The position numbers were made by a program, and so were the translations under genes. A model generated the notes under the pieces. It did no database searches. It was not told the DNA's origin and saw only the letters and a program-made list of their open reading frames with translations. This document shows positions 1-64,000 of a stretch of 64,000 nt of DNA, piece by piece. Position 1 is the first letter of the stretch; each line of letters starts with the position of its first letter. The DNA lies in the NCBI RefSeq assembly GCF_001652725.1, contig NZ_LWHJ01000011.1, positions 186,001 to 250,000 on the forward strand, in the 5' to 3' direction. The stretch is from Pedobacter psychrophilus. Its GTDB lineage: Bacteria > Bacteroidota > Bacteroidia > Sphingobacteriales > Sphingobacteriaceae.

Positions 1-286
1 TATTATTTAATTCCTCTAAAATTTTAACTGAAGTAAATTTTTTGAAGTCTCTTAATAAATCCGAAAGTTTGTTTGGCTCTTCTGTAGAGATAATTAAATG
101 GATATGATTGCTCATTAAACACCAAGCATGAATTTTAAGCCCTTTATTTTTCTGGCAAAATTCTAGACTATTAATTACAATATCGGCATAAACTTTTCTC
201 GTAAAAATATCAACCCATTGAACCACTGCAAAAGTGATAAAATGAACGGCTTGCTGATTTTTAATTAAATAACCTCTTTCAGACAT
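1..286 (-). CDS. RAYT / Y1 (IS200-like) transposase, 5' end only
   Basis: The reverse strand reads from an ATG at 286 down to the window edge without a stop, giving about 95 residues that begin MSERGYLIKN. The segment HAWCLMSNHIHLI carries the HxH metal-binding motif of Y1 HUH transposases, and the start (polar residues, then HFITFAVVQWVDIFTR) is typical of REP-associated tyrosine transposases. Such enzymes nick single-stranded DNA through a tyrosine and mobilise nearby REP hairpins. The catalytic tyrosine lies beyond the window. Three copies of an 84-bp hairpin repeat start just outside this gene, which fits a RAYT with its own repeats. The family call is firm; that it moves these repeats is inferred. 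Confidence 0.85.
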   Translation of the reverse strand, partial: MSERGYLIKNQQAVHFITFAVVQWVDIFTRKVYADIVINSLEFCQKNKGLKIHAWCLMSNHIHLIISTEEPNKLSDLLRDFKKFTSVKILEELNN

Positions 287-294
287 TGTGAAGC

Positions 295-378
295 TAAAAT
301 AATCTATTTTATCGAGTCTGGAGACTCTTATTTATTTGCTAATCCGTAGAGAACGCTTCGCTAAACTCGACGGACAGT
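295..378. repeat. REP-like hairpin repeat, copy 1
   Basis: An 84-bp unit shared with copies at 428-510 and 1957-2040. It contains a perfect inverted repeat TAAAATA-ATC-TATTTTA, then GAGTCT-GG-AGACTC, then a longer stem TCCGT...ACGGA enclosing the conserved core CGCTTCG. It lies 9 bp from the start of the RAYT gene. The order of hairpins is kept in all copies while the loops vary, as in REP/BIME elements. Confidence 0.8.
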
Positions 379-385
379 AGAGGCC

Positions 386-421
386 TGCTGATTTCTAGTT
401 AAATAACCTCTTTAGACATTG
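386..421 (-). pseudogene. Duplicated relic of the RAYT 5' end
   Basis: About 36 bp here match the first dozen codons of the RAYT gene at 250-290, including the reverse-strand start codon, with several substitutions and one deleted base. Each is followed at the same distance by a copy of the hairpin repeat. The block 250-378 has therefore been tandemly duplicated as 386-510 and then decayed. It is too short to encode a product. Confidence 0.7.
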
Positions 422-427
422 TAAATC

Positions 428-510
428 TAAAATAATCTATTTTATGAAGTCTGTAGACTCTTATTTATTAACTAATCCATAGTAAACGCTTCGCTAACTC
501 TACAGACAGT
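428..510. repeat. REP-like hairpin repeat, copy 2
   Basis: An 83-bp copy of the unit at 295-378. The TAAAATA/TATTTTA stem is intact, the middle hairpin reads AAGTCT-GT-AGACTC, and the CGCTTCG core is conserved. The outer TCCGT/ACGGA stem is weakened (TCCAT against ACAGA). It is the most diverged of the three copies. Confidence 0.8.
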
Positions 511-766
511 TGGTTCTTTGGATGTTAAATAATCATTTACCGCAATTTGTAGAATACAAATGATGCTCATTTTGGATACAAATGATACTCACTGAGTACC
601 CTCCATTCTCCGATATTAGATTCAACATTTAGTTCTGGCAGTGCTTTTATAAAACTCAGCAATCTTGACTTTTTGTAATAATCATTATTAACCCCTATCG
701 GGAACCAACAGCCCCTAACCAAGCTGTCCGAAAAGGAATTTTTTATACACCAATTTATAAACTATT
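511..766. other. Intergenic region before the lipoprotein gene
   Basis: No coding sequence is visible. Two short direct repeats differing by one base, ATACAAATGATGCTCA and ATACAAATGATACTCA, lie at about 554 and 580. The last 60 bp probably hold the promoter and leader of the downstream lipoprotein gene, but no convincing promoter motif could be picked out. Confidence 0.4.
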
Positions 767-1669
767 ATGAAACAAAATTTAAAAACCGCTGCAGTAGTAT
801 GCCTACTAGCTGCCACAGGAACAATGTCTTCTTGCAAAAAAGATGTAAAGGTATTATCAAACGACTCTACAACATCTCCACGAGCTATTTACGACACAAT
901 TGATGAAAAGTTTAACTCCTTTGCCAATGGGGCCTATTATTATGAAGGATCTTACATTAGTAAATTTGGAAATAATTCAAGCAATAATTGGTTTTATGAT
1001 AGAACCTATATATCTAACCCAACTGGTAATGCCAGTCTTCGCATTAAATTAATGCCTATGGCAACAGAGGGAGCATCAGGTGTTCTCGGAAGAACAAATA
1101 TAATTCCTAGAAACATATATCATGTATCATATCGAGTTAAGTTTAGTGCAAATATGGATCTTGCTGAAGGTGGAAAATTGGGTGTAGGTTTAGGTATGGG
1201 GCCAGTACTATCAGGCGAGAATAATGGTGTTAAGCCAAATGTAAATGGAAGTCAGGGTGGTAGCGCTCGCTTGATGTGGAAGAGAGATGGTGCAAATTGG
1301 AAGCTTAAACCCTATTTGTACTATACTAATATGCCTGTAGATTCTAAAGGTAAATATTATGGTACCAATATCGTTTATACTAATGTCTACCCAAGCTCTG
1401 GTAGTATAAGTCGTGATACTTGGTATACAGTAGATATGACAGCTACAAGCAATACTGGTACAAGTAACAATGGTACTATAAATATAAAAATTAATGGCAC
1501 TACTGTATTATACAACAATCAGATTTATTGGGGCAATAACTCACCCGACCAAAGTAATGGAATTATTAAAGCTGTAATGTTTGATACATTTAGAGGCGGC
1601 AATGATTCTACATGGGAATCAAATTCTAACGATAGTTACATTTATTATGATGATATTATCGTTAATTAA
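767..1669 (+). CDS. Surface lipoprotein with polysaccharide lyase 14-like domain
   Basis: A 300-residue protein with a lipoprotein signal peptide: charged start, hydrophobic stretch and lipobox MSSC with the lipidated cysteine at 23. The KKD after the cysteine resembles the surface-export signal of Bacteroidota lipoproteins. The rest matches the jelly-roll layout of PL14-like domains: YRVKFSANMD, GGKLGVGLG, SARLMWKRDG, YLYY, SISRDTWY, then a C-terminal TFRGGNDSTWES and YIYYDDIIVN. A role in binding or cleaving a uronic-acid polysaccharide on the cell surface is inferred; catalysis is unproven. It stands alone, without SusC/D genes or a regulator nearby, which is unusual for a glycan-degrading enzyme. 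A strong hairpin follows at 1702-1727. Confidence 0.7.
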   Translation: MKQNLKTAAVVCLLAATGTMSSCKKDVKVLSNDSTTSPRAIYDTIDEKFNSFANGAYYYEGSYISKFGNNSSNNWFYDRTYISNPTGNASLRIKLMPMATEGASGVLGRTNIIPRNIYHVSYRVKFSANMDLAEGGKLGVGLGMGPVLSGENNGVKPNVNGSQGGSARLMWKRDGANWKLKPYLYYTNMPVDSKGKYYGTNIVYTNVYPSSGSISRDTWYTVDMTATSNTGTSNNGTINIKINGTTVLYNNQIYWGNNSPDQSNGIIKAVMFDTFRGGNDSTWESNSNDSYIYYDDIIVN

Positions 1670-1701
1670 ATAGATGAAATTATAAGCGTCAATTAAATAT
1701 A

Positions 1702-1727
1702 TATCATACGAGTTAGCTCGTATGATA
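1702..1727 (+). terminator. Hairpin downstream of the lipoprotein gene
   Basis: A perfect 11-bp stem, TATCATACGAG pairing with CTCGTATGATA around the loop TTAG, lies 32 bp after the stop codon. The downstream side is AT-rich but lacks a clean T run, so it could be a transcript-end stabiliser rather than a strong intrinsic terminator. Confidence 0.6.
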
Positions 1728-1829
1728 ATATATTCTTAAATCTCAATACCATTTATACCTATTTTAATAACCTCACAAAGTCTGGTTAGGTTCTCATTAA
1801 ATCCAAGCTGTTCTTGATGTTAACGTAGC

Positions 1830-1930
1830 GCATCTCGAACTTGTAATGAATTGGATTTTCAATCCATTTTAGAAAAAAGAAATGTGCAGTTGTGGATTGC
1901 AAATCCACTTTATTTTTGAGTTCGAAATGC
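1830..1930. repeat. Imperfect inverted-repeat element, MITE- or REP-like
   Basis: The outer arms GCATCTCGAAC (1830-1840) and GTTCGAAATGC (1920-1930) are inverted repeats matching at 10 of 11 positions. Inside are two smaller palindromes, ATTGGATTTTCAATCCAT and TGGATTGCAAATCCA, so the element can fold into a branched structure. It has no coding capacity. Its unit differs from the RAYT-linked repeat that begins 26 bp later. Confidence 0.55.
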
Positions 1931-1956
1931 CCTTCGGAACATACCTGAACAGCAGC

Positions 1957-2040
1957 TAAAATAATCTATTTTATCGAGTCTTGAGACTCTTATTTATTTG
2001 ATAATCTCTAGAGAGCGCTTCGCTAAATTCTACTGACAGT
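1957..2040. repeat. REP-like hairpin repeat, copy 3
   Basis: An 84-bp copy of the unit at 295-378, about 1.6 kb away on the far side of the lipoprotein gene and in the same orientation. The TAAAATA/TATTTTA stem is perfect, the middle hairpin is GAGTCT-TG-AGACTC, and the CGCTTCG core is kept. Its separation from copies 1 and 2 shows that the unit is dispersed, not only a local tandem duplication. Confidence 0.8.
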
Positions 2041-2123
2041 GGGACGTTGCTAGGTTAAGAATGGGTATTAATAAAGTTTAAACGCTATCGTTTTTAACAG
2101 ATTAAACTAGCTTTAATGTTATT

Positions 2124-3098
2124 TTATATAAAAAATCTTTGTTCAACTTTTGATTCGGTACTTAAATAATTATTTAGGTTTAAGAAGTTAAGAGCTAGTT
2201 CATTGGATTGAATTTCCAATCTGAAATTATAATCTCCAATCATTTGACAAGCAATCTCATAAATTGATTCACTGGAAAGAAAATCAGCAGGTATACCAAA
2301 AGCTTTAGCAAATTCAATTGTATCCTCTCTCACATTTTTACAAAATATATCATTTGAGAATGGTAATCCATTATACTCCAAATCAACCCAGGGAAGAATA
2401 TCTTTAATTCCTTCCACTAAACATTTATTCTTAGGGAGATAAAAGAAATAACTATATGAATTTTCACTGTAAAAAGCTTCAAATGCAAATTCCATTTCAT
2501 CTTCACAAATTGATAAACTAACTTGAAAATCCTTTGTCCAATTACATGAAGATAATTCAACATATAGAAAGTGCTTCTTTATTATAACTGCATTTATAAT
2601 ATCAATTGAATTTCTCAATACACTCAACTTATATTGATAATCATCTTTAAAGTAGCTTATTTTATTTAATCGTTCTTTACTTTGAATGTTTAAATAGTTG
2701 GTTCTTGGTATACAAACCTTAAAACCAGTTACCGTTCGAGTTATGGTTGATTCACATATTTCTTGCCAATAAGCAGAATTTGATGATTTATCATATATTA
2801 TTAAAACTACTGATACAGAGAAGTTTAACCAGTAGTTTAAATGCTTTCTGGAACCTCTATAAATATATGAATTTGAATTTAGCTCTTTAAAAAAGCTAAT
2901 TCCTGACTTTATTTGAATTGCAAATATTCTACCTGTTGGAAAAGTTTTATTTTGATATGGATTCAATGTTTGGGTTACTTCAACAAAGGCATCTATCCCA
3001 AAATCATTTAAAGATTGTTCACGAAATATCCATTTGAAATCTTCAACAAAAATTTTAGCTACAGAAAAAACTCCTATTCTTTCTTCTCTATTAAACAT
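2124..3098 (-). CDS. DUF4365 domain protein, nuclease-like, with C-terminal extension
   Basis: A 324-residue protein. Residues 1-130 match DUF4365: an opening EERIGVFSVAKIF, then LNDFGIDAFVEV, then RIFAIQIKSG. The acidic residue of GIDAFVEV and the QIK lysine are where a PD-(D/E)XK nuclease active site would sit. The remaining 190 residues are unrecognised and contain no membrane segment. DUF4365 proteins are often found near mobile elements and defence genes. Here the gene stands alone between repeats. DNA cleavage or a defence role is inference. No partner gene is adjacent, so it may act alone or be a remnant of a larger locus. Confidence 0.6.
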   Translation of the reverse strand: MFNREERIGVFSVAKIFVEDFKWIFREQSLNDFGIDAFVEVTQTLNPYQNKTFPTGRIFAIQIKSGISFFKELNSNSYIYRGSRKHLNYWLNFSVSVVLIIYDKSSNSAYWQEICESTITRTVTGFKVCIPRTNYLNIQSKERLNKISYFKDDYQYKLSVLRNSIDIINAVIIKKHFLYVELSSCNWTKDFQVSLSICEDEMEFAFEAFYSENSYSYFFYLPKNKCLVEGIKDILPWVDLEYNGLPFSNDIFCKNVREDTIEFAKAFGIPADFLSSESIYEIACQMIGDYNFRLEIQSNELALNFLNLNNYLSTESKVEQRFFI

Positions 3099-3226
3099 AA
3101 TTTCATGTTGATTATAATTTACAGATTTTGGATAGTTATATAAAATTACATAAGCTAATAATCATTTATAAATACGAAAAACTTTAAAATTTGATTTATT
3201 TAATTATAAGTAAACCCTCTATAAAT

Positions 3227-3301
3227 CGTATAGTAAGGCTTTAGTGCGAAGTGAAACGAAGCACCGCAACGAAGTGGAGCCTTGTACAGCCTTTCTATCG
3301 G
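3227..3301. repeat. Branched inverted repeat
   Basis: Outer arms CGTATAGTAAGGCT and AGCCTTTCTATCG are near-perfect inverted repeats. Between them GTGC/GCAC and CAC/GTG can form inner stems, giving a multi-arm fold. GAAG-type motifs recur inside. It lies in the 347-bp gap between the DUF4365 and asd genes, which holds nothing else recognisable apart from the asd terminator. Confidence 0.5.
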
Positions 3302-3390
3302 AAGCTAAGAATGATGCACCTTCATTTGTTAAAGACATAAATAATCTGTTTGTGAGATGCTCCTTATCTTCAGCATGACGGTAATAAAAA

Positions 3391-3422
3391 TAAAAAAGCC
3401 TCCCGAAAAATCTGAAGGCTTT
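3391..3422 (-). terminator. Intrinsic terminator of asd
   Basis: On the reverse strand AAAGCCT (3422-3416) pairs with AGGCTTT (3401-3395), followed by a T-rich tract. It lies 24 bp after the asd stop codon. Confidence 0.8.
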
Positions 3423-3445
3423 ATAATTTATTTAGGGGTTTTGAA

Positions 3446-4441
3446 TTATCCTATTAAACCTTTACTTACCAAATACTCCGCAATTTGAACCGCATTAGTA
3501 GCGGCACCTTTACGTAAATTATCGGCAACGCACCACATATTTAAAGTGTTATCTTGAGATTCATCCCTCCGTATTCTACCGACAAAAACTTCATCTTTTT
3601 CGTGGGCATCCATCGGCATTGGGTATTTCGCATTTGCAGGATCATCAACTACAATCACTCCGCTAGTAGCAGCTAAAAGCTCACGCACTTTTGTTAAATC
3701 AAAATCGTTTTCAAACTCAATATTTAATGCTTCGGAATGGCCGCCCATTACTGGAATTCTTACGGTAGTTGCGGTAACGCGGATGCTGTCATCGCCCATA
3801 ATTTTCTTGGTTTCCAAAATCATCTTCATCTCCTCTTTGGTATAACCGTTATCCTGGAAAACATCAATCTGAGGGATTACGTTTAAATCGATAGGATAAG
3901 CATAAGCCATTGGGCCGTCCATAATTCCTTTACGTTCGTTCATTAACTGGTCAACAGCTTTAACGCCAGTACCGGTAACAGATTGGTAGGTAGAAACCAC
4001 CACTCTTTTAATTTTATATTCGTCGTGAAGTGGTTTTAAAGCCACTACCATTTGTATGGTGCTGCAATTTGGGTTGGCAATAATTTTATCTTCGGCAGTT
4101 AAAACATCGGCATTCACTTCTGGTACAACCAATTTTTTTGTTGGGTCCATTCTCCAGGCTGAAGAGTTATCAATAACAGTAGTTCCAACGGCTGCAAATT
4201 TTGGGGCTTGCTCTTTAGAAGTGTCTCCACCTGCAGAAAATAAGGCCACATCTGGCTTCATGGCAATGGCTTCATCAACAGTTACCACTTTGTACTTCTT
4301 TCCCTTAAAATCAATTTCCTTACCCTTGCTTTTTGCTGAAGCAACCGGAATTAATTCTGTAACTGGGAAATTGCGCTCTGCTAAAACTTTTAACATTACC
4401 GTACCAACAAGGCCGGTTGCGCCTACAACTGCAACTTTCAT
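3446..4441 (-). CDS. asd: Aspartate-semialdehyde dehydrogenase
   Basis: A 331-residue enzyme that reduces aspartyl phosphate to aspartate semialdehyde with NADPH, the branch point to lysine/diaminopimelate, methionine and threonine. The N-terminal GATGLVG (residues 7-13) is the NADP-binding loop. The catalytic cysteine is C126 in NPNCST and the catalytic histidine is H235 in GGHSEALN. The length is normal for the family. It is a single-gene unit, with its own terminator downstream and a divergent secreted-protein gene upstream across a 61-bp gap that must hold both promoters. Confidence 0.96.
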   Translation of the reverse strand: MKVAVVGATGLVGTVMLKVLAERNFPVTELIPVASAKSKGKEIDFKGKKYKVVTVDEAIAMKPDVALFSAGGDTSKEQAPKFAAVGTTVIDNSSAWRMDPTKKLVVPEVNADVLTAEDKIIANPNCSTIQMVVALKPLHDEYKIKRVVVSTYQSVTGTGVKAVDQLMNERKGIMDGPMAYAYPIDLNVIPQIDVFQDNGYTKEEMKMILETKKIMGDDSIRVTATTVRIPVMGGHSEALNIEFENDFDLTKVRELLAATSGVIVVDDPANAKYPMPMDAHEKDEVFVGRIRRDESQDNTLNMWCVADNLRKGAATNAVQIAEYLVSKGLIG

Positions 4442-4502
4442 GATTTGATTTTATTTAAATAATTAATTATTAATATCTTGTGTTTGTTTTATTGGCGCAA
4501 AT

Positions 4503-7109
4503 ATGGGAAAGTTTTTACTAGTTTTAATTCTGTTTTCTTCAAAAGTTGCATTTTCGCAACTTAACGACAACTTTACTGATGGAGATTTTACGCAAAACCC
4601 TGCCTGGCAGGCAGATGTAGCTACAAATTTTACAGTCGTAAATGGGCAGTTGCGTTCTAATTCTACTACGTTAAACTCCAATTTTTATATCTCAACACCA
4701 AATACAAAAGCTTTAAACTGCACTTGGGAGTTTGATGTGAATTTACAATTTTCAACTTCTGGAGCTAACTATGTTGATGTTTATTTAATTAGTAATGTTG
4801 CTGATTTAAAAAGCACCAACATTAATGGCTACTTCTTAAGGATGGGAAACACAGACGATGAGGTTGCTTTATATAAAAGGAGCGGGACAATTGTTACCAC
4901 TACAAAAATTATTGATGGGAAAAATGGATCGGTTGGCAGTTCTGCAAATAATCCTTTTAAATTTAAAATAACGAGAGAAAGCAACGGGAACTTCACTTTA
5001 GAAAGAGATAGCACCGGTACCGGAAGTTCTTTTTTGACTGAAGGTTCTATAGTTGATAATAGTTTTACGACCACTACTTCTTTTGGTTTTTTAGTTCAAC
5101 AATCTACAGCCTCTTTTCAGCAAAAACATTTTTTTGATAACATTATCATTCAAGATATTATAGTTGATACTGCTCCGCCTGTATTAAATTCGGCTACTAC
5201 CACAAATGGAACTAATATTAACTTAAGTTTTAATGAACCAGTCGATGCAACTGATGCAGCCATAATCACTCACTATAACATTACTCCGGGAAATATCCAA
5301 CCAACAAGCGCTACAGTTAATGGGAACTTAGTCACTTTAAATTTAGCCAATCAGCTGGCAACAGGAAATTATACGGTTGCGGTGAGTACGGTAAAAGATT
5401 TAAAGGGAAACGTTGCTGCGCCACAAAACAAAGGCTTTTTTTATAAAAAACCTTATACCGCAAAACTAAACGATATTGTAATTAATGAAATTTTTGCCGA
5501 TCCAAGTCCGCAAGTAGATTTACCTTCTGTAGAGTTTATAGAAATTTGGAATCGCAGTACGGAAGATATTGGTTTGGTCGGTTTTAAATACAGCGACCCA
5601 ACTACTATCGCCACTTTTGGCAACGATAGTATTAAAGCCAATTCATACATTGTTTTATGCGCTAAAGCGGATACTTTAGAATTTAAGAAATATGGTAAAG
5701 TAATTGGGCTTTCACCTTGGCCAAGTTTAAACAATGCTAGCGATCAGATAAAACTGATTAATCAAAATGGAGACTTGATTTCTCAGGTTAATTATACCGA
5801 TGCTTGGTATAAAGATGCAGTAAAGAAAAATGGCGGTTGGACATTAGAGTTAATTGATCCTCTTTCTACTTGCAATCCCTCACAAAATTATTCGGCAAGT
5901 ATAGATGTAAGCGGAGGAACGCCCGGTAAACAGAATTCCATTTATTTAACCAACAAGACTACTGCTCCTTTACAATTGCTTAGTGCGGTTTTAAAGGACG
6001 GACAAACCATTTCCTTAACTTTTAATAGAGGTTTAGATAGTTTGCAAGCTACTTTGCCTTCTCATTATTCAATTAATAATGGAGCGGGAATTCCTCAAAG
6101 CGCATTGCCAATTGGCCCGTCTTTTTCTAGCGTAGATTTAAAATATAATCAGGCTTTAAGCCGTAACCAAACCTATACCATTACTGTAAATGGCGTTACA
6201 GATTGTGGAGCAAATACCATCAGCAACCAAACTTTAAGCTTTGTTTATCCAGCTTTAATTGCCAAAGGCGATGTTTTAATCAACGAACTTTTGTATAACC
6301 CAAAAAGTGGGGGAGTAGATTTTGTAGAAGTTTACAATGTTTCTGATAAGATTTTAGATTTTAAGGATTTAAAAATCGCGACAAAAGATGCCATTAAAGA
6401 TTCTGTGGTGAGTATTAGGGCAGTAAGTGCTACAACATTATTATTCCAATCTAAAACTTATTGGGTAATTACCACCAATCCAGATACGGTGAAGGCTCAA
6501 TACACCACTCAAAACAATAATTTTATTAAACTGAGCAGTTTACCTTCCTTTAATGATGATAGCGGAACGGCAATCCTATTGAATAAAGACAGTTCTAAAT
6601 TAGATCAGTTAGATTATAATAAGAAGATGCAGTTTGCATTGTTAAAGGATTTAAACGGAGTTTCATTAGAAAGAAGCAGTTTTACCCAACCTACAAATGC
6701 AGTTGGTAATTTTAGATCTGCTGCCGCTTCTGCCGGTTACGCTACGCCAGGATATAAAAATTCCCAGTTTCTAGAAGATGTAAATCCTGTAGAGGAAATC
6801 TCATTTGTCTCCAAAACTTTTTCTCCAGATAATGATGGTTATGAAGATGTACTTCAAATTCTTTATCAATTCTCACAACCAAACTATGCAGCAAACGTCA
6901 CTATCTATAATGATCAAGGTGCATTGGTGCGTAAACTGATACAAAACCAAACTTTGGCAACATCTGGCCAATGGATTTGGGACGGTTTAGATCAAACAAA
7001 CCAAAAAGCCAAAACAGGTATTTACATTATTTATACAGAGCTTTTCGATTTAGATGGTAATGTGAAGAAATATAAAAGGACAGCGGTCTTAGCTGGAAAG
7101 TTTAATTGA
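4503..7109 (+). CDS. Large secreted multidomain lamin-tail protein
   Basis: An 868-residue exported protein with a signal peptide (about residues 1-19, ending AFSQ). Visible layout: a LamG-like beta-sandwich at about 20-217, an Ig-like SbsA-type segment (TAPPVLNSA, FNEPVDA) at about 222-315, a lamin-tail domain at about 322-480 (IVINEIFADPSP, EFIEIWN), a second Ig-like region to about 583, a second lamin-tail domain at about 588-755 (VLINELLYNP, DFVEVYN) and a FlgD-like C-terminal domain at about 770-868 (FSPDNDGYEDV, WDGLDQ, KTGIYI). Such C-termini are common in secreted Bacteroidota proteins. The role may be adhesion or extracellular assembly; the target is unknown. Its stop overlaps the next start in TGATG, so the regulator behind it is probably co-translated. 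Confidence 0.75.
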   Translation: MGKFLLVLILFSSKVAFSQLNDNFTDGDFTQNPAWQADVATNFTVVNGQLRSNSTTLNSNFYISTPNTKALNCTWEFDVNLQFSTSGANYVDVYLISNVADLKSTNINGYFLRMGNTDDEVALYKRSGTIVTTTKIIDGKNGSVGSSANNPFKFKITRESNGNFTLERDSTGTGSSFLTEGSIVDNSFTTTTSFGFLVQQSTASFQQKHFFDNIIIQDIIVDTAPPVLNSATTTNGTNINLSFNEPVDATDAAIITHYNITPGNIQPTSATVNGNLVTLNLANQLATGNYTVAVSTVKDLKGNVAAPQNKGFFYKKPYTAKLNDIVINEIFADPSPQVDLPSVEFIEIWNRSTEDIGLVGFKYSDPTTIATFGNDSIKANSYIVLCAKADTLEFKKYGKVIGLSPWPSLNNASDQIKLINQNGDLISQVNYTDAWYKDAVKKNGGWTLELIDPLSTCNPSQNYSASIDVSGGTPGKQNSIYLTNKTTAPLQLLSAVLKDGQTISLTFNRGLDSLQATLPSHYSINNGAGIPQSALPIGPSFSSVDLKYNQALSRNQTYTITVNGVTDCGANTISNQTLSFVYPALIAKGDVLINELLYNPKSGGVDFVEVYNVSDKILDFKDLKIATKDAIKDSVVSIRAVSATTLLFQSKTYWVITTNPDTVKAQYTTQNNNFIKLSSLPSFNDDSGTAILLNKDSSKLDQLDYNKKMQFALLKDLNGVSLERSSFTQPTNAVGNFRSAAASAGYATPGYKNSQFLEDVNPVEEISFVSKTFSPDNDGYEDVLQILYQFSQPNYAANVTIYNDQGALVRKLIQNQTLATSGQWIWDGLDQTNQKAKTGIYIIYTELFDLDGNVKKYKRTAVLAGKFN

Positions 7110-7678
7110 TGATAGAAATACTTAAACAACATATCATTAGTCGTTTAGGTGAAGACGTAACTAATTTAAATGAAGTTTTACAAAATTTTAAATCACTAAA
7201 AGTAAGCCGAAATGAAACTATTTTAAATCAAGGAGAGGTTTGTAAATACGTTTATTTTATTGTTTCTGGTTGTTTACAGGTTTATGTTTATGATAAAGAA
7301 TTTAATGAAACTACTAGAGATTTAATTATTGAGGATAATTGGTGTTCAGAATTAATAAGTTTTGGATCTCAGCAACCCGCAACTGAAAACATCAGGGCAG
7401 TAGAGCCATCTGAACTTTTAGCAATAGATAGACAAGGCTTTCAAAATATGATGGAAACTGTTCCTCAGTTTGATAAAGTTTACAAACAAATTCTGGAAGC
7501 ATCTTATGCCAATTCTGTTTACCGCATCAATACTTTTGTAGCATTAACCGCTTTAGAAAGAATAAAATGGTTAATGGATTATCGCCCAAAACTAATGAGC
7601 CGGCTGTCCAGCAAGCTCATCGCATCTTATTTGGGTATCTCACAAGAAACTTTCAGCAGGCTTAAAGCAAAAGTTTAA
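7109..7678 (+). CDS. Crp/Fnr-family transcription regulator
   Basis: A 189-residue protein from the ATG at 7109, which overlaps the preceding TGA by one base; a TTG at 7106 is a less likely start. Residues 20-115 form a cyclic-nucleotide-binding-like jelly roll (NQGEVCKYVYFIVSGCLQVY). The C-terminus is a winged-helix HTH whose recognition helix lies in LGISQETFSRLKAK. No cysteine cluster for an iron-sulphur centre is present, so this is not a classical oxygen-sensing Fnr. A palindrome of the Crp/Fnr type lies 4 bp after the stop codon and before the next operon, which suggests that this regulator controls the YCII-DoxX-VOC genes. Confidence 0.88.
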   Translation: MIEILKQHIISRLGEDVTNLNEVLQNFKSLKVSRNETILNQGEVCKYVYFIVSGCLQVYVYDKEFNETTRDLIIEDNWCSELISFGSQQPATENIRAVEPSELLAIDRQGFQNMMETVPQFDKVYKQILEASYANSVYRINTFVALTALERIKWLMDYRPKLMSRLSSKLIASYLGISQETFSRLKAKV

Positions 7679-7681
7679 AAC

Positions 7682-7697
7682 ATTGACATTTGTCAAT
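7682..7697. promoter_or_regulatory. FNR-like palindromic operator
   Basis: ATTGACATTTGTCAAT is a perfect palindrome with half-sites TTGAC and GTCAA four bases apart, the same geometry as the Fnr box (TTGAT-N4-ATCAA). It lies 61 bp before the YCII gene and just after a Crp/Fnr regulator gene. It is the probable binding site of that protein. Confidence 0.65.
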
Positions 7698-7757
7698 ATT
7701 TAATGATTTCAAATTGTAGAATTTTAACACATCATTCACAATTTAATTATTAAATAC

Positions 7758-8111
7758 ATGAAAGAGTACCTTTTATTATTCCGCAACCTTAGCGGAGAAA
7801 ACAATTATATCCTTACTCCGCAAGATATGGCAGAGGATATGCCGGCATGGCAAAGTTGGATTGGAAACATTGCGATGCAAGGCAAGTTAATTTCTACTCA
7901 ACCTATAGAATACGAAGGGAAGATAGTTTCCAATCAAGGAATAAATCAATGTCCTGATAAAACAGAAAGCAACTTATTGGTTGCGGGTTATCTCATTTGC
8001 AAAGCCGATGATTTAACTGAAGTGGAAGGCTGGAGTAAAAACTGTCCTATCTTAAAATATCCACACGGAAGTGTAGAAATTCGCCCAATTATCCCATTCC
8101 CAAACAATTAA
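7758..8111 (+). CDS. YCII-related domain protein
   Basis: A 117-residue cytoplasmic protein with the YCII ferredoxin-like fold: an N-terminal KEYLLLFRN strand, the segment MPAWQSWIGNIAMQGKLIS, and a C-terminal PHGSVEIRPI. YCII proteins are small dimeric enzymes or enzyme-associated domains, and most have no assigned reaction. It is the first gene of a three-gene unit (YCII, DoxX, VOC) with gaps of 11 and 17 bp, behind an FNR-like operator. The company suggests a response to reactive small molecules or redox stress, which is inference. Confidence 0.75.
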   Translation: MKEYLLLFRNLSGENNYILTPQDMAEDMPAWQSWIGNIAMQGKLISTQPIEYEGKIVSNQGINQCPDKTESNLLVAGYLICKADDLTEVEGWSKNCPILKYPHGSVEIRPIIPFPNN

Positions 8112-8122
8112 TTTAAAACAAA

Positions 8123-8539
8123 ATGGATAAGATTTTAAATCTCGGCAGGTGGATATTTCCACTTTCTTTTTTAATGTATGTTGGCTTACATTTTGGCAAA
8201 CCAGAAGTTGGAGCAGCCTTTGTCCCAGATTATTTACCATTCCCTTATTTCTGGAACTATTTTACTGCTATTTGTATTCTCGCCTTTATTGTAAGTGCAT
8301 TAATTGGTAAATATGATAAACTTGCTTATACCTTAATGGCTCTTTTTGTGATTTTGATGGCATTAATGGTTCATCTTCCACGCTCTATGGGTTATGAGTT
8401 AGGATTAGAAAACATGACAGAAAGTTTAGCCCGTGAAAAGGAACTTGAAACAGTAAATTTATTTAGAAACATAATGGTAACAGGAGCTTTATTGGCGTTT
8501 GCGAAATTCATCGCTAAAGACAAAAGAATAATTGGTTAA
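8123..8539 (+). CDS. DoxX-like small membrane protein
   Basis: A 138-residue integral membrane protein with about four hydrophobic segments, the first near residues 9-25 and others at about 43-60, 66-85 and 115-128. The opening GRWIFPLSFLMYVGLHF and the YLPFPYFWNYFTAICIL segment fit the DoxX-like family. These proteins are linked to redox or quinone processes in some bacteria, but most are uncharacterised. It lies 11 bp after the YCII gene and is probably on the same transcript. Confidence 0.72.
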   Translation: MDKILNLGRWIFPLSFLMYVGLHFGKPEVGAAFVPDYLPFPYFWNYFTAICILAFIVSALIGKYDKLAYTLMALFVILMALMVHLPRSMGYELGLENMTESLAREKELETVNLFRNIMVTGALLAFAKFIAKDKRIIG

Positions 8540-8556
8540 TCTTAAATATAAATAAT

Positions 8557-8940
8557 ATGCAAAAATTAAGTGCGCAAACCAACGCGTTAAACTGGTTCGA
8601 AATTCCTGCTATTGATATAGCAAGAGCAAAAAACTTTTATGAAACGATTTTTGAAACTCAACTTTTCGAAATGGAAATGATGGGCATGAAGATGGCAGTA
8701 TTCCCCTCTCAAAGCCCACTCGTAGGCGGTGGATTAGCTCAAAGTCCAAATCATAAACCAAGTACAGAAGGAAGCATTGTTTACTTGAATGCAAATCCAG
8801 ATTTGCAAATTGTTTTGGATAAAGTTATTGACGCTGGAGGAATGTTGACAATGCCTAAAACAAACATTGGTGATAATGGCTTTATGGCATTTTTTATTGA
8901 TACTGAGGGAAATTCAGTTGGGGTGCATTCTATGACGTGA
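8557..8940 (+). CDS. VOC (glyoxalase/bleomycin-resistance) family protein
   Basis: A 127-residue protein with the two beta-alpha-beta-beta-beta modules of the vicinal oxygen chelate fold. NWFEIPAIDIARAKNFYETIF opens module one, and GDNGFMAFFIDTEGNSVGVHS closes module two. Candidate metal ligands include E18 in WFEIP and E118 in TEGNSVG. Members include glyoxalases, dioxygenases and antibiotic-binding proteins, so the substrate cannot be told. It is the last gene of the Crp-linked operon, with a hairpin terminator 21 bp downstream. Confidence 0.85.
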   Translation: MQKLSAQTNALNWFEIPAIDIARAKNFYETIFETQLFEMEMMGMKMAVFPSQSPLVGGGLAQSPNHKPSTEGSIVYLNANPDLQIVLDKVIDAGGMLTMPKTNIGDNGFMAFFIDTEGNSVGVHSMT

Positions 8941-8960
8941 GCAATTATTAGTTTAATTAA

Positions 8961-8991
8961 GAGCAAAATTCAATAGAGTTTTGCTTTTTTT
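8961..8991 (+). terminator. Intrinsic terminator after the VOC gene
   Basis: AGCAAAA pairs with TTTTGCT around a 10-base loop, followed directly by a run of T. It ends the YCII-DoxX-VOC unit. Confidence 0.75.
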
Positions 8992-9078
8992 GTTTTTAAA
9001 TAATGGCAATTAGATATTCATCCATCTATTAAATGCTGATTCTACTATATGATAGAAAATATAATAACTAGGGATTCT

Positions 9079-9492
9079 TTATAAATTTTCTTTCACAAAT
9101 TGCTCGCAGTATTCTTTAATCAATTCCCTAACTCTTCTAAATTCTTGTTTTATTTCGTCTTCTGTTCCTTTTGCTTTAGCAGGATCTGGAAAGTTATAAT
9201 GGAATTTTTTCGCTTGTGATGGAATAAACGGACAGCGTTCTTTTGCATGATCGCAAACGGTAATGATAAAATCAAAATTTACATCGGTATACTCTTCAAC
9301 ATTATTAGAAGTGTTTTTGCTAATGTCAATCCCATCTTCTATCATGGTCTCAATAGCTTTGGGATTAACTCCATGAGTTTCTACACCAGCACTATAAATT
9401 TGAGCTTTTTCTTTAGCAAAATAATTTAAATAACCATCCGCAATTTGACTTCTGCAACTGTTGCCTGTACAGAGTACTAATATTTTCTTCAT
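9079..9492 (-). CDS. arsC: Arsenate reductase, LMW phosphatase type
   Basis: A 137-residue cytoplasmic enzyme that reduces arsenate to arsenite, using thioredoxin for recycling. The phosphatase P-loop CTGNSCRS starts at C8. C80 (TVCDHA) and C87 (ERCPF) are the resolving cysteines of the relay, and DPA at 103-105 supplies the general acid. All key residues are present, so it should be active. It is the last gene of an arsR-DUF6428-arsC unit on the reverse strand. No arsenite efflux gene follows, so the exporter must be elsewhere. Confidence 0.92.
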   Translation of the reverse strand: MKKILVLCTGNSCRSQIADGYLNYFAKEKAQIYSAGVETHGVNPKAIETMIEDGIDISKNTSNNVEEYTDVNFDFIITVCDHAKERCPFIPSQAKKFHYNFPDPAKAKGTEDEIKQEFRRVRELIKEYCEQFVKENL

Positions 9493-9636
9493 TTTGATGA
9501 TTTAAACAAAAAGCCAAATGATGTTAATTATGCAAAACTTAGGATCAAACCCCCAAATAATTTGCAATACTGTAATTGATATTGTAATGATAATATGCCT
9601 TTTGTACTTAATAATAATTTTTTTTGCCATTGATAA

Positions 9637-10086
9637 CTAGCAACAGCCACTGCCAGGTGTGCAAGCAGATTGTATAACATTTAATTTAATTGATGGAATA
9701 CCGCAACTGTCTTTAGCTAAACAGTCGGTTTGTTTGTTAGTTAAAATGAAAGTATCATTTTCAAATGCTAAACCATATTTACCAATAGTTTGGGCTTGAT
9801 ATTCTACTTCAATCTCCAGGTTTTCTATACCTAATTTTTCTTCAGATAATTTAATAATATTTAAAAGCTTAATGGGTTTTAACCGATGGTCAAAATCATC
9901 TGCATTCCATAATTGAAAGCCGACAGTTTTTTCATTTCTGAAGGTTCCGCCGCAATCAATGTAATTTTTGGTAATCATCCCAACTTCCGTTACATGAAAA
10001 TGTTCAGGAACTGAAGTTCCATCTTCTAATTTAAATACTACATTTTCTAATTTTGGAAGAATGCTTTTTATTTCTGAAAGAGTCAT
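9637..10086 (-). CDS. DUF6428 family protein of the ars operon
   Basis: A 149-residue protein recognised by PEHFHVTEVG (residues 27-36), YIDCGGTFR and LWNADDFDHRL, and by its place between arsR and arsC. No reaction is established for the family. The C-terminus ends ACTPGSGCC, with C142, C148 and C149, and further cysteines occur at 45, 122 and 128. A cysteine-rich tail next to arsC could bind trivalent arsenic; this is inference. The conserved histidines of EHFH might bind metal. It lies 11 bp after arsR and 144 bp before arsC. Confidence 0.72.
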   Translation of the reverse strand: MTLSEIKSILPKLENVVFKLEDGTSVPEHFHVTEVGMITKNYIDCGGTFRNEKTVGFQLWNADDFDHRLKPIKLLNIIKLSEEKLGIENLEIEVEYQAQTIGKYGLAFENDTFILTNKQTDCLAKDSCGIPSIKLNVIQSACTPGSGCC

Positions 10087-10097
10087 AATGTTAAATT

Positions 10098-10430
10098 TTA
10101 GCAGCAGTTTAATTTTTTTGTTGATAGGGCATTAGAAATATTTTCGAAGTAGCTTTTCATTTTATCGATTTCTATTTCATTTATGCAATAGCAAATGGAA
10201 TTTCCTTCGATATTTCCTTTAATTAGATTAGCATTTTTAAGTTCCTTTAAATGTTGAGAAACAGTTGGTTGTGCCAATGGAAGTTCATTCACAATATCGC
10301 CACAAATACAAGTGTCAACGGTCATTAAGTATTCTAAAATGGCTATCCTTGCGGGATGTCCCAATGCTTTTGCAAGGATTGCAATCTCATTTTGCTTGTC
10401 TGTAAAGTGATCAGTTTTTGAAGCTCCCAT
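10098..10430 (-). CDS. arsR: ArsR/SmtB-family repressor
   Basis: A 110-residue winged-helix repressor. The recognition helix region QPTVSQHLKEL spans 54-64. The CIC motif (C41, C43) sits where arsenite-sensing ArsR proteins carry their ELCVCDL-type cysteines, so it probably releases DNA when arsenite binds. Further cysteine pairs occur at 80/82 and at the extreme C-terminus (109/110). It heads the operon. A perfect 14-bp palindrome 12 bp upstream of the start is the likely operator, giving autoregulation. Confidence 0.9.
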   Translation of the reverse strand: MGASKTDHFTDKQNEIAILAKALGHPARIAILEYLMTVDTCICGDIVNELPLAQPTVSQHLKELKNANLIKGNIEGNSICYCINEIEIDKMKSYFENISNALSTKKLNCC

Positions 10431-10442
10431 TTAACTTAATTT

Positions 10443-10456
10443 AATATTGCAATATT
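10443..10456. promoter_or_regulatory. Probable ArsR operator
   Basis: AATATTGCAATATT is a perfect 14-bp palindrome located 12 bp upstream of the arsR start codon, where a repressor would block transcription of arsR, DUF6428 and arsC. ArsR-family sites are commonly AT-rich palindromes of this kind. Confidence 0.6.
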
Positions 10457-10611
10457 ACGATAATAAGTTGTGTTTAAGAATTTTAATCAGTTTATATTTT
10501 CCTCATCATTAAATTTACTTTTTAGCACTTATTACTTAAACTTAGTATTTAAAAACTTAACAAGTTCCAACTCAAATTTTTACCTTTACTCTTTAAGCAT
10601 TCTACAAAAAC

Positions 10612-11559
10612 ATGGCAGAAATTATTTTAGTAATAGGTTCTAACGGACAAATAGGAACGGAATTGGTCACCGAATTACGTAGGATTCACAATGTGAACCA
10701 AGTAGTTGCTTGTGATATTCGTCGCCCCGATTATGATACTAAGAATGCCGGTCCGTTTGAGTTTGTGAATGTTTTAGATAAAGAAAATCTGAAGCAGATT
10801 TTTACAAAATATAAGCCTACACAGGTTTATTTGTTGGCAGCTTTGCTTTCTGCAACAGGCGAGCAAAATCCAAAATTGGCTTGGGATTTAAACATGAATG
10901 GCTTGTTAAACGTTTTAGATTTCGCTATAGATTTTGGCACCAAAAGGGTTTATTGGCCAAGTTCCATTGCTGTTTTTGGGCCGAATTCTCCAAAGCAACA
11001 AACACCACAGTTTTGCACCATGGATCCAAACACAGTTTATGGAATCAGTAAATTAGCAGGTGAACGCTGGTGCGAATATTATTTTCAAAAGTACGGTTTA
11101 GACGTTCGTAGTATTCGTTATCCAGGTTTAATCAGTTGGAAAGCAATGCCAGGCGGCGGAACGACAGATTATGCCATCCATATTTTTCATGAAGCTTTAA
11201 AAAAGGGAAGTTATTCTTCATTTCTTTCTGCAGAAACCGAATTACCAATGATGTATATGGATGATGCCATCCGAGGAACCATAGAATTAATGGATGCACC
11301 AGAAGATAAAATTAATATACGCTCTAGCTATAATTTTGGTGGAGTTAATTTTAATCCAGAAGATTTAGCTTCAGAAATAAAGAAACATATCCCAGATTTT
11401 AAGCTTAATTATACAGCAAATGATCCCCGACAAAAAATAGCTGATAGCTGGCCAAAATCTATTGATGACCAAGTGGCAAAAAAAGACTGGAATTGGCAAC
11501 CAAAATTTGATTTGGAAAAATTAACTTATGAAATGCTTAGAAACTTAAAAAAGAGTTAA
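10612..11559 (+). CDS. L-threonine 3-dehydrogenase, extended-SDR type
   Basis: A 315-residue NAD-dependent enzyme oxidising threonine to 2-amino-3-oxobutyrate, the first step of threonine breakdown to glycine and acetyl-CoA. It is the short-chain dehydrogenase type, unrelated to zinc-dependent Tdh. The NAD-binding GSNGQIG lies at 9-15 and the catalytic YxxxK is Y143/K147. The segments YPGLISWKAMPGGGT, ETELPMMYMDDA and FNPEDLA are characteristic of this family and separate it from sugar epimerases. The partner ketobutyrate-CoA ligase gene is not in the window. A relic of a second copy of the 3' end lies at 12896-12955. Confidence 0.88.
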   Translation: MAEIILVIGSNGQIGTELVTELRRIHNVNQVVACDIRRPDYDTKNAGPFEFVNVLDKENLKQIFTKYKPTQVYLLAALLSATGEQNPKLAWDLNMNGLLNVLDFAIDFGTKRVYWPSSIAVFGPNSPKQQTPQFCTMDPNTVYGISKLAGERWCEYYFQKYGLDVRSIRYPGLISWKAMPGGGTTDYAIHIFHEALKKGSYSSFLSAETELPMMYMDDAIRGTIELMDAPEDKINIRSSYNFGGVNFNPEDLASEIKKHIPDFKLNYTANDPRQKIADSWPKSIDDQVAKKDWNWQPKFDLEKLTYEMLRNLKKS

Positions 11560-11743
11560 GCTATTAAAACCATTTCATCATTAATAAAGTATTGCTGTAG
11601 TTTATATACTTTTTAATGATTTTTCATTTTAAATAAAACAAAGGAATACCTTAGCAATCCTACATTAGCAAAATTTCATTTTGTCTGTAATATTTTTTGA
11701 TTGACGGATACTTATCTAAGCAAAATCTTAAACTTAATTTTTC

Positions 11744-12814
11744 ATGAAAAAAATATTGACAATTGGTTTCCTTTTATTTTTATTGGGAACAGTAAATGCA
11801 CAAAATTTTAGTTGGCAAAAGCTAAATACAGACCCTTATCCTGGTAAGCAAGATGATATTTCCTTTATTGATGAACAAAAAGGTTGGTATGTTAATGGTT
11901 ATGGTGCTATTTATCACACTATTGATGGCGGCCTAACTTGGGCAAAACAGCTGGAGAAAAAAGGAACATTTTTCAGAACCATTGCATTCTTAAATGAAAG
12001 TGTAGGCTTTGCTGGTACTGTAGGAACGGATTATTTCCCAAATGTAACAGATACTATTCCACTATACGGTACAAAGGATGGGGGTAATACTTGGGCTCCT
12101 GTAACTTATAAAGGTAATTATGTTAAGGGTTTATGCGCAATTGATGTAGTGAAAGAACAATATATTAACCATGGTAAAATAGATTTTAAGTACCATGTTT
12201 ATGCAGTGGGCAGGGTAGGTAGCCCAGCAAATATGATGGTTTCTCATGATGCTGGGGAAACATGGATATCCAGCAGTATGGAGGGTAATTGTAAAATGCT
12301 TTTTGATATAAAGATGTTAAATAAGAACCAAGGATTTGCTTGTGCAGCATCTAGCGATGACATTACAACCTCACATGCTGTGATTTTAAAAACAATAGAT
12401 GGTGCAAAAACATGGCAAAAAGTTTATGAATCTGAACGTCCTTTTGAAACTACATGGAAAATAGCTGTTCCTTCAGCTAATGTTGCGTATGTTACCATTC
12501 AATCATATAATCCAGATCCTAATATAAAACAACAAAGAATTGCTAAAACAATAGATGGGGGTAAAACCTGGGTAGAACAAAATCTAGTTGAAGAAAACAG
12601 ATCTAGAGAATTTGGGGTAGGTTTTATAACTGAAAATCACGGATTTGTGGGTACTTATACTGGAGGTTTTGAAACAAAAGATGGTGGGCAAACTTGGCAA
12701 AAAGCAGATTTAGGAATTGCCTGTAATAAAATTAGAATATATAAAACACCAGAAAATAAAACTTACGGTTATGCTATTGGAGTAAATGTTTACAAACTTC
12801 AAAATATGCCATAA
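11744..12814 (+). CDS. Secreted Asp-box (BNR/YCF48-like) beta-propeller protein
   Basis: A 356-residue exported protein with a signal peptide ending near VNAQ (residue 20). Six Asp-box motifs of the S/T-x-D-x-G-x-T-W type recur along it: TIDGGLTW, TKDGGNTW, SHDAGETW, TIDGAKTW, TIDGGKTW and TKDGGQTW. This periodicity indicates a beta-propeller like those of YCF48-related and sialidase-like proteins. No catalytic sialidase residues were recognised, so binding or assembly is more likely than hydrolysis. It is a single gene flanked by the threonine dehydrogenase gene and a fossil of that gene's 3' end, which hints that it arrived by insertion or duplication. Confidence 0.75.
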   Translation: MKKILTIGFLLFLLGTVNAQNFSWQKLNTDPYPGKQDDISFIDEQKGWYVNGYGAIYHTIDGGLTWAKQLEKKGTFFRTIAFLNESVGFAGTVGTDYFPNVTDTIPLYGTKDGGNTWAPVTYKGNYVKGLCAIDVVKEQYINHGKIDFKYHVYAVGRVGSPANMMVSHDAGETWISSSMEGNCKMLFDIKMLNKNQGFACAASSDDITTSHAVILKTIDGAKTWQKVYESERPFETTWKIAVPSANVAYVTIQSYNPDPNIKQQRIAKTIDGGKTWVEQNLVEENRSREFGVGFITENHGFVGTYTGGFETKDGGQTWQKADLGIACNKIRIYKTPENKTYGYAIGVNVYKLQNMP

Positions 12815-12895
12815 CTTTTGTTTGATGTTAGTCTATGGACTTATTCATGCTGTTATTGATAACAGTTCTTTAGCCTAAGTAATTTTAAATCTATC

Positions 12896-12955
12896 CTAAA
12901 ATTTATTCAGGAAAAATTAACTTTGGAAATGTTTTTAAACTTGCGAAAGGGTTAA
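12896..12955 (+). pseudogene. Relic of a threonine dehydrogenase 3' end
   Basis: Twenty codons ending in TAA align without gaps to the last 20 codons of the gene at 10612-11559. Over the final 45 bp, 36 bases are identical. The decoded tail KFIQEKLTLEMFLNLRKG parallels KFDLEKLTYEMLRNLKKS. There is no start codon or remaining body, so it is a dead fragment of a second copy. Confidence 0.7.
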
Positions 12956-12960
12956 AGAAA

Positions 12961-13070
12961 TAAGATTTAAGATACAAGAATCAAGATTTAAGACGCAAAT
13001 AAATTACATTACGCAAATAGTCTTGATACTTGATACTAACTACTCAATACTAATTACACAATACTAAAGA
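12961..13070. repeat. Degenerate AAGA/TCTT inverted repeat upstream of yebC
   Basis: The left part repeats AAGATTTAAGATACAAGA-like words, and the right part carries the complement (TCTTGATACTTGATACT) followed by ACTCAATACTAATTACAC. The two halves can pair. A related low-complexity pair sits in the same position before purC (40764-40933). Confidence 0.5.
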
Positions 13071-13074
13071 AAGA

Positions 13075-13800
13075 ATGGGAAGAGCATTTGAATTCCGTAA
13101 AGAAAGAAAATTTAAACGTTGGACCAAAATGGCGGTTCAATTTACACGTATTGGAAAAGATATCGCAATTGCGGTTAAGGAAGGTGGACCACATCCAGAA
13201 ACTAACTCAAAACTAAGAACAGCAATACAAAACGGAAAGGCAGTTAATATGCCTAAAGACCGAGTAGATGCTGCCATTAAAAGAGCTTCGGATAAAGATA
13301 TGGCCGGTTATGAGGAGTTTGTATATGAGGGTTATGCGCCACATGGAGTTGCTATTTTGGTAGAAACCGCTACAGATAATACCAATCGCACCGTTGCTAA
13401 TGTGAGAAGTTATTTTACTAAAACAAATGGTTCTTTAGGTAAAACAGGGTCTTTAGATTTCATTTTTAAAAGAGTTTCAACCTTTACTTTTGATCCCAAA
13501 GAAATGGATATTGAAGAACTAGAATTAGATTTAATCGATTTTGGCTTAGAGGATATTTTTGTGGAAGCCGATGAAGATGGTAATGACATTGCTGTTGTCC
13601 ATGCTACTTTCGAAGATTTTGGAAATATGCAAAAAGCTTTAGAAGAAAAAGGTATCGAATTAAGGTCGTCTAAATTAGAACGTATTCCTTTATCCCATGC
13701 TCAGGTTACGGAAGAGCAGGCTTTAGATGTAAATAAATTGTTAGATAAACTAGAGGAAGATGAAGATGTGCAGGCGGTTTATCATAATATGGAAGAATAA
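13075..13800 (+). CDS. yebC: YebC/TACO1-family protein
   Basis: A 241-residue three-domain protein. The N-terminus GRAFEFRKERKFKRWTKMA and the segment KAVNMPKDRVDAAIKRA are diagnostic. YebC proteins were annotated as transcription regulators, while TACO1 and some bacterial members act as translation factors at difficult sequences. The role here is therefore left open between the two. The acidic C-terminus (DKLEEDEDVQAVYHNMEE) is typical. It is monocistronic, with a strong bidirectional terminator 20 bp downstream and an AAGA-rich inverted repeat ending just before the start. Confidence 0.95.
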   Translation: MGRAFEFRKERKFKRWTKMAVQFTRIGKDIAIAVKEGGPHPETNSKLRTAIQNGKAVNMPKDRVDAAIKRASDKDMAGYEEFVYEGYAPHGVAILVETATDNTNRTVANVRSYFTKTNGSLGKTGSLDFIFKRVSTFTFDPKEMDIEELELDLIDFGLEDIFVEADEDGNDIAVVHATFEDFGNMQKALEEKGIELRSSKLERIPLSHAQVTEEQALDVNKLLDKLEEDEDVQAVYHNMEE

Positions 13801-13817
13801 AATTAACGTTAAAACCT

Positions 13818-13860
13818 AAAAAAAAGCAGTTCAGATTTATATCTGAACTGCTTTTTTTTT
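13818..13860. terminator. Bidirectional terminator between yebC and a hydrolase gene
   Basis: AAAAAGCAGTTCAGAT pairs perfectly with ATCTGAACTGCTTTTT around a three-base loop, flanked by A and T runs on both sides. It serves the convergent genes yebC and the hydrolase at 13873-14709. Confidence 0.92.
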
Positions 13861-13872
13861 AGTTAATCTATT

Positions 13873-14709
13873 TTATTGCCTCATAAAACTTATAATATCT
13901 GCATTGAGTTGATCCTTTGCAGTATATGCTAATCCATGAGGTTCGTCATCATAAATCAAAAACTTATTGTTAGGAATTAACTCACTAGCTTGTTTCCCTG
14001 CAACTTCAATAGGCACTGTTTTATCAGCGTCTCCATGAATAATTAGTGTAGGGATTGAAATATGTTTTACTTCTTCCCTAAAATCTGTTTCTGCCCAAGA
14101 ATACATCGCTTCTAAAGTTGCAACCGGAGAGGCTTGCATACATAAATCAAAATTCCAGTTTAGAAATGCTTCACTTACTGGACTCCCAATCACTGTATCG
14201 CCAAAAAAAGCTTTATTAAAATTTGCCATAAAAGCAGGTCTATCAGCTTTTATCTTTTCTGCAAAACCATCTATCATTTCAATTGGAACTCCATGAGGAT
14301 TACTATCTGTTTTTTTGATATATGGAATAATTGAACTCACTAAAATCGCCTTGGTTACTCGTCCTTCAACATTGTATTTAGATAAATAGCGCACCACTTC
14401 TCCGCCGCCCATAGAAAATCCAAGGAGGGTGACATCTGTTAAATCTAATTTTTTGATGAGTTGGTTTAAATCGTTTGCTAAAGTATTATAATCATAACCA
14501 TTAAAAGGCTGGTCAGATTTGCCAAAACCTCTTCTATCGTAAGCAATGCATCTCACACCTTGTTTGGGTAATTCTACCAATTGCGATTCAAACATTTGAC
14601 TTGTTGACGGCCAACCATGAATTAATATTAAAGGTTTTCCTTCACCAGAATCTTGATAGGCTATATTGATTTCGTTTGCTTGTCCTTCGTTAATTTTTAG
14701 ATTTTTCAT
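13873..14709 (-). CDS. Alpha/beta hydrolase, non-heme haloperoxidase-like
   Basis: A 278-residue cytoplasmic alpha/beta hydrolase. The oxyanion segment is LIHGWP, the nucleophile S99 sits in GFSMGG, the acid is in HGDADKTVP and the histidine in DEPHGL, so the catalytic triad is complete. The overall pattern (YDRRGFGKSDQP, YDYNTLANDL) is close to cofactor-free chloroperoxidase/esterase homologues. Such proteins usually act as esterases or perhydrolases; the natural substrate is unknown. It is a single gene. Confidence 0.85.
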   Translation of the reverse strand: MKNLKINEGQANEINIAYQDSGEGKPLILIHGWPSTSQMFESQLVELPKQGVRCIAYDRRGFGKSDQPFNGYDYNTLANDLNQLIKKLDLTDVTLLGFSMGGGEVVRYLSKYNVEGRVTKAILVSSIIPYIKKTDSNPHGVPIEMIDGFAEKIKADRPAFMANFNKAFFGDTVIGSPVSEAFLNWNFDLCMQASPVATLEAMYSWAETDFREEVKHISIPTLIIHGDADKTVPIEVAGKQASELIPNNKFLIYDDEPHGLAYTAKDQLNADIISFMRQ

Positions 14710-14806
14710 GTTCTTTTTAATAAAGCTTAAACAAACTTATTGCCAAAACAAATACTATTTGTTTTCTATACCATTAAAAAAAGCATGCCTATAAACTAAT
14801 ATCAAG

Positions 14807-15817
14807 TTATACTTCTCTCGATTTCTTTTTTACGGTTATCACATCTTGCCCCGTAGCATCACCGTATTCTTGTAGTTTCCCAAAAGCTGCCGTTGTTGCA
14901 TATTCAATTATTTCTTGCGGTGAGTGATGATTATAAAAACCATAAATTAAGCCAGCCATAAAGCAATCTCCACTGCCCGAACGATCTACCACTCTTTCAC
15001 ATTTATGTTCTGATGAATTGTAGGATTTGTTATCGGTATATAAACTGGTAAAATATTTTAATTCATTGGCGTCGCTATCAAACCTAAAAGTATTTGCTAC
15101 ACTTTTTACTTTCGGGAATTTGGCTATTATTTCTTTTGAGGTACTTTCTGCATGGGCCAAATAATCTCCTCTTTTTCCTTTTTTATGGATGTCTGTATCA
15201 ACGTAAGTGCCTAATAAGCTGTTGGCACTCCAAATATTTCCCATAACCACATCGCAATATTCTATTAATTTAGGCATTACTTCAATAGGCTGTTTTCCAT
15301 ATTTCCAGAGTCTAGCCCTATAATTTAAATCGCAAGAAATGGTAATCCCTTTTTTTGATGCTACTTCTAATGCTTCCAGACAAACATCAGCAACACGTTC
15401 ATTTAATGCAGGGCTAATAGCCGTAAAATTAAACCACGAAACGTCTCTAAAAACCTTATCCCAATCAATAATCCCTCTTTTAAGTTCAGAAAAAGAAGAA
15501 TGTGCCCTGTCGTAAACCATACTTCCTTTTAAATCGGCACCACGTTCCAGGTAATAAACGCCAATTCTATCTCCGCCAAATAAAATAGAAGAAGTAAAAA
15601 TTCCATGAAATTCTAAATAGTCGATGACATGGCGAGACATAAAATTATCGGGCAAAACGGTACAATATTTAACAGGAACATTCCAGCCGGCTAAAGCAGT
15701 TGCGGTATTTGCTTCTGCACCGCCCATATAAAGAATAAAAGGATTTTTTTCTGCATCATCTACCGGAGAGGGGGAAACTCGTAATAATAATTCGCCAAAG
15801 CACAATACTTTTTTCAT
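14807..15817 (-). CDS. PfkB-family sugar kinase, probable 2-dehydro-3-deoxygluconokinase
   Basis: A 336-residue ribokinase-fold enzyme. The N-terminal CFGELLLRVSP and GGAEANTA motifs bind the sugar acid as in KDG kinases, and GSGDCFMAG near the C-terminus provides the anion hole and catalytic aspartate. The more usual DTxGAGD reads DRSGSGD here, keeping the essential glycine and aspartate. Phosphorylation of KDG would feed the Entner-Doudoroff pathway from uronic acids. The usual partner KDPG aldolase gene is not adjacent, so the substrate call is moderate. It is monocistronic. Confidence 0.75.
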   Translation of the reverse strand: MKKVLCFGELLLRVSPSPVDDAEKNPFILYMGGAEANTATALAGWNVPVKYCTVLPDNFMSRHVIDYLEFHGIFTSSILFGGDRIGVYYLERGADLKGSMVYDRAHSSFSELKRGIIDWDKVFRDVSWFNFTAISPALNERVADVCLEALEVASKKGITISCDLNYRARLWKYGKQPIEVMPKLIEYCDVVMGNIWSANSLLGTYVDTDIHKKGKRGDYLAHAESTSKEIIAKFPKVKSVANTFRFDSDANELKYFTSLYTDNKSYNSSEHKCERVVDRSGSGDCFMAGLIYGFYNHHSPQEIIEYATTAAFGKLQEYGDATGQDVITVKKKSREV

Positions 15818-15945
15818 GAATTTTGATAATTGGTTTGTAAGTGCAATTTAAAAATTAAGTTTATAACAACAGATTATAAAACCGTTTTATAAATTAGCGG
15901 TTAAGCTTAAAATCAATAACAATATCATTCTTAAATTTAACTTTT

Positions 15946-16641
15946 TTGAAAACCTACAAACATATTTTTTTCGATTTAGACCACACTCTCTGGGATTTTG
16001 ATAAAAATGCAGAAGAAACTTTAAATGAACTTTATACCACTTATAAACTTTGCGATTTAGGCCTAAACTCTTGTGATGTTTTTATTGAGACTTACACCAT
16101 CAATAATCATCAGCTTTGGGCGGATTATCATTTAGGTAGAATAACAAAAGAGGCTTTAAGAGAAACTCGATTTAAGAAAACATTTTTAGATCTTGGGCTT
16201 TCACCCGATGTAATTCCTAATCAATTTGAAGATGATTATGTAAATATTTGTCCAACAAAAACCAATCTTTTTCCTCATACGCATGAAACCTTAAGCTATC
16301 TGCAAAACAAATATCATTTGCATTTAATTTCTAATGGTTTTAAAGAATCTACAGAGTATAAGGTTAAAAACACCAATTTAACTCCTTACTTTAAAAATGT
16401 AATTATTTCTGAAGTGGTTGGGGTTAATAAGCCGGATAAAGCGATTTTTGAATATGCTACTGATAAAGCTGGAACCACAGCAAAGGAGAGTATCATGATT
16501 GGCGATAGCATTGAAGCAGATATAAGGGGCGCAATTGGTTTTGGTATGGATGCTATTTATTTTAATCCTAACTTTACTGAACCACCCGCAGATGTTAAAT
16601 GGCACATTAATCATTTGCAAGAATTGGTGGATATTTTATGA
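15946..16641 (+). CDS. YjjG-type HAD pyrimidine nucleotidase
   Basis: A 231-residue HAD phosphatase starting at TTG 15946. The nucleophile motif is FFDLDHTLWDF (D10, D12), motif II is LISNGF, the lysine is in VNKPDKAIF and motif IV is MIGDSIEADIRGA. The pattern and length match YjjG, which dephosphorylates non-canonical pyrimidine nucleotides. The stop overlaps the next ATG in ATGA, which couples it to a DinB-like gene. A TTG-initiated transporter gene follows with the same tight overlap. Confidence 0.87.
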   Translation: MKTYKHIFFDLDHTLWDFDKNAEETLNELYTTYKLCDLGLNSCDVFIETYTINNHQLWADYHLGRITKEALRETRFKKTFLDLGLSPDVIPNQFEDDYVNICPTKTNLFPHTHETLSYLQNKYHLHLISNGFKESTEYKVKNTNLTPYFKNVIISEVVGVNKPDKAIFEYATDKAGTTAKESIMIGDSIEADIRGAIGFGMDAIYFNPNFTEPPADVKWHINHLQELVDIL

Positions 16642-17156
16642 GCATAAAATCTGACAAACAAACTTTGTTGCAATCCTTAAAATTCTATGAAGAATTTTTA
16701 AAGACAGTTAATGAGGATGTTTTTTTAACAACTCCGCCAATTGATGGTTGGGCTTATTCTGAAGTTTACTCGCACATTTTAGGTGCAAATTTGATGTCTT
16801 TTATTGCGCTGGAAAAATGCCTGAATAAAACTGCGGAAATTAAAACCAAGAAACCAGATTGGCGAGTAAGGTTGATTTTATTTTTAGGAAGATTCCCTCC
16901 AGGAAAATTAAAGGTACCAGATTCAGTTGCAGATTTAGTGAAAAAAATCACTAAAGAAGAAGCTAGCAATCAGCTAATAAGAATTAGAAAAAAGATAGAG
17001 GAATTAAACATTAATTTCAAAAACTTTGATGCTAATTATAAAATGAAACATCCTCGTTTAGGTTATTTAGATGCTAAAAATTGGCTCAGATTTATGGTGA
17101 TCCATACCAGACATCACGAAAAACAAATCAAGAGAATAGCAGAAAGTTTCGATTGA
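16638..17156 (+). CDS. DinB-like four-helix protein
   Basis: A 172-residue protein of the DinB/YfiT superfamily. EVYSHILGAN and VIHTRHHEKQ supply the three histidines that hold a metal in this fold. Members include thiol S-transferases, but for this subgroup the substrate is unknown. It is translationally coupled to its neighbours: the start overlaps the upstream stop by four bases, and the stop overlaps the downstream TTG start. Confidence 0.8.
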   Translation: MSIKSDKQTLLQSLKFYEEFLKTVNEDVFLTTPPIDGWAYSEVYSHILGANLMSFIALEKCLNKTAEIKTKKPDWRVRLILFLGRFPPGKLKVPDSVADLVKKITKEEASNQLIRIRKKIEELNINFKNFDANYKMKHPRLGYLDAKNWLRFMVIHTRHHEKQIKRIAESFD

Positions 17157-18304
17157 AAAAGTCGCTCATAATAATTGCTGTCGCACAATTTTTTTGCACT
17201 TCCTTATGGTTTGCGGGTAATGCCGTTATCAACGATTTAATAAGTACACTTCATTTACCTACTTCTTTTTTAACTGATTTAACCAGTATCGTTCAATTCG
17301 GGTTTATTACTGGAACTTTCCTTTTTGCCTTTTTCAGTATTTCAGATAAATTTTCGCCATCAAAAGTATTTGCATTTAGTGCTTTTTTTGCCGCCATTTT
17401 TAATTTAGGAATGGCTATCAATATCATTTCTGAAACTAATCTTTTAATATTTAGATTTTTTACTGGATTTTTCTTAGCCGGGATTTATCCCGTTGGGATG
17501 AAAATTGCTGCCGATTATGAAGAGAAAGGATTAGGAAAAGCGTTAGGTTTTTTAGTGGGAGCTTTGGTTTTAGGTACAGCTTTCCCACATTTATTAAAAA
17601 GCATTACAGCCCATTTTCCTTATCAAAATGTTATTTACGGAACTTCTACTTTAGCAATCATCGGCGGAAGCCTAATCTATTTTTTACCCGATGGACCGTT
17701 TAGAAAACCAAATCTAAATTTTAAACTCAACGCTATTTTTGAGGGATTTAAAAATAAAGAATTTAGAAAAGCAGCTTTTGGTTATTTCGGGCACATGTGG
17801 GAACTTTATGCTTTTTGGGCTTTTGTACCTATTATTTTATCTAAAAATAATGCGTTTTTAAATAGTCATCAAATTAGTATTTGGAGTTTTATCATCATTG
17901 CTGTGGGGAGTTTAGCTTGCATAATTAGTGGCTTACTATCACAAAAATACCAGACAAAAAAAATCGCTTTTATTGCTTTATCCTTGTCAGGAATTTGCTG
18001 TTTACTATCACCAATTTTTATCCAACAAAGTTTGTGGATATTCATTATTTTCATGATTTTCTGGGGAGTAATGGTTGTGGCAGATTCCCCCTTATTTTCA
18101 ACTTTAGTTGCTCAAAATGCACCTCAACAAAATAAAGGAACTGCGTTAACCATTGTAAATTGTATTGGTTTTTCGATTACTATTTTTAGCATTCAATTTT
18201 TGCAAATCATAGCTAAACATATAGATTTTCAATATTTATATATGTTTTTAGCAATTGGACCTTTTCTAGGATTATTAGCTTTGGGATATAAAAAACCTGC
18301 TTGA
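17153..18304 (+). CDS. Major facilitator superfamily transporter
   Basis: From TTG 17153 the protein has 383 residues and about 12 hydrophobic segments. This start gives the overlap TTGA with the upstream stop and begins just before the first membrane segment (KKSLIIIAVAQFF). A longer reading from 17081 would lie inside the DinB gene and adds only a non-hydrophobic tail. LWFAGNAVIND and GKALGFLVGALVLGTAFPHLL resemble predicted sugar or drug permeases of the MFS. No substrate can be named. It is the third gene of the YjjG-DinB-MFS unit. Confidence 0.82.
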   Translation: MKKSLIIIAVAQFFCTSLWFAGNAVINDLISTLHLPTSFLTDLTSIVQFGFITGTFLFAFFSISDKFSPSKVFAFSAFFAAIFNLGMAINIISETNLLIFRFFTGFFLAGIYPVGMKIAADYEEKGLGKALGFLVGALVLGTAFPHLLKSITAHFPYQNVIYGTSTLAIIGGSLIYFLPDGPFRKPNLNFKLNAIFEGFKNKEFRKAAFGYFGHMWELYAFWAFVPIILSKNNAFLNSHQISIWSFIIIAVGSLACIISGLLSQKYQTKKIAFIALSLSGICCLLSPIFIQQSLWIFIIFMIFWGVMVVADSPLFSTLVAQNAPQQNKGTALTIVNCIGFSITIFSIQFLQIIAKHIDFQYLYMFLAIGPFLGLLALGYKKPA

Positions 18305-18399
18305 AAGATTATTTGTGAACTGAGTTTTAGCTTTAAGCCTTCCGTTTTTAGCTTTTTGAATTTAAAGAAGTACATTTTATAATTACCTTTATCGCATAA

Positions 18400-19320
18400 A
18401 TGCAAGGACTAGTTACAAAATCTACAGGGAGTTGGTACACCGTTTTAGGCGATGATGAATCAAGGTACGAATGTAGAATAAAAGGAAAACTGCGCATGAA
18501 AGGTTTGGTCAGTACAAACCCAGTTGCAGTAGGAGATAGGGTGGATTTTGAATTAGAACCTGATCAGGAAACTGCGGTAATTTCTAAAGTTCATGACCGT
18601 AAAAACTACATCATCAGAAAATCAATCAACCTTTCTAAACAGGTTCAAATTATTGCCGCCAATTTAGATTTAGCCTGTTTGGTGGTAACTTTAGCATCTC
18701 CACGTACTTCTTTAGGTTTTATAGATCGGTTTTTGGTTACTGCCGAGGCTTATGGAGTGCCAGCAATTTTAATCTTTAATAAACTGGATTTATTCAGCAA
18801 AGAAGGCTTAGAGATTTTAGATAATTATTTCGATTTATATCAAAACATAGGCTATCCCTGCTATTCGGTTTCTGCAATAAAAGGGACAAATATTGAAACA
18901 TTAGAAATTGTAATTAAAGATAAAATATCTCTTTTTTCTGGTCATTCTGGAGTTGGGAAATCTAGTTTGATTAACCGATTAATCCCTGGAAAGGAATTGA
19001 GAACAGGAGAAATTTCTGACTGGAGCGATATGGGAAAACATACCACAACTTTTGCAGAGCTTTTCGAATTACCTTTTGGTGGAAAACTGATTGATACACC
19101 AGGAATTAGAGAATTAGGAATTGCAGACATAGAGAAGTATGAATTGGGACATTTTTTTCCAGAAATGCGGGCGATTATGAACAATTGTAAGTTTAATAAT
19201 TGTGTTCACATTAATGAGCCAGGTTGCGCAGTTTTACAGGCCTTAGAAAACGGAGACATAGAACCTACTCGTTACGATAGCTACCAAAGTATTTATTTTA
19301 ATAACGAAACAAGGGCATAA
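18400..19320 (+). CDS. rsgA: Ribosome small-subunit GTPase A
   Basis: A 306-residue circularly permuted GTPase that helps mature the 30S subunit. An OB-fold N-terminus is followed by the G4 motif NKLD (127-130), then the G1 loop GHSGVGKSS (181-189) and G3 DTPG (232-235). This permuted order identifies the family. The C-terminal zinc finger uses C263, C268, H270 and C276. All motifs are intact. It precedes the fatty-acid-like operon by 68 bp but is probably a separate unit. Confidence 0.96.
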   Translation: MQGLVTKSTGSWYTVLGDDESRYECRIKGKLRMKGLVSTNPVAVGDRVDFELEPDQETAVISKVHDRKNYIIRKSINLSKQVQIIAANLDLACLVVTLASPRTSLGFIDRFLVTAEAYGVPAILIFNKLDLFSKEGLEILDNYFDLYQNIGYPCYSVSAIKGTNIETLEIVIKDKISLFSGHSGVGKSSLINRLIPGKELRTGEISDWSDMGKHTTTFAELFELPFGGKLIDTPGIRELGIADIEKYELGHFFPEMRAIMNNCKFNNCVHINEPGCAVLQALENGDIEPTRYDSYQSIYFNNETRA

Positions 19321-19388
19321 ACCTTTTCTATCAAACCCAAAAAAATCAAAAAATCTACTATTTTTGGGATAATTAATAAATATTTCAA

Positions 19389-20111
19389 TTGAGTAAACCA
19401 AAAGTTTTAATTACCGGGGCAAGTAAAGGTTTGGGTTTGGCTATGGCTAAAGTTTTAAACAATGATTATTGCCTCATTTTACATGCTTCCAAAACAGAAA
19501 ACATTACTCAATTTAGAGAAGGAAATCATATCCTTGCTGCCGATTTATCCAATAACGAAGAACTTAAAGATTTCTGTAAAAAATTAAAATCCGAACACGG
19601 TGATGAGCTTTATGCTATTATCAATAATGCTGGAATTGCGTTAGATAAACCGCTTACTTTTCAACCAGAAAAGGAAATTGATAAAATGTTGGCGGTAAAT
19701 TTAAAAGCGCCAATCATGATTTCTAAAACGGCTTTCAAAATTTTTGGATTAAAAAATAAAGGAGTCATTATCAACGTGAGTTCTTGTGTTGCGGAAACGG
19801 GTAACGCCTTTCAATCTGTTTATGCAGCTACAAAAGCGGGTTTAATCGCTTTTTCAAAATCATTAGCTAAAGAAGCTGCGGCTTTAAACCAAGGTCATGA
19901 AATTAGAGTTTTGAGTATTTCCCCAGGTTTTATAGCAACACCCATGACATATGCTATACCAGAATCTGAAAAAGAAAAATATTTAAAAATGATACCCGCA
20001 CAGAGATTTGGCAAAGCCGATGAAATAGCTGAAACCGTTGCTTTTTTATTGTCAGAAAAAGCGGCGTACATCAACGGAAGTAATATTGATATTAACGGAG
20101 GTTTGTTTTAA
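19389..20111 (+). CDS. SDR beta-ketoacyl-ACP reductase-like (FabG-like)
   Basis: A 240-residue short-chain dehydrogenase from TTG 19389. It has TGASKGLG for NADPH, NNAG, a serine in NVSSCVAE and the catalytic YAATK, so it should be active. The C-terminal PGFIATPMT and NIDINGGLF are FabG-like. It opens a tight run: the next gene starts at the base after its stop, followed by ACP, ketosynthase and enoyl reductase genes. Its expected role is reducing the 3-keto group of an acyl-ACP made by this dedicated system. Confidence 0.85.
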   Translation: MSKPKVLITGASKGLGLAMAKVLNNDYCLILHASKTENITQFREGNHILAADLSNNEELKDFCKKLKSEHGDELYAIINNAGIALDKPLTFQPEKEIDKMLAVNLKAPIMISKTAFKIFGLKNKGVIINVSSCVAETGNAFQSVYAATKAGLIAFSKSLAKEAAALNQGHEIRVLSISPGFIATPMTYAIPESEKEKYLKMIPAQRFGKADEIAETVAFLLSEKAAYINGSNIDINGGLF

Positions 20112-20663
20112 ATGGAAAATTTAGTTGGAACTCCGCCAGAGCAAATGCTTTTGCATGGTTCAACAAAACGTTTGTTGGATAACTATCACTGGCATCAACC
20201 TAAAGTTGGGATTATTGCCAGCTATACTCCAAAAACAAGAGATGTTGAAGATCATTTTGGTTTGTTTAGGGGCGTTGATCAAATTGAGGCTTTTGCCCAG
20301 GCAACCATTGTATCTTGCGCTACTTTTTTAGAATGTCAAAAAAATAATTTAACTCCACTTCAATTAAAGGATAAATTTATACCAGCTTTTATAAGTGTTG
20401 GAAATGTTAATTTTCACGATTATCTGCAAGAAGGAGAAACGTTTATCAGCATCGGAAAAATTAAGTTTTATAAGTTTAGGCAAATGGTTGCCGATGGTAG
20501 AATTTATAAAGTACCTAAAGGCTTAGATTTAAATGAATATTTTAAGAATTTTGATGAATCAAAATTAGAAAATTACGCTTTAAGCGATGATTTCATATTG
20601 GTTGCAGAATTATTTGATATTATAGGGAGAGCATTAAAAAAAGAGATTTTTAATAAATTATAA
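20112..20663 (+). CDS. FabZ-like hot-dog 3-hydroxyacyl-ACP dehydratase
   Basis: A 183-residue protein with a hot-dog-like core. DVEDHFGLFRGVDQIEAFAQATIVS parallels the FabZ segment that carries the catalytic histidine (DHF) and the central helix with its acidic residue (here E in QIEAFAQA). The FPGxPVMPG turn of classical FabZ is shortened. The C-terminal 50 residues extend beyond the FabZ length. The dehydratase role is inferred from this motif and the flanking FabG-, ACP- and FabF-like genes. The stop overlaps the ACP start in TAATG. Confidence 0.68.
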   Translation: MENLVGTPPEQMLLHGSTKRLLDNYHWHQPKVGIIASYTPKTRDVEDHFGLFRGVDQIEAFAQATIVSCATFLECQKNNLTPLQLKDKFIPAFISVGNVNFHDYLQEGETFISIGKIKFYKFRQMVADGRIYKVPKGLDLNEYFKNFDESKLENYALSDDFILVAELFDIIGRALKKEIFNKL

Positions 20664-20923
20664 TGGAAAGACAAGAAATAATAGAGGGTTTAGTGGAGAT
20701 ATTAAAAACCATTAGAACTATTGATCAAGAAAAACTAAAAAGCGTTACTGAAGAGACAGATTTTATTGCCGATTTAGGAACACCATCAACAGAATTGATT
20801 AACATCGCCGCCAAAGCAGAACAAAAATTTGATGTTGAATTTGATGATGATGATATTGATGATCTTGGCTCAAAAGTTAAAGATATTGTTGATTTAATTA
20901 TCAGAACCAAAGAAAAAGGTTAA
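20663..20923 (+). CDS. Acyl carrier protein, dedicated
   Basis: An 86-residue acidic four-helix protein. DLGTPSTELINIAAKAEQKF is the helix II region, with S42 as the predicted phosphopantetheine site. The usual DSL reads PST, so the aspartate before the serine is replaced by proline. This may restrict it to a dedicated transferase, and an AcpS-like gene follows in the same operon. The stretch DDDDIDD is a strongly acidic recognition helix. It is separate from the housekeeping ACP, which is not in this window. Confidence 0.85.
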   Translation: MERQEIIEGLVEILKTIRTIDQEKLKSVTEETDFIADLGTPSTELINIAAKAEQKFDVEFDDDDIDDLGSKVKDIVDLIIRTKEKG

Positions 20924-22276
20924 ATGGAAATTAAGGGTAGAAAAGTAGCTGTTGTTGGTATGGGAGGGGTTTTTCCTACCTGTGCTAATTTAGAAGAGTT
21001 TTCTGAAAAGCTTTTTTCTAATAAAAGTTTGATCAGGGAATGGGATAAGGCTTTGGAGCAGGATAAAAAAATTCGTTCAAAAGTTTCTGGTTTTGTAACT
21101 GAAAAGGAGATGAATATTGAGCCAGTTTATTCTACACTTTTAGAAAATTACCCAGAAGTTTTTATTGATTTATTAAATCGCATTCCTGATTCTAATCTTT
21201 CTACCGCAGATATTGGGAGCATTTGGGCCATGTTAGCTTCTTTAGATGCTGTAAAAATGGCCGGTTGGTCAAACAATGAGACGCAATCAGAAGGCACTGG
21301 TGTAGTGGTAGGTTCTGGAGGTGCAGGACATGAAATTTTGCGTCATGCTTGGCATAATTTTTTTGAGCTTGATAAAAAAAGTCGTTCTGTAGGATCTCAT
21401 ACAGTAGATCGAGCAATGGTTTATAGAGATGCTGCAAACGTTTCTTGTTTAATAAAAAACCGTGGAGTTTGCGAGTCAATTGGTTCTGCTTGTGCAACAG
21501 GTTTAGGAAACATTGGTTATGCTTATCGCCTGATAAAATTTGGTTTGCAGGATAGAGTAGTTGCCGGGGGTGTTGAAGGTACTTCTTTAGAAACTTTTGT
21601 GGGTTTTGATGCAATGCAGGTTTTAAGCAGAGGGTTTTCACCCGAAGAAAGTTCAAGACCTTTTGATAAGGATAGAAATGGCTTCGTTTGTTCTTTCGGA
21701 GCAGGCATTGTTTGTTTAGAAGAATATGAAATGGCTAAGGCCAGAGGAGCAAATATTTTAGCCGTTATTGATAATTACCATAATAATTCTGATGGAGATG
21801 GGGATATGTTTTATCCTTCATTTAATGGTCAGCAACGTTTGTGGAAAGGTTTGTTAGGCGAAACTGGAACAAAACCTGATGTTGTAAAAGCTCATGGTAC
21901 ATCAACTCCAGCTGGCGATGCCATCGAATTATTGAGTATAGTAGATTGTTTAGGAAGTAAAGATTATCATATTTCTGCGCCCAAATCACAATTTGGTCAC
22001 ATGTTGGGTGCGGCTGGAGCTGTGGAATTTATTACAGCTATTTTAATGCTTCAAAAACAAAAGGTTTTACCTTGTTTAAATGCTAACCATTTAAATCTAG
22101 AACAAGAAAACTTTCAAAAAACCGATAAATGGCAAGGACCAACATCGCCTTTGGCAGATTTTAGAGATATTTTGCCTCAACAAAGTTTTGAGAAAGAAAT
22201 CAATTATATTACTTGTTTAAACTATGGTTTTGGTGGTACTAATAGTGCCATTTTAATTTCAAAAGATAATTCATGA
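20924..22276 (+). CDS. Beta-ketoacyl-ACP synthase (FabF/KAS II-like)
   Basis: A 450-residue condensing enzyme with the thiolase fold. The nucleophile is C190 in GSACATG, with H324 in KAHGTS, K354 and H359 in SQFGHMLGAAGA, which completes the Cys-His-His set. It is longer than typical FabF, with an N-terminal insertion (residues 40-95) and a large loop after SRPFDKDRNGF. It should condense malonyl-ACP with an acyl chain on the neighbouring ACP. No malonyl transferase or acyl-loading enzyme is in the cluster, so these must come from primary metabolism. Confidence 0.9.
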   Translation: MEIKGRKVAVVGMGGVFPTCANLEEFSEKLFSNKSLIREWDKALEQDKKIRSKVSGFVTEKEMNIEPVYSTLLENYPEVFIDLLNRIPDSNLSTADIGSIWAMLASLDAVKMAGWSNNETQSEGTGVVVGSGGAGHEILRHAWHNFFELDKKSRSVGSHTVDRAMVYRDAANVSCLIKNRGVCESIGSACATGLGNIGYAYRLIKFGLQDRVVAGGVEGTSLETFVGFDAMQVLSRGFSPEESSRPFDKDRNGFVCSFGAGIVCLEEYEMAKARGANILAVIDNYHNNSDGDGDMFYPSFNGQQRLWKGLLGETGTKPDVVKAHGTSTPAGDAIELLSIVDCLGSKDYHISAPKSQFGHMLGAAGAVEFITAILMLQKQKVLPCLNANHLNLEQENFQKTDKWQGPTSPLADFRDILPQQSFEKEINYITCLNYGFGGTNSAILISKDNS

Positions 22277-23085
22277 TCAATAATCAGTATAAAGTTGCAG
22301 TAGTTTTTGGCGTTAGAAATGATAGTTCTATTGGTTTTCAAGTTGCCATAAAATTGCATCAATCAGGCTGTAAAGTAGTTTTGAATTATGTTGATGACAC
22401 TAAAGAAGATGTAATTTTTTTGATTGAGCAAAACGGTATGGACAGTACTTTTGCCGCAAATGTTGACGTTAGAAACGAGGAAGAAATTAAAAGTTTTTTG
22501 TCAAATATTCATGAAAATTTAGGTGCGATTGATTATATTTTACATGGTGTAGCTTTTGGCAGCCAAAATGTAATGTGCTATTCTTTACCCGGAAATTTAG
22601 AAAAAACACCTTCCTATATTGATATTCCTTTTGAGGATTTAATGGATTCTTTTAATATTAGTGCTTATTCTTTATTGAGGATTTGCAGGGTTGCCGAGCC
22701 TTTTTTTGCTAAAAATGCTTCCGTTTTAACTTTGACTTACAACGCTTCACAAAGAGTTTTTCCAGGTTATGCTGGGATGTCTATTAATAAGGCGGCTTTA
22801 GAAAATATCATGCTTTATTTGGCGAGTTATTTTAGAAAAAGTGGTGTAAGAATAAATGCAATTTCTGCCGGTTTAGTAATGACGACATCTGCTGGTGGTA
22901 TTAATGGGGTTAGAAAATTGAGGAAGTTGGGTAAAATCACCGCTCCATTAGGAAACATAACTGCCGCTGATGTTGCAGATACTGCCATTTATTACTTCTC
23001 TGATTTATCTAAAAAGGTAACGGGAAATATCCATTTTGTTGATGGAGGTTTTAACATTATGGGAGTTGCTGTAGATGAAGAATGA
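22273..23085 (+). CDS. Enoyl-ACP reductase-like SDR (FabI-like)
   Basis: A 270-residue short-chain dehydrogenase. GVRNDSSIGFQVA is the FabI-type nucleotide loop, and the active site has the FabI spacing Y-x6-K in YAGMSINK, rather than the YxxxK of FabG. LHGVAFGS and the C-terminal NIHFVDGGFNIMG also fit FabI. It should reduce the 2,3 double bond after the dehydratase, completing a full elongation cycle. It overlaps the ketosynthase gene by four bases and the next gene by 11. Confidence 0.82.
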   Translation: MINNQYKVAVVFGVRNDSSIGFQVAIKLHQSGCKVVLNYVDDTKEDVIFLIEQNGMDSTFAANVDVRNEEEIKSFLSNIHENLGAIDYILHGVAFGSQNVMCYSLPGNLEKTPSYIDIPFEDLMDSFNISAYSLLRICRVAEPFFAKNASVLTLTYNASQRVFPGYAGMSINKAALENIMLYLASYFRKSGVRINAISAGLVMTTSAGGINGVRKLRKLGKITAPLGNITAADVADTAIYYFSDLSKKVTGNIHFVDGGFNIMGVAVDEE

Positions 23086-23479
23086 TTTTGATAAAGACAT
23101 TGGAAATTTAGTGATAAGCAAAGATTTTGCTGTTGGCAACGATGTTGTTTTTCTCCCTGATTTTAAAGCTTCCTTTAACCCGTTATTCAAAAATAAAATT
23201 TTTACTACGGAAGAAGTTGCCTATTGTGAGCAATTTGAAAATCCTATGCTAAGATATGCTTCTACTTGGGCATCAAAAGAAGCAGTTTATAAAGCCATTA
23301 AACAAATTATTCCAAGCCCTATTTCCTTTAAAAAGATAGAAATATCTCGCTCTAAAGTTGCTGGAATACCAACTATTAAACTCCCAGATTTATATAATAA
23401 ATTCAATTTTAGTTTAAGTATAAGCCATGATGGAGATTATGTTTGGGCTTTTGTGATTCTCAAAATTGAAGATAAATAA
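23075..23479 (+). CDS. AcpS-type 4'-phosphopantetheinyl transferase
   Basis: A 134-residue protein of the AcpS fold. VGNDVVFLPDF supplies the N-terminal acidic magnesium ligand, WASKEAVYKAI holds the conserved glutamate and lysine, and FSLSISHDGDYVWAFVIL is the C-terminal strand pair. It transfers phosphopantetheine from CoA to an ACP serine. Its place just behind a variant ACP gene suggests a dedicated pair. It ends the biosynthetic half of the cluster; a 68-bp gap with a hairpin separates it from the toxin-antitoxin pair. Confidence 0.8.
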   Translation: MKNDFDKDIGNLVISKDFAVGNDVVFLPDFKASFNPLFKNKIFTTEEVAYCEQFENPMLRYASTWASKEAVYKAIKQIIPSPISFKKIEISRSKVAGIPTIKLPDLYNKFNFSLSISHDGDYVWAFVILKIEDK

Positions 23480-23508
23480 TTAGTATATAATTTGTTTATC
23501 CAAAACAA

Positions 23509-23529
23509 ATGTCTTAATTTTATAGACAT
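23509..23529. promoter_or_regulatory. Candidate operator upstream of the Xre antitoxin
   Basis: ATGTCT and AGACAT form an inverted repeat nine bases apart, with a further AGTCT just downstream, 19 bp before the antitoxin start. Antitoxins of this class normally bind such repeats to control their own operon. Function is inferred from position. Confidence 0.45.
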
Positions 23530-23547
23530 AAGTCTAATTAGATAATT

Positions 23548-24048
23548 ATGTCAGCTACAAACAAAAGCAAACCCTATAAAATAGATCAAGAAATAACTTC
23601 TTTTGTAAGTGAGCCTCAGGTAATGTATTATCAGGCAAAGCCAAAAAGCATAAGTTATTCAGAGTTTTTGGATGATAAAATGATGATCATTTCTGCTATT
23701 AGGGCTGGCATTCCATATTCTTTATTTGATGTAATTCAAGAGCAATCTCCTTTTACCGAGACAGATTGGGCAGATTTTCTGGATATTTCTACTAAATCTT
23801 TACAGCGTTATAAAATCGCTCCTTCTCATCATTTTAAATCAATCCATTCAGAAAAAATAATTGAAATGGCAGAGGTTACTAAAGCAGGTTTAGATTTTTT
23901 TGAGGATATGGAAAAGCTTAAACTATGGCTAAATACGCCTAATTATGGTTTGGCAAGTTTAAAGCCTATAGAGCTTTTAAAAGATTCTTACGGTAAAGAA
24001 TTGGTGTTAACAGCACTAAGCAATATGAATCAAGGGATTTTTATTTAA
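23548..24048 (+). CDS. Xre/MbcA/ParS-type antitoxin of a RES-Xre pair
   Basis: A 166-residue protein. An N-terminal helical DNA-binding region (SLFDVIQEQSPFTETDWADFLDISTKSLQRYK) is followed by the C-terminal DUF2384 domain (LKLWLNTPNYGLASLKPIELLKDSYGKELVLTALSNM), which contacts the toxin. The stop overlaps the toxin start in TAATG, the usual coupling. It should neutralise the RES toxin and repress the operon. The pair sits inside a lipid-type gene cluster, between the AcpS-like gene and the hydrolase gene. Confidence 0.87.
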   Translation: MSATNKSKPYKIDQEITSFVSEPQVMYYQAKPKSISYSEFLDDKMMIISAIRAGIPYSLFDVIQEQSPFTETDWADFLDISTKSLQRYKIAPSHHFKSIHSEKIIEMAEVTKAGLDFFEDMEKLKLWLNTPNYGLASLKPIELLKDSYGKELVLTALSNMNQGIFI

Positions 24049-24506
24049 TGGAAGTTTTTAGGCTTACAAGAGAAAGGTATTCCGACTCACTTTCTGGGAA
24101 AGGCTCTTCTATTAAAGGCGCAAGATGGAATTCGGTGGGTGTAGAATTGATTTACACTGCAGGTAACCGTTCTTTAGCTATGGCAGAAGTTGCCGTTTAC
24201 TTAACTTTAGCGACGTTACCATCTGATTTTATGATGCTGACTATAGAGATTCCGGATTCTATATCTATTAAGGAGGTTTATTCAGAAGAGTTGCCTTTAA
24301 ATTGGAATCTTTTTCCTCATCCATCGGCAACTCAAAAATTTGGAAATGAATTTGTTAACGAGGGTAAATATTGTGTTTTAAAAATACCATCTGTAGTAAC
24401 CAAAGGCGATTTCAATTTTTTGATTAATCCCTATCATAAAGATTTTAAGATAATAAAGATCTCTAAAAAAGAAAAGTTTCCTTTTGATAAACGTATTTTC
24501 AAATAG
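24048..24506 (+). CDS. RES-domain NAD-degrading toxin
   Basis: A 152-residue RES-domain protein. GARWNSVGVELIYTAGNRSLAMAEV holds the conserved arginine (R26), tyrosine (Y36) and glutamate (E47) of the ADP-ribosyltransferase-like pocket. Characterised RES toxins of RES-Xre pairs deplete cellular NAD. The domain is full length and shows no frameshift, so the module looks functional. It is followed after five bases by a hydrolase gene of the surrounding cluster, so read-through is likely. Confidence 0.88.
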   Translation: MEVFRLTRERYSDSLSGKGSSIKGARWNSVGVELIYTAGNRSLAMAEVAVYLTLATLPSDFMMLTIEIPDSISIKEVYSEELPLNWNLFPHPSATQKFGNEFVNEGKYCVLKIPSVVTKGDFNFLINPYHKDFKIIKISKKEKFPFDKRIFK

Positions 24507-24511
24507 AATTA

Positions 24512-25339
24512 ATGATAGATTATATTTTTGAAAATGAGTTAGTTAAACTCCATTGCTACCAATTTGGAAAAGGTAAAAAGGCAATGCTTTGTTTTCATGG
24601 TTATGGGATGCATGGTAAACAATTTAAAGTTTTAAAGGAAACTTTAGGAGATAAATACACCTTTTATGGTTTCGATTTATTTTTTCATAAAGAAACCAAA
24701 TTGATTGATCAAAGCGTAGAAAAAGTAAAAAAAGGAATAACAAAAAGAGAATTGAGCGAGCTTTTTCTCGCTTTTTGCGATTCCAAATCAATAGATAAAT
24801 TTTCAGTTATATCTTATTCTATGGGTTCGTTTTATGCAACTGCTTTGGTAGAAGAAGTTCCTGATAGAATTGAAAAATTTATTACGGCCGCACCATCAAG
24901 TTTAAATCCGGGTAGAGTAGTGAATTTTTTAAGTACAAATAGTATTGGGAATAAAATCTTAGAAAGATTAGCTTTAAGCGATAATGGAATGTTAAGGTTA
25001 CTTTCATCATTAAAAAGAAGTAAAATCATAGATGAGAAGGCTTATGAGATATTACACCGGGAAATTGCAACGCCAGAATTAAGGTTCAGTTTTTATGCAT
25101 GTACTTCTTATTTAAGATTTTTAAAGCTAAATCCACAAAAATTTATTCAACAGCTTAATCATTATCATATAGAAAGTATTTTTATTTTTGGAAAGAGGGA
25201 TAAAAGTTATCCAGTAAAAATCGGGAGAAATATAATTCCTCAAATAAGTAATAGCAAGCAATTAATTATTGATGAAAACCATGATATGATTAATCAGAAT
25301 TTTGCTAAACATTTATCAATTTGTTTGAATGATCATTAA
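24512..25339 (+). CDS. Alpha/beta hydrolase of the lipid cluster
   Basis: A 275-residue alpha/beta hydrolase. The nucleophile lies in SYSMGSF, the acid in FGKRDKSYP and the histidine in DENHDMI, so the triad is present. The cap region is helical and rich in leucine. The oxyanion segment is FHGYGMHG. As a neighbour of an acyl-ACP synthase system and a PlsC homologue it could be a thioesterase or acyl transfer enzyme; no specific reaction can be assigned. It overlaps the PlsC-like gene by 11 bp, supporting co-translation. Confidence 0.75.
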   Translation: MIDYIFENELVKLHCYQFGKGKKAMLCFHGYGMHGKQFKVLKETLGDKYTFYGFDLFFHKETKLIDQSVEKVKKGITKRELSELFLAFCDSKSIDKFSVISYSMGSFYATALVEEVPDRIEKFITAAPSSLNPGRVVNFLSTNSIGNKILERLALSDNGMLRLLSSLKRSKIIDEKAYEILHREIATPELRFSFYACTSYLRFLKLNPQKFIQQLNHYHIESIFIFGKRDKSYPVKIGRNIIPQISNSKQLIIDENHDMINQNFAKHLSICLNDH

Positions 25340-25976
25340 AGCAAAACCACTTCCAGCTGCAATAATTAAAGCCACAGGTCATTTTATTACTTGGTTATTT
25401 CGGAGGCGGTTTAATAAAATGGTGATCAATGGTATTCCAATTAAGGATAATCATTCCTATTTATTAATGTGCAATCATTTTAGTTTTTGGGATGGCTTTT
25501 GGGCAGGTTATTTAGCCTTACATGCTATTCATAAACAACAGGAGCTTAAAGGGTTTTACATCATGGTACTCAAAAAGCAGATGCAAATAAATCCTTGGTT
25601 AAAGTATTTTGGATGTTTTTCTATTTCACCAGGAACTACAACTGTAAGTGAAAGTTTAAATTACGCCGCCGAATTATTAGATAATCCTGGAAATTTAGTT
25701 TTAATTTTTCCTCAAGGAAATTTAGAATCTAACCACGTAAGGGACATTGTAATGAAAGATGGAATTAAAACAATAATCCCTAGAATTAAAGGAAATTGTC
25801 AGTTGATTTGGAGTAGTAATTTGATTGAATATTTTGAGAGCTTAAAACCATCTGTATATTTTCATCTTTTAGATGCGGGAACTAATCATGATTTTAATTT
25901 TGAGGATTTTAATCAAAAAATTAATGCTCATCATAAAGAAGCAATCAAAAAGCAATTTAGATTTACTGAGGATTAA
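25329..25976 (+). CDS. PlsC-type 1-acylglycerol-3-phosphate acyltransferase homologue
   Basis: A 215-residue acyltransferase. H50 and D55 in NHFSFWD form the HX4D catalytic motif, and FPQGNLES (E133) is the substrate-binding motif III. The N-terminal part is amphipathic, suggesting association with the inner membrane. It is probably the last enzyme of the cluster, moving the acyl chain made by the dedicated ACP system onto a glycerolipid or another acceptor. The acceptor is inference. Its end overlaps the convergent DUF427 gene by four bases. Confidence 0.85.
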   Translation: MIIKAKPLPAAIIKATGHFITWLFRRRFNKMVINGIPIKDNHSYLLMCNHFSFWDGFWAGYLALHAIHKQQELKGFYIMVLKKQMQINPWLKYFGCFSISPGTTTVSESLNYAAELLDNPGNLVLIFPQGNLESNHVRDIVMKDGIKTIIPRIKGNCQLIWSSNLIEYFESLKPSVYFHLLDAGTNHDFNFEDFNQKINAHHKEAIKKQFRFTED

Positions 25977-26251
25977 TCTACTTTAACGCCTTTCCAAAAA
26001 GCTACATAACCTTTAATTTCTTTTGCGGCATCTTTTGGATTTGGATAATACCATGCAGCATCAGTGTTTTCTTTTCCATCCACATCTAAAGAATAATAAG
26101 ACGCTTCTCCTTTCCAAGGGCAGCTGGTATGTTTATTTGATGATTTGAAAAAATCTTTTTTTATTGATAAGGCAGGGAAATAATGATTATTTTCTATAAC
26201 GATAGTGTCATTACTCTCTGCTATTGTTTGCCCGTTCCAAGTTGCTTTCAT
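25973..26251 (-). CDS. DUF427 domain protein
   Basis: A 92-residue protein with the DUF427 pattern: MKATWNGQTIAES at the start, NHYFP, then CPWKGEASYYSL and AAWYYPNPKDAAKEIKGYVAFW. The single conserved cysteine (CPWKG) and tryptophans are typical. The family forms a small beta-barrel of unknown function. It faces the lipid cluster end to end and appears monocistronic. Confidence 0.85.
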   Translation of the reverse strand: MKATWNGQTIAESNDTIVIENNHYFPALSIKKDFFKSSNKHTSCPWKGEASYYSLDVDGKENTDAAWYYPNPKDAAKEIKGYVAFWKGVKVD

Positions 26252-26350
26252 GATTATTGTTTTTTTAATGAACCTAACAATTTAGATTTTGTTTGATTTA
26301 AATAAAAGAAGTTTAAAGAATGATTTAAATTAAATGATTTGGTTTTTGTT

Positions 26351-26438
26351 GCGTTAACGATAGAAACGGCATCCTTTTTTTGCTCTTACCATGTTGCAAG
26401 TAGCAAAAAAAGATATAGTGTATAGCGTGTTAAAACGC
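26351..26438. ncRNA. Structured intergenic element, copy B
   Basis: GCGTT (26351-26355) can pair with AACGC (26434-26438). Inside are CGATAGAAACGGCATCC and ATATAGTGTATAGCG, both shared in altered form with the element at 33397-33477. Between them lies a variable hairpin, TTTTTTTGCT pairing with AGCAAAAAAA. Conserved single-stranded blocks around a variable stem suggest a structured RNA or a mobile repeat. The strand is not certain. It lies between the DUF427 and psd genes. Confidence 0.55.
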
Positions 26439-26460
26439 CCAAATTAAATAGGATTAAAAT

Positions 26461-27126
26461 TTATTTATTGGGTAAAGTAGCCAAAACTGTCATTCCGCCT
26501 TTAACCATTTCATTTAAATTAACATTTATTTGTGATCCTATTGGCAAAAACACATCTACTCTAGAACCGAATTTTATAAAGCCAAATTGTTCGCTCTGCT
26601 TAACTGGATCACCTTCCTTTACATACCAAACAATTCTACGAGCCAAAGCACCGGCAATTTGTCTATATAATATCTGATAACCTTTTTCTCCTTCTACAAC
26701 GGTTGTTGTGCGTTCATTTTCGGTACTGGATTTTGGATCCCATGCCACTAAATATTTGCCTGGATGATATTTGAAGTATTTTACAATTCCGCTGATTGGG
26801 TTTCTATTAACATGTACGTTAACTGGCGACATAAAAACCGAGATTTGTAGTCTTTTATCTTTAAAATATTCTGTTTCTTCTGTTTCTTCAATTACCACTA
26901 CTTTACCATCTGCAGGGCAAATTATTTGTCTATCATCAGTACTCCAAAGTCTAGTTGGGCTGCGGAAAAACTGTAAGATGGTCAAAAATAAAAATAGGGA
27001 AACAGCATACCAAAACCACACAAACCAAGTAACATCTGGTAAATAATAATGGATAATTGCGTTGGTAATAAAAATAAATAAAATGCAAAGTGCTAATGAG
27101 GTATATCCTTCTTTATGGATGGTCAT
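26461..27126 (-). CDS. psd: Phosphatidylserine decarboxylase, short form
   Basis: A 221-residue precursor of the short Psd type. Two membrane segments lie at about 8-30 and 33-52. The self-cleavage site is G187-S188 in KFGSRVDVFLP, where the serine becomes the pyruvoyl group. VHVNRNPISG and PADGKVV are conserved. It makes phosphatidylethanolamine at the inner membrane. cdsA, which makes the CDP-diacylglycerol precursor, is the next gene upstream on the same strand, 98 bp away. Confidence 0.93.
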   Translation of the reverse strand: MTIHKEGYTSLALCILFIFITNAIIHYYLPDVTWFVWFWYAVSLFLFLTILQFFRSPTRLWSTDDRQIICPADGKVVVIEETEETEYFKDKRLQISVFMSPVNVHVNRNPISGIVKYFKYHPGKYLVAWDPKSSTENERTTTVVEGEKGYQILYRQIAGALARRIVWYVKEGDPVKQSEQFGFIKFGSRVDVFLPIGSQINVNLNEMVKGGMTVLATLPNK

Positions 27127-27224
27127 GTGTGTAGTTTGTTAGTTTTTAGCCACTAGTTTATGGGGCCGATATTGTGTGTTAGTTTTGGTGTTGTTTGCTA
27201 GCTATATTTCAGGTCGCAAAAATA

Positions 27225-28028
27225 CTAATAAGTAATTAAATAGAGATAAACGAATATCACTGGAGCAGATAATAATAAACCATCAAAGCGATCCAGCACA
27301 CCGCCATGTCCGGGTAATATTTTACCAGAGTCTTTTATTTCGATACTTCTTTTAAACATAGATTCTACCAAATCTCCTAAAGTACCGAAACAAGAGATGA
27401 TAAATGCCATAATTAACCAATGATAAAAGGCATAATCAGTAAAATAGAAGGATATAATGTAGCCAACTAAAACGCTGGTAAAAATCCCTCCAATAAAACC
27501 TTCCCAAGATTTTTTTGGCGAATGTCTTTCAAATAATCTATGCTTACCGAGTTTGACGCCAAATAAATAAGCTCCTGTATCGTTTGCCCAAAGCATTAAA
27601 AAAAATCCTAAAGCTAAGTGAAAATTATAGCTGCCAGATATAAAAGCAATCACAACGTAAAAGATAAAAGGAACTACAGCATAAATTAATCCTAAAAAAG
27701 TATAGGCTATATTGCTGAAAGGAAGTTTAGATTTTTTATATAATTCTCTGATGAATATCCCAAAAAATAAAGGAATGTTTATTAAAAGCCATTTGGTTTC
27801 AAATGCGATAAAAAACCGCCCAGCTACTGATGCAAAAAGAATAACAGCTGCCACGTATCCTATCGTTCTATGCGGCCTTAAACCTGTTGTTTTAACCAAA
27901 GTGAAAAACTCAATTAAACAAACTAAGCTCAAAAACATATAAAAACCGACAAATACATAAGCGCCAGTTAATAACGAAGCCAACATTACCAAAACAAAAA
28001 TTAATCCTGTTATAGCTCTGGTTTTCAT
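27225..28028 (-). CDS. cdsA: Phosphatidate cytidylyltransferase
   Basis: A 267-residue polytopic membrane enzyme making CDP-diacylglycerol from CTP and phosphatidate. The C-terminal signature runs from SMFKRSIEIKDSGK through PGHGGVLDRFD with all conserved positions. About eight membrane segments are visible. Its start codon directly abuts the stop of the DUF2007 gene, indicating one operon: CPBP protease, DUF2007, cdsA and perhaps psd. Confidence 0.95.
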   Translation of the reverse strand: MKTRAITGLIFVLVMLASLLTGAYVFVGFYMFLSLVCLIEFFTLVKTTGLRPHRTIGYVAAVILFASVAGRFFIAFETKWLLINIPLFFGIFIRELYKKSKLPFSNIAYTFLGLIYAVVPFIFYVVIAFISGSYNFHLALGFFLMLWANDTGAYLFGVKLGKHRLFERHSPKKSWEGFIGGIFTSVLVGYIISFYFTDYAFYHWLIMAFIISCFGTLGDLVESMFKRSIEIKDSGKILPGHGGVLDRFDGLLLSAPVIFVYLYLITY

Positions 28029-28232
28029 CTATAAATCGTTTTCAAGGATAATTGCTAAAGCCTTATCAAAGTTTTCCTGGTTAACATGAACTTCTACTTC
28101 GCCAAATTTATAAGACGAATCTTGTTTATTCATGATGATGGCATCTATTTCATGGTCAACCAAAACTTGTTTAACCATTTCAGATTGAAAGAATTGATTT
28201 GAAGTATAAATTTTAACCCAATTATTAGTCAT
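28029..28232 (-). CDS. DUF2007 putative signal-transducing protein
   Basis: A 67-residue protein with the DUF2007 fold: WVKIYTSNQFFQSEMVKQVLVDHEIDAIIMNKQDS followed by VEVHVNQENFDKALAIILEN. The family resembles the ACT/PII-like ferredoxin fold and may sense a ligand, but no role is established. It overlaps the CPBP gene by eight bases and abuts cdsA, so it is made with membrane-lipid and membrane-protease functions. Confidence 0.82.
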   Translation of the reverse strand: MTNNWVKIYTSNQFFQSEMVKQVLVDHEIDAIIMNKQDSSYKFGEVEVHVNQENFDKALAIILENDL

Positions 28233-29160
28233 AAGTTATTTTAATTGTTTTGTCTTTTGTTTTTTTAAAGAATATGATGAGCAAAATTAAAGTAATTATT
28301 GCACTAATAAGATAGCTATAATTATTAAATGAAGTTTCATTATCTAAATTATCTAAGCTTTTGCCTTGTTTTTGATAAACATAAGCCATCACAACTGCAG
28401 TTCCATTATTTAAAAAATGTCCTAAAATGGCTAACCAAATACTTCTGCCGTAAACTAAAACATAGCCAAATAAAGCTCCTAAAAACATCCTCGGCAAAAA
28501 GCCATAAAACTGCATGTGAATACTGCTAAAAATGATTGCGGTAACCCAAATTGCCACATGGTGATTTTTAAACCATTGACCAAAAATATTTTGCATTCCA
28601 CCTCTAAAAAATAGTTCTTCACCAATAGCTGGGATTATTGCAACCATCAAAATATTGATTGCTAAATCTCCATAATCTTTCATGACCAATAATTTTTTGG
28701 TTAGCATGGCAGCTTCAAGCTCACTTTTTTTCATCCAAATTTCTAAACTTTTAAGTGAATCTGGCAAACTCATTTTTTGATTGATTACCGTTACCCACTC
28801 AAATAATGGAGAAGAAAAAAGCATGATTGCAAAAACTAAAAGCAATAAAATTCCTCTTAATGGATTGTCGAAATAGAAATATTGAGCAGGTTTTCTTTCG
28901 ATAATGTAGGCAAAGGCGATAGGCCCAGCTATAAACATCCCAAAAGAACTGCTTATCTGTAAAGCTTGGATAAAACCAATATCCATATTTGCGATATTGC
29001 CTCCAGCTAATTTAGATATATCAAAACCGCTGCTACTGGTTAAAAAATAAATAACCAATCCAACGGCTGTAAAGACAATTGCACCTACAATTGCCATTAT
29101 TATCAAAAACATCAGCTGTATAAAAGGATGATACGCAGTTGACTTTTGCATGTGAACCAT
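28225..29160 (-). CDS. CPBP-family intramembrane metalloprotease
   Basis: A 311-residue membrane protein with about eight hydrophobic segments. The family motifs are E181-E182 with R186 in EELFFRG, H215 in FSSIHMQ, and H248 with N251 in LGHFLNN. These residues form the glutamate-histidine site of Rce1-like proteases. The substrate is unknown. A second methionine three codons in is an equally good start. It heads the operon leading to cdsA and is divergent from dusB across 51 bp. Confidence 0.87.
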   Translation of the reverse strand: MVHMQKSTAYHPFIQLMFLIIMAIVGAIVFTAVGLVIYFLTSSSGFDISKLAGGNIANMDIGFIQALQISSSFGMFIAGPIAFAYIIERKPAQYFYFDNPLRGILLLLVFAIMLFSSPLFEWVTVINQKMSLPDSLKSLEIWMKKSELEAAMLTKKLLVMKDYGDLAINILMVAIIPAIGEELFFRGGMQNIFGQWFKNHHVAIWVTAIIFSSIHMQFYGFLPRMFLGALFGYVLVYGRSIWLAILGHFLNNGTAVVMAYVYQKQGKSLDNLDNETSFNNYSYLISAIITLILLIIFFKKTKDKTIKITYD

Positions 29161-29211
29161 AATAAATTCTTTTTGGTAAATTTGCGGTTAAATTACAGAA
29201 TAGATTTTTGA

Positions 29212-30204
29212 ATGTCGGTTAAAATTGGAAATATTGATTTAGGAGAATTCCCTTTGTTGCTTGCGCCGATGGAAGACGTGAGCGACCCACCATTTCGTTT
29301 TGTTTGTAAACAGAACGGAGTTGATATGATGTATACGGAATTCATATCTTCTGAAGGGTTGATTAGGGACGCTGCGAAAAGCAGACAAAAGCTAGATATC
29401 TTTGAATATGAAAGGCCAATTGGTATCCAAATATTTGGTTCTGAGATTGATCACATGAGGCAAGCCACAGAAATATCTTCTATGGCAAATCCAGATTTAA
29501 TAGATATCAATTATGGTTGCCCTGTAAAAAATGTGGCTTGTAAAGGTGCAGGAGCAAGCTTGTTACAGGATATTGATAAAATGGTAGCTATGACATCTGC
29601 CGTTGTTAAAGCAACTCATTTACCAGTTACCGTTAAAACTCGTTTAGGTTGGGATGATAACACTAAAAATGTTTACGAAGTTGCAGAGCGTTTGCAAGAT
29701 GTTGGTATTCAGGCATTAACAATACATGGGCGTACACGTTCGCAAATGTATAAAGGAGTTGCCGATTGGAGTTTGATTAAAGAAATCAAAAGAAATCCTC
29801 GTATTAAAATTCCTATTTTTGGTAATGGAGATATAGACTCGCCAGAGAAAGCAGCCAATTGGAGATTAGAATATGAGGTTGATGGCATTATGATTGGCAG
29901 GGCTGCAATTGGCTATCCCTGGATATTTAGGGAAATAAAACATTTTTTTGAAACTGGTGAGCATTTAGCTGGGCCAACTTTGCAAGAAAGAATTGATATT
30001 TGTAGCATCCATTTAAAAAAATCTATAGAATGGAAAGGCCCAAAAACCGGTATATTTGAAATGAGAAGGCATTATGCTAATTATTTTAAAGGAATCGCGA
30101 ATTTTAAAGAATACAGAATGAAGCTGGTCTCTTTAGAAAATATGGAACAGATACAAGAAGTTTTAGAAGAAATAGGAGATAAATTTGAAACAGAAATGGC
30201 TTAA
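29212..30204 (+). CDS. dusB: tRNA-dihydrouridine synthase
   Basis: A 330-residue FMN-dependent TIM-barrel enzyme reducing uridine to dihydrouridine in tRNA. LLLAPMEDVSDPPFR opens the barrel, the catalytic cysteine is C103 in YGCPVKNV, and VKTRLGWDD and HGRTRSQMYKG follow. IFGNGDI and DGIMIGRAAIGYPW close the FMN site. The DusB subtype is the best fit by length and motif. It is divergent from the CPBP gene. Confidence 0.9.
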   Translation: MSVKIGNIDLGEFPLLLAPMEDVSDPPFRFVCKQNGVDMMYTEFISSEGLIRDAAKSRQKLDIFEYERPIGIQIFGSEIDHMRQATEISSMANPDLIDINYGCPVKNVACKGAGASLLQDIDKMVAMTSAVVKATHLPVTVKTRLGWDDNTKNVYEVAERLQDVGIQALTIHGRTRSQMYKGVADWSLIKEIKRNPRIKIPIFGNGDIDSPEKAANWRLEYEVDGIMIGRAAIGYPWIFREIKHFFETGEHLAGPTLQERIDICSIHLKKSIEWKGPKTGIFEMRRHYANYFKGIANFKEYRMKLVSLENMEQIQEVLEEIGDKFETEMA

Positions 30205-30255
30205 GTTTTGTTATTTAAATAATTTTCTAATAAATTTAGAAAAATCTAGAAAAGC

Positions 30256-30642
30256 ATGGTCATAAAAATCACCGACGGAGTAAAGGTTTCAGTAGAAACA
30301 ACGTATCAACCCGAATATTCAAATCCAGCTAACGAACATTATATGTTTGCTTATAAGGTGATGATCGAAAATTTAGGCGAGTATAGTGTTCAATTGTTAA
30401 GTAGGCATTGGGATATTTTTGATTCTAATGGAACAAAAAGAGAAGTTGAAGGAGAAGGAGTGGTTGGTCTGCAACCGATAATTGAACCAGGTCAGTTTCA
30501 TGAATATGTTTCTGGATGTAATCTAAAAACCGATATGGGAATCATGAAAGGCACTTATCAAATGAAGCGTTTAGTTGATAATGATTTGTTTGATGTGAAA
30601 ATACCTGAGTTTAATTTGGTGGCTCCGTTTAAATTAAATTAA
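30256..30642 (+). CDS. apaG: ApaG family protein
   Basis: A 128-residue protein of the ApaG beta-sandwich family, seen in the N-terminal strands and in VQLLSRHWDIFDSNG and the C-terminal MKGTYQMKR. The precise function is unsettled; a link to divalent metal or dinucleotide polyphosphate homeostasis is only suggested from mutants in other bacteria. It lies 51 bp after dusB and has its own terminator. Confidence 0.92.
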   Translation: MVIKITDGVKVSVETTYQPEYSNPANEHYMFAYKVMIENLGEYSVQLLSRHWDIFDSNGTKREVEGEGVVGLQPIIEPGQFHEYVSGCNLKTDMGIMKGTYQMKRLVDNDLFDVKIPEFNLVAPFKLN

Positions 30643-30666
30643 AATAATCTTAAAATTTATATTAAT

Positions 30667-30695
30667 AGACTTACAAATTTTGTAGGTCTTTTTTT
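30667..30695 (+). terminator. Intrinsic terminator after apaG
   Basis: AGACTTACAA pairs with TTGTAGGTCT (one G-U pair), followed by a run of seven T. It lies 25 bp after the stop codon. Confidence 0.85.
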
Positions 30696-30790
30696 ATGAA
30701 TAATGTTTTATATTAATCATGGATTATCAATTATGAGGGAGAATTAACAGTTGTGGGCAGTAATAATTATTTTTTGATATTTCAGATAGA

Positions 30791-31363
30791 TTATCTCCTC
30801 CCAAGAATTTGCCCTAAACTTAAACTCGGTAAAATTTGTATTCTTTTGGCAAAATCATCTTCAGACGCATAGAGTTGTGTTAAACCAATTCTAAATGTAT
30901 TGCCAGTTTTCAATGCTTGATAGCGATACATGATATAGGTTATTGGGATAATTTTATTTTCTTCATAAATGTGGAATGTATTATTAGTAAAATAAATTGT
31001 TCCACCAGCTCCTAATTCCAAAAAGCTTCTTTTATTATTGTTGCCGATCAAATAATTAATTGCAACAGGAATTGTTGCTCCCAAAGTAATTCCTGCTCCT
31101 ATATTAAATCCTAAACCCGTACTGCCAGGCTTGAATCTAGTATCATAATTAATAGATAACCCTAAACCCTGACCTAATATTTCAGCATTAATTTGTTGGG
31201 TAGGTTTTTGTGTTTTGGTGATAAGCTTTGAATTATTTCTCAAAGTATCAGCATAAACATCGTCATTCGTGTTTTGGAATTTCTTTCTTTTAGTTTCTTG
31301 TGAATGGACAGAAAACGCTGTTAACACAAATACAAAAAGAATACAGTAGAACTTGATATTCAT
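30791..31363 (-). CDS. Secreted protein, unrecognised, possible outer-membrane barrel
   Basis: Best start is the ATG at 31363, giving 190 residues with a signal peptide (MNIKFYCILFVFVLTAFSVHSQ); an upstream ATG at 31384 would add seven hydrophilic residues before it. After a polar linker the mature part alternates glycine and aromatic residues (LGLSINYDTRFKPG, GLGFNIGAGITLGATIP, LELGAGGTIYF) and ends SLGQILGRR, which suggests a small beta-barrel in the outer membrane. No family was recognised. It is a single gene convergent with apaG. Confidence 0.55.
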   Translation of the reverse strand: MNIKFYCILFVFVLTAFSVHSQETKRKKFQNTNDDVYADTLRNNSKLITKTQKPTQQINAEILGQGLGLSINYDTRFKPGSTGLGFNIGAGITLGATIPVAINYLIGNNNKRSFLELGAGGTIYFTNNTFHIYEENKIIPITYIMYRYQALKTGNTFRIGLTQLYASEDDFAKRIQILPSLSLGQILGRR

Positions 31364-31480
31364 TTTTTTAGGTTTATGGTTCAATGAAGATAGATGTAAT
31401 TTTGGATTTTCTTAAAATCATATAATAATAATATCAAATCAATTATAGCTTTAAGTAGATAATTTTTAATTTAGTGCTTT

Positions 31481-31795
31481 ATGGAAGAACAACACGACAA
31501 TCAATTAAATATAGAGCTTTCTGAAGAGATGGCTGAAGGTATTTACGCAAACCTAGCAATCATTACGCATTCTAACAGTGAGTTTGTTTTGGATTTTATA
31601 AGGGTAATGCCCGGTGTACCTAAAGCAAAAGTAAAAAGTAGGATTGTCTTAACGCCAGATCATGCTAAACGATTGTTAAATGCTTTAGAAGATAATATTG
31701 CCAAATTTGAAATGATTAATGGGAATATTAAAGTGGGCGGGAATGACCAAGGAGGAATGCCTTTTAACTTTGGTGGGCCCACAGCGCAAGCATAA
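31481..31795 (+). CDS. DUF3467 family protein
   Basis: A 104-residue protein matching DUF3467: LNIELSEEMAEGIYANLAIITHSNSEFVLDFI, then PKAKVKSRIVLTPDHAKRLLNALEDNI. The C-terminus is a flexible glycine-rich tail. The family is widespread in Bacteroidota and has no assigned role. It lies 18 bp before a potassium-channel gene and may share its transcript. Confidence 0.88.
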   Translation: MEEQHDNQLNIELSEEMAEGIYANLAIITHSNSEFVLDFIRVMPGVPKAKVKSRIVLTPDHAKRLLNALEDNIAKFEMINGNIKVGGNDQGGMPFNFGGPTAQA

Positions 31796-31813
31796 TGGGT
31801 TAATCTATAGAGG

Positions 31814-32482
31814 GTGAGGAAAATTTTAAAAGGTAATACTGTTTTTGAAGAAAGCCTAAATGGCGGTTATCAATTGCAACTGAATAAAATTGCAGAAGTT
31901 TGGGATAATAATAAGTATTATGATTACGGAATCCTCAGGATTTTTCGGTTATTGATTGTAATCTCCCTGCTTTTTTTCCCTGGCGTTTTAATTGACGAAA
32001 TCTTTAAATCTAAAGGTGCTTTAAACAGGAAATTGATTGTAGAGTTTTATGTTGTTCTCAAAATTATTTTTCCCATTTTAATTCTCTGCTATGGTTGGTA
32101 TGATAATATTTATGTCATATCGTTATCCGTTTATTTACTTATAGAAACCTATATCTATTTGTTTTCTAAAATATTTTTAGAAGTTCAACATTTAAAGGGA
32201 GCTAATATCAGAACCTTATTGTTGTTGGTGATAAACTATTTTGAATCGGGGTTAACCTTTGCTGGTATTTATATGGCTGGCAACTATTTAAATATGCATA
32301 TGGAAAGTGCGATTGAGGCCGTTTATTTTTCATTTATAACCAGTGCAACAGTTGGATATGGGGATATTTTTCCTGTAACTAATACAGGTAGAATTTTAGC
32401 TATGATACAGATATTTAGTTCTATTTCCTTTTTTGTATTGTTTTTTAATTTCTTTTCTGGTAAAACTAATCAACAAGAATAG
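31814..32482 (+). CDS. Two-pore-segment potassium channel protein
   Basis: A 222-residue membrane protein from GTG 31814. Four to six hydrophobic segments are seen, and the last two flank the selectivity filter TVGYGD. That filter is the hallmark of potassium-selective channels. No regulatory RCK domain follows, since the protein ends 25 residues after the final helix. The 3' end overlaps the convergent miaA gene by 17 bases. Confidence 0.82.
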   Translation: MRKILKGNTVFEESLNGGYQLQLNKIAEVWDNNKYYDYGILRIFRLLIVISLLFFPGVLIDEIFKSKGALNRKLIVEFYVVLKIIFPILILCYGWYDNIYVISLSVYLLIETYIYLFSKIFLEVQHLKGANIRTLLLLVINYFESGLTFAGIYMAGNYLNMHMESAIEAVYFSFITSATVGYGDIFPVTNTGRILAMIQIFSSISFFVLFFNFFSGKTNQQE

Positions 32483-33377
32483 AATTAAGATATTCGAAGA
32501 TTTTTTTTGTATTTGCAGGCTCAAACCACATTAACTCTTTATTTTTTCTAAACCAAGTTAATTGCCTTTTGGCGAAGTTGCGGGTATTTTGTTTGATTTT
32601 ATCGACTGCTTGATCTAATGTACAATCTCCATTTAAGTAGCTGAATAACTCCGAATATCCTACAGTTTTTAATGCATTCAAATGCTGATATTCTTTTAAA
32701 GATTCTACTTCGTTTAGTAAACCATCTTCTATCATTAAATCTACTCGATGGTTTATTCGTTGGTAAAGTTTTTCCCGTTCAATATCTAAACCAATTAAAA
32801 TTGTATTGAATTCTCTTGACTTTTTTGGAGCATTGCGAAAAGAAGAAAAGGGTTTTCCAGTACTTAAACAAACTTCTAATGCTCTAATCATTCTTTGAGG
32901 ATTATTGATGTCGACTTCATTATAATATTCTGGATCAAGTTGTTGAAGCTGACTTTGTAAGGGCTCAATCCCTTCTTTTTGAAATTGTTGGTTTAGTTGT
33001 TCGCGAATATTTTCATTTGCTTTTGGAATTTCATCAAAACCGTATAAAACCGCATTGACGTAAAGCCCAGAACCACCAACCATTATTAAAATATCATGAG
33101 TTTTAAATAACTCATCTATTTTTGCTAAAGCTTCTTTTTCAAAAGTGCCTACGCTAAAATCCTGATTGATAGAATGTGAATTAATAAAATGATGTGGAGC
33201 TGATGCTAATTCTTCATCATTTGGTTTAGCTGTACCAATGCTCATTTCTTTAAAAAACTGACGAGAATCGGCGGAGATAATTTCTGTTTGATAGTGTTGA
33301 GCAATTTTTATTGCTAAAGCTGTTTTCCCAATAGCCGTTGGACCCGCAATAACGATTAATGTTTTTTGTTGACTCAC
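32466..33377 (-). CDS. miaA: tRNA dimethylallyltransferase
   Basis: A 303-residue enzyme adding dimethylallyl to N6 of A37 in tRNAs reading U-initial codons. The P-loop is GPTAIGKTAL (12-21), DSRQFFKEMSIGTAKP follows, and GGSGLYVNAVLYG and RQLTWFRKNKEL are conserved. It is full length. It shares a strand with cca and sua5 further upstream, a local grouping of tRNA maturation genes. Confidence 0.95.
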   Translation of the reverse strand: MSQQKTLIVIAGPTAIGKTALAIKIAQHYQTEIISADSRQFFKEMSIGTAKPNDEELASAPHHFINSHSINQDFSVGTFEKEALAKIDELFKTHDILIMVGGSGLYVNAVLYGFDEIPKANENIREQLNQQFQKEGIEPLQSQLQQLDPEYYNEVDINNPQRMIRALEVCLSTGKPFSSFRNAPKKSREFNTILIGLDIEREKLYQRINHRVDLMIEDGLLNEVESLKEYQHLNALKTVGYSELFSYLNGDCTLDQAVDKIKQNTRNFAKRQLTWFRKNKELMWFEPANTKKIFEYLNSILVD

Positions 33378-33396
33378 AAAATTGAGTTAATGATAT

Positions 33397-33477
33397 GCGT
33401 TAGGGATTGAAACGGCACCCCGGATTGGCCGCTTTTGGGCGGACAAACGGAGTATAGTGTAAAGCCCGCTCGAACGC
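33397..33477. ncRNA. Structured intergenic element, copy A
   Basis: GCGTT (33397-33401) pairs with AACGC (33473-33477). The interior shares GGGATTGAAACGGCACCC and AGTATAGTGTAAAGC with the element at 26351-26438, around a variable hairpin containing CCGC/GCGG. It lies between the miaA start and the upstream gene's end, in the same orientation as copy B, which is opposite to the flanking genes. It may be a structured RNA or a repeat. Confidence 0.55.
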
Positions 33478-33508
33478 CCAAACCTTTATTGTTTCAAAAT
33501 GTAATATA

Positions 33509-34120
33509 TTATCTTTCTACGTCTTCCTCGTCAAATCCTTCATTATCAGAAAATTCATCGGCAAAACTATCTTCTTCTTCTTCTTCAGCATCGCTACCTT
33601 CTGTATCGGTATTTAAGCCTTCTAATTCATCTTCATCGGCAATTTCCACTTCGCTATCATCTATAAAATCTTCTTCATCACCAATCAAATCTTCTGGAGT
33701 AAAATTTGGAACAACAATTTTTGGAGCCTCGCCTATTGTTTTAAATAGGCTTGGAAGCGTTAAAGCCGGATTATTTTCTAAAATCTTAATTAGCTCGACA
33801 TGAAATTCATAAGGTTTTTCAAAATTGTAGATGTAATAAAATTTTTGATGTGGATCATCTATAAATTTAGAGAATTTAGAATCTTCCATTAAAGCTATTG
33901 CATTATTTACTTTTCTAGCGTTAGGAAGATAGGCCAACTCTTCATTTTTTATCCATTGATCATTACTCACATAAAATGAAGAGCTTTTTTCGGGATCATA
34001 ACCTACATTTTTCAAAAAGAAATCATGCAAATCCTTAAAAGTTTGATTGGACTTGATATCAATCTCTCTCACTACTTCATCGTAGTCTTCAAAGCTTATC
34101 CTAAATCTATAAATTGCCAT
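33509..34120 (-). CDS. pRiA4b ORF-3-like (IS1096 TnpR-like) protein
   Basis: A 203-residue protein. The N-terminal 140 residues match the pRiA4b ORF-3-like fold: YRFRISFEDYDEVVREIDI, TFKDLHDFFLKNVGYD, FYVSNDQW, YYIYNFEKPYEFHVELIKI. The remaining 60 residues are almost wholly acidic (runs of E and D), a low-complexity tail of unknown role. Despite the name borrowed from an insertion-sequence passenger, in Bacteroidota this looks like a resident gene. It sits between cca and miaA on the same strand, 33 bp after cca. Confidence 0.75.
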   Translation of the reverse strand: MAIYRFRISFEDYDEVVREIDIKSNQTFKDLHDFFLKNVGYDPEKSSSFYVSNDQWIKNEELAYLPNARKVNNAIALMEDSKFSKFIDDPHQKFYYIYNFEKPYEFHVELIKILENNPALTLPSLFKTIGEAPKIVVPNFTPEDLIGDEEDFIDDSEVEIADEDELEGLNTDTEGSDAEEEEEDSFADEFSDNEGFDEEDVER

Positions 34121-34153
34121 TTTGCAAAAATAATTTTTGTTTTGATTTTATTA

Positions 34154-35566
34154 CTAATTAATATGATTTGCTAGTTCTAAATTTAAGTTTTTACCCAAAT
34201 TTACCATCAAATCTATTGCTTCTTTTCTATCGTTTTTAATTTCACCTTCTAAAATGGCTTCCCTAATCTGATTTTTTATCACCCCAATTTCTCTGCCAGC
34301 TTTTATATCAAAAGCTTTCATAATATCCTCGCCAGTAATTGGAGGTTGCCAGTTCCTAAGTTGGTCTCGTTCTTCAACATCTTTTATTTTTTGTTTAACG
34401 AGTTCGAAGTTAGACCGATATTTTGTCTTTTTATATTCGTTTTTTGTAGTAACATCTGCATTGCAAAGTTGCATCAAAGCATCAATATCTTCTCCAGCTT
34501 CAAAAAGTAAGCGCCTAACTGCAGAATCCGTAACCACATCTTGTGCTAAAACAATTGGGCGTAAATGTAGCAAAACTAGTTTTTGTACCAGTTTCATCTT
34601 TTCATTTAAAGGGAGTTTTAATTGTGCAAAAATCCTTGGAACCATTCGGGCTCCTTTATCTTCATGACCGTGAAATGTCCAGCCGTGGTTTTTTTCAAAC
34701 CTTTTTGTAGCAGGTTTTGCAATATCATGTAAAATAGCTGCCCAACGCAACCAAAGGTCATCTGTTGTTTTGCAAATGTTATCTAAAACCTCTAAAGTGT
34801 GGTAAAAATTATCTTTATGTCCTTTTCCATTGATGATATCCACACCATATAAATCGCACATTTGCGGAAAAACTTCTTTCAATAGGCCAGTATCAAACAA
34901 ATAATTAAACCCGATTGACGGAATAGGGGAGAGAATAATTTTATTCAATTCATCAGTAATACGTTCTTTAGAAACAATCCTAAGTCGAGTTTTATTTTTT
35001 TCGATGGCTTTTAACGCATCTTCAGAAATTTTAAAATCAAGTTGAGCAGCAAACCTAATTGCTCTCATCATCCTTAGAGGATCATCAGAAAAAGTTTCTT
35101 CTGGATTTAAAGGCGTGAGAAGAATTTTTTCTTGTAAATGTTGCACTCCATCAAAAGGATCAATTAATTCTCCAAACTTGTCATCAGAAAGGTGGATTGC
35201 CATCGCATTTACTGTAAAATCACGGCGTTTTTGGTCGTCTTCTAAAGTGCCATCTTCTACAATTGGTTTGCGGGAATCTATGCGATAAGATTCTTTTCTG
35301 GCACCTACAAATTCTACTTCTAAATCCTGGTATTTTAACATTGCTGTACCAAAACTTTTAAAAATATTTACTTGAACATTTAATTCTTTGGCTACTGCCG
35401 ATGCAAAATCAGGACCATTGCCCAAAACCACAATATCCACATCTTTTGATAGTCTGCTTAAGAAAATATCACGTACAAAACCACCAATCACAAAGCATTC
35501 TACGTTTAGTTGCGTAGCAACTTTTGATATAATTTTAAATACAGGATGTGAAAGTTGTTGTTTCAA
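34154..35566 (-). CDS. cca: CCA tRNA nucleotidyltransferase with HD domain
   Basis: A 470-residue class II nucleotidyltransferase. GGFVRDIFLSRLSKDVDIVVLG contains the metal-binding DxD, and RRDFTVNAMA and DPLRMMRAIRFA follow. A C-terminal HD domain (ILHDIAKPATK, FHGHEDKGA) could act as a phosphohydrolase. The enzyme adds or repairs the 3' CCA of tRNAs. It lies 70 bp after sua5. Confidence 0.92.
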   Translation of the reverse strand: MKQQLSHPVFKIISKVATQLNVECFVIGGFVRDIFLSRLSKDVDIVVLGNGPDFASAVAKELNVQVNIFKSFGTAMLKYQDLEVEFVGARKESYRIDSRKPIVEDGTLEDDQKRRDFTVNAMAIHLSDDKFGELIDPFDGVQHLQEKILLTPLNPEETFSDDPLRMMRAIRFAAQLDFKISEDALKAIEKNKTRLRIVSKERITDELNKIILSPIPSIGFNYLFDTGLLKEVFPQMCDLYGVDIINGKGHKDNFYHTLEVLDNICKTTDDLWLRWAAILHDIAKPATKRFEKNHGWTFHGHEDKGARMVPRIFAQLKLPLNEKMKLVQKLVLLHLRPIVLAQDVVTDSAVRRLLFEAGEDIDALMQLCNADVTTKNEYKKTKYRSNFELVKQKIKDVEERDQLRNWQPPITGEDIMKAFDIKAGREIGVIKNQIREAILEGEIKNDRKEAIDLMVNLGKNLNLELANHIN

Positions 35567-35636
35567 TATTGATAATTATTTCTTTTTTTCAAAGATAACA
35601 ATATACATCGTGGTTTAAATTTCGGATAAGATTCAA

Positions 35637-36203
35637 TTATTTCCTAATAAAAGCAAATTGTCCGCCAGCACCTAATTTAATAATGGTTGAGGATTGTTTT
35701 TCTTCTAGGTTTTCTTGTTCTAAATCCACCACGTAATCAACTCCGTCAATAATCTCTTCAGATATTTTAGAAAAATTTGCGGGAGTAGGCTCTCCGCTTA
35801 TATTTGCTGAGGTGGAGACAATGGGTTTACGAAAACGTTGAATCAGTTGCTGACAAAAATCATGTTTAGGAATGCGTATGGCGATACTTCCGTCATCATT
35901 GATTAAATTTTGAGCAAGATTTTTTGCGCCATCATAAATAATGGTTAAAGGCTTTTCAGTGTATTCAATTAAATCATAAGCTACATCTGGGATTTCTGAA
36001 ACATAGCTTTGTAACTTATTTTCTGTATCAATAAGGATGATTAAGCTTTTACTATCTTCTCGATTTTTTAAAGCGAAAATTTTTGCAACAGCTTCTTCAT
36101 TTGTAGCATCACAACCCAAACCCCAAACAGTATCAGTAGGATAGAGAATGATTCCTCCATTTTTTAAAACTTCTAAAGCTTTGTTTATTTCTTCTTTTAT
36201 CAT
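35637..36203 (-). CDS. L-threonylcarbamoyladenylate synthase (Sua5/YciO/YrdC family)
   Basis: A 188-residue protein with the YrdC fold: GGIILYPTDTVWGLGCDATNEEAV, KNREDSKSLIIL, SIAIRIPKHDF and PIVSTSANISGEPTP. It forms the intermediate for t6A37 in ANN-decoding tRNAs. It is the short form without the Sua5 C-terminal domain. It is 18 bp downstream of the ABC exporter gene on the same strand. Confidence 0.9.
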   Translation of the reverse strand: MIKEEINKALEVLKNGGIILYPTDTVWGLGCDATNEEAVAKIFALKNREDSKSLIILIDTENKLQSYVSEIPDVAYDLIEYTEKPLTIIYDGAKNLAQNLINDDGSIAIRIPKHDFCQQLIQRFRKPIVSTSANISGEPTPANFSKISEEIIDGVDYVVDLEQENLEEKQSSTIIKLGAGGQFAFIRK

Positions 36204-36221
36204 TTATGGATGTGTGCAAAA

Positions 36222-38045
36222 TTAAACCTCAAACTGCAAAGCACTCAAATGCTTATATAAACCCTCTGGATTTTGTAAAAGCTCTTTATGATTACCTTTT
36301 TCCACAATTTTCCCTTTATCTAAAACGATAATTTGGTCGGCTTCTCTTATGGTTGATAAACGGTGTGCGATGATAATAGAAGTTCTATCTTTCATCAAAA
36401 CCTCTAACGCTTCTTGTACCAATCTTTCAGATTCTGAATCTAATGAAGAAGTTGCTTCATCTAAAATTAAAATAGCTGGATTTTTCAATAATGCCCTTGC
36501 AATAGCAATTCTTTGTCTTTGTCCGCCTGATAATTTAACACCTCTTTCGCCAACCACAGTTTCGTAACCTTCTGGGAAACCAGTAATAAATAAATGGGCA
36601 TTTGCTTTTTTTGCGGCTTCGGCAATTTCTTCATCGCTTGCCGTAAGTTTGCCATAGGCGATGTTTTCATTAATCGTTCCACCAAATAAAATGACATCTT
36701 GAGGAACAATTGCAACCTGATTTCTTATATCAGTTAAAGCAAAATCTTTGAAAGGTTTTCCATCAAAAAGAATTTCTCCCCTTTGGGCATGATAAAAACC
36801 TAAAATTAAACTGGCAATAGTAGATTTTCCAGCTCCTGACGGACCAACAACTGCGACTTTTTCTCCAGCTTTAGCCTCAAAAGAAACACCATCCAAAACC
36901 ACAATATCTTTTCTGCTTGGGTAGCTAAAATGAATATTTTGAAAACTTAAATTACCATGGATAATATCTTTAATTTCATTGTCATTTGAATTGATTGAAA
37001 TAGGTTCGTTTTCTTCTTTTAAGATTTCTAAAACGCGTTCTGATGCGCCCAAAGCTTTTTGAACATTTGCATATAATTCAGGAAAACTTCCCATCGCTGC
37101 TCCTACAAAAACCGAGTAAAGCATATAAGCCAATAAATCGCCAACAGATAAACCACCTTGTTGCACCAAAATAGAGCCGTACCAAATCACTCCCATTATT
37201 GCCCCAAACAAACAAAATATAATAAATGATGCAAAACCACCACGATAATTAGAACCCCTAACCGCAATCTTAACAACTTCTCTTAAACTTTTATCATAAC
37301 GATTTGCTTCAAAAGATTCGTTTACGAAGGCTTTTACATTTGATATTCCTTGTAAAGTTTCTTCGACAATGGTATTGGATTCTGCTAATTTATCCTGAGC
37401 TTGTCGGGATATTTTCCTGATTGCCTTACCAAAGAAAACACCTGCAACTACGATAATAGGAAGGATTGATAAATTGAATAACGTCAATTTACCAGACACC
37501 ATTATCAATATAGAGATACCACCAATTAACAAAACTATTTGGCGAATCATCTCGGCTAAAGTGGTAGTTAAGGTGTCTTGTATTTGTGATAAATCTGCGG
37601 AAATCCTACTGTTTAATTCTCCAACTCTTCTATTTGCAAAAAAGTTCATGGGTAGCGTAATCATCCTAAAATAAGTATCTCTTCTAATATCTGCCAAAGC
37701 TTTTTCGGCAACTTCTACAAATAATCTTATCCTAAAAAAAGAAACAAATGCTTGTACAAATAATATGGCAAATGCTAAATATCCAATGGTATTTACAGAA
37801 TTTGGCATTCCATAATCAGGTTTAATACCTTGTGCCACATCCACCATTACTTTAATTAATGCAGGGAAAGCCAAGCCAGTTAAACTGGATAAAAGCAAGA
37901 AAACCATCCCTAAAGCAAATTTACCCTGATATGGTTTTAAGTATTTTAAAAGTTCTGATATTTTTTGGAGATTCTCCTTATTGATCTTCGATTTTGTAAA
38001 TTCTTCGCCCCGGGAAGAGCTGCTATTTAATCCGTTTCTAGCCAT
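36222..38045 (-). CDS. MsbA-like ABC exporter half-transporter
   Basis: A 607-residue protein fusing a six-helix membrane domain (about 45-330) to an ATPase. Walker A is GPSGAGKST, the signature is LSGGQRQR, Walker B is ILILDEATSSLD and the H-loop is IIAHRLS. It would act as a homodimer. The lipid/peptide exporter family is clear; the cargo is not. A serine-rich N-terminal tail of about 25 residues precedes the first helix. Confidence 0.9.
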   Translation of the reverse strand: MARNGLNSSSSRGEEFTKSKINKENLQKISELLKYLKPYQGKFALGMVFLLLSSLTGLAFPALIKVMVDVAQGIKPDYGMPNSVNTIGYLAFAILFVQAFVSFFRIRLFVEVAEKALADIRRDTYFRMITLPMNFFANRRVGELNSRISADLSQIQDTLTTTLAEMIRQIVLLIGGISILIMVSGKLTLFNLSILPIIVVAGVFFGKAIRKISRQAQDKLAESNTIVEETLQGISNVKAFVNESFEANRYDKSLREVVKIAVRGSNYRGGFASFIIFCLFGAIMGVIWYGSILVQQGGLSVGDLLAYMLYSVFVGAAMGSFPELYANVQKALGASERVLEILKEENEPISINSNDNEIKDIIHGNLSFQNIHFSYPSRKDIVVLDGVSFEAKAGEKVAVVGPSGAGKSTIASLILGFYHAQRGEILFDGKPFKDFALTDIRNQVAIVPQDVILFGGTINENIAYGKLTASDEEIAEAAKKANAHLFITGFPEGYETVVGERGVKLSGGQRQRIAIARALLKNPAILILDEATSSLDSESERLVQEALEVLMKDRTSIIIAHRLSTIREADQIIVLDKGKIVEKGNHKELLQNPEGLYKHLSALQFEV

Positions 38046-38108
38046 CTAAAATTTAATTTTAAGCAATAAAAATGCTTTAAGCGGGCAAATTAGTTATATA
38101 AAAAGCAG

Positions 38109-38624
38109 CTATGATTTTTTTGGTGAAATTTTACGGAATACAAACAGAGCAAAACTGATAATAGCCAAGCCTAAAGCATAAGAAACAATCTGAAAAAACT
38201 TTTTGCTTTTCTTGAATTCTAAATTATCTTTTACTAGTCTGTCGTTTTCTACTTGTAGTTTATTGATGGTTTTCATATAAGCTAAATTTTTATACTCATA
38301 ATCTTTACCTTGTGTTGCAACCTGTTCTTGCTGATATGTTTTATAGTCTAAAAGTGTTTTTGTTTCTCTTAAAATATCATTATCAGTTTTAATAATTTGT
38401 GTTAAAATATCCATGCTGCGCTGCATATCTTTTTTGGTTTTAAAACCAAAAATGCCAGTCCTTTCGCTCAGGCTATTATCAAATTGTCCAAATTTAGAAC
38501 TTCTGGCTTGCAACATTCCATTTATTTTATTTCGTTGCAAACTATAAGTTAGGCTATCTACATTTTGAAAGGCGTTTGCGAAAAAAGAACTCAATATAAA
38601 AATGCTCAATAAAATATACTTCAT
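38109..38624 (-). CDS. Exported coiled-coil protein with C-terminal anchor
   Basis: A 171-residue protein with a signal peptide (ending FANAFQ), a helical heptad-rich middle (about 60-135, rich in K, E, Q and L) and a hydrophobic segment near the C-terminus (VSYALGLAIISFALFVF) followed by basic residues. The layout suggests an inner-membrane-anchored periplasmic coiled coil. No family was recognised. It lies 10 bp after the monooxygenase-like gene and may share its transcript. Confidence 0.55.
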   Translation of the reverse strand: MKYILLSIFILSSFFANAFQNVDSLTYSLQRNKINGMLQARSSKFGQFDNSLSERTGIFGFKTKKDMQRSMDILTQIIKTDNDILRETKTLLDYKTYQQEQVATQGKDYEYKNLAYMKTINKLQVENDRLVKDNLEFKKSKKFFQIVSYALGLAIISFALFVFRKISPKKS

Positions 38625-38634
38625 TTTTTTTGTT

Positions 38635-38913
38635 TTAGGATAAACTCCAAGCTTCGGCTTTTTCTTTAAACAAAGGTTTAACCAGCTTCCAAGTATTAAT
38701 AAATAATTCTGATTTTCTGTAGTTCTCTAAATCATTTTCACTTTCCCAATGGCTAATAGTGAAAAATATTTCTGGTTTATCAATCTCCTGACGCAAGTCT
38801 ACTTTTAAACAACCTTGCATCTTTGCGATTTTAAGCTGTGCACTTTCAAAAATCGATTTAAAATTATCAATTTCAGATTCATTAAAGACCATTTTCACTA
38901 AACGTACAATCAT
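38635..38913 (-). CDS. Antibiotic biosynthesis monooxygenase (ABM) domain protein
   Basis: From ATG 38913 the protein has 92 residues; a TTG one codon earlier is possible. The start overlaps the preceding stop in TGATG. The ABM ferredoxin-like fold is seen in VRLVKMVF, QGCLKVDLRQEIDKPEIFFTISHWESENDLENYRKSELF. Members are small cofactor-free monooxygenases or heme-degrading enzymes; the substrate is unknown. It is co-translated with the SAM hydrolase-like gene. Confidence 0.8.
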   Translation of the reverse strand: MIVRLVKMVFNESEIDNFKSIFESAQLKIAKMQGCLKVDLRQEIDKPEIFFTISHWESENDLENYRKSELFINTWKLVKPLFKEKAEAWSLS

Positions 38914-39689
38914 CAATGAAATTCTATTCTTATCATATCGTTAGCTTTTAAACCTAATAAGCCACTGGCCTTTCCTTTATTAATGGCAATTTCTAAATGA
39001 TCAGAGATTCCGAATAAGCATAATTTTTCTCCTTCGGGCACTTCATCATAGTGCCAGCTCAATTGAGTAATAAATTCACTCCTTTTAAAGTGGAGCGTAA
39101 ATTTGCGGCCGTTTTGTACTTTGGTAAATAAATCTTTTGTAACATTAGTGACTACGTTTTCAAAAGAATCAATAAAAATAACACATCCCTTAATCAGATC
39201 TTTTTCTATTACCGGATTAAAATTCATCCGATGTTCAATTTCAAAGGTTGAATCGCCAATTTCTTTTAATTCGCCACCTGAAGCTAAATGACAAGCGGCC
39301 TTTACAAAAATATCAGCCAAAGGAAAATGTAAAAACTTTAAGCTTTGTAAAATATTCAATTCCACAATTTCTTGCGGATTTTCATCAAAAATCAATGAAA
39401 ATATACCATTATCAGAACCTACAAAATAATGGTCACGATATTTTACGGCTAAATATTTATTTGAAGCACTATAAACGGTATCAATACCTATTAAATGAAC
39501 GGTATATTTAGGAAAGTAATAAAAACTATTTTTTAAAAGAAAGGCAGCTTTAGAAATATTAAAAGCTTCAATTTCATGGGTGATGTCAATAATATTTACG
39601 CTAGGTAAAGTATTTAAGATACTTCCCTTTAATGCCGCTTGATAGAAATCTTTGTAACCTAGGTCGGTTGTTAAAGTAATAATTGCCAT
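38913..39689 (-). CDS. SAM hydroxide adenosyltransferase (DUF62 family)
   Basis: A 258-residue protein of the fluorinase/chlorinase-like family. TLTTDLGYKDFY, IIDITHEI, HLIGIDTVYSASNKYLAVK and VGSDNGIF mark the SAM-binding N-terminal domain, and the C-terminal beta-barrel includes ENVVTNVT. The widespread members hydrolyse SAM to adenosine and methionine using water or hydroxide, the most likely reaction here. The residues that select halide could not be judged. It is divergent from phoH across 101 bp. Confidence 0.87.
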   Translation of the reverse strand: MAIITLTTDLGYKDFYQAALKGSILNTLPSVNIIDITHEIEAFNISKAAFLLKNSFYYFPKYTVHLIGIDTVYSASNKYLAVKYRDHYFVGSDNGIFSLIFDENPQEIVELNILQSLKFLHFPLADIFVKAACHLASGGELKEIGDSTFEIEHRMNFNPVIEKDLIKGCVIFIDSFENVVTNVTKDLFTKVQNGRKFTLHFKRSEFITQLSWHYDEVPEGEKLCLFGISDHLEIAINKGKASGLLGLKANDMIRIEFH

Positions 39690-39790
39690 TAATATTGTAA
39701 ATATTTATTCTTAATCTTGTATCACAAGATTAATGCTACAAATATTAAATTTTTAATTTACATTCATATCAGAAACATAAAATCTCTAAC

Positions 39791-40759
39791 TTGAACGAAC
39801 TATTAATTACTTTAGAATCTGTTAACCCAGTAGTGCTTTGGGGGCCAAATAACGAGTTTTACGACATTATAAAACGATCTTTTCCGAAACTTAAAATTGT
39901 TACTCGTGGCAATGAAGTAAAAGCTTTAGGAGATGAAACAGAACTCAACAATTTCAATGAAAAGCTTAACGCGATAATTTCTCACCTAGATAAATATCAA
40001 AATTTATCAACAGGAGATATTGATAGCATATTAGGAACTGATAGTTCTGCTAGAATAGCTGCCAACGCCAAAGAAGGAGAAGAATCACAGGGATCTTCTG
40101 AAGTGATTGTTTTTGGTCCTAATGGGATAATGGTAAAAGCTAGAACTGTTAACCAACGTAAGATGGTAACAAGCATTATTAAAAACGATGTGCTATTTGC
40201 TATCGGCCCTGCCGGAACAGGAAAAACCTATACTGCTGTTGCTTTAGCGGTAAGGGCGTTAAAGAATAAAGAAATCAAACGTATTGTATTAACCCGTCCA
40301 GCTGTGGAGGCAGGAGAAAATTTAGGTTTTTTACCAGGTGATTTAAAAGAAAAAATTGATCCCTATTTACGTCCGCTTTATGATGCTTTGGACGATATGA
40401 TTCCGCCTGATAAGTTGAGGACTTTTTTGGAGAATAGAACCATTGAGATTGCGCCTTTAGCATTTATGCGTGGTAGAACATTAGATAATTGTTTTGTGAT
40501 CTTAGATGAAGCGCAAAATGCTACTGATATGCAGCTCAAAATGTTTTTAACAAGGATGGGACCATCAGCTAAATTTATAGTTACTGGTGATGTTACTCAA
40601 ATTGATTTACCAAAAAAACAACAATCTGGTTTACATAATGCCCTGAGAATTTTAGAGGGAATTAAAGGTATTGATGTGATTTATCTAAGCGGTAAAGATG
40701 TAGTGCGTCATAAATTGGTAGTTAAGATTTTAGAAGCTTACGGAGATATTCAAGAGTAG
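39791..40759 (+). CDS. PhoH-like ATPase
   Basis: A 322-residue P-loop ATPase from TTG 39791. Walker A is GPAGTGKT (139-146) and Walker B is FVILDEAQNA, followed by TGDVTQIDLP. PhoH/PhoL proteins are RNA-associated ATPases linked to ribosome maturation and stress. The N-terminal 120 residues hold a KH-like region. It is a single gene followed by an inverted-repeat region before purC. Confidence 0.92.
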   Translation: MNELLITLESVNPVVLWGPNNEFYDIIKRSFPKLKIVTRGNEVKALGDETELNNFNEKLNAIISHLDKYQNLSTGDIDSILGTDSSARIAANAKEGEESQGSSEVIVFGPNGIMVKARTVNQRKMVTSIIKNDVLFAIGPAGTGKTYTAVALAVRALKNKEIKRIVLTRPAVEAGENLGFLPGDLKEKIDPYLRPLYDALDDMIPPDKLRTFLENRTIEIAPLAFMRGRTLDNCFVILDEAQNATDMQLKMFLTRMGPSAKFIVTGDVTQIDLPKKQQSGLHNALRILEGIKGIDVIYLSGKDVVRHKLVVKILEAYGDIQE

Positions 40760-40763
40760 TTAG

Positions 40764-40933
40764 AATTGAGACGCTAGATATGAGAATAGAGACTCACTTG
40801 CAAAATGTATTAATAAAAAATATAAACAATCACAAGTTGACTTATACAAAACAAAAATTGTAATAATGATAGGAGAATCAATTTAAAAACTCTTAATAGT
40901 TTTCAATACTCAAATCTCATTACGTATATCTAA
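40764..40933. repeat. Degenerate inverted repeat upstream of purC
   Basis: The left arm (40764-40795, GAGACGCTAGATATGAGAAT type) and the right arm (40902-40933, CTCAAATCTCATTACGTATA type) are imperfect inverted repeats. The right arm ends five bases before the purC start codon. A similar pair lies before yebC. About 100 bp between the arms show nothing else. Confidence 0.45.
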
Positions 40934-40938
40934 AAAGA

Positions 40939-41883
40939 ATGCAAGCAATAAAAGAAACAAATTACAAATTTCCAAACCAAACCAATTTTTACAAAGGAAA
41001 GGTTAGGGATGTTTACACAATACAAAATAAGTATTTGGTGATGGTAGTTAGTGACCGTATTTCGGCATTTGATGTGGTGTTGCCAGAACCAATTCCCTAT
41101 AAAGGTCAGGTGTTGAATCAGATTGCTGCAATATCCTTAGAAGCAACCAAAGATATTGTCCCAAATTGGGTAATTAATGTTCCTGATCCTAGCGTAACTA
41201 TCGGTAGAATTTGTGAACCATTTAAAGTAGAAATGGTAATTAGAGGATATTTAGCAGGGCATGCAGCCAGAGAATATGCTTTAGGAAAGCGAGAAGTTTG
41301 TGGTGTTAAATTGCCAGAAGGTTTAAAGGAAAATGATAAATTACCAGAACCTATTATTACCCCAACAACAAAAGCATCTGTTGGGCATGATGAGGACATA
41401 TCTAGAGAAGATATATTAGCAAGGGGAATTGTGAGTGAAGAAGATTACCTACAATTAGAAAAATACACCAAAGCTTTAAACCAAAGAGGAACTGAGATTG
41501 CGGCAGAAAGAGATTTAATTTTAGTAGATACAAAGTATGAATTTGGCAAAGCCGATGGAAAAATCTATTTGATAGATGAGATTCATACACCAGATTCTTC
41601 CCGTTATTTTTATAAAAACGGATACGAAGAATTGCAACAAAAAGGAGAGCCTCAAAAGCAACTTTCAAAAGAGTTTGTTAGGAAATGGTTAATAGAAAAT
41701 GGTTTTCAAGGAAAAGATGGGCAACAAGTACCTTTAATGGATAAGGAGAAGGTTAAATCTATTTCTGATAGATATATTGAGCTGTTTGAGAAGATTACAG
41801 GGAAATCTTTCGTGAAAGAAAACCATGAAAATATTTATAACAGAGTAGAAAATAACGTTTTAACAGCATTAAAAATGCTTTAA
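40939..41883 (+). CDS. purC: Phosphoribosylaminoimidazole-succinocarboxamide synthase
   Basis: A 314-residue SAICAR synthetase for purine synthesis. YKGKVRDVY is the ATP-binding N-terminus, [19 protein letters not shown] and GHDEDISRE follow, and [11 protein letters not shown] is the conserved metal/substrate motif. It is a long form, as common in Bacteroidota and eukaryotes. STAS and RNase Z genes follow with short gaps. Confidence 0.95.
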
Positions 41884-41938
41884 ACTTTTCAGTTTTATTT
41901 TACAAGAAAATAATTAACTTAGACAGCTTACTAAGATT

Positions 41939-42316
41939 ATGAAATTTACAATAGATAAACACGAAAAATACATTTTAATTAAACTGAACGAAGGCAAATT
42001 AAACTCCCTAGTTTCGCCACAATTAAAATCAGAATTAATCTTGACTAATACCGAAGGACAAAGAAATATTATCTTAGATATGTCTAATGTAAAATATGCT
42101 GATTCTAGCGGTTTAAGTAGTTTATTAGTTGGACATAGATTATGTAAAAATTCTGACGGTGTGTTCATATTAACAGGTATTAATGAAGCCGTATCAAGAT
42201 TAATCAATATTTCTCAGCTAGATAATGTGATTACCATTGTACCTAAAGTAGAAGAAGCTATTGATTTAATTTTTATGGAAGAAGTTGAAAAACAATTGAA
42301 AAAGGAGATGAAGTAA
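41939..42316 (+). CDS. STAS-domain anti-anti-sigma factor-like protein
   Basis: A 125-residue STAS domain. The switch motif YADSSGLSSLL has the phosphorylatable serine at S56 or S57. MDGxVD-type residues of B. subtilis SpoIIAA are not fully conserved. No RsbW-like kinase gene is nearby. It lies 55 bp after purC and 35 bp before the RNase Z gene. A signalling role is inferred from the domain. Confidence 0.85.
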   Translation: MKFTIDKHEKYILIKLNEGKLNSLVSPQLKSELILTNTEGQRNIILDMSNVKYADSSGLSSLLVGHRLCKNSDGVFILTGINEAVSRLINISQLDNVITIVPKVEEAIDLIFMEEVEKQLKKEMK

Positions 42317-42351
42317 GTTTATTTCCTTTCATTTAAACCCCAAATCCGAAG

Positions 42352-43263
42352 ATGAAATTTGAAATCACGATTTTGGGCAGTAGTTCGGCAACACCAATTT
42401 TTCATAGAAACCCAACCTCCCAAATACTTAATGTAAACGAAAAACTTTTGATGATTGATTGCGGAGAAGGCACTCAGCAACAAATGCTACGATTCGGAAT
42501 TAAGTACCATAAAATAGATTATATTTTTATTAGCCATTTACATGGCGATCATTATTTTGGTTTAGTAGGCCTGATTTCTTCTATGCATTTAAACGGACGT
42601 AAAAAGCCGCTTTATCTTTTTGCACCTCCGCAAATTCAAGAAATTTTAGAACTTCAATTTAAACATTCGGCTACGGTTATTAAATTCCCAATAGAATATT
42701 ATCCTATCCAAAATGATAAAGCGGAAACTATTTTAGAAACCAATGATGTAAGTGTAGAGACTATCATTTTAAACCATAGAATTCCAACTACAGGGTTTTT
42801 ATTTAAAGAAAAGCAAAGGTTAAGAAGGATAAATAAAGAGGTTGTAGAAAAACTCAACATTCCTGAAGAATATTATGCCCTAATAAAAAAAGGGATAGAT
42901 TTTAAAGATGAACTAGGTAATATTCATAAGGCTATTGATTTAACCACTGAAGCAGATGCACCTAAAAGTTATGCTTATTGTTCTGATACTGTTGCAGATG
43001 GTTCATACCTTAAGCAATTAGAAGAAGTAGATTTGCTTTATCACGAGACCACATTTATGCATGATATGGTAGATAGGGCGAAGGAAACCTTTCATACTAC
43101 TTCTGTAGAGGCAGCTATCATTGCTAAAAATTGTGTAGTTAAAAAATTAATGATTGGCCATTTTTCTGCCAGATATAGAGACTTATCTCCATTGTTAATG
43201 GAGGCAAAAGAGATATTTCCAGAAACTTATTTAGCCATAGAAGGTGAAACTTTTATGATTTAA
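42352..43263 (+). CDS. rnz: Ribonuclease Z
   Basis: A 303-residue metallo-beta-lactamase-fold endonuclease processing tRNA 3' ends. The zinc motif HLHGDH has H62, H64, D66 and H67. YCSDTV, the flexible-arm region and the C-terminal IGHFSARYRD are characteristic. Its 3' end overlaps the convergent DUF3817 gene by 11 bases. Confidence 0.94.
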   Translation: MKFEITILGSSSATPIFHRNPTSQILNVNEKLLMIDCGEGTQQQMLRFGIKYHKIDYIFISHLHGDHYFGLVGLISSMHLNGRKKPLYLFAPPQIQEILELQFKHSATVIKFPIEYYPIQNDKAETILETNDVSVETIILNHRIPTTGFLFKEKQRLRRINKEVVEKLNIPEEYYALIKKGIDFKDELGNIHKAIDLTTEADAPKSYAYCSDTVADGSYLKQLEEVDLLYHETTFMHDMVDRAKETFHTTSVEAAIIAKNCVVKKLMIGHFSARYRDLSPLLMEAKEIFPETYLAIEGETFMI

Positions 43264-43576
43264 TTTCTTTTTCAGGAACTGTTCTATTAAAAATTTTATA
43301 ATCAGCATAAAAAGTTCCAAAAGGCAAAAGAGAAGCAATAAAAGCCCAAAACATGATAATTAAGCTCCACTTTTTTATATAAGAAACTTGCAAAACTAAA
43401 ATTACATAGGTTACAAAAAGCACACCATGAGCCATACCAACAACATAGTTAGGTAATGGCATCAAAAATCGATATTTCAAGCCCATTGTAAATCCTAAAA
43501 GTAAAAAGGAGCAGCCTTCTAAAAAACCTATAATTCTCAATCTACCTAAAGGCGATTTTATTAAATCTTTAATCAT
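43253..43576 (-). CDS. DUF3817 integral membrane protein
   Basis: A 107-residue membrane protein with three hydrophobic segments. LGRLRIIGFLEGCSFLLLGFTMGLKY and YVVGMAHGVLFVTYVILVL match DUF3817. The conserved EG and GMAHG positions lie at the membrane edges. The function is unknown. It is a single gene. Confidence 0.87.
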   Translation of the reverse strand: MIKDLIKSPLGRLRIIGFLEGCSFLLLGFTMGLKYRFLMPLPNYVVGMAHGVLFVTYVILVLQVSYIKKWSLIIMFWAFIASLLPFGTFYADYKIFNRTVPEKEIKS

Positions 43577-43665
43577 GTTAAATAAGAAAATTCAAAAATA
43601 GTATCCCAGATTAAGAAATTTGTCAGAGATTTCTAGGAATAAAAATTAGCTGCTTGATAAAGGAT

Positions 43666-43863
43666 TTAATCTTCAATAATTTCTTGTACCCTTCCAACTT
43701 GTCCATCATCTAACATCACTTTTATACCTCTATGATGTTTTGGTGCGCTTGTTAAGATACGTTTCACAATTCCTTCTGTTAATTCACCGCTTCTTTGGTC
43801 TTTTTTTAAAACGATGTTAACCAGCATCCCGGGTTTAATATCTGCTCTTACAGTTCCATCCAT
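43666..43863 (-). CDS. YwbE family protein
   Basis: A 65-residue protein recognised by IKPGMLVNIVLKKDQRSGELTEGIVKRILT and HHRGIKVMLDDGQVGRVQEI. YwbE proteins form a small beta-barrel and their function is unknown. It follows the APC permease by three bases, so it is probably the last gene of the MscS-permease-YwbE unit. Confidence 0.9.
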   Translation of the reverse strand: MDGTVRADIKPGMLVNIVLKKDQRSGELTEGIVKRILTSAPKHHRGIKVMLDDGQVGRVQEIIED

Positions 43864-43866
43864 TTT

Positions 43867-45663
43867 TTAAATTATTAATCTTACCCCGCCAAGTTCTTCA
43901 ATTCTATATGGAAAACGATCTCCAGGCGATCCAATAAACATAAAATTTGGAGGTATATGCCATTCGTTGGATAACTTGTCTATTAATTCGGGTCCAAATT
44001 TATCCATTAATTTTATAAAATGTATATCAATTTCCGGGTACATTCTATCTAATACATTAATATCAGTTTCTAAATTTTCAGCCACTTTTTCACCCTCTTT
44101 TAATATAGTAACAATCCTAATTTTTTTGGTATGCTCATTATTTCTAATATAGTTCATTACGTGATTTAAATTCGCCACATTATCACCTTTTGTAAAAAAA
44201 ACAAATTCTTGCTGATTTATTCTGTTGATATTTTTTTGTAGATTTCTACTGATTGATACTACTGCCCTTCTTAATGGGACCTCTAAATTACTATTATCAA
44301 TAGCTTTTTTAATCGGAGCAAATAGGTACTGAATAAAATTAATTAAAAATTTTAAGAGCGTAGTTCTGTTCAGCATTATGACTAAGAACAGAATTGTAGG
44401 AATAAAATATTCTAAAAATACGACAACGTTTCTTGGTTCTGCAGGATTTTCTGGTACTATTAATATATTACCAATAATTGCACAAGTTACTGCAACCAGT
44501 GCAAAAATTAAGGCTGTCCATTTTGCTTTTTCTGGTCTAGGCAAACGCTTCCTTTTAATTTTAAGCAACATATTTCCAATAACAAAAAGTGCCATAACAG
44601 ATAAGAAGGAAAGCGTATAAACTCCTGCTAATAAGGTAACATTTCCTTTAGTGATTAGTAGTACAGAAACACTTAATAAAAAGAATAAAATGATAATACG
44701 ATATGAGCTTCCTTTTTTATTCTTTTTTAGAAAGAAGTTAGGCATAATACGATCTAATGTTATCCTTTCTAATAAACCAGATACACCAATAAATGATGTT
44801 AATACAGCACCACTTAAAACTAAAACAGCATCAATAGAAATTATAAAAGCTAGCCATTCTCCTGTACTTATCAGTCCAATTTGGCTTAATAAGGCATTGC
44901 TGTATAATTTAATTTCAGGGATAGGTAAAACACAAATAGCTAAAAATGCGATTAACGGATTTAAAACACTTACCACTATCCACATGTTTCTCAATGTTTT
45001 AGGGAAAACACCTTTTTTCTGTTCTTCAACAAAATTTGCCGAGCTTTCAAATCCAGATATACCTAACATGGAAGCCGCAAAACCAAAGAATATAGCCATT
45101 CCTATACTTCCAAAAGTTAGCGGGCGATGCCAATTAGCAAGAAGGTTCTCAATGCCGATATTAAAAATATATAATATAATTGAGCCGATAAGTACAACCA
45201 TAGTTACTAAATGGAATAAGAAAATTCCAATTGCTACTTTAGCAGATTCGGTAATTCCAGATATGGTTAAGAAAGCAAAAATTGCCAGGATTACAATTGT
45301 GGCTATAATTATTGGTAAGGATGGAATTAGATGTGCCAGATAATGCATTGCTTCATTAGCGGATATTACAGCCGTAGCCATATATGATAATATGGTTAAA
45401 CAAGCAGCTAAGGACGCCATTGATTTACTTGTAGTATTCAATAAGGCATTATATGCACCTCCGTTTAATGGTAGCGCTCCAACTACCTCACCATAAATTT
45501 TTCTAAAACTAAATAATACTACCGCAACAATTAGCAATGTAATCCAGGCATATTGTCCGGCAAAGCCGATAGCTAAAGCCGACACATAAAGAACTGAAGA
45601 ACTAATGTCGTTTCCGCAAATTGCTGTTGATGCTAATTCTCCAAGTTTTTTTTCTTCCTTCAT
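43867..45663 (-). CDS. APC-superfamily permease with C-terminal cytosolic domain
   Basis: A 598-residue transporter. About 12 membrane segments occupy residues 20-430. The first helix carries the unwound-helix pattern of APC proteins (CGNDISSSVLYVSALAIG), followed by GALPLNGGAYNALLNTTSKS. Residues 460-598 form a soluble domain resembling USP-like folds. An amino acid or polyamine substrate is likely but not determined. Its start overlaps the mscS-type gene by four bases, linking uptake to osmotic release. Confidence 0.83.
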   Translation of the reverse strand: MKEEKKLGELASTAICGNDISSSVLYVSALAIGFAGQYAWITLLIVAVVLFSFRKIYGEVVGALPLNGGAYNALLNTTSKSMASLAACLTILSYMATAVISANEAMHYLAHLIPSLPIIIATIVILAIFAFLTISGITESAKVAIGIFLFHLVTMVVLIGSIILYIFNIGIENLLANWHRPLTFGSIGMAIFFGFAASMLGISGFESSANFVEEQKKGVFPKTLRNMWIVVSVLNPLIAFLAICVLPIPEIKLYSNALLSQIGLISTGEWLAFIISIDAVLVLSGAVLTSFIGVSGLLERITLDRIMPNFFLKKNKKGSSYRIIILFFLLSVSVLLITKGNVTLLAGVYTLSFLSVMALFVIGNMLLKIKRKRLPRPEKAKWTALIFALVAVTCAIIGNILIVPENPAEPRNVVVFLEYFIPTILFLVIMLNRTTLLKFLINFIQYLFAPIKKAIDNSNLEVPLRRAVVSISRNLQKNINRINQQEFVFFTKGDNVANLNHVMNYIRNNEHTKKIRIVTILKEGEKVAENLETDINVLDRMYPEIDIHFIKLMDKFGPELIDKLSNEWHIPPNFMFIGSPGDRFPYRIEELGGVRLII

Positions 45664-46577
45664 ATTTGGATATTTTTTTCTGTTTGAACTTCTTTTGATG
45701 TTTTGATGATTACAGGAATCTCTTGCTGACTTCCATATAGTTTTAGTTCTTGAATATCAGATGGTAAGCTGTAACCTTTTAATATTAATTCTTTCTTAAC
45801 GTTATTAATTACTAGCCCTCTGGTAACTAATGCTGCCTTCCTAAAATCTTTGGTATCTGCCCAAAACAACACTTTTAAATTAACTGTGCTGGTAGCCAAC
45901 TCACTTTCTACTACAAAATTCTCATGTTCAGTATCGCTAACTAAATCCGGGTGACTATTTAAAATTTGAAGGATTTCTTTTTTTGCACCATCTATATCAT
46001 CTTCATAAGCAATACCAACAATAAACTCAAGTCTAAAAAACCCATCTTCTGTATAATTGGTAACTGGCATAGTTAGCACATCTGCATTGGGAATGTAAAC
46101 GTCTTTCCCATCAAAAGTTTTTATTTTTGTATATCGAAGTTCTAAAGCTTTAACCTTTCCAAAAATTTCGTTCACCATAATGGTGTCATTTACGTTAAAT
46201 GGTCTGCTGAAAGCTAGTATAAACCCAGCAATAAAATTCTCTCCAATATCTTTAAAGGCAAAACCTAAAACAATAGCACTAGCTCCAGCTGCGGCTAAAA
46301 TACCCGCTGCAATCCCGCCAAAACCTCCAGCATATAAAGCCATCATAATTACCAAAATGATAAAAATCATTTTTAAAGCTTTAGTCAGGAATTTTGCAGT
46401 TAAGGGATCTTTTGATGTTCTTACCAATCGTTTTTGTATAAAACCAGAAATAAGGTTGCTAATTAGAATACCAATTACAATGATGATAATTGCAGTAATC
46501 AGTTTTGGTAATGCGAGAATGAAAGAATCCCAATAATGCTGTGTAGCATTAGAGAATTCTGTAACAAAATTATTCAT
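45660..46577 (-). CDS. MscS-family mechanosensitive channel
   Basis: A 305-residue protein with three N-terminal membrane helices. The pore helix is GGFGGIAAGILAAAGASAIVLGFAFKDIGENFIAG, with the alternating G/A packing of MscS TM3. RPFNVNDTIMVNEIFGKVKALELRYTKIKTFDGKDVYIPN is the beta domain. It should open under membrane tension. It heads the operon with the APC permease and YwbE genes. Confidence 0.92.
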   Translation of the reverse strand: MNNFVTEFSNATQHYWDSFILALPKLITAIIIIVIGILISNLISGFIQKRLVRTSKDPLTAKFLTKALKMIFIILVIMMALYAGGFGGIAAGILAAAGASAIVLGFAFKDIGENFIAGFILAFSRPFNVNDTIMVNEIFGKVKALELRYTKIKTFDGKDVYIPNADVLTMPVTNYTEDGFFRLEFIVGIAYEDDIDGAKKEILQILNSHPDLVSDTEHENFVVESELATSTVNLKVLFWADTKDFRKAALVTRGLVINNVKKELILKGYSLPSDIQELKLYGSQQEIPVIIKTSKEVQTEKNIQI

Positions 46578-46784
46578 GTAAGAATTTATAGCAAGCTAAA
46601 GATATTTAAAAGCCCTAATAGTTTAGATTATTGCTTTCAAATATTCGTCCAAAAAAAATAATTAACCCAAATTTCCTTTTCAATTCCAATCAATTTATGC
46701 CATTAAATATCCATTTAGGCACTAAAAAAACATTAAAATTGGGATAAAACTCAATGCTTTCTTTATCTTTATGCGATTTATTAA

Positions 46785-49052
<2,268 letters not shown>

Positions 49053-49112
49053 TTTATAAAAGTTGTAAGATTTTTATCGGCATAAGCTCAAAAATTTATG
49101 AATAGTTAAGAG

Positions 49113-49145
49113 GCAGTTTAAGCGAAAGTTTAAACTGCTTTTTTG
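49113..49145 (+). terminator. Intrinsic terminator after isocitrate dehydrogenase
   Basis: GCAGTTTAA pairs with TTAAACTGC around an eight-base loop, then six T. It ends the icd transcript. Confidence 0.88.
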
Positions 49146-49255
49146 CTTTATAATTTTAAAGAATAAATCAGTCGTTAATTATTATAATTAGATGAAATTA
49201 CTAGAATTGGCATATTTATAGCGATACTTTTATCAAATAAAATAAATTAGAAATC

Positions 49256-49654
49256 ATGGAAAACGATCAAAAAAATAATTATAATGATAGTTTTAAGAGA
49301 AACGGTGAATCTAACCTTGCTGATAATGAAGCAAAGAATTTAAAATACAACGAAGAAGAGAACAGCTACGAGTTAGATGTAGAATCAGATGATCCTGATT
49401 ATCAACATCCAGATCCTTACGACACTGCAGCTGATGATGGGGAAGATATGGATTCGGATTGGGATGAAGCGAATCCTTACGTAGGCGATGAATATGAAAA
49501 AGATCATTCTTTAAAAGATGATTTAAACAACTTAGGAATGCACAAAACAGACTCGGATCATCTGAAGATGAGCAAACGTGATGAAAAAAATAGTCACGTA
49601 CCGGAAGATGATAGAGACGATTTAGACGAAGAAGGTTACCCAATTAATAAATAG
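49256..49654 (+). CDS. Small highly acidic hydrophilic protein
   Basis: A 132-residue protein, very rich in D, E, N and S, with no hydrophobic core (ESDDPDYQHPDPYDTAADDGEDM type composition). It is probably intrinsically disordered and may be a stress-related hydrophilin; no domain was recognised. The codon pattern agrees with neighbouring genes, and the reading frame on the other strand lacks such a biased composition, so this frame is preferred. A terminator follows at 49765. Confidence 0.6.
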   Translation: MENDQKNNYNDSFKRNGESNLADNEAKNLKYNEEENSYELDVESDDPDYQHPDPYDTAADDGEDMDSDWDEANPYVGDEYEKDHSLKDDLNNLGMHKTDSDHLKMSKRDEKNSHVPEDDRDDLDEEGYPINK

Positions 49655-49764
49655 AATTTGGGATTGTTAATGAAAAATTAACCTACGCTTTGCGTTATAT
49701 TTTTTCCATAAAAAGGCAAAAGGCTACATCAAAAAAAGGCATTAATGCCGCTTCAATCGTTAAA

Positions 49765-49795
49765 AAAAAAGCATCTTATTTTAAGATGCTTTTTT
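49765..49795. terminator. Bidirectional terminator
   Basis: AAAAAAGCATCTTA pairs with TAAGATGCTTTTTT around a short loop, flanked by A and T runs. It serves the acidic-protein gene and possibly dnaX from the other side. The rest of the 301-bp gap (49655-49955) shows only low-complexity sequence. Confidence 0.85.
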
Positions 49796-49955
49796 CATTA
49801 AAAACCGTCAGAATATTAATTCTTAAGATAAAAGATTTTTTTGGGTTGATGTATTTAGCTTTAAGCTTTGTGCATTTTGCTTTTAGCTTACATCATCCAA
49901 ATTTGTGAGCTCTGCGCCCTTTGCGGTTTTAATAAACCATTTTCAAATCAAAATC

Positions 49956-50600
49956 CTAGTCCAAGTCTAAATTAAAAACTTTCCTAAAATCATCCAGTTT
50001 TGGGTTTTTCGCTAATAAATGTTGGTATTTATCTTTAGAAGTATAAAGCTTTTTTTCTTGTGGTTTATCTACAATAATAGTCTCTAAAGTAATCTGAAAG
50101 TTTTTTAGCGTAGTCCTTAAATGGTTCATCAAATCAACTTTTTCATGTAAAAGTTCATCAACCAAAATCTTGCTTTCTACTTGTAGCTCTATATGAAAAT
50201 CGTCTTTTAAAATAGGAGTATAGTTGTCCATTAAAGCAGATAGCTTCATCTTATTTTGCCCTTTCATTTGGCTGGAATATGTAGACCACACTTCTAAAAA
50301 TTCTTCTTTAGTAAAAGGATTTTTTTCGTTGCCAGTTAATTCTACTTTTTCTTCCAGTTTTTCCTCTTCAGATTTGATGCTGTTTGGATCCTTTAAATTG
50401 GGAATTAAGGTGCTCCCCAGTTTAGAGATTAAAGATTTCGGATTTATCGGCTTTGATTCAATAATTGGTTTATCTTCAATTATAGGAGAAATTTGATGGT
50501 TTTTAGGTTCAATTTCAACATTATCTACCTTTGGTATTGAAGCCTCACTTAAAATTTCTGGAAGTTTAATGTTTTCTGTAGCTATTAAATTTTCAGGTTT
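49956..50600 (-). CDS. dnaX: dnaX tau-specific C-terminal region (second frame)
   Basis: This frame is open without interruption from the A11 run to the stop at 49956, about 214 codons, and is shifted by one base relative to the upstream dnaX frame. It begins KPENLIATENIKLPE, continues as a proline- and charge-rich linker, and ends in an alpha/beta domain whose last residues are DDFRKVFNLDLD. That is the layout of a DnaX tau C-terminus, which contacts the polymerase core and helicase. It has no plausible start codon of its own: the first candidate, GTG 50291, lies inside the linker domain boundary. It should be made only as a fusion with the upstream part. Confidence 0.82.
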   Translation of the reverse strand, partial: KPENLIATENIKLPEILSEASIPKVDNVEIEPKNHQISPIIEDKPIIESKPINPKSLISKLGSTLIPNLKDPNSIKSEEEKLEEKVELTGNEKNPFTKEEFLEVWSTYSSQMKGQNKMKLSALMDNYTPILKDDFHIELQVESKILVDELLHEKVDLMNHLRTTLKNFQITLETIIVDKPQEKKLYTSKDKYQHLLAKNPKLDDFRKVFNLDLD

Positions 50601-51750
50601 TTTTTTTTAATTGCTCAGCCATTTGCTGAACATTTCCAGATTGGCTCAATTGTAAAGCCTGCGACAAATGACTTATTTTTATCAGCGTAAGCTCTACTTG
50701 TAACCTTTGGTTTTTACTAATCCTATAATTAAGGTCGCATTGATTGGCAATATTTAAACCACTGATCAAAAACGAAGCTGGAGATTTCTTTGCTTGCTCC
50801 AAATATTTCTGTTTAATGGTTTCACTAACTTCCAATAATTTTACCGTAGCAGCATCCTTACAAATCAATACATTTCTTAAATGACTTGCCAAACCAGTTA
50901 TAAAATGGTTGCCATCAAAACCATTATTTAAAATCTCATCAAATAGTAGTAGAGTACCAGCAGTATCTTGATTCAGCAGTTGATCGGTAAGCTTAAAATA
51001 ATAATCGTAATCTAAAATATTTAGGTTGTCAATAACCGCTTGGTAGCTAAGTTCTCGGTTACTAAAACTAACAATCTGGTCAAACATTGATAATGCATCA
51101 CGCAAACCACCATCCGCCTTTTGCGCAATTAAATGTAAACCGTCAGCATCAAACTTTACATCTTCTTTAAAAGCAATGCTAGCCAAATGATTGGCCATAT
51201 CTTCAACCCTAATCCTATTAAAATCAAAAATCTGGCACCTTGATAAGATAGTTGGTAAAATTTTATGTTTCTCGGTAGTGGCCAAAATAAAAATGGCATA
51301 ACTAGGTGGTTCTTCTAAAGTTTTTAAAAAAGCATTGAAGGCACTTTGCGAAAGCATATGTACCTCATCAATAATATATACTTTATACTTTCCAGCTTGT
51401 GGCGGTATCCGAACCTGATCAATTAAACTTCTAATGTCATCAACAGAATTATTAGAGGCTGCGTCTAATTCATGTACGTTAAAAGAATTACCGTTTTGGA
51501 AAGATTTACAGCTATCACAAATCCCACAAGCCTCATTATGTTCTGTTAAATTTGTACAATTGATGGTTTTTGCCAATATCCTTGCACACGTAGTTTTTCC
51601 AACTCCCCTTGGTCCGCAAAAAAGAAAAGCTTGTGCCAATTGGTTATTCTTGATGGCGTTCTTTAACGTATTGGTTATATGCTGTTGCCCAACAACGCTA
51701 TCAAACAAAACTGGTCTATACTTCCTTGCAGAAACAATAAAATTTTCCAT
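50593..51750 (-). CDS. dnaX: DNA polymerase III gamma-like subunit (dnaX zero-frame product)
   Basis: The zero frame encodes 385 residues ending LKKKT. Walker A is GPRGVGKTT (46-54), the zinc module uses C65, C75, C78 and C81, Walker B is IIDEVH (about 126-131), and a SRC motif follows. Domains I-III of the clamp loader are complete, through the collar helices to QMAEQLKKK. The frame stops just after an A11 run, whereas the tau-type linker and C-terminal domain continue in another frame. A net loss of one base would fuse both into 597 residues. The short product resembles a gamma subunit. Whether both forms are made is the key question. Confidence 0.93.
   Translation of the reverse strand: MENFIVSARKYRPVLFDSVVGQQHITNTLKNAIKNNQLAQAFLFCGPRGVGKTTCARILAKTINCTNLTEHNEACGICDSCKSFQNGNSFNVHELDAASNNSVDDIRSLIDQVRIPPQAGKYKVYIIDEVHMLSQSAFNAFLKTLEEPPSYAIFILATTEKHKILPTILSRCQIFDFNRIRVEDMANHLASIAFKEDVKFDADGLHLIAQKADGGLRDALSMFDQIVSFSNRELSYQAVIDNLNILDYDYYFKLTDQLLNQDTAGTLLLFDEILNNGFDGNHFITGLASHLRNVLICKDAATVKLLEVSETIKQKYLEQAKKSPASFLISGLNIANQCDLNYRISKNQRLQVELTLIKISHLSQALQLSQSGNVQQMAEQLKKKT
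50598..50608 (-). promoter_or_regulatory. A11 slippage site in dnaX
   Basis: Eleven A in the coding strand (T on the plus strand), preceded by TT and followed by CCTGA. With A11 translation stops two codons later. With A10, or a +1 frameshift, it continues 214 codons. With one extra A it stops within five codons. Thermus dnaX uses a similar A run for transcriptional slippage. Confidence 0.7.
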
Positions 51751-51840
51751 CGCCGCTAAATTATAAAGATGTTAGCGTTAAAGCAATTATTTAAACTTTA
51801 TGTGGATAAAACACACTACACCTTTTCTGGTATTTTTCAA

Positions 51841-51862
51841 AAATACGTACTAATACGTATTT
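51841..51862. promoter_or_regulatory. Perfect palindrome upstream of a small transcript
   Basis: AAATACGTA and TACGTATTT flank a four-base CTAA loop, a perfect 9-bp inverted repeat. It lies 47 bp before a 25-codon reading frame and 90 bp upstream of dnaX. It may be an operator for either side. Confidence 0.45.
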
Positions 51863-51908
51863 ATACCCGAGTAATATTTGTCATCTTTATAGAAACAAAA
51901 ACCAAACA

Positions 51909-51986
51909 ATGCAGATAAAAATATTTATAAAGCTAATTATAGGATTCATTTTCTATTTAAAAAACGATATCGTTCGGTTAAAATAA
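51909..51986 (+). CDS. Possible 25-residue hydrophobic peptide
   Basis: ATG 51909 opens a 25-codon frame, MQIKIFIKLIIGFIFYLKN then DIVRLK, ending TAA. It is a short hydrophobic helix flanked by lysines, as in small membrane peptides. A strong terminator follows 52 bp later, and a perfect palindrome precedes it, so a discrete short transcript is plausible. With only 25 codons the coding potential cannot be proved by eye. It could instead be an untranslated RNA. Confidence 0.35.
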   Translation: MQIKIFIKLIIGFIFYLKNDIVRLK

Positions 51987-52037
51987 CATTTGCTCTCCCA
52001 AAGACAATTAGTCTTTATATTTTCAAATAGGTGTGTT

Positions 52038-52075
52038 AAAAGCGGTGGGTTTCCCAAACCTTAACCGCTTTTTTA
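52038..52075 (+). terminator. Intrinsic terminator of the small transcript
   Basis: AAAAGCGGT pairs with ACCGCTTTT, with an inner GGTTT/AAACC pairing, followed by a T run. No annotated gene ends just upstream other than the 25-codon frame. Confidence 0.85.
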
Positions 52076-52284
52076 TTTAATATTAAAATATTCGAAAAAA
52101 GGTGATATAAATTTTAGTATGTCATTAAATTGGATTATCTGGTAATTAATCAACTACCAAGTTTATAAATTGGGCAAAAGTAGAATTATAAAAAGGCTTT
52201 AAATTTCTTTAAAGCAATATAAATTAATATACCAATTATCCTTTTTTGTATCTTTATAGGCTACCCATACTTGTGAAATAGGCA

Positions 52285-52641
52285 TTGAAAAAGACAATTC
52301 TTCAGATTTTATTTTTACTGTTTGTTTTGCCAATTTTTGCAAAATCAGCAAACTGTATTATTGATACCGCAATTGTTCAGACTGAAATGTTACCTGATAA
52401 AGGTTATAGCTTAAATCAAATATCAAAGGATAATTCACTAACCTTTAAAGAGACAGATTCGTTAAAAGGTGCTACTTCATATTGGGTGCGTATGCTTATT
52501 TATAATTCTGACAATAACTCAAAAAGATATATCTCAACGGTAGATCCCAATATCAATACCTGTTTATTCACTTTCAATAAAATCAGTAAGAAATGGTTAG
52601 TAAACCCGTCTTTCTGCGCTAATCTTCAAACCAATGTTTGA
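52285..52641 (+). pseudogene. Truncated sensor N-terminus (7TMR-DISMED2 domain)
   Basis: A 118-residue frame from TTG 52285 with a signal peptide (ending FAKSANC) and one domain resembling 7TMR-DISMED2: LTFKETDSLKGATSYWVRMLIYNSDNNSKRYISTVDPNINTCLFTFN. In intact proteins this periplasmic domain is followed by seven membrane helices and a kinase or cyclase. Here it stops and a glycosyltransferase gene begins within 30 bp. It is probably the relic of a sensor kinase cut by recombination, though a secreted stand-alone domain cannot be excluded. Confidence 0.5.
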
Positions 52642-52663
52642 TACATTAAAACTAGAATCCTCC

Positions 52664-53887
52664 ATGAAAAAAAAAGTTTTAATTGATGTAAGAAGAAAGC
52701 TTAATAGTGGTATTGGTAGAGTTACGCAATGGATTGTTGACAACTTAACCGATACTAACCTGATTGAATTCTATTATTTTACTTTCGAAGAAAACATAAT
52801 TAAGTATAATCTAACTGAAAGTAGATGCATAGTCACCAAAGCTAAACCTCTTTCAATCGAAGAAGTTCACGAAACACCAGAGTTAATTCTCAAATACAAC
52901 TTCGATATATATCTAAACCCTCAATTTAATATTTCCCCATTTATTACAACAAAAACGATAACCATATTACATGATTTTTGGTACTTAAAGAGCGAGAAAG
53001 CCCTTCCAACTATTGATGACGTTAGTATTCGCCTTGACTTAAAGGAAGGCAACTACTTTAATGTGATTAACAATTGGTTAACCGAAAAAAATGCGGAAGC
53101 ATTAATGACAACTAATGGACTAATAAAATACAAGCAAGAGAAGGAATTAAAAAATGATGTACTAGATTTGATATGGTCTCAACTGAGTGTTTTTTCATTT
53201 TTTTCAAATTCTATTGTTTTTATTACTGAAGATGTAAAACAAGATTTTGAACGGGTTTTTAAGAAAAAAATTAATTCTACAGTTATATCTAATGGGTACA
53301 ATCATTTTTTTGAAAATGTTCAGTCAAAAACACAAGATATTTTCTTGTGTTTAGCTAAGCTAGAAAAAAGGAAAAACATCTTATTGCTTTTGGAAGCGTA
53401 TGAAATATACTATAAAAAAGCAATTAATCCTGTTGAATTAGTAATAGCTGGAGACAAAGGATATAATAACTATGCTCTTAAGGTGCTATCGAAAATTGAA
53501 GAAATGAATGCTAAAAATATTCCAGTAAGTTTTATAGATTCTGCAAATGATTCTAAAATTAAGGAGCTATTTGAAAAAACTTTGGCATTAATTCTAATTA
53601 GCGAATATGAATCGTTCGGGCTTCCTACAGTTGAAGCTTCATTAGCAGAAATACCTGTAATTACATCTAATAATGGTTATGCTAAGGATTTTTTATCAAA
53701 CGAAACGATAGTTATAAAGGATTTGAATCCAGAAACAGTTGCGAACGCTTTATTGGAAGTACAAAACAACTACCCGTTATACAAAGAGAAAGCGAAGCAG
53801 GCAAAACAAATTGTAATTAAAACATTAGATAATGAGGTACTAAAAGCTAAATGGTACAACTTAATAAGTAATGCAATTGATGAATGA
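52664..53887 (+). CDS. GT4-like glycosyltransferase
   Basis: The ATG at 52664 (MKKKVLIDVRRK) gives 407 residues; an upstream ATG at 52634 overlapping the sensor relic is less likely. The N-terminal GIGRVTQWIVDNL and the C-terminal CLAKLEKRKNILLLLEAYE and SEYESFGLPTVEAS (E-x7-E motif) are those of GT-B retaining enzymes. It should transfer a sugar from a nucleotide donor to a glycan or lipid. Donor and acceptor are unknown. It opens the glycan region of the window. Confidence 0.85.
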   Translation: MKKKVLIDVRRKLNSGIGRVTQWIVDNLTDTNLIEFYYFTFEENIIKYNLTESRCIVTKAKPLSIEEVHETPELILKYNFDIYLNPQFNISPFITTKTITILHDFWYLKSEKALPTIDDVSIRLDLKEGNYFNVINNWLTEKNAEALMTTNGLIKYKQEKELKNDVLDLIWSQLSVFSFFSNSIVFITEDVKQDFERVFKKKINSTVISNGYNHFFENVQSKTQDIFLCLAKLEKRKNILLLLEAYEIYYKKAINPVELVIAGDKGYNNYALKVLSKIEEMNAKNIPVSFIDSANDSKIKELFEKTLALILISEYESFGLPTVEASLAEIPVITSNNGYAKDFLSNETIVIKDLNPETVANALLEVQNNYPLYKEKAKQAKQIVIKTLDNEVLKAKWYNLISNAIDE

Positions 53888-54160
53888 AAATTTATCTAAT
53901 TTTTCATTAGCTCTTATTGTTTATTTCTTAACCATTAACAGTTATTTATTTAATTAGGTTCGGTTGAGGATTTTTAATCGTCTTATCAACTAAAATTTTT
54001 TTGCTAATACCTTAGCTAACTAACCATTAGGTAAATAGGACAGTAGCTGTAAGTTCTCAGATCACAAAATTGATTTATAATAAAATTTTATTTTAATTAA
54101 AACATTTCCCCACTTGCATTTGCTATACTAATTAAATAATTACTTAATTTTATTACAATT

Positions 54161-55180
54161 ATGTTTTCTTTCCAGGTTAATTCTATTCCGTTAAAAGATG
54201 TTATCATTGGTTTAGCAAAATCATTTGAGGTTGAGTATCATCATAGATGCGAGGAATATTTTTTAAATATTCCTGCACATATTGGACATGGACAGATTAG
54301 AGGAATCAATTTCGATAACGGATTGGGACTCATCATTTACAAAGCTGTTTTTAACCAAAACATAAAATTAGAATTCACTTTAGATGAAGTACATCCAGTA
54401 AAGTTTATTTATTCTCTTCATGGTGCCCTTTCTCATCAATTTGCAAATGAAAAAATAAAACATTCGATTGAAGAATATAGGTGTGCAATTGTAGCTAGTG
54501 AGAGAAAAAACGGTCACATTATAGAATTTGAAAAAGATGTACTTCATGAAGTAGTAAGTGTAGAAATTGATCGGGAAACTTTTAGTGTAAAAGAGCGATG
54601 TGAACTTATGTTATGGAGTTCAGAACTTAAAAATGTGCTCACTGATATTGACGGTAAAAAGCAATTTTATCATGTAGACAATTGCGGAATCTACTATAAG
54701 AATATTTTACAAAACGTAGATGAATATAAGAAAGTAGTCATTGCGCATAAGCTCCATTTACAATCTGTGACTTTAGAAATGTTTATTAATCAGATTGTGC
54801 AGTTTGACGATGATGCCTTAAATTCCGATCAGAGAACAATTCTTAGAATTCAGGAATTAAGGAGAATAGAAGAAGCTAGTATTTATATAAGAGAGAATAT
54901 AAACGCAGACCTCTCTGTGAAAAATATTTCACGCAAAACGGGTTTAAATCCTAATAAGCTACAAAACGGATTTAAATATTTGTTCACTACCACCATGAAT
55001 GAATATATTACTAATATTAGATTGGAACAGGCCAAAGTATTGCTGCAAAACAATGAATACAACGTTAGTGCGGTTGTATTAGCCGTTGGATTAGAGAGTA
55101 GCAGTTACTTTTCTAAAATATTTAAGAAAAAGTTTGGTATAACCCCCAAAAAATTTAAGAAATTACATGAATATAATTAG
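54161..55180 (+). CDS. AraC-family transcription regulator
   Basis: A 339-residue protein. The N-terminal 235 residues form an unrecognised effector domain. The C-terminal 100 residues hold two helix-turn-helix units: ADLSVKNISRKTGLNPNKLQNGFKYLF and VSAVVLAVGLESSSYFSKIFKKKFGITPKKF. It stands 148 bp before the acyl-CoA dehydrogenase-PIG-L-methyltransferase operon on the same strand and may regulate it; this is inferred from position only. Confidence 0.88.
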   Translation: MFSFQVNSIPLKDVIIGLAKSFEVEYHHRCEEYFLNIPAHIGHGQIRGINFDNGLGLIIYKAVFNQNIKLEFTLDEVHPVKFIYSLHGALSHQFANEKIKHSIEEYRCAIVASERKNGHIIEFEKDVLHEVVSVEIDRETFSVKERCELMLWSSELKNVLTDIDGKKQFYHVDNCGIYYKNILQNVDEYKKVVIAHKLHLQSVTLEMFINQIVQFDDDALNSDQRTILRIQELRRIEEASIYIRENINADLSVKNISRKTGLNPNKLQNGFKYLFTTTMNEYITNIRLEQAKVLLQNNEYNVSAVVLAVGLESSSYFSKIFKKKFGITPKKFKKLHEYN

Positions 55181-55328
55181 AGCTTTTTTCAAAGTTCTTT
55201 CTACATCAGGCATCTTATTCAATTAAAGAAACAGCTTAATCGCATTAATTTTTAGCGCAATCAATTATATACACGGATTAACTTTACGGTTTTTGTAGAT
55301 TTAAACTTTACATAAAACTTGTTAATTC

Positions 55329-56471
55329 TTGAATAATAATTTAAGCACACAATTTTCTGATTTAATAGCTTCTGCCAAAGACTTTATTCCATTATTATTA
55401 GAAGAAGCTTCAGAAACTGATGCTCCCAATTTGTTTCCAGAAAAATCATTATTGGCAATCAAAGATTCAGACTTTCTAACAGCATGTATTACTTCTGATT
55501 TTGGCGGACGAAATTTGGGTTTACAAGCTGGTTCTAATAGCGCTCTGCTGGAAATTTTACAACTAATTGGTTCTGGAAATTTGGTTTTGGGTCGCGTTTT
55601 GGAAGGACATTTTAACGCACAACTACTCATTAACCAATTTGCGACATCAGAACAAAAAGAGAGGTTTTCTAAAGATGCTTTTGAAGGAAGATTATTTGGC
55701 GTTTGGAATACCCAAGCTGATGATGGTGTTTTCATACAGGATCAAAATGAAACTTATGTTTTACATGGCTCAAAAACTTTTGCTACAGGAACAGGCTATG
55801 TCGCAAGACCTATAGTAACGGCAACAGACAACGATGGTTCGTGGCAAATGTGCATTGTTCCTCTTGACCAAGTTACTGCAATTGTAGATGATAAATGGTG
55901 GAACCCGATGGGAATGAGAGCGACAAGAAGTTATAAAATGAACTTCAATAATATAGTAATTGCTAAAGATAACTTGTTGGGAAATGCTGGAAATTATTAT
56001 CAGCAACCAAGTTTTAGTGGTGGTTCAGTTCGTTTTTCCGCAGTTCAACTGGGCGGCGCTGAAATGATATTCAAAGAGACTGTCAATTACCTAAAAAACT
56101 TAAAAAGAACAGAAGACCAATTTCAAAAAATGCGCATTGGTGAAATGGCGATACTTATTGCATCGGGAAATCAATGGATAAACTCGGCCGCTGTATATCT
56201 GGACAATTACATGAGCGAATCTTCTAGCGAAAATGCCAACCTTTTTTTAAATCAGACCAATATGGTACGTACGGCAATTGATGAGATTTGTACAAAAATT
56301 ATGTCGCTATGCCAAAAATGTATTGGAGCAAGAGGGCTAAATAAACCCTTTCATTTTGAGCGAATCATTCGGGATTTGAATACTTATTTGCGCCAGCCTG
56401 CCCCCGATTATATGTTAATGGAAGTGGGTCGGTTTGCATTTGATAATGCAAATTCAGAAAATGAGCACTAA
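55329..56471 (+). CDS. Acyl-CoA dehydrogenase-like flavoprotein
   Basis: A 380-residue protein from TTG 55329 with the acyl-CoA dehydrogenase fold: helical N-terminus, central beta domain (VWNTQADDGVF, VLHGSKTFATGTGYV, WWNPMGMRATRSYKMNFNNIVI) and helical C-terminus (GARGLNKPFHFERIIRDLNTYLRQPAPDYM). The catalytic glutamate could not be placed with confidence, so it may act on a tethered or unusual substrate. It begins an operon with PIG-L deacetylase (17-bp gap) and NodS-like methyltransferase genes. Confidence 0.85.
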   Translation: MNNNLSTQFSDLIASAKDFIPLLLEEASETDAPNLFPEKSLLAIKDSDFLTACITSDFGGRNLGLQAGSNSALLEILQLIGSGNLVLGRVLEGHFNAQLLINQFATSEQKERFSKDAFEGRLFGVWNTQADDGVFIQDQNETYVLHGSKTFATGTGYVARPIVTATDNDGSWQMCIVPLDQVTAIVDDKWWNPMGMRATRSYKMNFNNIVIAKDNLLGNAGNYYQQPSFSGGSVRFSAVQLGGAEMIFKETVNYLKNLKRTEDQFQKMRIGEMAILIASGNQWINSAAVYLDNYMSESSSENANLFLNQTNMVRTAIDEICTKIMSLCQKCIGARGLNKPFHFERIIRDLNTYLRQPAPDYMLMEVGRFAFDNANSENEH

Positions 56472-56488
56472 AAAGATATATTCTAAAA

Positions 56489-57214
56489 ATGGATAAAATC
56501 GATATAGAAAAGCTTCCAATGTCACCAGAACACTGTGTGAAGGATTTAGGAAAAACTTTAATTGTGGCACCGCATGCAGATGATGAAAGCTTAGGCTGTG
56601 GAGGGGTTATCGCCTTATTAAGAAAATATAATCAGGCAGTCTATATTCTATTGTTGAGCGATGGAACATTATCACATCCAAATAGCTTATTATATCCGAA
56701 GGAAAAATTGCGAAACTTGCGAGAAAACGAAATTTTAAATGCTGCAAAAGTTTTAGATGTGCCTGCCAAGAATGTTATTTTTTGTCGATATAATGACCGT
56801 AATGTTCCAGGTTTAGGAAGTACAAATTTTGAAAGCGCATTAGCTGATATTAACAAAATAATAAATATAATTAATCCACAGAGTATTTTTGTTCCTTGGC
56901 GTAAAGACCCTCATCCTGATCATGTTGCTGCTTATCAATTAGTAAATCATGCAGAAACTTACCATGCAAAAATTTACGAATATCCTATTTGGCTTGATGC
57001 TTTGGGCAAAGCGGAGGATTTTCCTGAAATAAACGCCGTTAGGCCGTTCAAGTTAGATATTTCCAGTATCTTATCTATTAAGCAGGAAGCAATTTCTGCA
57101 CATCAATCGCAAATTTCTAACTTAATTGATGATGATCCAGAAGGTTTCAGAATCTCACAAGTGATGTTGGAAGAGTTTAATAAACCTTACGAAATATTTT
57201 ATATCTCTAAATAA
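56489..57214 (+). CDS. PIG-L family N-acetylglucosamine-type deacetylase
   Basis: A 241-residue zinc hydrolase. APHADDESLGCGG supplies H29 and D32, and H142/H145 lie in DPHPDHVAA, the two zinc motifs of the LmbE/PIG-L family. Family members remove acetyl groups from GlcNAc-containing glycolipids or thiols such as mycothiol and bacillithiol precursors. The substrate here is unknown. The stop overlaps the methyltransferase start in TAATG. Confidence 0.88.
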   Translation: MDKIDIEKLPMSPEHCVKDLGKTLIVAPHADDESLGCGGVIALLRKYNQAVYILLLSDGTLSHPNSLLYPKEKLRNLRENEILNAAKVLDVPAKNVIFCRYNDRNVPGLGSTNFESALADINKIINIINPQSIFVPWRKDPHPDHVAAYQLVNHAETYHAKIYEYPIWLDALGKAEDFPEINAVRPFKLDISSILSIKQEAISAHQSQISNLIDDDPEGFRISQVMLEEFNKPYEIFYISK

Positions 57215-57810
57215 TGTCCTATAAAGAAACACTTAATGCCGACTACTTTGCAAAAGTATATGCTGCAAATGATGATCCTTGGAACTTTGAAACAAGTGTG
57301 TATGAGGCGGAGAAATATGCTTCCACAATAGCTTCATTACCTAAAGAAAATTATGGAGAAATATTGGAAATTGGATGTTCAATTGGCGTATTAACAAAAC
57401 TATTAGCCAAAAAATGCAATCATCTATTGGCTACTGATGTTTCAGAAAAGGCTTTAGAAATCGCTAAGAAAAGATGTAATGATTTAGAAAATATCCAATT
57501 TAAGAACATTAGCTTCCCTGATCAACTCCCGGAGGAAAAATATGATTTAATTGTAGTTTCAGAAGTTGCATATTATTTATCTTCAGCAGATTGGGCTTTG
57601 GCAATTGATAAAATGTATAATATGTTGATGGAAAAAGGGCAAATCGCTTTGATACACTGGTTGCCAGAAGTTCATGACTATCCTCAAACCGGGGATGAAG
57701 TTCATTATTTATTTGCTGATGAAATTAGTGAAAAAATGGTAAATGTATTTAATAGCCGAGCAGAAAAATACAGAATTGATATCTGGGAAAAAGTTAATCG
57801 GAATAATTAG
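57214..57810 (+). CDS. NodS-like SAM-dependent methyltransferase
   Basis: A 198-residue class I methyltransferase. The opening DYFAKVYAANDDPWNFETSVYEAEKY is characteristic of the NodS group, which N-methylates chitooligosaccharide lipids in rhizobia. LEIGCSIGVLT (46-56) is SAM motif I. After a deacetylase, N-methylation of the freed amine is a natural next step, as in Nod factor synthesis; here it is inference. The 3' end overlaps the convergent GT2 gene by 17 bases. Confidence 0.85.
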   Translation: MSYKETLNADYFAKVYAANDDPWNFETSVYEAEKYASTIASLPKENYGEILEIGCSIGVLTKLLAKKCNHLLATDVSEKALEIAKKRCNDLENIQFKNISFPDQLPEEKYDLIVVSEVAYYLSSADWALAIDKMYNMLMEKGQIALIHWLPEVHDYPQTGDEVHYLFADEISEKMVNVFNSRAEKYRIDIWEKVNRNN

Positions 57811-58948
57811 AAATACTTTCTTTTAATTTTAATATTGCTGTATTTATTGGGCTTGATGCATACATTTCATTCCAATGTATTTCGTTCAAAATCTTAATTT
57901 CATTGAACCATTCGCCATAATAACTGACTGCATAATTTTTTAAAATGCTATCGTCAAAAATAATATGCTTATCAATCTTTTCAAGTTCTGATATCACAAG
58001 TAGATAATTATTTTCTTTTTTATTCCATAAATCTCTTATTTTCCTCTTTATGATAAGCCTATTTACTAATGATTCACAAGATTCGACCAAAAAATTACTT
58101 TCTATCATTTCCATATTTTTCCAAACAAGCAGTTGATTAGCAAGTCCCACATCTGCTCTACCGCAGTACCTCGCAGAAGTATGTACTTTTACCCGGTTAC
58201 TATGTCTGATTTTAGCATCAACAGATTCTAATTTTTCATAGAAAGCACAATCTTCCAGATGCTTTACATGAGGTACTCCACCTGCTGTTTGATAGCAGAT
58301 AGATGTTACTGCAAAACTCCCATTAAAGTGCTGATGATGGCATGGTTTTCCGAAATCGAAATTTTTTAAAATCATCGAAGCTAACTCGGCGGCTAGAAGT
58401 TGATATTCTTCATCTTTTTTATGGAATAAAGATATGGAGGAATCTAGCACCACTGACTCTTCCTCATTAAATAAAATCCGTCCTCCAACAGCATCTGCTC
58501 CGTTATTAATTTCGCAAATATTCTGGTAAATCCAATCCCTTGAAACAACAGTATCACTATCGGTTGTCATTATAATTCCTCCACCGTTTTTACACAACCT
58601 GGAATAGGCGATATCCATCAAAGTTTTTCGAACGAAACCAATATTAGCATGCTCCTCTTCAAGTATGATATCTTCCACATGTATATTTAAAGATGAATTT
58701 TCTTCTTTAAACTGCTGAATGATACAAACACTATGATCAGTACAATTATTAGCAATAATCAAGATTTCGAAAATTTTCTTATTTAGTTCAAGGCCCTCAT
58801 CATTTATTTGGTTAAGAAAAGCAGCTAAACAATCCTTAATATACCTTTCTTCATTTTTCACTGGGATTACAATAGAAACTTTTACCTCTGATAGGATTGG
58901 AACTTGCGAGAATAGAATTGAAGGGTCTGTTGGGAGGTATTTTTTCAT
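57794..58948 (-). CDS. GT2-family glycosyltransferase
   Basis: A 384-residue GT-A enzyme. KVSIVIPVKNEERYIKDCLAAFL is the N-terminal nucleotide-binding strand, and TTDSDTVV is the metal-binding DxD. The C-terminal 130 residues lack a family match. No membrane helices are seen, so it works on the cytoplasmic face. It converges on the methyltransferase gene and is separated from the ferritin-like gene by a terminator. Confidence 0.85.
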   Translation of the reverse strand: MKKYLPTDPSILFSQVPILSEVKVSIVIPVKNEERYIKDCLAAFLNQINDEGLELNKKIFEILIIANNCTDHSVCIIQQFKEENSSLNIHVEDIILEEEHANIGFVRKTLMDIAYSRLCKNGGGIIMTTDSDTVVSRDWIYQNICEINNGADAVGGRILFNEEESVVLDSSISLFHKKDEEYQLLAAELASMILKNFDFGKPCHHQHFNGSFAVTSICYQTAGGVPHVKHLEDCAFYEKLESVDAKIRHSNRVKVHTSARYCGRADVGLANQLLVWKNMEMIESNFLVESCESLVNRLIIKRKIRDLWNKKENNYLLVISELEKIDKHIIFDDSILKNYAVSYYGEWFNEIKILNEIHWNEMYASSPINTAILKLKESISNYSD

Positions 58949-58965
58949 TGACGGAGCATTTATAA

Positions 58966-58990
58966 AAAAGCGGCTATAAAGCCGCTTTTA
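58966..58990 (-). terminator. Intrinsic terminator of the DUF892 gene
   Basis: AAAAGCGGCT and AGCCGCTTTT form a perfect stem with a four-base loop, just after the DUF892 stop on the reverse strand, and with a T run in that direction. Confidence 0.85.
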
Positions 58991-58993
58991 ATA

Positions 58994-59524
58994 TTATTTA
59001 GCCTTTAAATTAATTTCCGTATTGGCAAGTTTTGTGAGATCTATATCACATTTTTTTTCTTCATCAAGTGTCGCTCCTAATAATTTATGAACTTCGTTTT
59101 CACCTAAGAGTTTGGCATAGGTAGCCATAGTACCATATGAAGCAATTTCGTAATGCTCTATTTTTTGCGCCGCTGCAATTATTGCTGCATCTCTAATTGC
59201 TCCCGGTTCGGTTTCTTCCATAATGCTTTCTGCTTCCTTCAGCAATCCATCCATTGCATCGCATTTTTCAGCTTTTGGTTTTTCATCCATCGCTTTAAAT
59301 GCATCTTCTAATCTGATAATCTGATTTTGCGTTTCATCCAAATGTTTCTTAATTGCCTCTTGCAATTTTGAAGAAGTTGCGTTTTTAGCCATTTTAGGTA
59401 AATTTTTTACCAACGCTTTTTCTGCCCAGTATAAATCCTTAAGACCATCTACCAGAAAATCTCTTAAATCTTCTGCAGCATCTTTTTTTGGTTTAATTTT
59501 CCCTGTTTCTGTTTGCTTTGCCAT
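58994..59524 (-). CDS. DUF892 ferritin-like protein (YciE/YciF family)
   Basis: A 176-residue helical protein. LRDFLVDGLKDLYWAEKALVKNLPKMAKNAT opens the ferritin-like bundle, and MEETEPGAIRDAAIIAAAQKIEHYEIASYGTMATYAKLLGE carries the glutamate and histidine metal ligands. YciF-type proteins are induced by osmotic and general stress. The N-terminus is lysine-rich (KQTETGKIKPKKDA). It is a single gene inside the glycan region. Confidence 0.88.
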   Translation of the reverse strand: MAKQTETGKIKPKKDAAEDLRDFLVDGLKDLYWAEKALVKNLPKMAKNATSSKLQEAIKKHLDETQNQIIRLEDAFKAMDEKPKAEKCDAMDGLLKEAESIMEETEPGAIRDAAIIAAAQKIEHYEIASYGTMATYAKLLGENEVHKLLGATLDEEKKCDIDLTKLANTEINLKAK

Positions 59525-59774
59525 AGTTTTAATGTTTTTAATTTTAATTAATTTTTTTTTTTAAGAAGAAACATTTTCATAATTTCTCTTTTCTAAAGCG
59601 GTTCAATTTATTATGGTCTATAAAATCTCGCCATTTTATAAAGTAAAGCCTTTTTCATTTTCAATTATATATCGCAAGGAAGATTAATCCATTTGCATCT
59701 TTAATAATTTTTTTAAGGGCATTTTTACTTTCTTTAAACGGCTAATTTTACACGATTAAAAAAGCATCTACACT

Positions 59775-60857
59775 ATGAACATATTAGCTAAAAAAGATTT
59801 TCACTCTTCTTACGATGTGATTGTTTTTTGCCACTTACGTTGGGATTTTGTTTACCAGCGACCTCAACATCTAATTACCAGATTATCAAATGATTTTAAA
59901 ATTTTGGTTATTGAAGAACCCGTGGGAAAGGGAGATGGATCAGAAAGAGGTTTTAAAATATCAGATAATATACATGTTTTACAACCCACCATTGACAATA
60001 TTGAAGACCTTGGAAGTTTTTTAAAGGATATATTAGAAACAAAAGTATTTCCGGTAGGTTGGTTCTATTCGCCAGCATTTGTGAATGTGTTAAATTATTT
60101 AAATTTCTCTGCTATAGTTTATGATTGTATGGATGAACTTTCGCTTTTTAAAGGCGCTTCTCAAAAACTAATAGAACAAGAAAAGAACTTATTATCCGCA
60201 GCAGATATCGTTTTTACAGGAGGAAAATCGCTTTATGAAGCGAAAAAAGAAAAGCATAGCAATGTTTTTTGTTTTCCTAGTTCGGTAGATCAAGAACATT
60301 TCAATCTGGGTAATAAAAGTTTAGAATTGCCATCAGATATCGACTCAATACCAAAACCAATTGTTGGTTACTATGGAGTTATCGATGAAAGAATTAATCT
60401 GAATTTATTGCAAATGAGTGCTCAAAAAATGCCGGATATTTCTTTTGTGATGATTGGACCAATCTGTAAAATTGAAGAACAAGATTTACCATGGGCAGCA
60501 AATATTTTTTATCTCGGAATGAAAACTTACGAAGAGCTTCCAGTTTATTTAAATGAATTTGATTATGCAATGATGCCTTTTGCATTAAACGACGCCACTA
60601 AATTTATCAGCCCTACAAAAACCTTGGAATACATGTGCGCCATGAAACCTATCATTTCAACTAAAATTAAAGACGTTGAAAGGGATTATAGTCATTGTAT
60701 TCAACTTATAGATGATGAGAATGATTTCTTTAATGCAATCCACCAAACCAAAGCTGATTTTAAAGATGCTTATCTGGAAATTTTACAAAATACCTCATGG
60801 GATAGAACTGCTGCAAAAATGTCTCAAATAATTAATGGAATAAAAGAATTAGCATGA
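59775..60857 (+). CDS. GT-B glycosyltransferase of the UGM cluster
   Basis: A 360-residue glycosyltransferase. The motif HLRWDFVYQRPQHLITRLS near the N-terminus is typical of a GT1/GT4-like group found beside UDP-galactopyranose mutase, and SPTKTLEYMCAMKPIISTKIKDV is the donor-binding region. It may add the sugar made by the mutase; this is inference. Its stop overlaps the glf start in ATGA. Confidence 0.8.
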   Translation: MNILAKKDFHSSYDVIVFCHLRWDFVYQRPQHLITRLSNDFKILVIEEPVGKGDGSERGFKISDNIHVLQPTIDNIEDLGSFLKDILETKVFPVGWFYSPAFVNVLNYLNFSAIVYDCMDELSLFKGASQKLIEQEKNLLSAADIVFTGGKSLYEAKKEKHSNVFCFPSSVDQEHFNLGNKSLELPSDIDSIPKPIVGYYGVIDERINLNLLQMSAQKMPDISFVMIGPICKIEEQDLPWAANIFYLGMKTYEELPVYLNEFDYAMMPFALNDATKFISPTKTLEYMCAMKPIISTKIKDVERDYSHCIQLIDDENDFFNAIHQTKADFKDAYLEILQNTSWDRTAAKMSQIINGIKELA

Positions 60858-61996
60858 CCGATTATGATATTTTAATTATTGGCGCCGGAATTTCTGGGGC
60901 TGTGCTTGCCGAACAATATGCATCTGCAGGGAAACGGGTTTTGATTATCGAAAAACGAAACCACATTGCAGGAAACTGTTTTGATTTTTATGATGAAAAC
61001 GAAATACTAACCTCTAAATACGGTGCCCATCTTTTCCATACCAATGATGAAGGGGTGTGGAATTATGTAAATCAATTTGCAGATTGGTACACTTGGGAAC
61101 ATAAAGTAGTAGCAAAAGTAGATAACCATTTAGTTCCAATACCAGTAAATATTACTACTGTTAACACTTTGTTTAACGAGAACTTATCTTCAGAATTAGA
61201 AATGAGAGAATGGCTTTCTAATAATAGGATATCTTACAATTCACCAAAAAATGGAGAAGAGGCAGTTTTAAATCGTGTGGGTAAAGTTTTATACGATAAA
61301 ATGTTTAAGCATTATACAAAAAAGCAATGGGACAAATATCCTTCAGAATTACATGCTTCAGTTTTGGAACGCATCCCAGTAAGGGACAATTACGATGACC
61401 GCTACTTTTCTGATGTTCATCAAGCATTGCCAAAAGGCGGATATACAAAGATGTTCAAGAACATATTAAATCACCCAAATATTACTGTACTGCTAAATAC
61501 AGACTATTTCGAAGTTGAAGGTGAAATTGGCGGATATGAAAAGCTATTTTACACAGGCCCTATTGATCGTTTCTTTACTTTTAATGCAAACCTGACAGAA
61601 AAACTAGAATACCGATCCATCAACTTTGTTAGAGAAGAAATTGATCAGGAATTTTTCCAGCAAAATTCGGTAGTGAATTATCCTGGAAATGAAGTTGAGT
61701 TTACACGGATTGTTGAATATAAGCATTTCGGAAACCAACAATCAGCCACAACCAGCATTGTTAAAGAATACACAATTGACGAGGGAGAACCATATTATCC
61801 AGTTCCTAACGAACAAAATCAAGAAATTTACGCTAAATATAAAACCGAAGCAGATAAATTACTAAACGTGTATTTTGTTGGAAGATTGGCAAATTATAAA
61901 TATTTTAATATGGATCAGGCATTTAGAAATGCCTTAAATCTTTTCAAAAGTTTAGAAGTAGATGTTGTAGAACAAGAATATGCAAAATCCGTTTAG
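60854..61996 (+). CDS. glf: UDP-galactopyranose mutase
   Basis: A 380-residue flavoenzyme converting UDP-galactopyranose to UDP-galactofuranose. The FAD-binding DILIIGAGISGAVLAEQYA and EKRNHIAGNCFDFYD are intact, followed by GAHLFHTNDEGVWNYVNQF, KHYTKKQWDKYPSEL and FVGRLANYKYFNMDQAFRNAL. Galactofuranose is then available for cell-surface glycans. It overlaps the upstream glycosyltransferase by four bases and the downstream hydrolase by 17. Confidence 0.96.
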   Translation: MTDYDILIIGAGISGAVLAEQYASAGKRVLIIEKRNHIAGNCFDFYDENEILTSKYGAHLFHTNDEGVWNYVNQFADWYTWEHKVVAKVDNHLVPIPVNITTVNTLFNENLSSELEMREWLSNNRISYNSPKNGEEAVLNRVGKVLYDKMFKHYTKKQWDKYPSELHASVLERIPVRDNYDDRYFSDVHQALPKGGYTKMFKNILNHPNITVLLNTDYFEVEGEIGGYEKLFYTGPIDRFFTFNANLTEKLEYRSINFVREEIDQEFFQQNSVVNYPGNEVEFTRIVEYKHFGNQQSATTSIVKEYTIDEGEPYYPVPNEQNQEIYAKYKTEADKLLNVYFVGRLANYKYFNMDQAFRNALNLFKSLEVDVVEQEYAKSV

Positions 61997-63098
61997 TTCA
62001 TTTTTCTTAGGTGGTTTCGAGTGTGCGGATCAAATTAATCGTTCAGGAGAACGGGTTAACTTATTAGAAATTACACAGCATCATTTAAGGGTAGAAGAGG
62101 ATTATCAGCTTTTATTAGATATTGGAATAACCTCAGTGCGAGAAGGAATTTGCTGGAGTTCAATAGAAACTAGCCCGGGATTATTTGATTTTAATGAGGT
62201 ATTGAACCGAATTAAAATTGGCGAGAAATTGGGAATTCAACAAATTTGGGACATGATTCATTTTGGCTATCCAGATGACTTGTTTCCAACGCACCCTAAA
62301 TTTTGCTCCCGTTTCACTAACTTGTGTATTGAATTTGTTAGGTTTTATAATCAACATTCCTTGCAACCACTTCTTATTATCCCTATCAATGAAATCAGCT
62401 TTTTATCTTGGTTTTCTGGAGATGTAAGGGGTACCGTTCCGTTTTTAGAGAAGAGCGGTTGGGATATGAAGTATCATCTTTGCAAAGCAGCGATACTTGC
62501 AATCAAAGCTATTAGAGAAGAGAGTCCGTTAGCTAAGATAATTTTAGTAGAACCTCTTGTTAAAGTTCATCAAAACGGCATATTATCAGCAGAAGAGTTG
62601 CAAAAAATTAATGAATACCAATTTGAAGCAGTAGATATTATTAAAGGCAGACTATGCCCAGAATTGGGTGGAAATAACATGCTTTTTGATATATTAGGCA
62701 TTAATTATTATTGGAATTGCCAATGGGTTGAAGGTGGCGAAACAGTATATTGGCCAGATATTTTGAAAGTTAGGGTTCCTCTGAGACAATTGCTAAAAGA
62801 ATCTTATTTACGATATAATAAACCCATTTTCATTTCTGAAACAGGGCATTTTGGACAAGGTAGGGTTGAATGGCTAGAAGAAATTTCAGAAGAATGCTTA
62901 GCTATAAAACAAGCCGGAATTCCTTTTTTTGGCATTTGCATTTATCCTGTTACAGATCGCCCGGATTGGGACAATCTTTTAGATTATAGTAATTGTGGTA
63001 TTTTTGATTTGGATGCTATCGGAAATAGAATTCCTCATATAGAATATATTGAATCGCTAAAAGTGCAACAGATTAAATTTAAAGATATAGAGATTTGA
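61980..63098 (+). CDS. Clan GH-A (GH1-like) glycoside hydrolase
   Basis: A 372-residue TIM-barrel protein. The likely acid/base is E138 in PINEIS and the nucleophile E287 in ISETGH, the order and spacing of clan GH-A enzymes. GGFECADQINRSGERVN opens the barrel. It has no signal peptide, so it acts in the cytoplasm. Its tight overlap with glf suggests editing, transglycosylation or trimming of a galactofuranose-related glycan; that is inference. Confidence 0.77.
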   Translation: MQNPFSSFFLGGFECADQINRSGERVNLLEITQHHLRVEEDYQLLLDIGITSVREGICWSSIETSPGLFDFNEVLNRIKIGEKLGIQQIWDMIHFGYPDDLFPTHPKFCSRFTNLCIEFVRFYNQHSLQPLLIIPINEISFLSWFSGDVRGTVPFLEKSGWDMKYHLCKAAILAIKAIREESPLAKIILVEPLVKVHQNGILSAEELQKINEYQFEAVDIIKGRLCPELGGNNMLFDILGINYYWNCQWVEGGETVYWPDILKVRVPLRQLLKESYLRYNKPIFISETGHFGQGRVEWLEEISEECLAIKQAGIPFFGICIYPVTDRPDWDNLLDYSNCGIFDLDAIGNRIPHIEYIESLKVQQIKFKDIEI

Positions 63099-63528
63099 AT
63101 TCCTGCCCAATTACAATTTAAAATTTAATAAATTCCCATATATCCCACTATTCGTTATGTTCAGCAGAGCATGTCGTAATTCCTAAAAAATAGGAGTTGT
63201 AATCCTAATCAAAAATTAACCAATTGTTTAAAACGAGCTAAAGCAAGTTTCTTATCAGACACAAATTATTTAATTAACTTTATGATGCTTATTCCGCCAC
63301 AAGCTGTCTAAAACAGTTTTGTTAAAGGGATTATTTTGCACATATATGCAAACTTGAAATAATTAAAACCGGGTTGCCCGCCATATCTAAAAATCGCATA
63401 AATAGCAGATTTAAGTAAATAGAGAAATATTAACAAAACTATACAGACACATACTTCCAACTTTAAAACATTAAATTTATCTAAATATAAATACTCAAAC
63501 TAACCTATAAATTGCACCTTTTTATCCT
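63099..63528. other. Intergenic region before the outer-membrane gene
   Basis: 430 bp without a convincing gene, repeat or terminator. The AT-rich last 100 bp probably hold the promoter of the next gene. Confidence 0.4.
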
Positions 63529-64000
63529 ATGAAAAATTACATATGCTGTTTAATAAATCTGTTTTTATTTGTCGATTTTGTTAAAGCACAGGATAGATTT
63601 GAGTTTTCCATCTCAACGGCTTATCAGCAAAGTGATTTTAAATGGTCTATAGCTGGCAGTGCTAATGGTACAAATCCTAATGTATATTCGGAACTTATTT
63701 GGAAAAATCTTAGAGGTCCTGCGTTTCAAACCTCATTAAAAACAAAATTATGGAAAGGATTATTTATACAAGGGTCTGTAAATTATTCTGCTATAATAGG
63801 GGGTAGCGCCAACGATACTGATTATGCTGATGATAATCGTGTTAATCCAGTATTTGAAGCTAATTTACAAAGCGACAAAGGATATACTGCTGATTATTTA
63901 ATTACTGTAGGCTATAAATACAAAAATAAAAAACTTTCAATTTCCCCATATTTAGGTTACGGAAAATCTACTCAATCAATGTTTTTGCTCGATGAAAATA
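63529..64000 (+). CDS. Outer-membrane beta-barrel protein, 5' part
   Basis: From ATG 63529 an open frame runs to the window edge (157 codons). A signal peptide (CCLINLFLFVDFVKAQ) is followed by alternating strands: FEFSISTAYQQSDFKWSIAG, TNPNVYSELIWKNLRG, FQTSLKTKLWKGLFIQGSVNY, ADYLITVGYKYKNKKLSISPYLGYG. The segment WSIAGSANGTNPNVYSELIWK resembles the Protochlamydia-outer-membrane-protein/omptin-like barrel family. No catalytic residue can be judged from the fragment. Confidence 0.7.
   Translation, partial: MKNYICCLINLFLFVDFVKAQDRFEFSISTAYQQSDFKWSIAGSANGTNPNVYSELIWKNLRGPAFQTSLKTKLWKGLFIQGSVNYSAIIGGSANDTDYADDNRVNPVFEANLQSDKGYTADYLITVGYKYKNKKLSISPYLGYGKSTQSMFLLDEN

Follow-up and report, generated by a model that had tools for sequence, protein, structure and literature searches.

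The four genes lying between positions 55329 and 58948 of the window (the whole 64,000-nucleotide stretch of Pedobacter psychrophilus DNA analysed here) are a real conserved cassette, and a horizontally mobile one. They code for a flavoprotein with the acyl-CoA dehydrogenase fold (ACAD-like), a PIG-L deacetylase, a NodS-family methyltransferase (MT) and a GT2 glycosyltransferase. The first-pass annotation of this DNA had placed these four genes here, with an AraC regulator in front and glf nearby; all are found where it put them, and the Pfam families agree. The conservation of the gene set, its order, its fusions, its horizontal transfer and the missing ACAD catalytic residues were computed here, while we infer substrates, step order, product and physiological role. 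The region is laid out as follows:

54161..55180, plus strand: AraC-family regulator (Pfam HTH_18, 9e-18), just upstream of, and co-oriented with, the cassette
55249..55264, plus strand: 16-bp element TTTTTAGCGCAATCAA in the AraC-ACAD intergenic region, a candidate operator or promoter element
55329..56471, plus strand: ACAD-like flavoprotein, TTG start (PF00441 2e-7 and PF08028 3e-6, both weak)
56489..57214, plus strand: PIG-L/LmbE zinc de-N-acetylase (PF02585, 1.9e-27)
57214..57810, plus strand: NodS-family SAM methyltransferase, predicted N-methyltransferase (PF05401 NodS, 1e-21)
57794..58948, minus strand: soluble GT2 glycosyltransferase (PF00535, 1.6e-13)
58994..59524, minus strand: DUF892 (YciF-type) protein, an associated stress gene (PF05974, 2e-54)
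59775..60857, plus strand: TuaH-like GT4-fold glycosyltransferase, in a linked second module (NCBIfam TuaH 7e-21, below cut-off)
60854..61996, plus strand: glf, UDP-galactopyranose mutase (TIGR00031, 341 bits, over cut-off)
61980..63098, plus strand: GH1-like (clan GH-A) glycosidase-fold protein (GH1 beta-glucosidase profile match, 1e-16)

The MT gene starts where the PIG-L gene ends, the two sharing position 57214, and converges with the GT2 gene in a 17-bp tail-to-tail overlap. This change of strand was absent from the first-pass annotation, which was also silent on the TuaH-like, DUF892 and GH1-like genes, all of which recur with the set. The AraC-family regulator has a counterpart (74% identity) at the same position in Kaistella antarctica (locus L052), where the element TTTTTAGCGCAATCAA is kept at L052:8039-8054 though the rest of the intergenic region has diverged, a comparison of two sequences only. 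A search for extra copies of this element gave chance-level matches only.

Conservation and lateral transfer of the cassette

Across a sample of 97 loci centred on the cassette MT, the ACAD-like gene is present in 92, the GT2 gene in 86 and the PIG-L gene in 85. The search for co-occurrence of the four families that had been proposed as a check shows conservation across genera and phyla: all four genes co-occur in Bacteroidota, Cyanobacteria, Deinococcota, Chloroflexota and Proteobacteria. The earlier belief in a recurrence among unrelated bacteria thus holds for at least five phyla. The collection was scanned with MT alignment A4, alignment A1 being too diverse. In an even, unselected draw of 392 Bacteroidota genomes, the MT occurs in 8 and the ACAD-like gene in exactly the same 8 (6 genera), an overlap with a naive Fisher p of 8e-17, uncorrected for shared ancestry; the two genes are adjacent in all 8, and PIG-L and GT2 are there as well.

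The set is carried without PIG-L by Rubrobacter (Actinomycetota), where a NodB-like CE4 deacetylase gene lies beside the ACAD-like gene, and by one Verrucomicrobia MAG. Methylobacterium loci devoid of PIG-L have a cassette-grade copy elsewhere in the genome; for single loci of Spirosoma (L081), Verrucomicrobia (L077) and Chloroflexi (L083), no cassette PIG-L was found at the locus and none of comparable score elsewhere in the genome. Several of the genes are also fused: PIG-L to MT in Lewinella, Neolewinella, Mucilaginibacter and Pedobacter, GT2 to the ACAD-like protein in Methylobacterium, and the GH1-like protein to the ACAD-like protein in Deinococcus. An apparent MT fusion of 801 aa in L036 was discarded as an artefact of ORF calling, in which frames that run through a stop or begin at early starts also lengthened PIG-L and MT at other loci. 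The window copy of the cassette is sister to that of Kaistella antarctica, a member of the Flavobacteriia; it has therefore been transferred horizontally.

The four enzymes

The best PDB match of the flavoprotein profile is DszC (1e-34; 123 bits, against 97 for the best ACAD), with methanesulfinate monooxygenase at 4e-32, and the top fold match of its model (pLDDT 88) is the FMN-dependent TdsC, with ACADs close behind. Acyl-CoA dehydrogenases carry their catalytic Glu at a position of either the MCAD E376 type or the IVD E254 type. Neither position holds Glu here: counted by eye from the RD anchor rather than by structural superposition, the MCAD-type site falls on the invariant P357, in the invariant RDLxxYLRQPAPD, and the IVD-type site, also counted by eye, is an invariant G232. 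The protein combines the ACAD fold with closest affinity to flavin monooxygenases, as do those of group D, and profiles and model suggest a flavin monooxygenase or oxidase of the DszC/MsuC kind as its probable identity. It shares its fold with DszC/TdsC, MsuC and the nitrososynthases KijD3/DnmZ, its best profile and structure matches, at about 20% identity; unlike group D monooxygenase systems, the cassette has no reductase partner, apart from a ferredoxin-reductase-like gene in Rubrobacter. An acyl-CoA dehydrogenase acting as lipid desaturase is disfavoured by the missing Glu residues and the DszC/MsuC affinity. On these grounds the lipid-related step suggested earlier lacks support, and no acyltransferase is conserved either.

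The deacetylase is of the PIG-L/LmbE family (PF02585, 96.8 bits against a cut-off of 28.2), with invariant zinc motifs of the AHPDDE and HPDH types (P28, H29, D31, D32, E33, H142, D144, H145), and the best PDB match of its profile is diacetylchitobiose deacetylase (4e-24). It reaches only about 61-62 bits with the BshB1 model TIGR04001 (cut-off 182.5 bits), and the genome has its own BshB1 elsewhere (C31, 270 bits, over cut-off); a role as bacillithiol deacetylase was rejected.

The MT profile matches 4isc (1e-52) and NodS 3ofj (2e-29). The protein falls within the wider PF05401 family (78 bits, cut-off 24) and scores 83 bits with the NodS equivalog NF041650, whose cut-off is 300 bits. It has the signature DPW...E...LE(I)GC in common with NodS, and the nearest non-nodulation relatives of NodS on plasmids include cassette MTs. 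Methylation by NodS-superfamily MTs could also be directed at O or another N. The GT2 has invariant DxD (D130, D132) and ED (E232, D233) residues and is modelled as a soluble GT-A protein (pLDDT 90); a fold search with this model returned generic GT-A matches only, with no close solved relative and no donor clue.

Linked genes

In a subset of loci, the TuaH-like transferase, glf and the GH1-like protein are a second module that belongs with the cassette. TuaH-like homologues are found in 8 other loci, in 7 of them beside the cassette, and glf homologues in 5 other loci and in L144. The GH1-like protein has the acid/base NE and the nucleophile E of GH clan A, N137, E138 and E287 being invariant across 8 sequences in its NE and ET motifs. 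Spurious ORFs and neighbours peculiar to one taxon abound in the neighbour clusters of high-GC loci, and only named families were used from this clustering.

Genes for stress survival lie in several loci. A long catalase gene is found in those of Sulfitobacter, Novosphingobium, Paracoccus and Kaistella, Ku/LigD in that of Bradyrhizobium and otsA in that of Acinetobacter soli, and DUF892, present in three loci, adjoins the cassette in Kaistella (with the catalase gene) and Paracoccus besides the window. Most Hymenobacter copies share a chromosomal setting in which no stress genes were recognised. The Acinetobacter baumannii operon ACICU_02432-02435 consists of the same four families, with a GT2 gene that is collinear and short (214 aa) rather than on the opposite strand as in the window, and is tied to the cassette by HMM homology in L134 and by the neighbouring DUF2171 gene. 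Its expression drops 31-62 fold jointly with otsA/otsB and the catalase gene ACICU_01426, in colistin-dependent mutants of this one species rather than in a drying experiment (PMC5660220). The same operon has been mapped beside blsA (PMC6240043), and it figures in these expression and gene-map data without an assigned function (PMC5660220, PMC6240043).

Possible products of the cassette

The first-pass annotation knew of no characterised product, and the literature searched names none for the four-gene set. We lean towards a conserved, horizontally mobile cytosolic pathway making a modified amino-sugar compound for survival of general stress or drying. Going by enzyme family for every step, the GT2 would transfer an N-acetylhexosamine to an acceptor, PIG-L would remove the acetyl group and free the amine, the NodS-type MT would methylate that amine, and the flavoprotein would oxidise the product (by N- or C-oxygenation or dehydrogenation) rather than a fatty acyl-CoA. 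The product may be a small glycoside, a glycolipid or an oligosaccharide end group. In the subset that includes the window, UDP-galactofuranose from glf would be added by the TuaH-like transferase, and the GH1-like protein may trim or rearrange the galactofuranose product. A trifunctional protein joining GT2, NodS-type MT and CE4 deacetylase exists in R. leguminosarum (L132) and S. indolifex (L133), and the three cassette-type activities therefore belong together; this protein differs from the cassette in its CE4 deacetylase, the missing ACAD and its setting among ABC transporter and GT genes.

The resemblance to Nod factor assembly on which the earlier reading was built stands for three of its components: the MT is in the NodS superfamily, the PIG-L is nearest to diacetylchitobiose deacetylase (with a CE4 enzyme in Rubrobacter), and a GT2 completes the tool set that rhizobial nodC-nodB-nodS also has, down to the DPW/E/LEIGC signature; the lipid step is doubtful. 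A lipo-chitooligosaccharide-like or glycolipid signal, its acyl chain desaturated by the flavoprotein, is nevertheless very unlikely. The cassette has PIG-L in place of the CE4 NodB (Rubrobacter excepted), a GT2 modelled as soluble in place of the membrane NodC, and an extra flavoprotein that is nearest DszC/MsuC and lacks both catalytic Glu; it has no nodulation context, and it is found in free-living bacteria of many phyla. As had been remarked earlier, NodA and NodC are missing from the window genes (52634-63098), and neither a NodA-type acyltransferase nor a NodC-type membrane chitin synthase was seen among recurring neighbours, whose short clusters were judged by eye. No observation favours a signal of the Nod-factor type, and the genes linked to the cassette suggest a role in surviving stress instead.

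The link with catalase and oxidative stress genes would also suit a low-molecular-weight thiol or thiol-like redox buffer, a further modified analogue of mycothiol or bacillithiol. BshB and MshB are PIG-L enzymes that act after a glycosyltransferase, and the MshA-MshB and BshA-BshB pairs offer a precedent for that order. Those pathways use a GT4 rather than a GT2, however, and have neither MT nor flavoprotein; the genome keeps a true BshB1 besides the window PIG-L, and no cysteine ligase (MshC/BshC) was seen by eye recurring in the neighbour clusters, so that we give this reading little chance. Modification of a capsule or exopolysaccharide by an N-deacetylated, N-methylated hexosamine side group, with galactofuranose supplied by glf and the TuaH-like protein, is suggested by these two neighbours in the subset, by extra GTs in Novosphingobium and Paracoccus, and by the trifunctional proteins, whose genes lie close to those for ABC transporters, GTs and polysaccharides. 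It seems unlikely all the same: most taxa have the four genes on their own, and inspection of the neighbour clusters by eye showed no Wzx/Wzy, ABC exporter or polymerase that recurs across taxa.

A bolder form of the stress metabolite reading would have a single unrecognised compound, an N-methylated, flavoenzyme-oxidised amino-sugar glycoside, made by one cassette common to bacteria that tolerate desiccation and radiation (Deinococcus, Hymenobacter, Spirosoma, Methylobacterium, Nostoc, Rubrobacter, Acinetobacter), with the NodS of rhizobia recruited from the cassette MT. We regard this combination as a long shot. A four-enzyme set that is conserved in Bacteroidota, Cyanobacteria, Deinococcus and Acinetobacter alike and shows several fusions must make a useful product. 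If the stress link is true, that product would be a new class of protectant alongside trehalose and thiols, and the kinship of the MT with NodS bears on the origin of Nod factor chemistry.

Gene order and recurrence of the gene set

Gene calls and family matches in the window bear out the coordinates and names that the first-pass annotation gave to a set of four genes at 55329-58948, coding for an acyl-CoA dehydrogenase-like (ACAD-like) flavoprotein, a PIG-L de-N-acetylase, a NodS-family methyltransferase (MT) and a GT2. Its inventory left the minus strand of the GT2 gene unmentioned and overlooked the TuaH-like, DUF892 and GH1-like genes.

Locus at 54161-63098 of the window, in gene order
(+) AraC
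55249-55264, 16-bp element TTTTTAGCSCAATCAA, between AraC and ACAD, kept in Kaistella
(+) ACAD-like flavoprotein
(+) PIG-L de-N-acetylase
(+) NodS-family MT
(-) GT2
(-) DUF892
(+) TuaH-like GT
(+) glf (UDP-galactopyranose mutase)
(+) GH1-like protein

The ACAD and PIG-L genes are 17 bp apart, PIG-L abuts MT, and the GT2 and MT genes overlap tail-to-tail by 17 bp. Searching GTDB genomes with an MT profile yielded 80 loci, in Kaistella, Chryseobacterium, Hymenobacter, Spirosoma, Dyadobacter, Lewinella, Mucilaginibacter, Pedobacter, cyanobacteria, Methylobacterium, Chloroflexi, Acidobacteria and Verrucomicrobia; plasmid matches added Deinococcus, Komagataeibacter, Sulfitobacter, Paracoccus, Novosphingobium, Bradyrhizobium, Acinetobacter, Pandoraea and Rubrobacter. 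Local HMMs run over 97 loci found ACAD in 92, GT2 in 86 and PIG-L in 85. As these loci had been picked by the presence of MT or PIG-L, an unselected test was run on 392 evenly drawn Bacteroidota genomes: eight have a match to the MT profile, exactly the same eight have one to the ACAD profile, and all four genes occur together in every one (8/8). The four genes are a cassette, real and conserved, for which we found no characterisation in the literature.

The prevailing order in Bacteroidota, most cyanobacteria and Komagataeibacter is ACAD>PIG-L>MT with GT2 facing MT; a collinear GT2 lies downstream of the others in Sulfitobacter, Paracoccus and Acinetobacter, and upstream of them in most Methylobacterium. 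Unrelated genes break Deinococcus cassettes (TnpB between ACAD and PIG-L, L041 7825-9177; a DEAD/DEAH helicase between PIG-L and MT, L137 4246-6858). A lichen Sphingobacteriaceae locus has a 602-aa membrane protein, MscS-like as judged by eye, between MT and GT2 (L036 10650-12458). A Pls/PosA-family NRPS (~1320 aa) adjoins the cassette in Mucilaginibacter-type genomes (L035, L036, where TIGR02353 is over cut-off, and L038); two Nostoc loci (L104, L108) contain a partial homologue.

Fusions link the cassette parts and the GH1-like protein together. PIG-L and MT form a single protein of 451 aa in the Mucilaginibacter-type locus L035 and are also fused in Neolewinella, Lewinella, Mucilaginibacter and Pedobacter. 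In Methylobacterium aquaticum a single ORF encodes both GT2 and ACAD, and three Deinococcus loci (L041, L050, L137) carry a fusion of ACAD with a GH1-like homologue. In a subset of hosts the pathway also includes the TuaH-like, glf and GH genes: they adjoin the cassette in Kaistella, Chryseobacterium and Epilithonimonas, and some of them do so in Spirosoma and D. gobiensis. One locus (L144, genome G339) reads GLF>GH>GT2>ACAD>PIG-L>MT in one direction with overlapping ORFs.

The enzymes and the comparison with Nod factor assembly

The PIG-L zinc motifs are invariant in the alignment, and its nearest solved relatives are diacetylchitobiose deacetylases, followed by BshB, MshB and glycopeptide deacetylases. 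Comparison with the genome's BshB1 ruled out that the window PIG-L is itself BshB1. The deacetylation step is supported because a NodB-like CE4 protein, directly upstream of ACAD, replaces PIG-L in the Rubrobacter locus, and because single proteins of ~1000 aa join GT2, NodS-family MT and CE4 deacetylase on plasmids of R. leguminosarum (L132 5378-8380) and Sulfitobacter (L133 5423-8503), with ABC transporter and GT genes nearby. Methylobacterium loci without PIG-L have a cassette-grade PIG-L elsewhere in the genome (265-275 bits).

The nearest solved structure to the MT is 4isc (uncharacterised), then NodS. With rhizobial NodS as query against plasmids, cassette MTs and the trifunctional proteins are among the best non-NodS matches; a small unrooted tree places NodS together with the trifunctional MTs among cassette MTs (support 0.89). 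The GT2 is predicted, from a model and alignment, to be a soluble GT-A fold with DxD. The ACAD-like protein best matches DszC and MsuC by profile and TdsC by fold, and lacks the catalytic Glu of acyl-CoA dehydrogenases at both known positions, which favours oxygenation or another flavin oxidation over acyl-CoA dehydrogenation as its probable reaction.

The first-pass annotation had seen a resemblance to the logic of Nod factor assembly here. The cassette does resemble the deacetylase-methyltransferase part, but it has neither NodA nor NodC and the window MT scores below the NodS cut-off; the proposed lipid step is doubtful, and this is not a Nod system.

Horizontal acquisition

The window cassette was gained horizontally. 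Cassette-grade PIG-L is found in none of 17 congeners and in only five other sampled genomes of the same family, Sphingobacteriaceae (34-48% identity). In the ACAD+PIG-L+MT tree the window is sister to Kaistella antarctica (support 1.0) within the Chryseobacterium group, apart from other Sphingobacteriaceae, and most of the locus is 70-76% identical to that of Kaistella at the DNA level. Kaistella carries a long catalase gene between GT2 and DUF892, absent from that place in the window. Another Sphingobacteriaceae locus (L040, genome G034) holds a PIG-L fragment with a stop codon (10319-10555, 58% identical over 52 aa) between TuaH-like/glf and GH, likely the remnant of a decayed cassette whose second module was retained.

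Stress-gene neighbours and the likely product

Stress genes lie near the cassette in several taxa that are not related to one another. A long catalase adjoins it in Sulfitobacter, Novosphingobium, Paracoccus and Kaistella, and DUF892 in the window, Kaistella and Paracoccus. The 1.75 Mb of locus sequence contains four long catalases, above the 0.3-0.4 expected at ~1 per genome (the window genome has one), but three of the four are alphaproteobacterial and perhaps not independent. Ku/LigD lies near the cassette in Bradyrhizobium, and a stand-alone LigD 3'-phosphoesterase domain ORF lies between GT2 and ACAD in Methylobacterium (L099 8338-8835), with similar matches at the same position in four other Methylobacterium loci. 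Trehalose-6-phosphate synthase is near the cassette in Acinetobacter soli, and CsbD in Pandoraea.

In A. baumannii the operon ACICU_02432-02435 is down 31-62 fold in colistin-dependent mutants, along with otsA, otsB and catalase ACICU_01426 (PMC5660220), and is adjoined by the DUF2171 gene A1S_2230/ACICU_02436 (PMC6330354). Locus L134 has a DUF2171 gene 98.7% identical to the latter divergently upstream of its four cassette genes; ACICU_02432-02435 is therefore the same cassette. Among the desiccation factors of this species are KatE and the DtpC-KatE operon (PMC6181384, PMC13232832). BLUF photoreceptor genes also lie near the cassette, in the A. baumannii blsA region (PMC6240043) and in Bradyrhizobium (L048 1977-2408), and a link to light is possible.

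The stress-gene neighbours and the A. baumannii expression data together support a role of the cassette in stress, most strongly for Acinetobacter. Its product is most likely an N-modified amino-sugar compound that serves the cell under stress.
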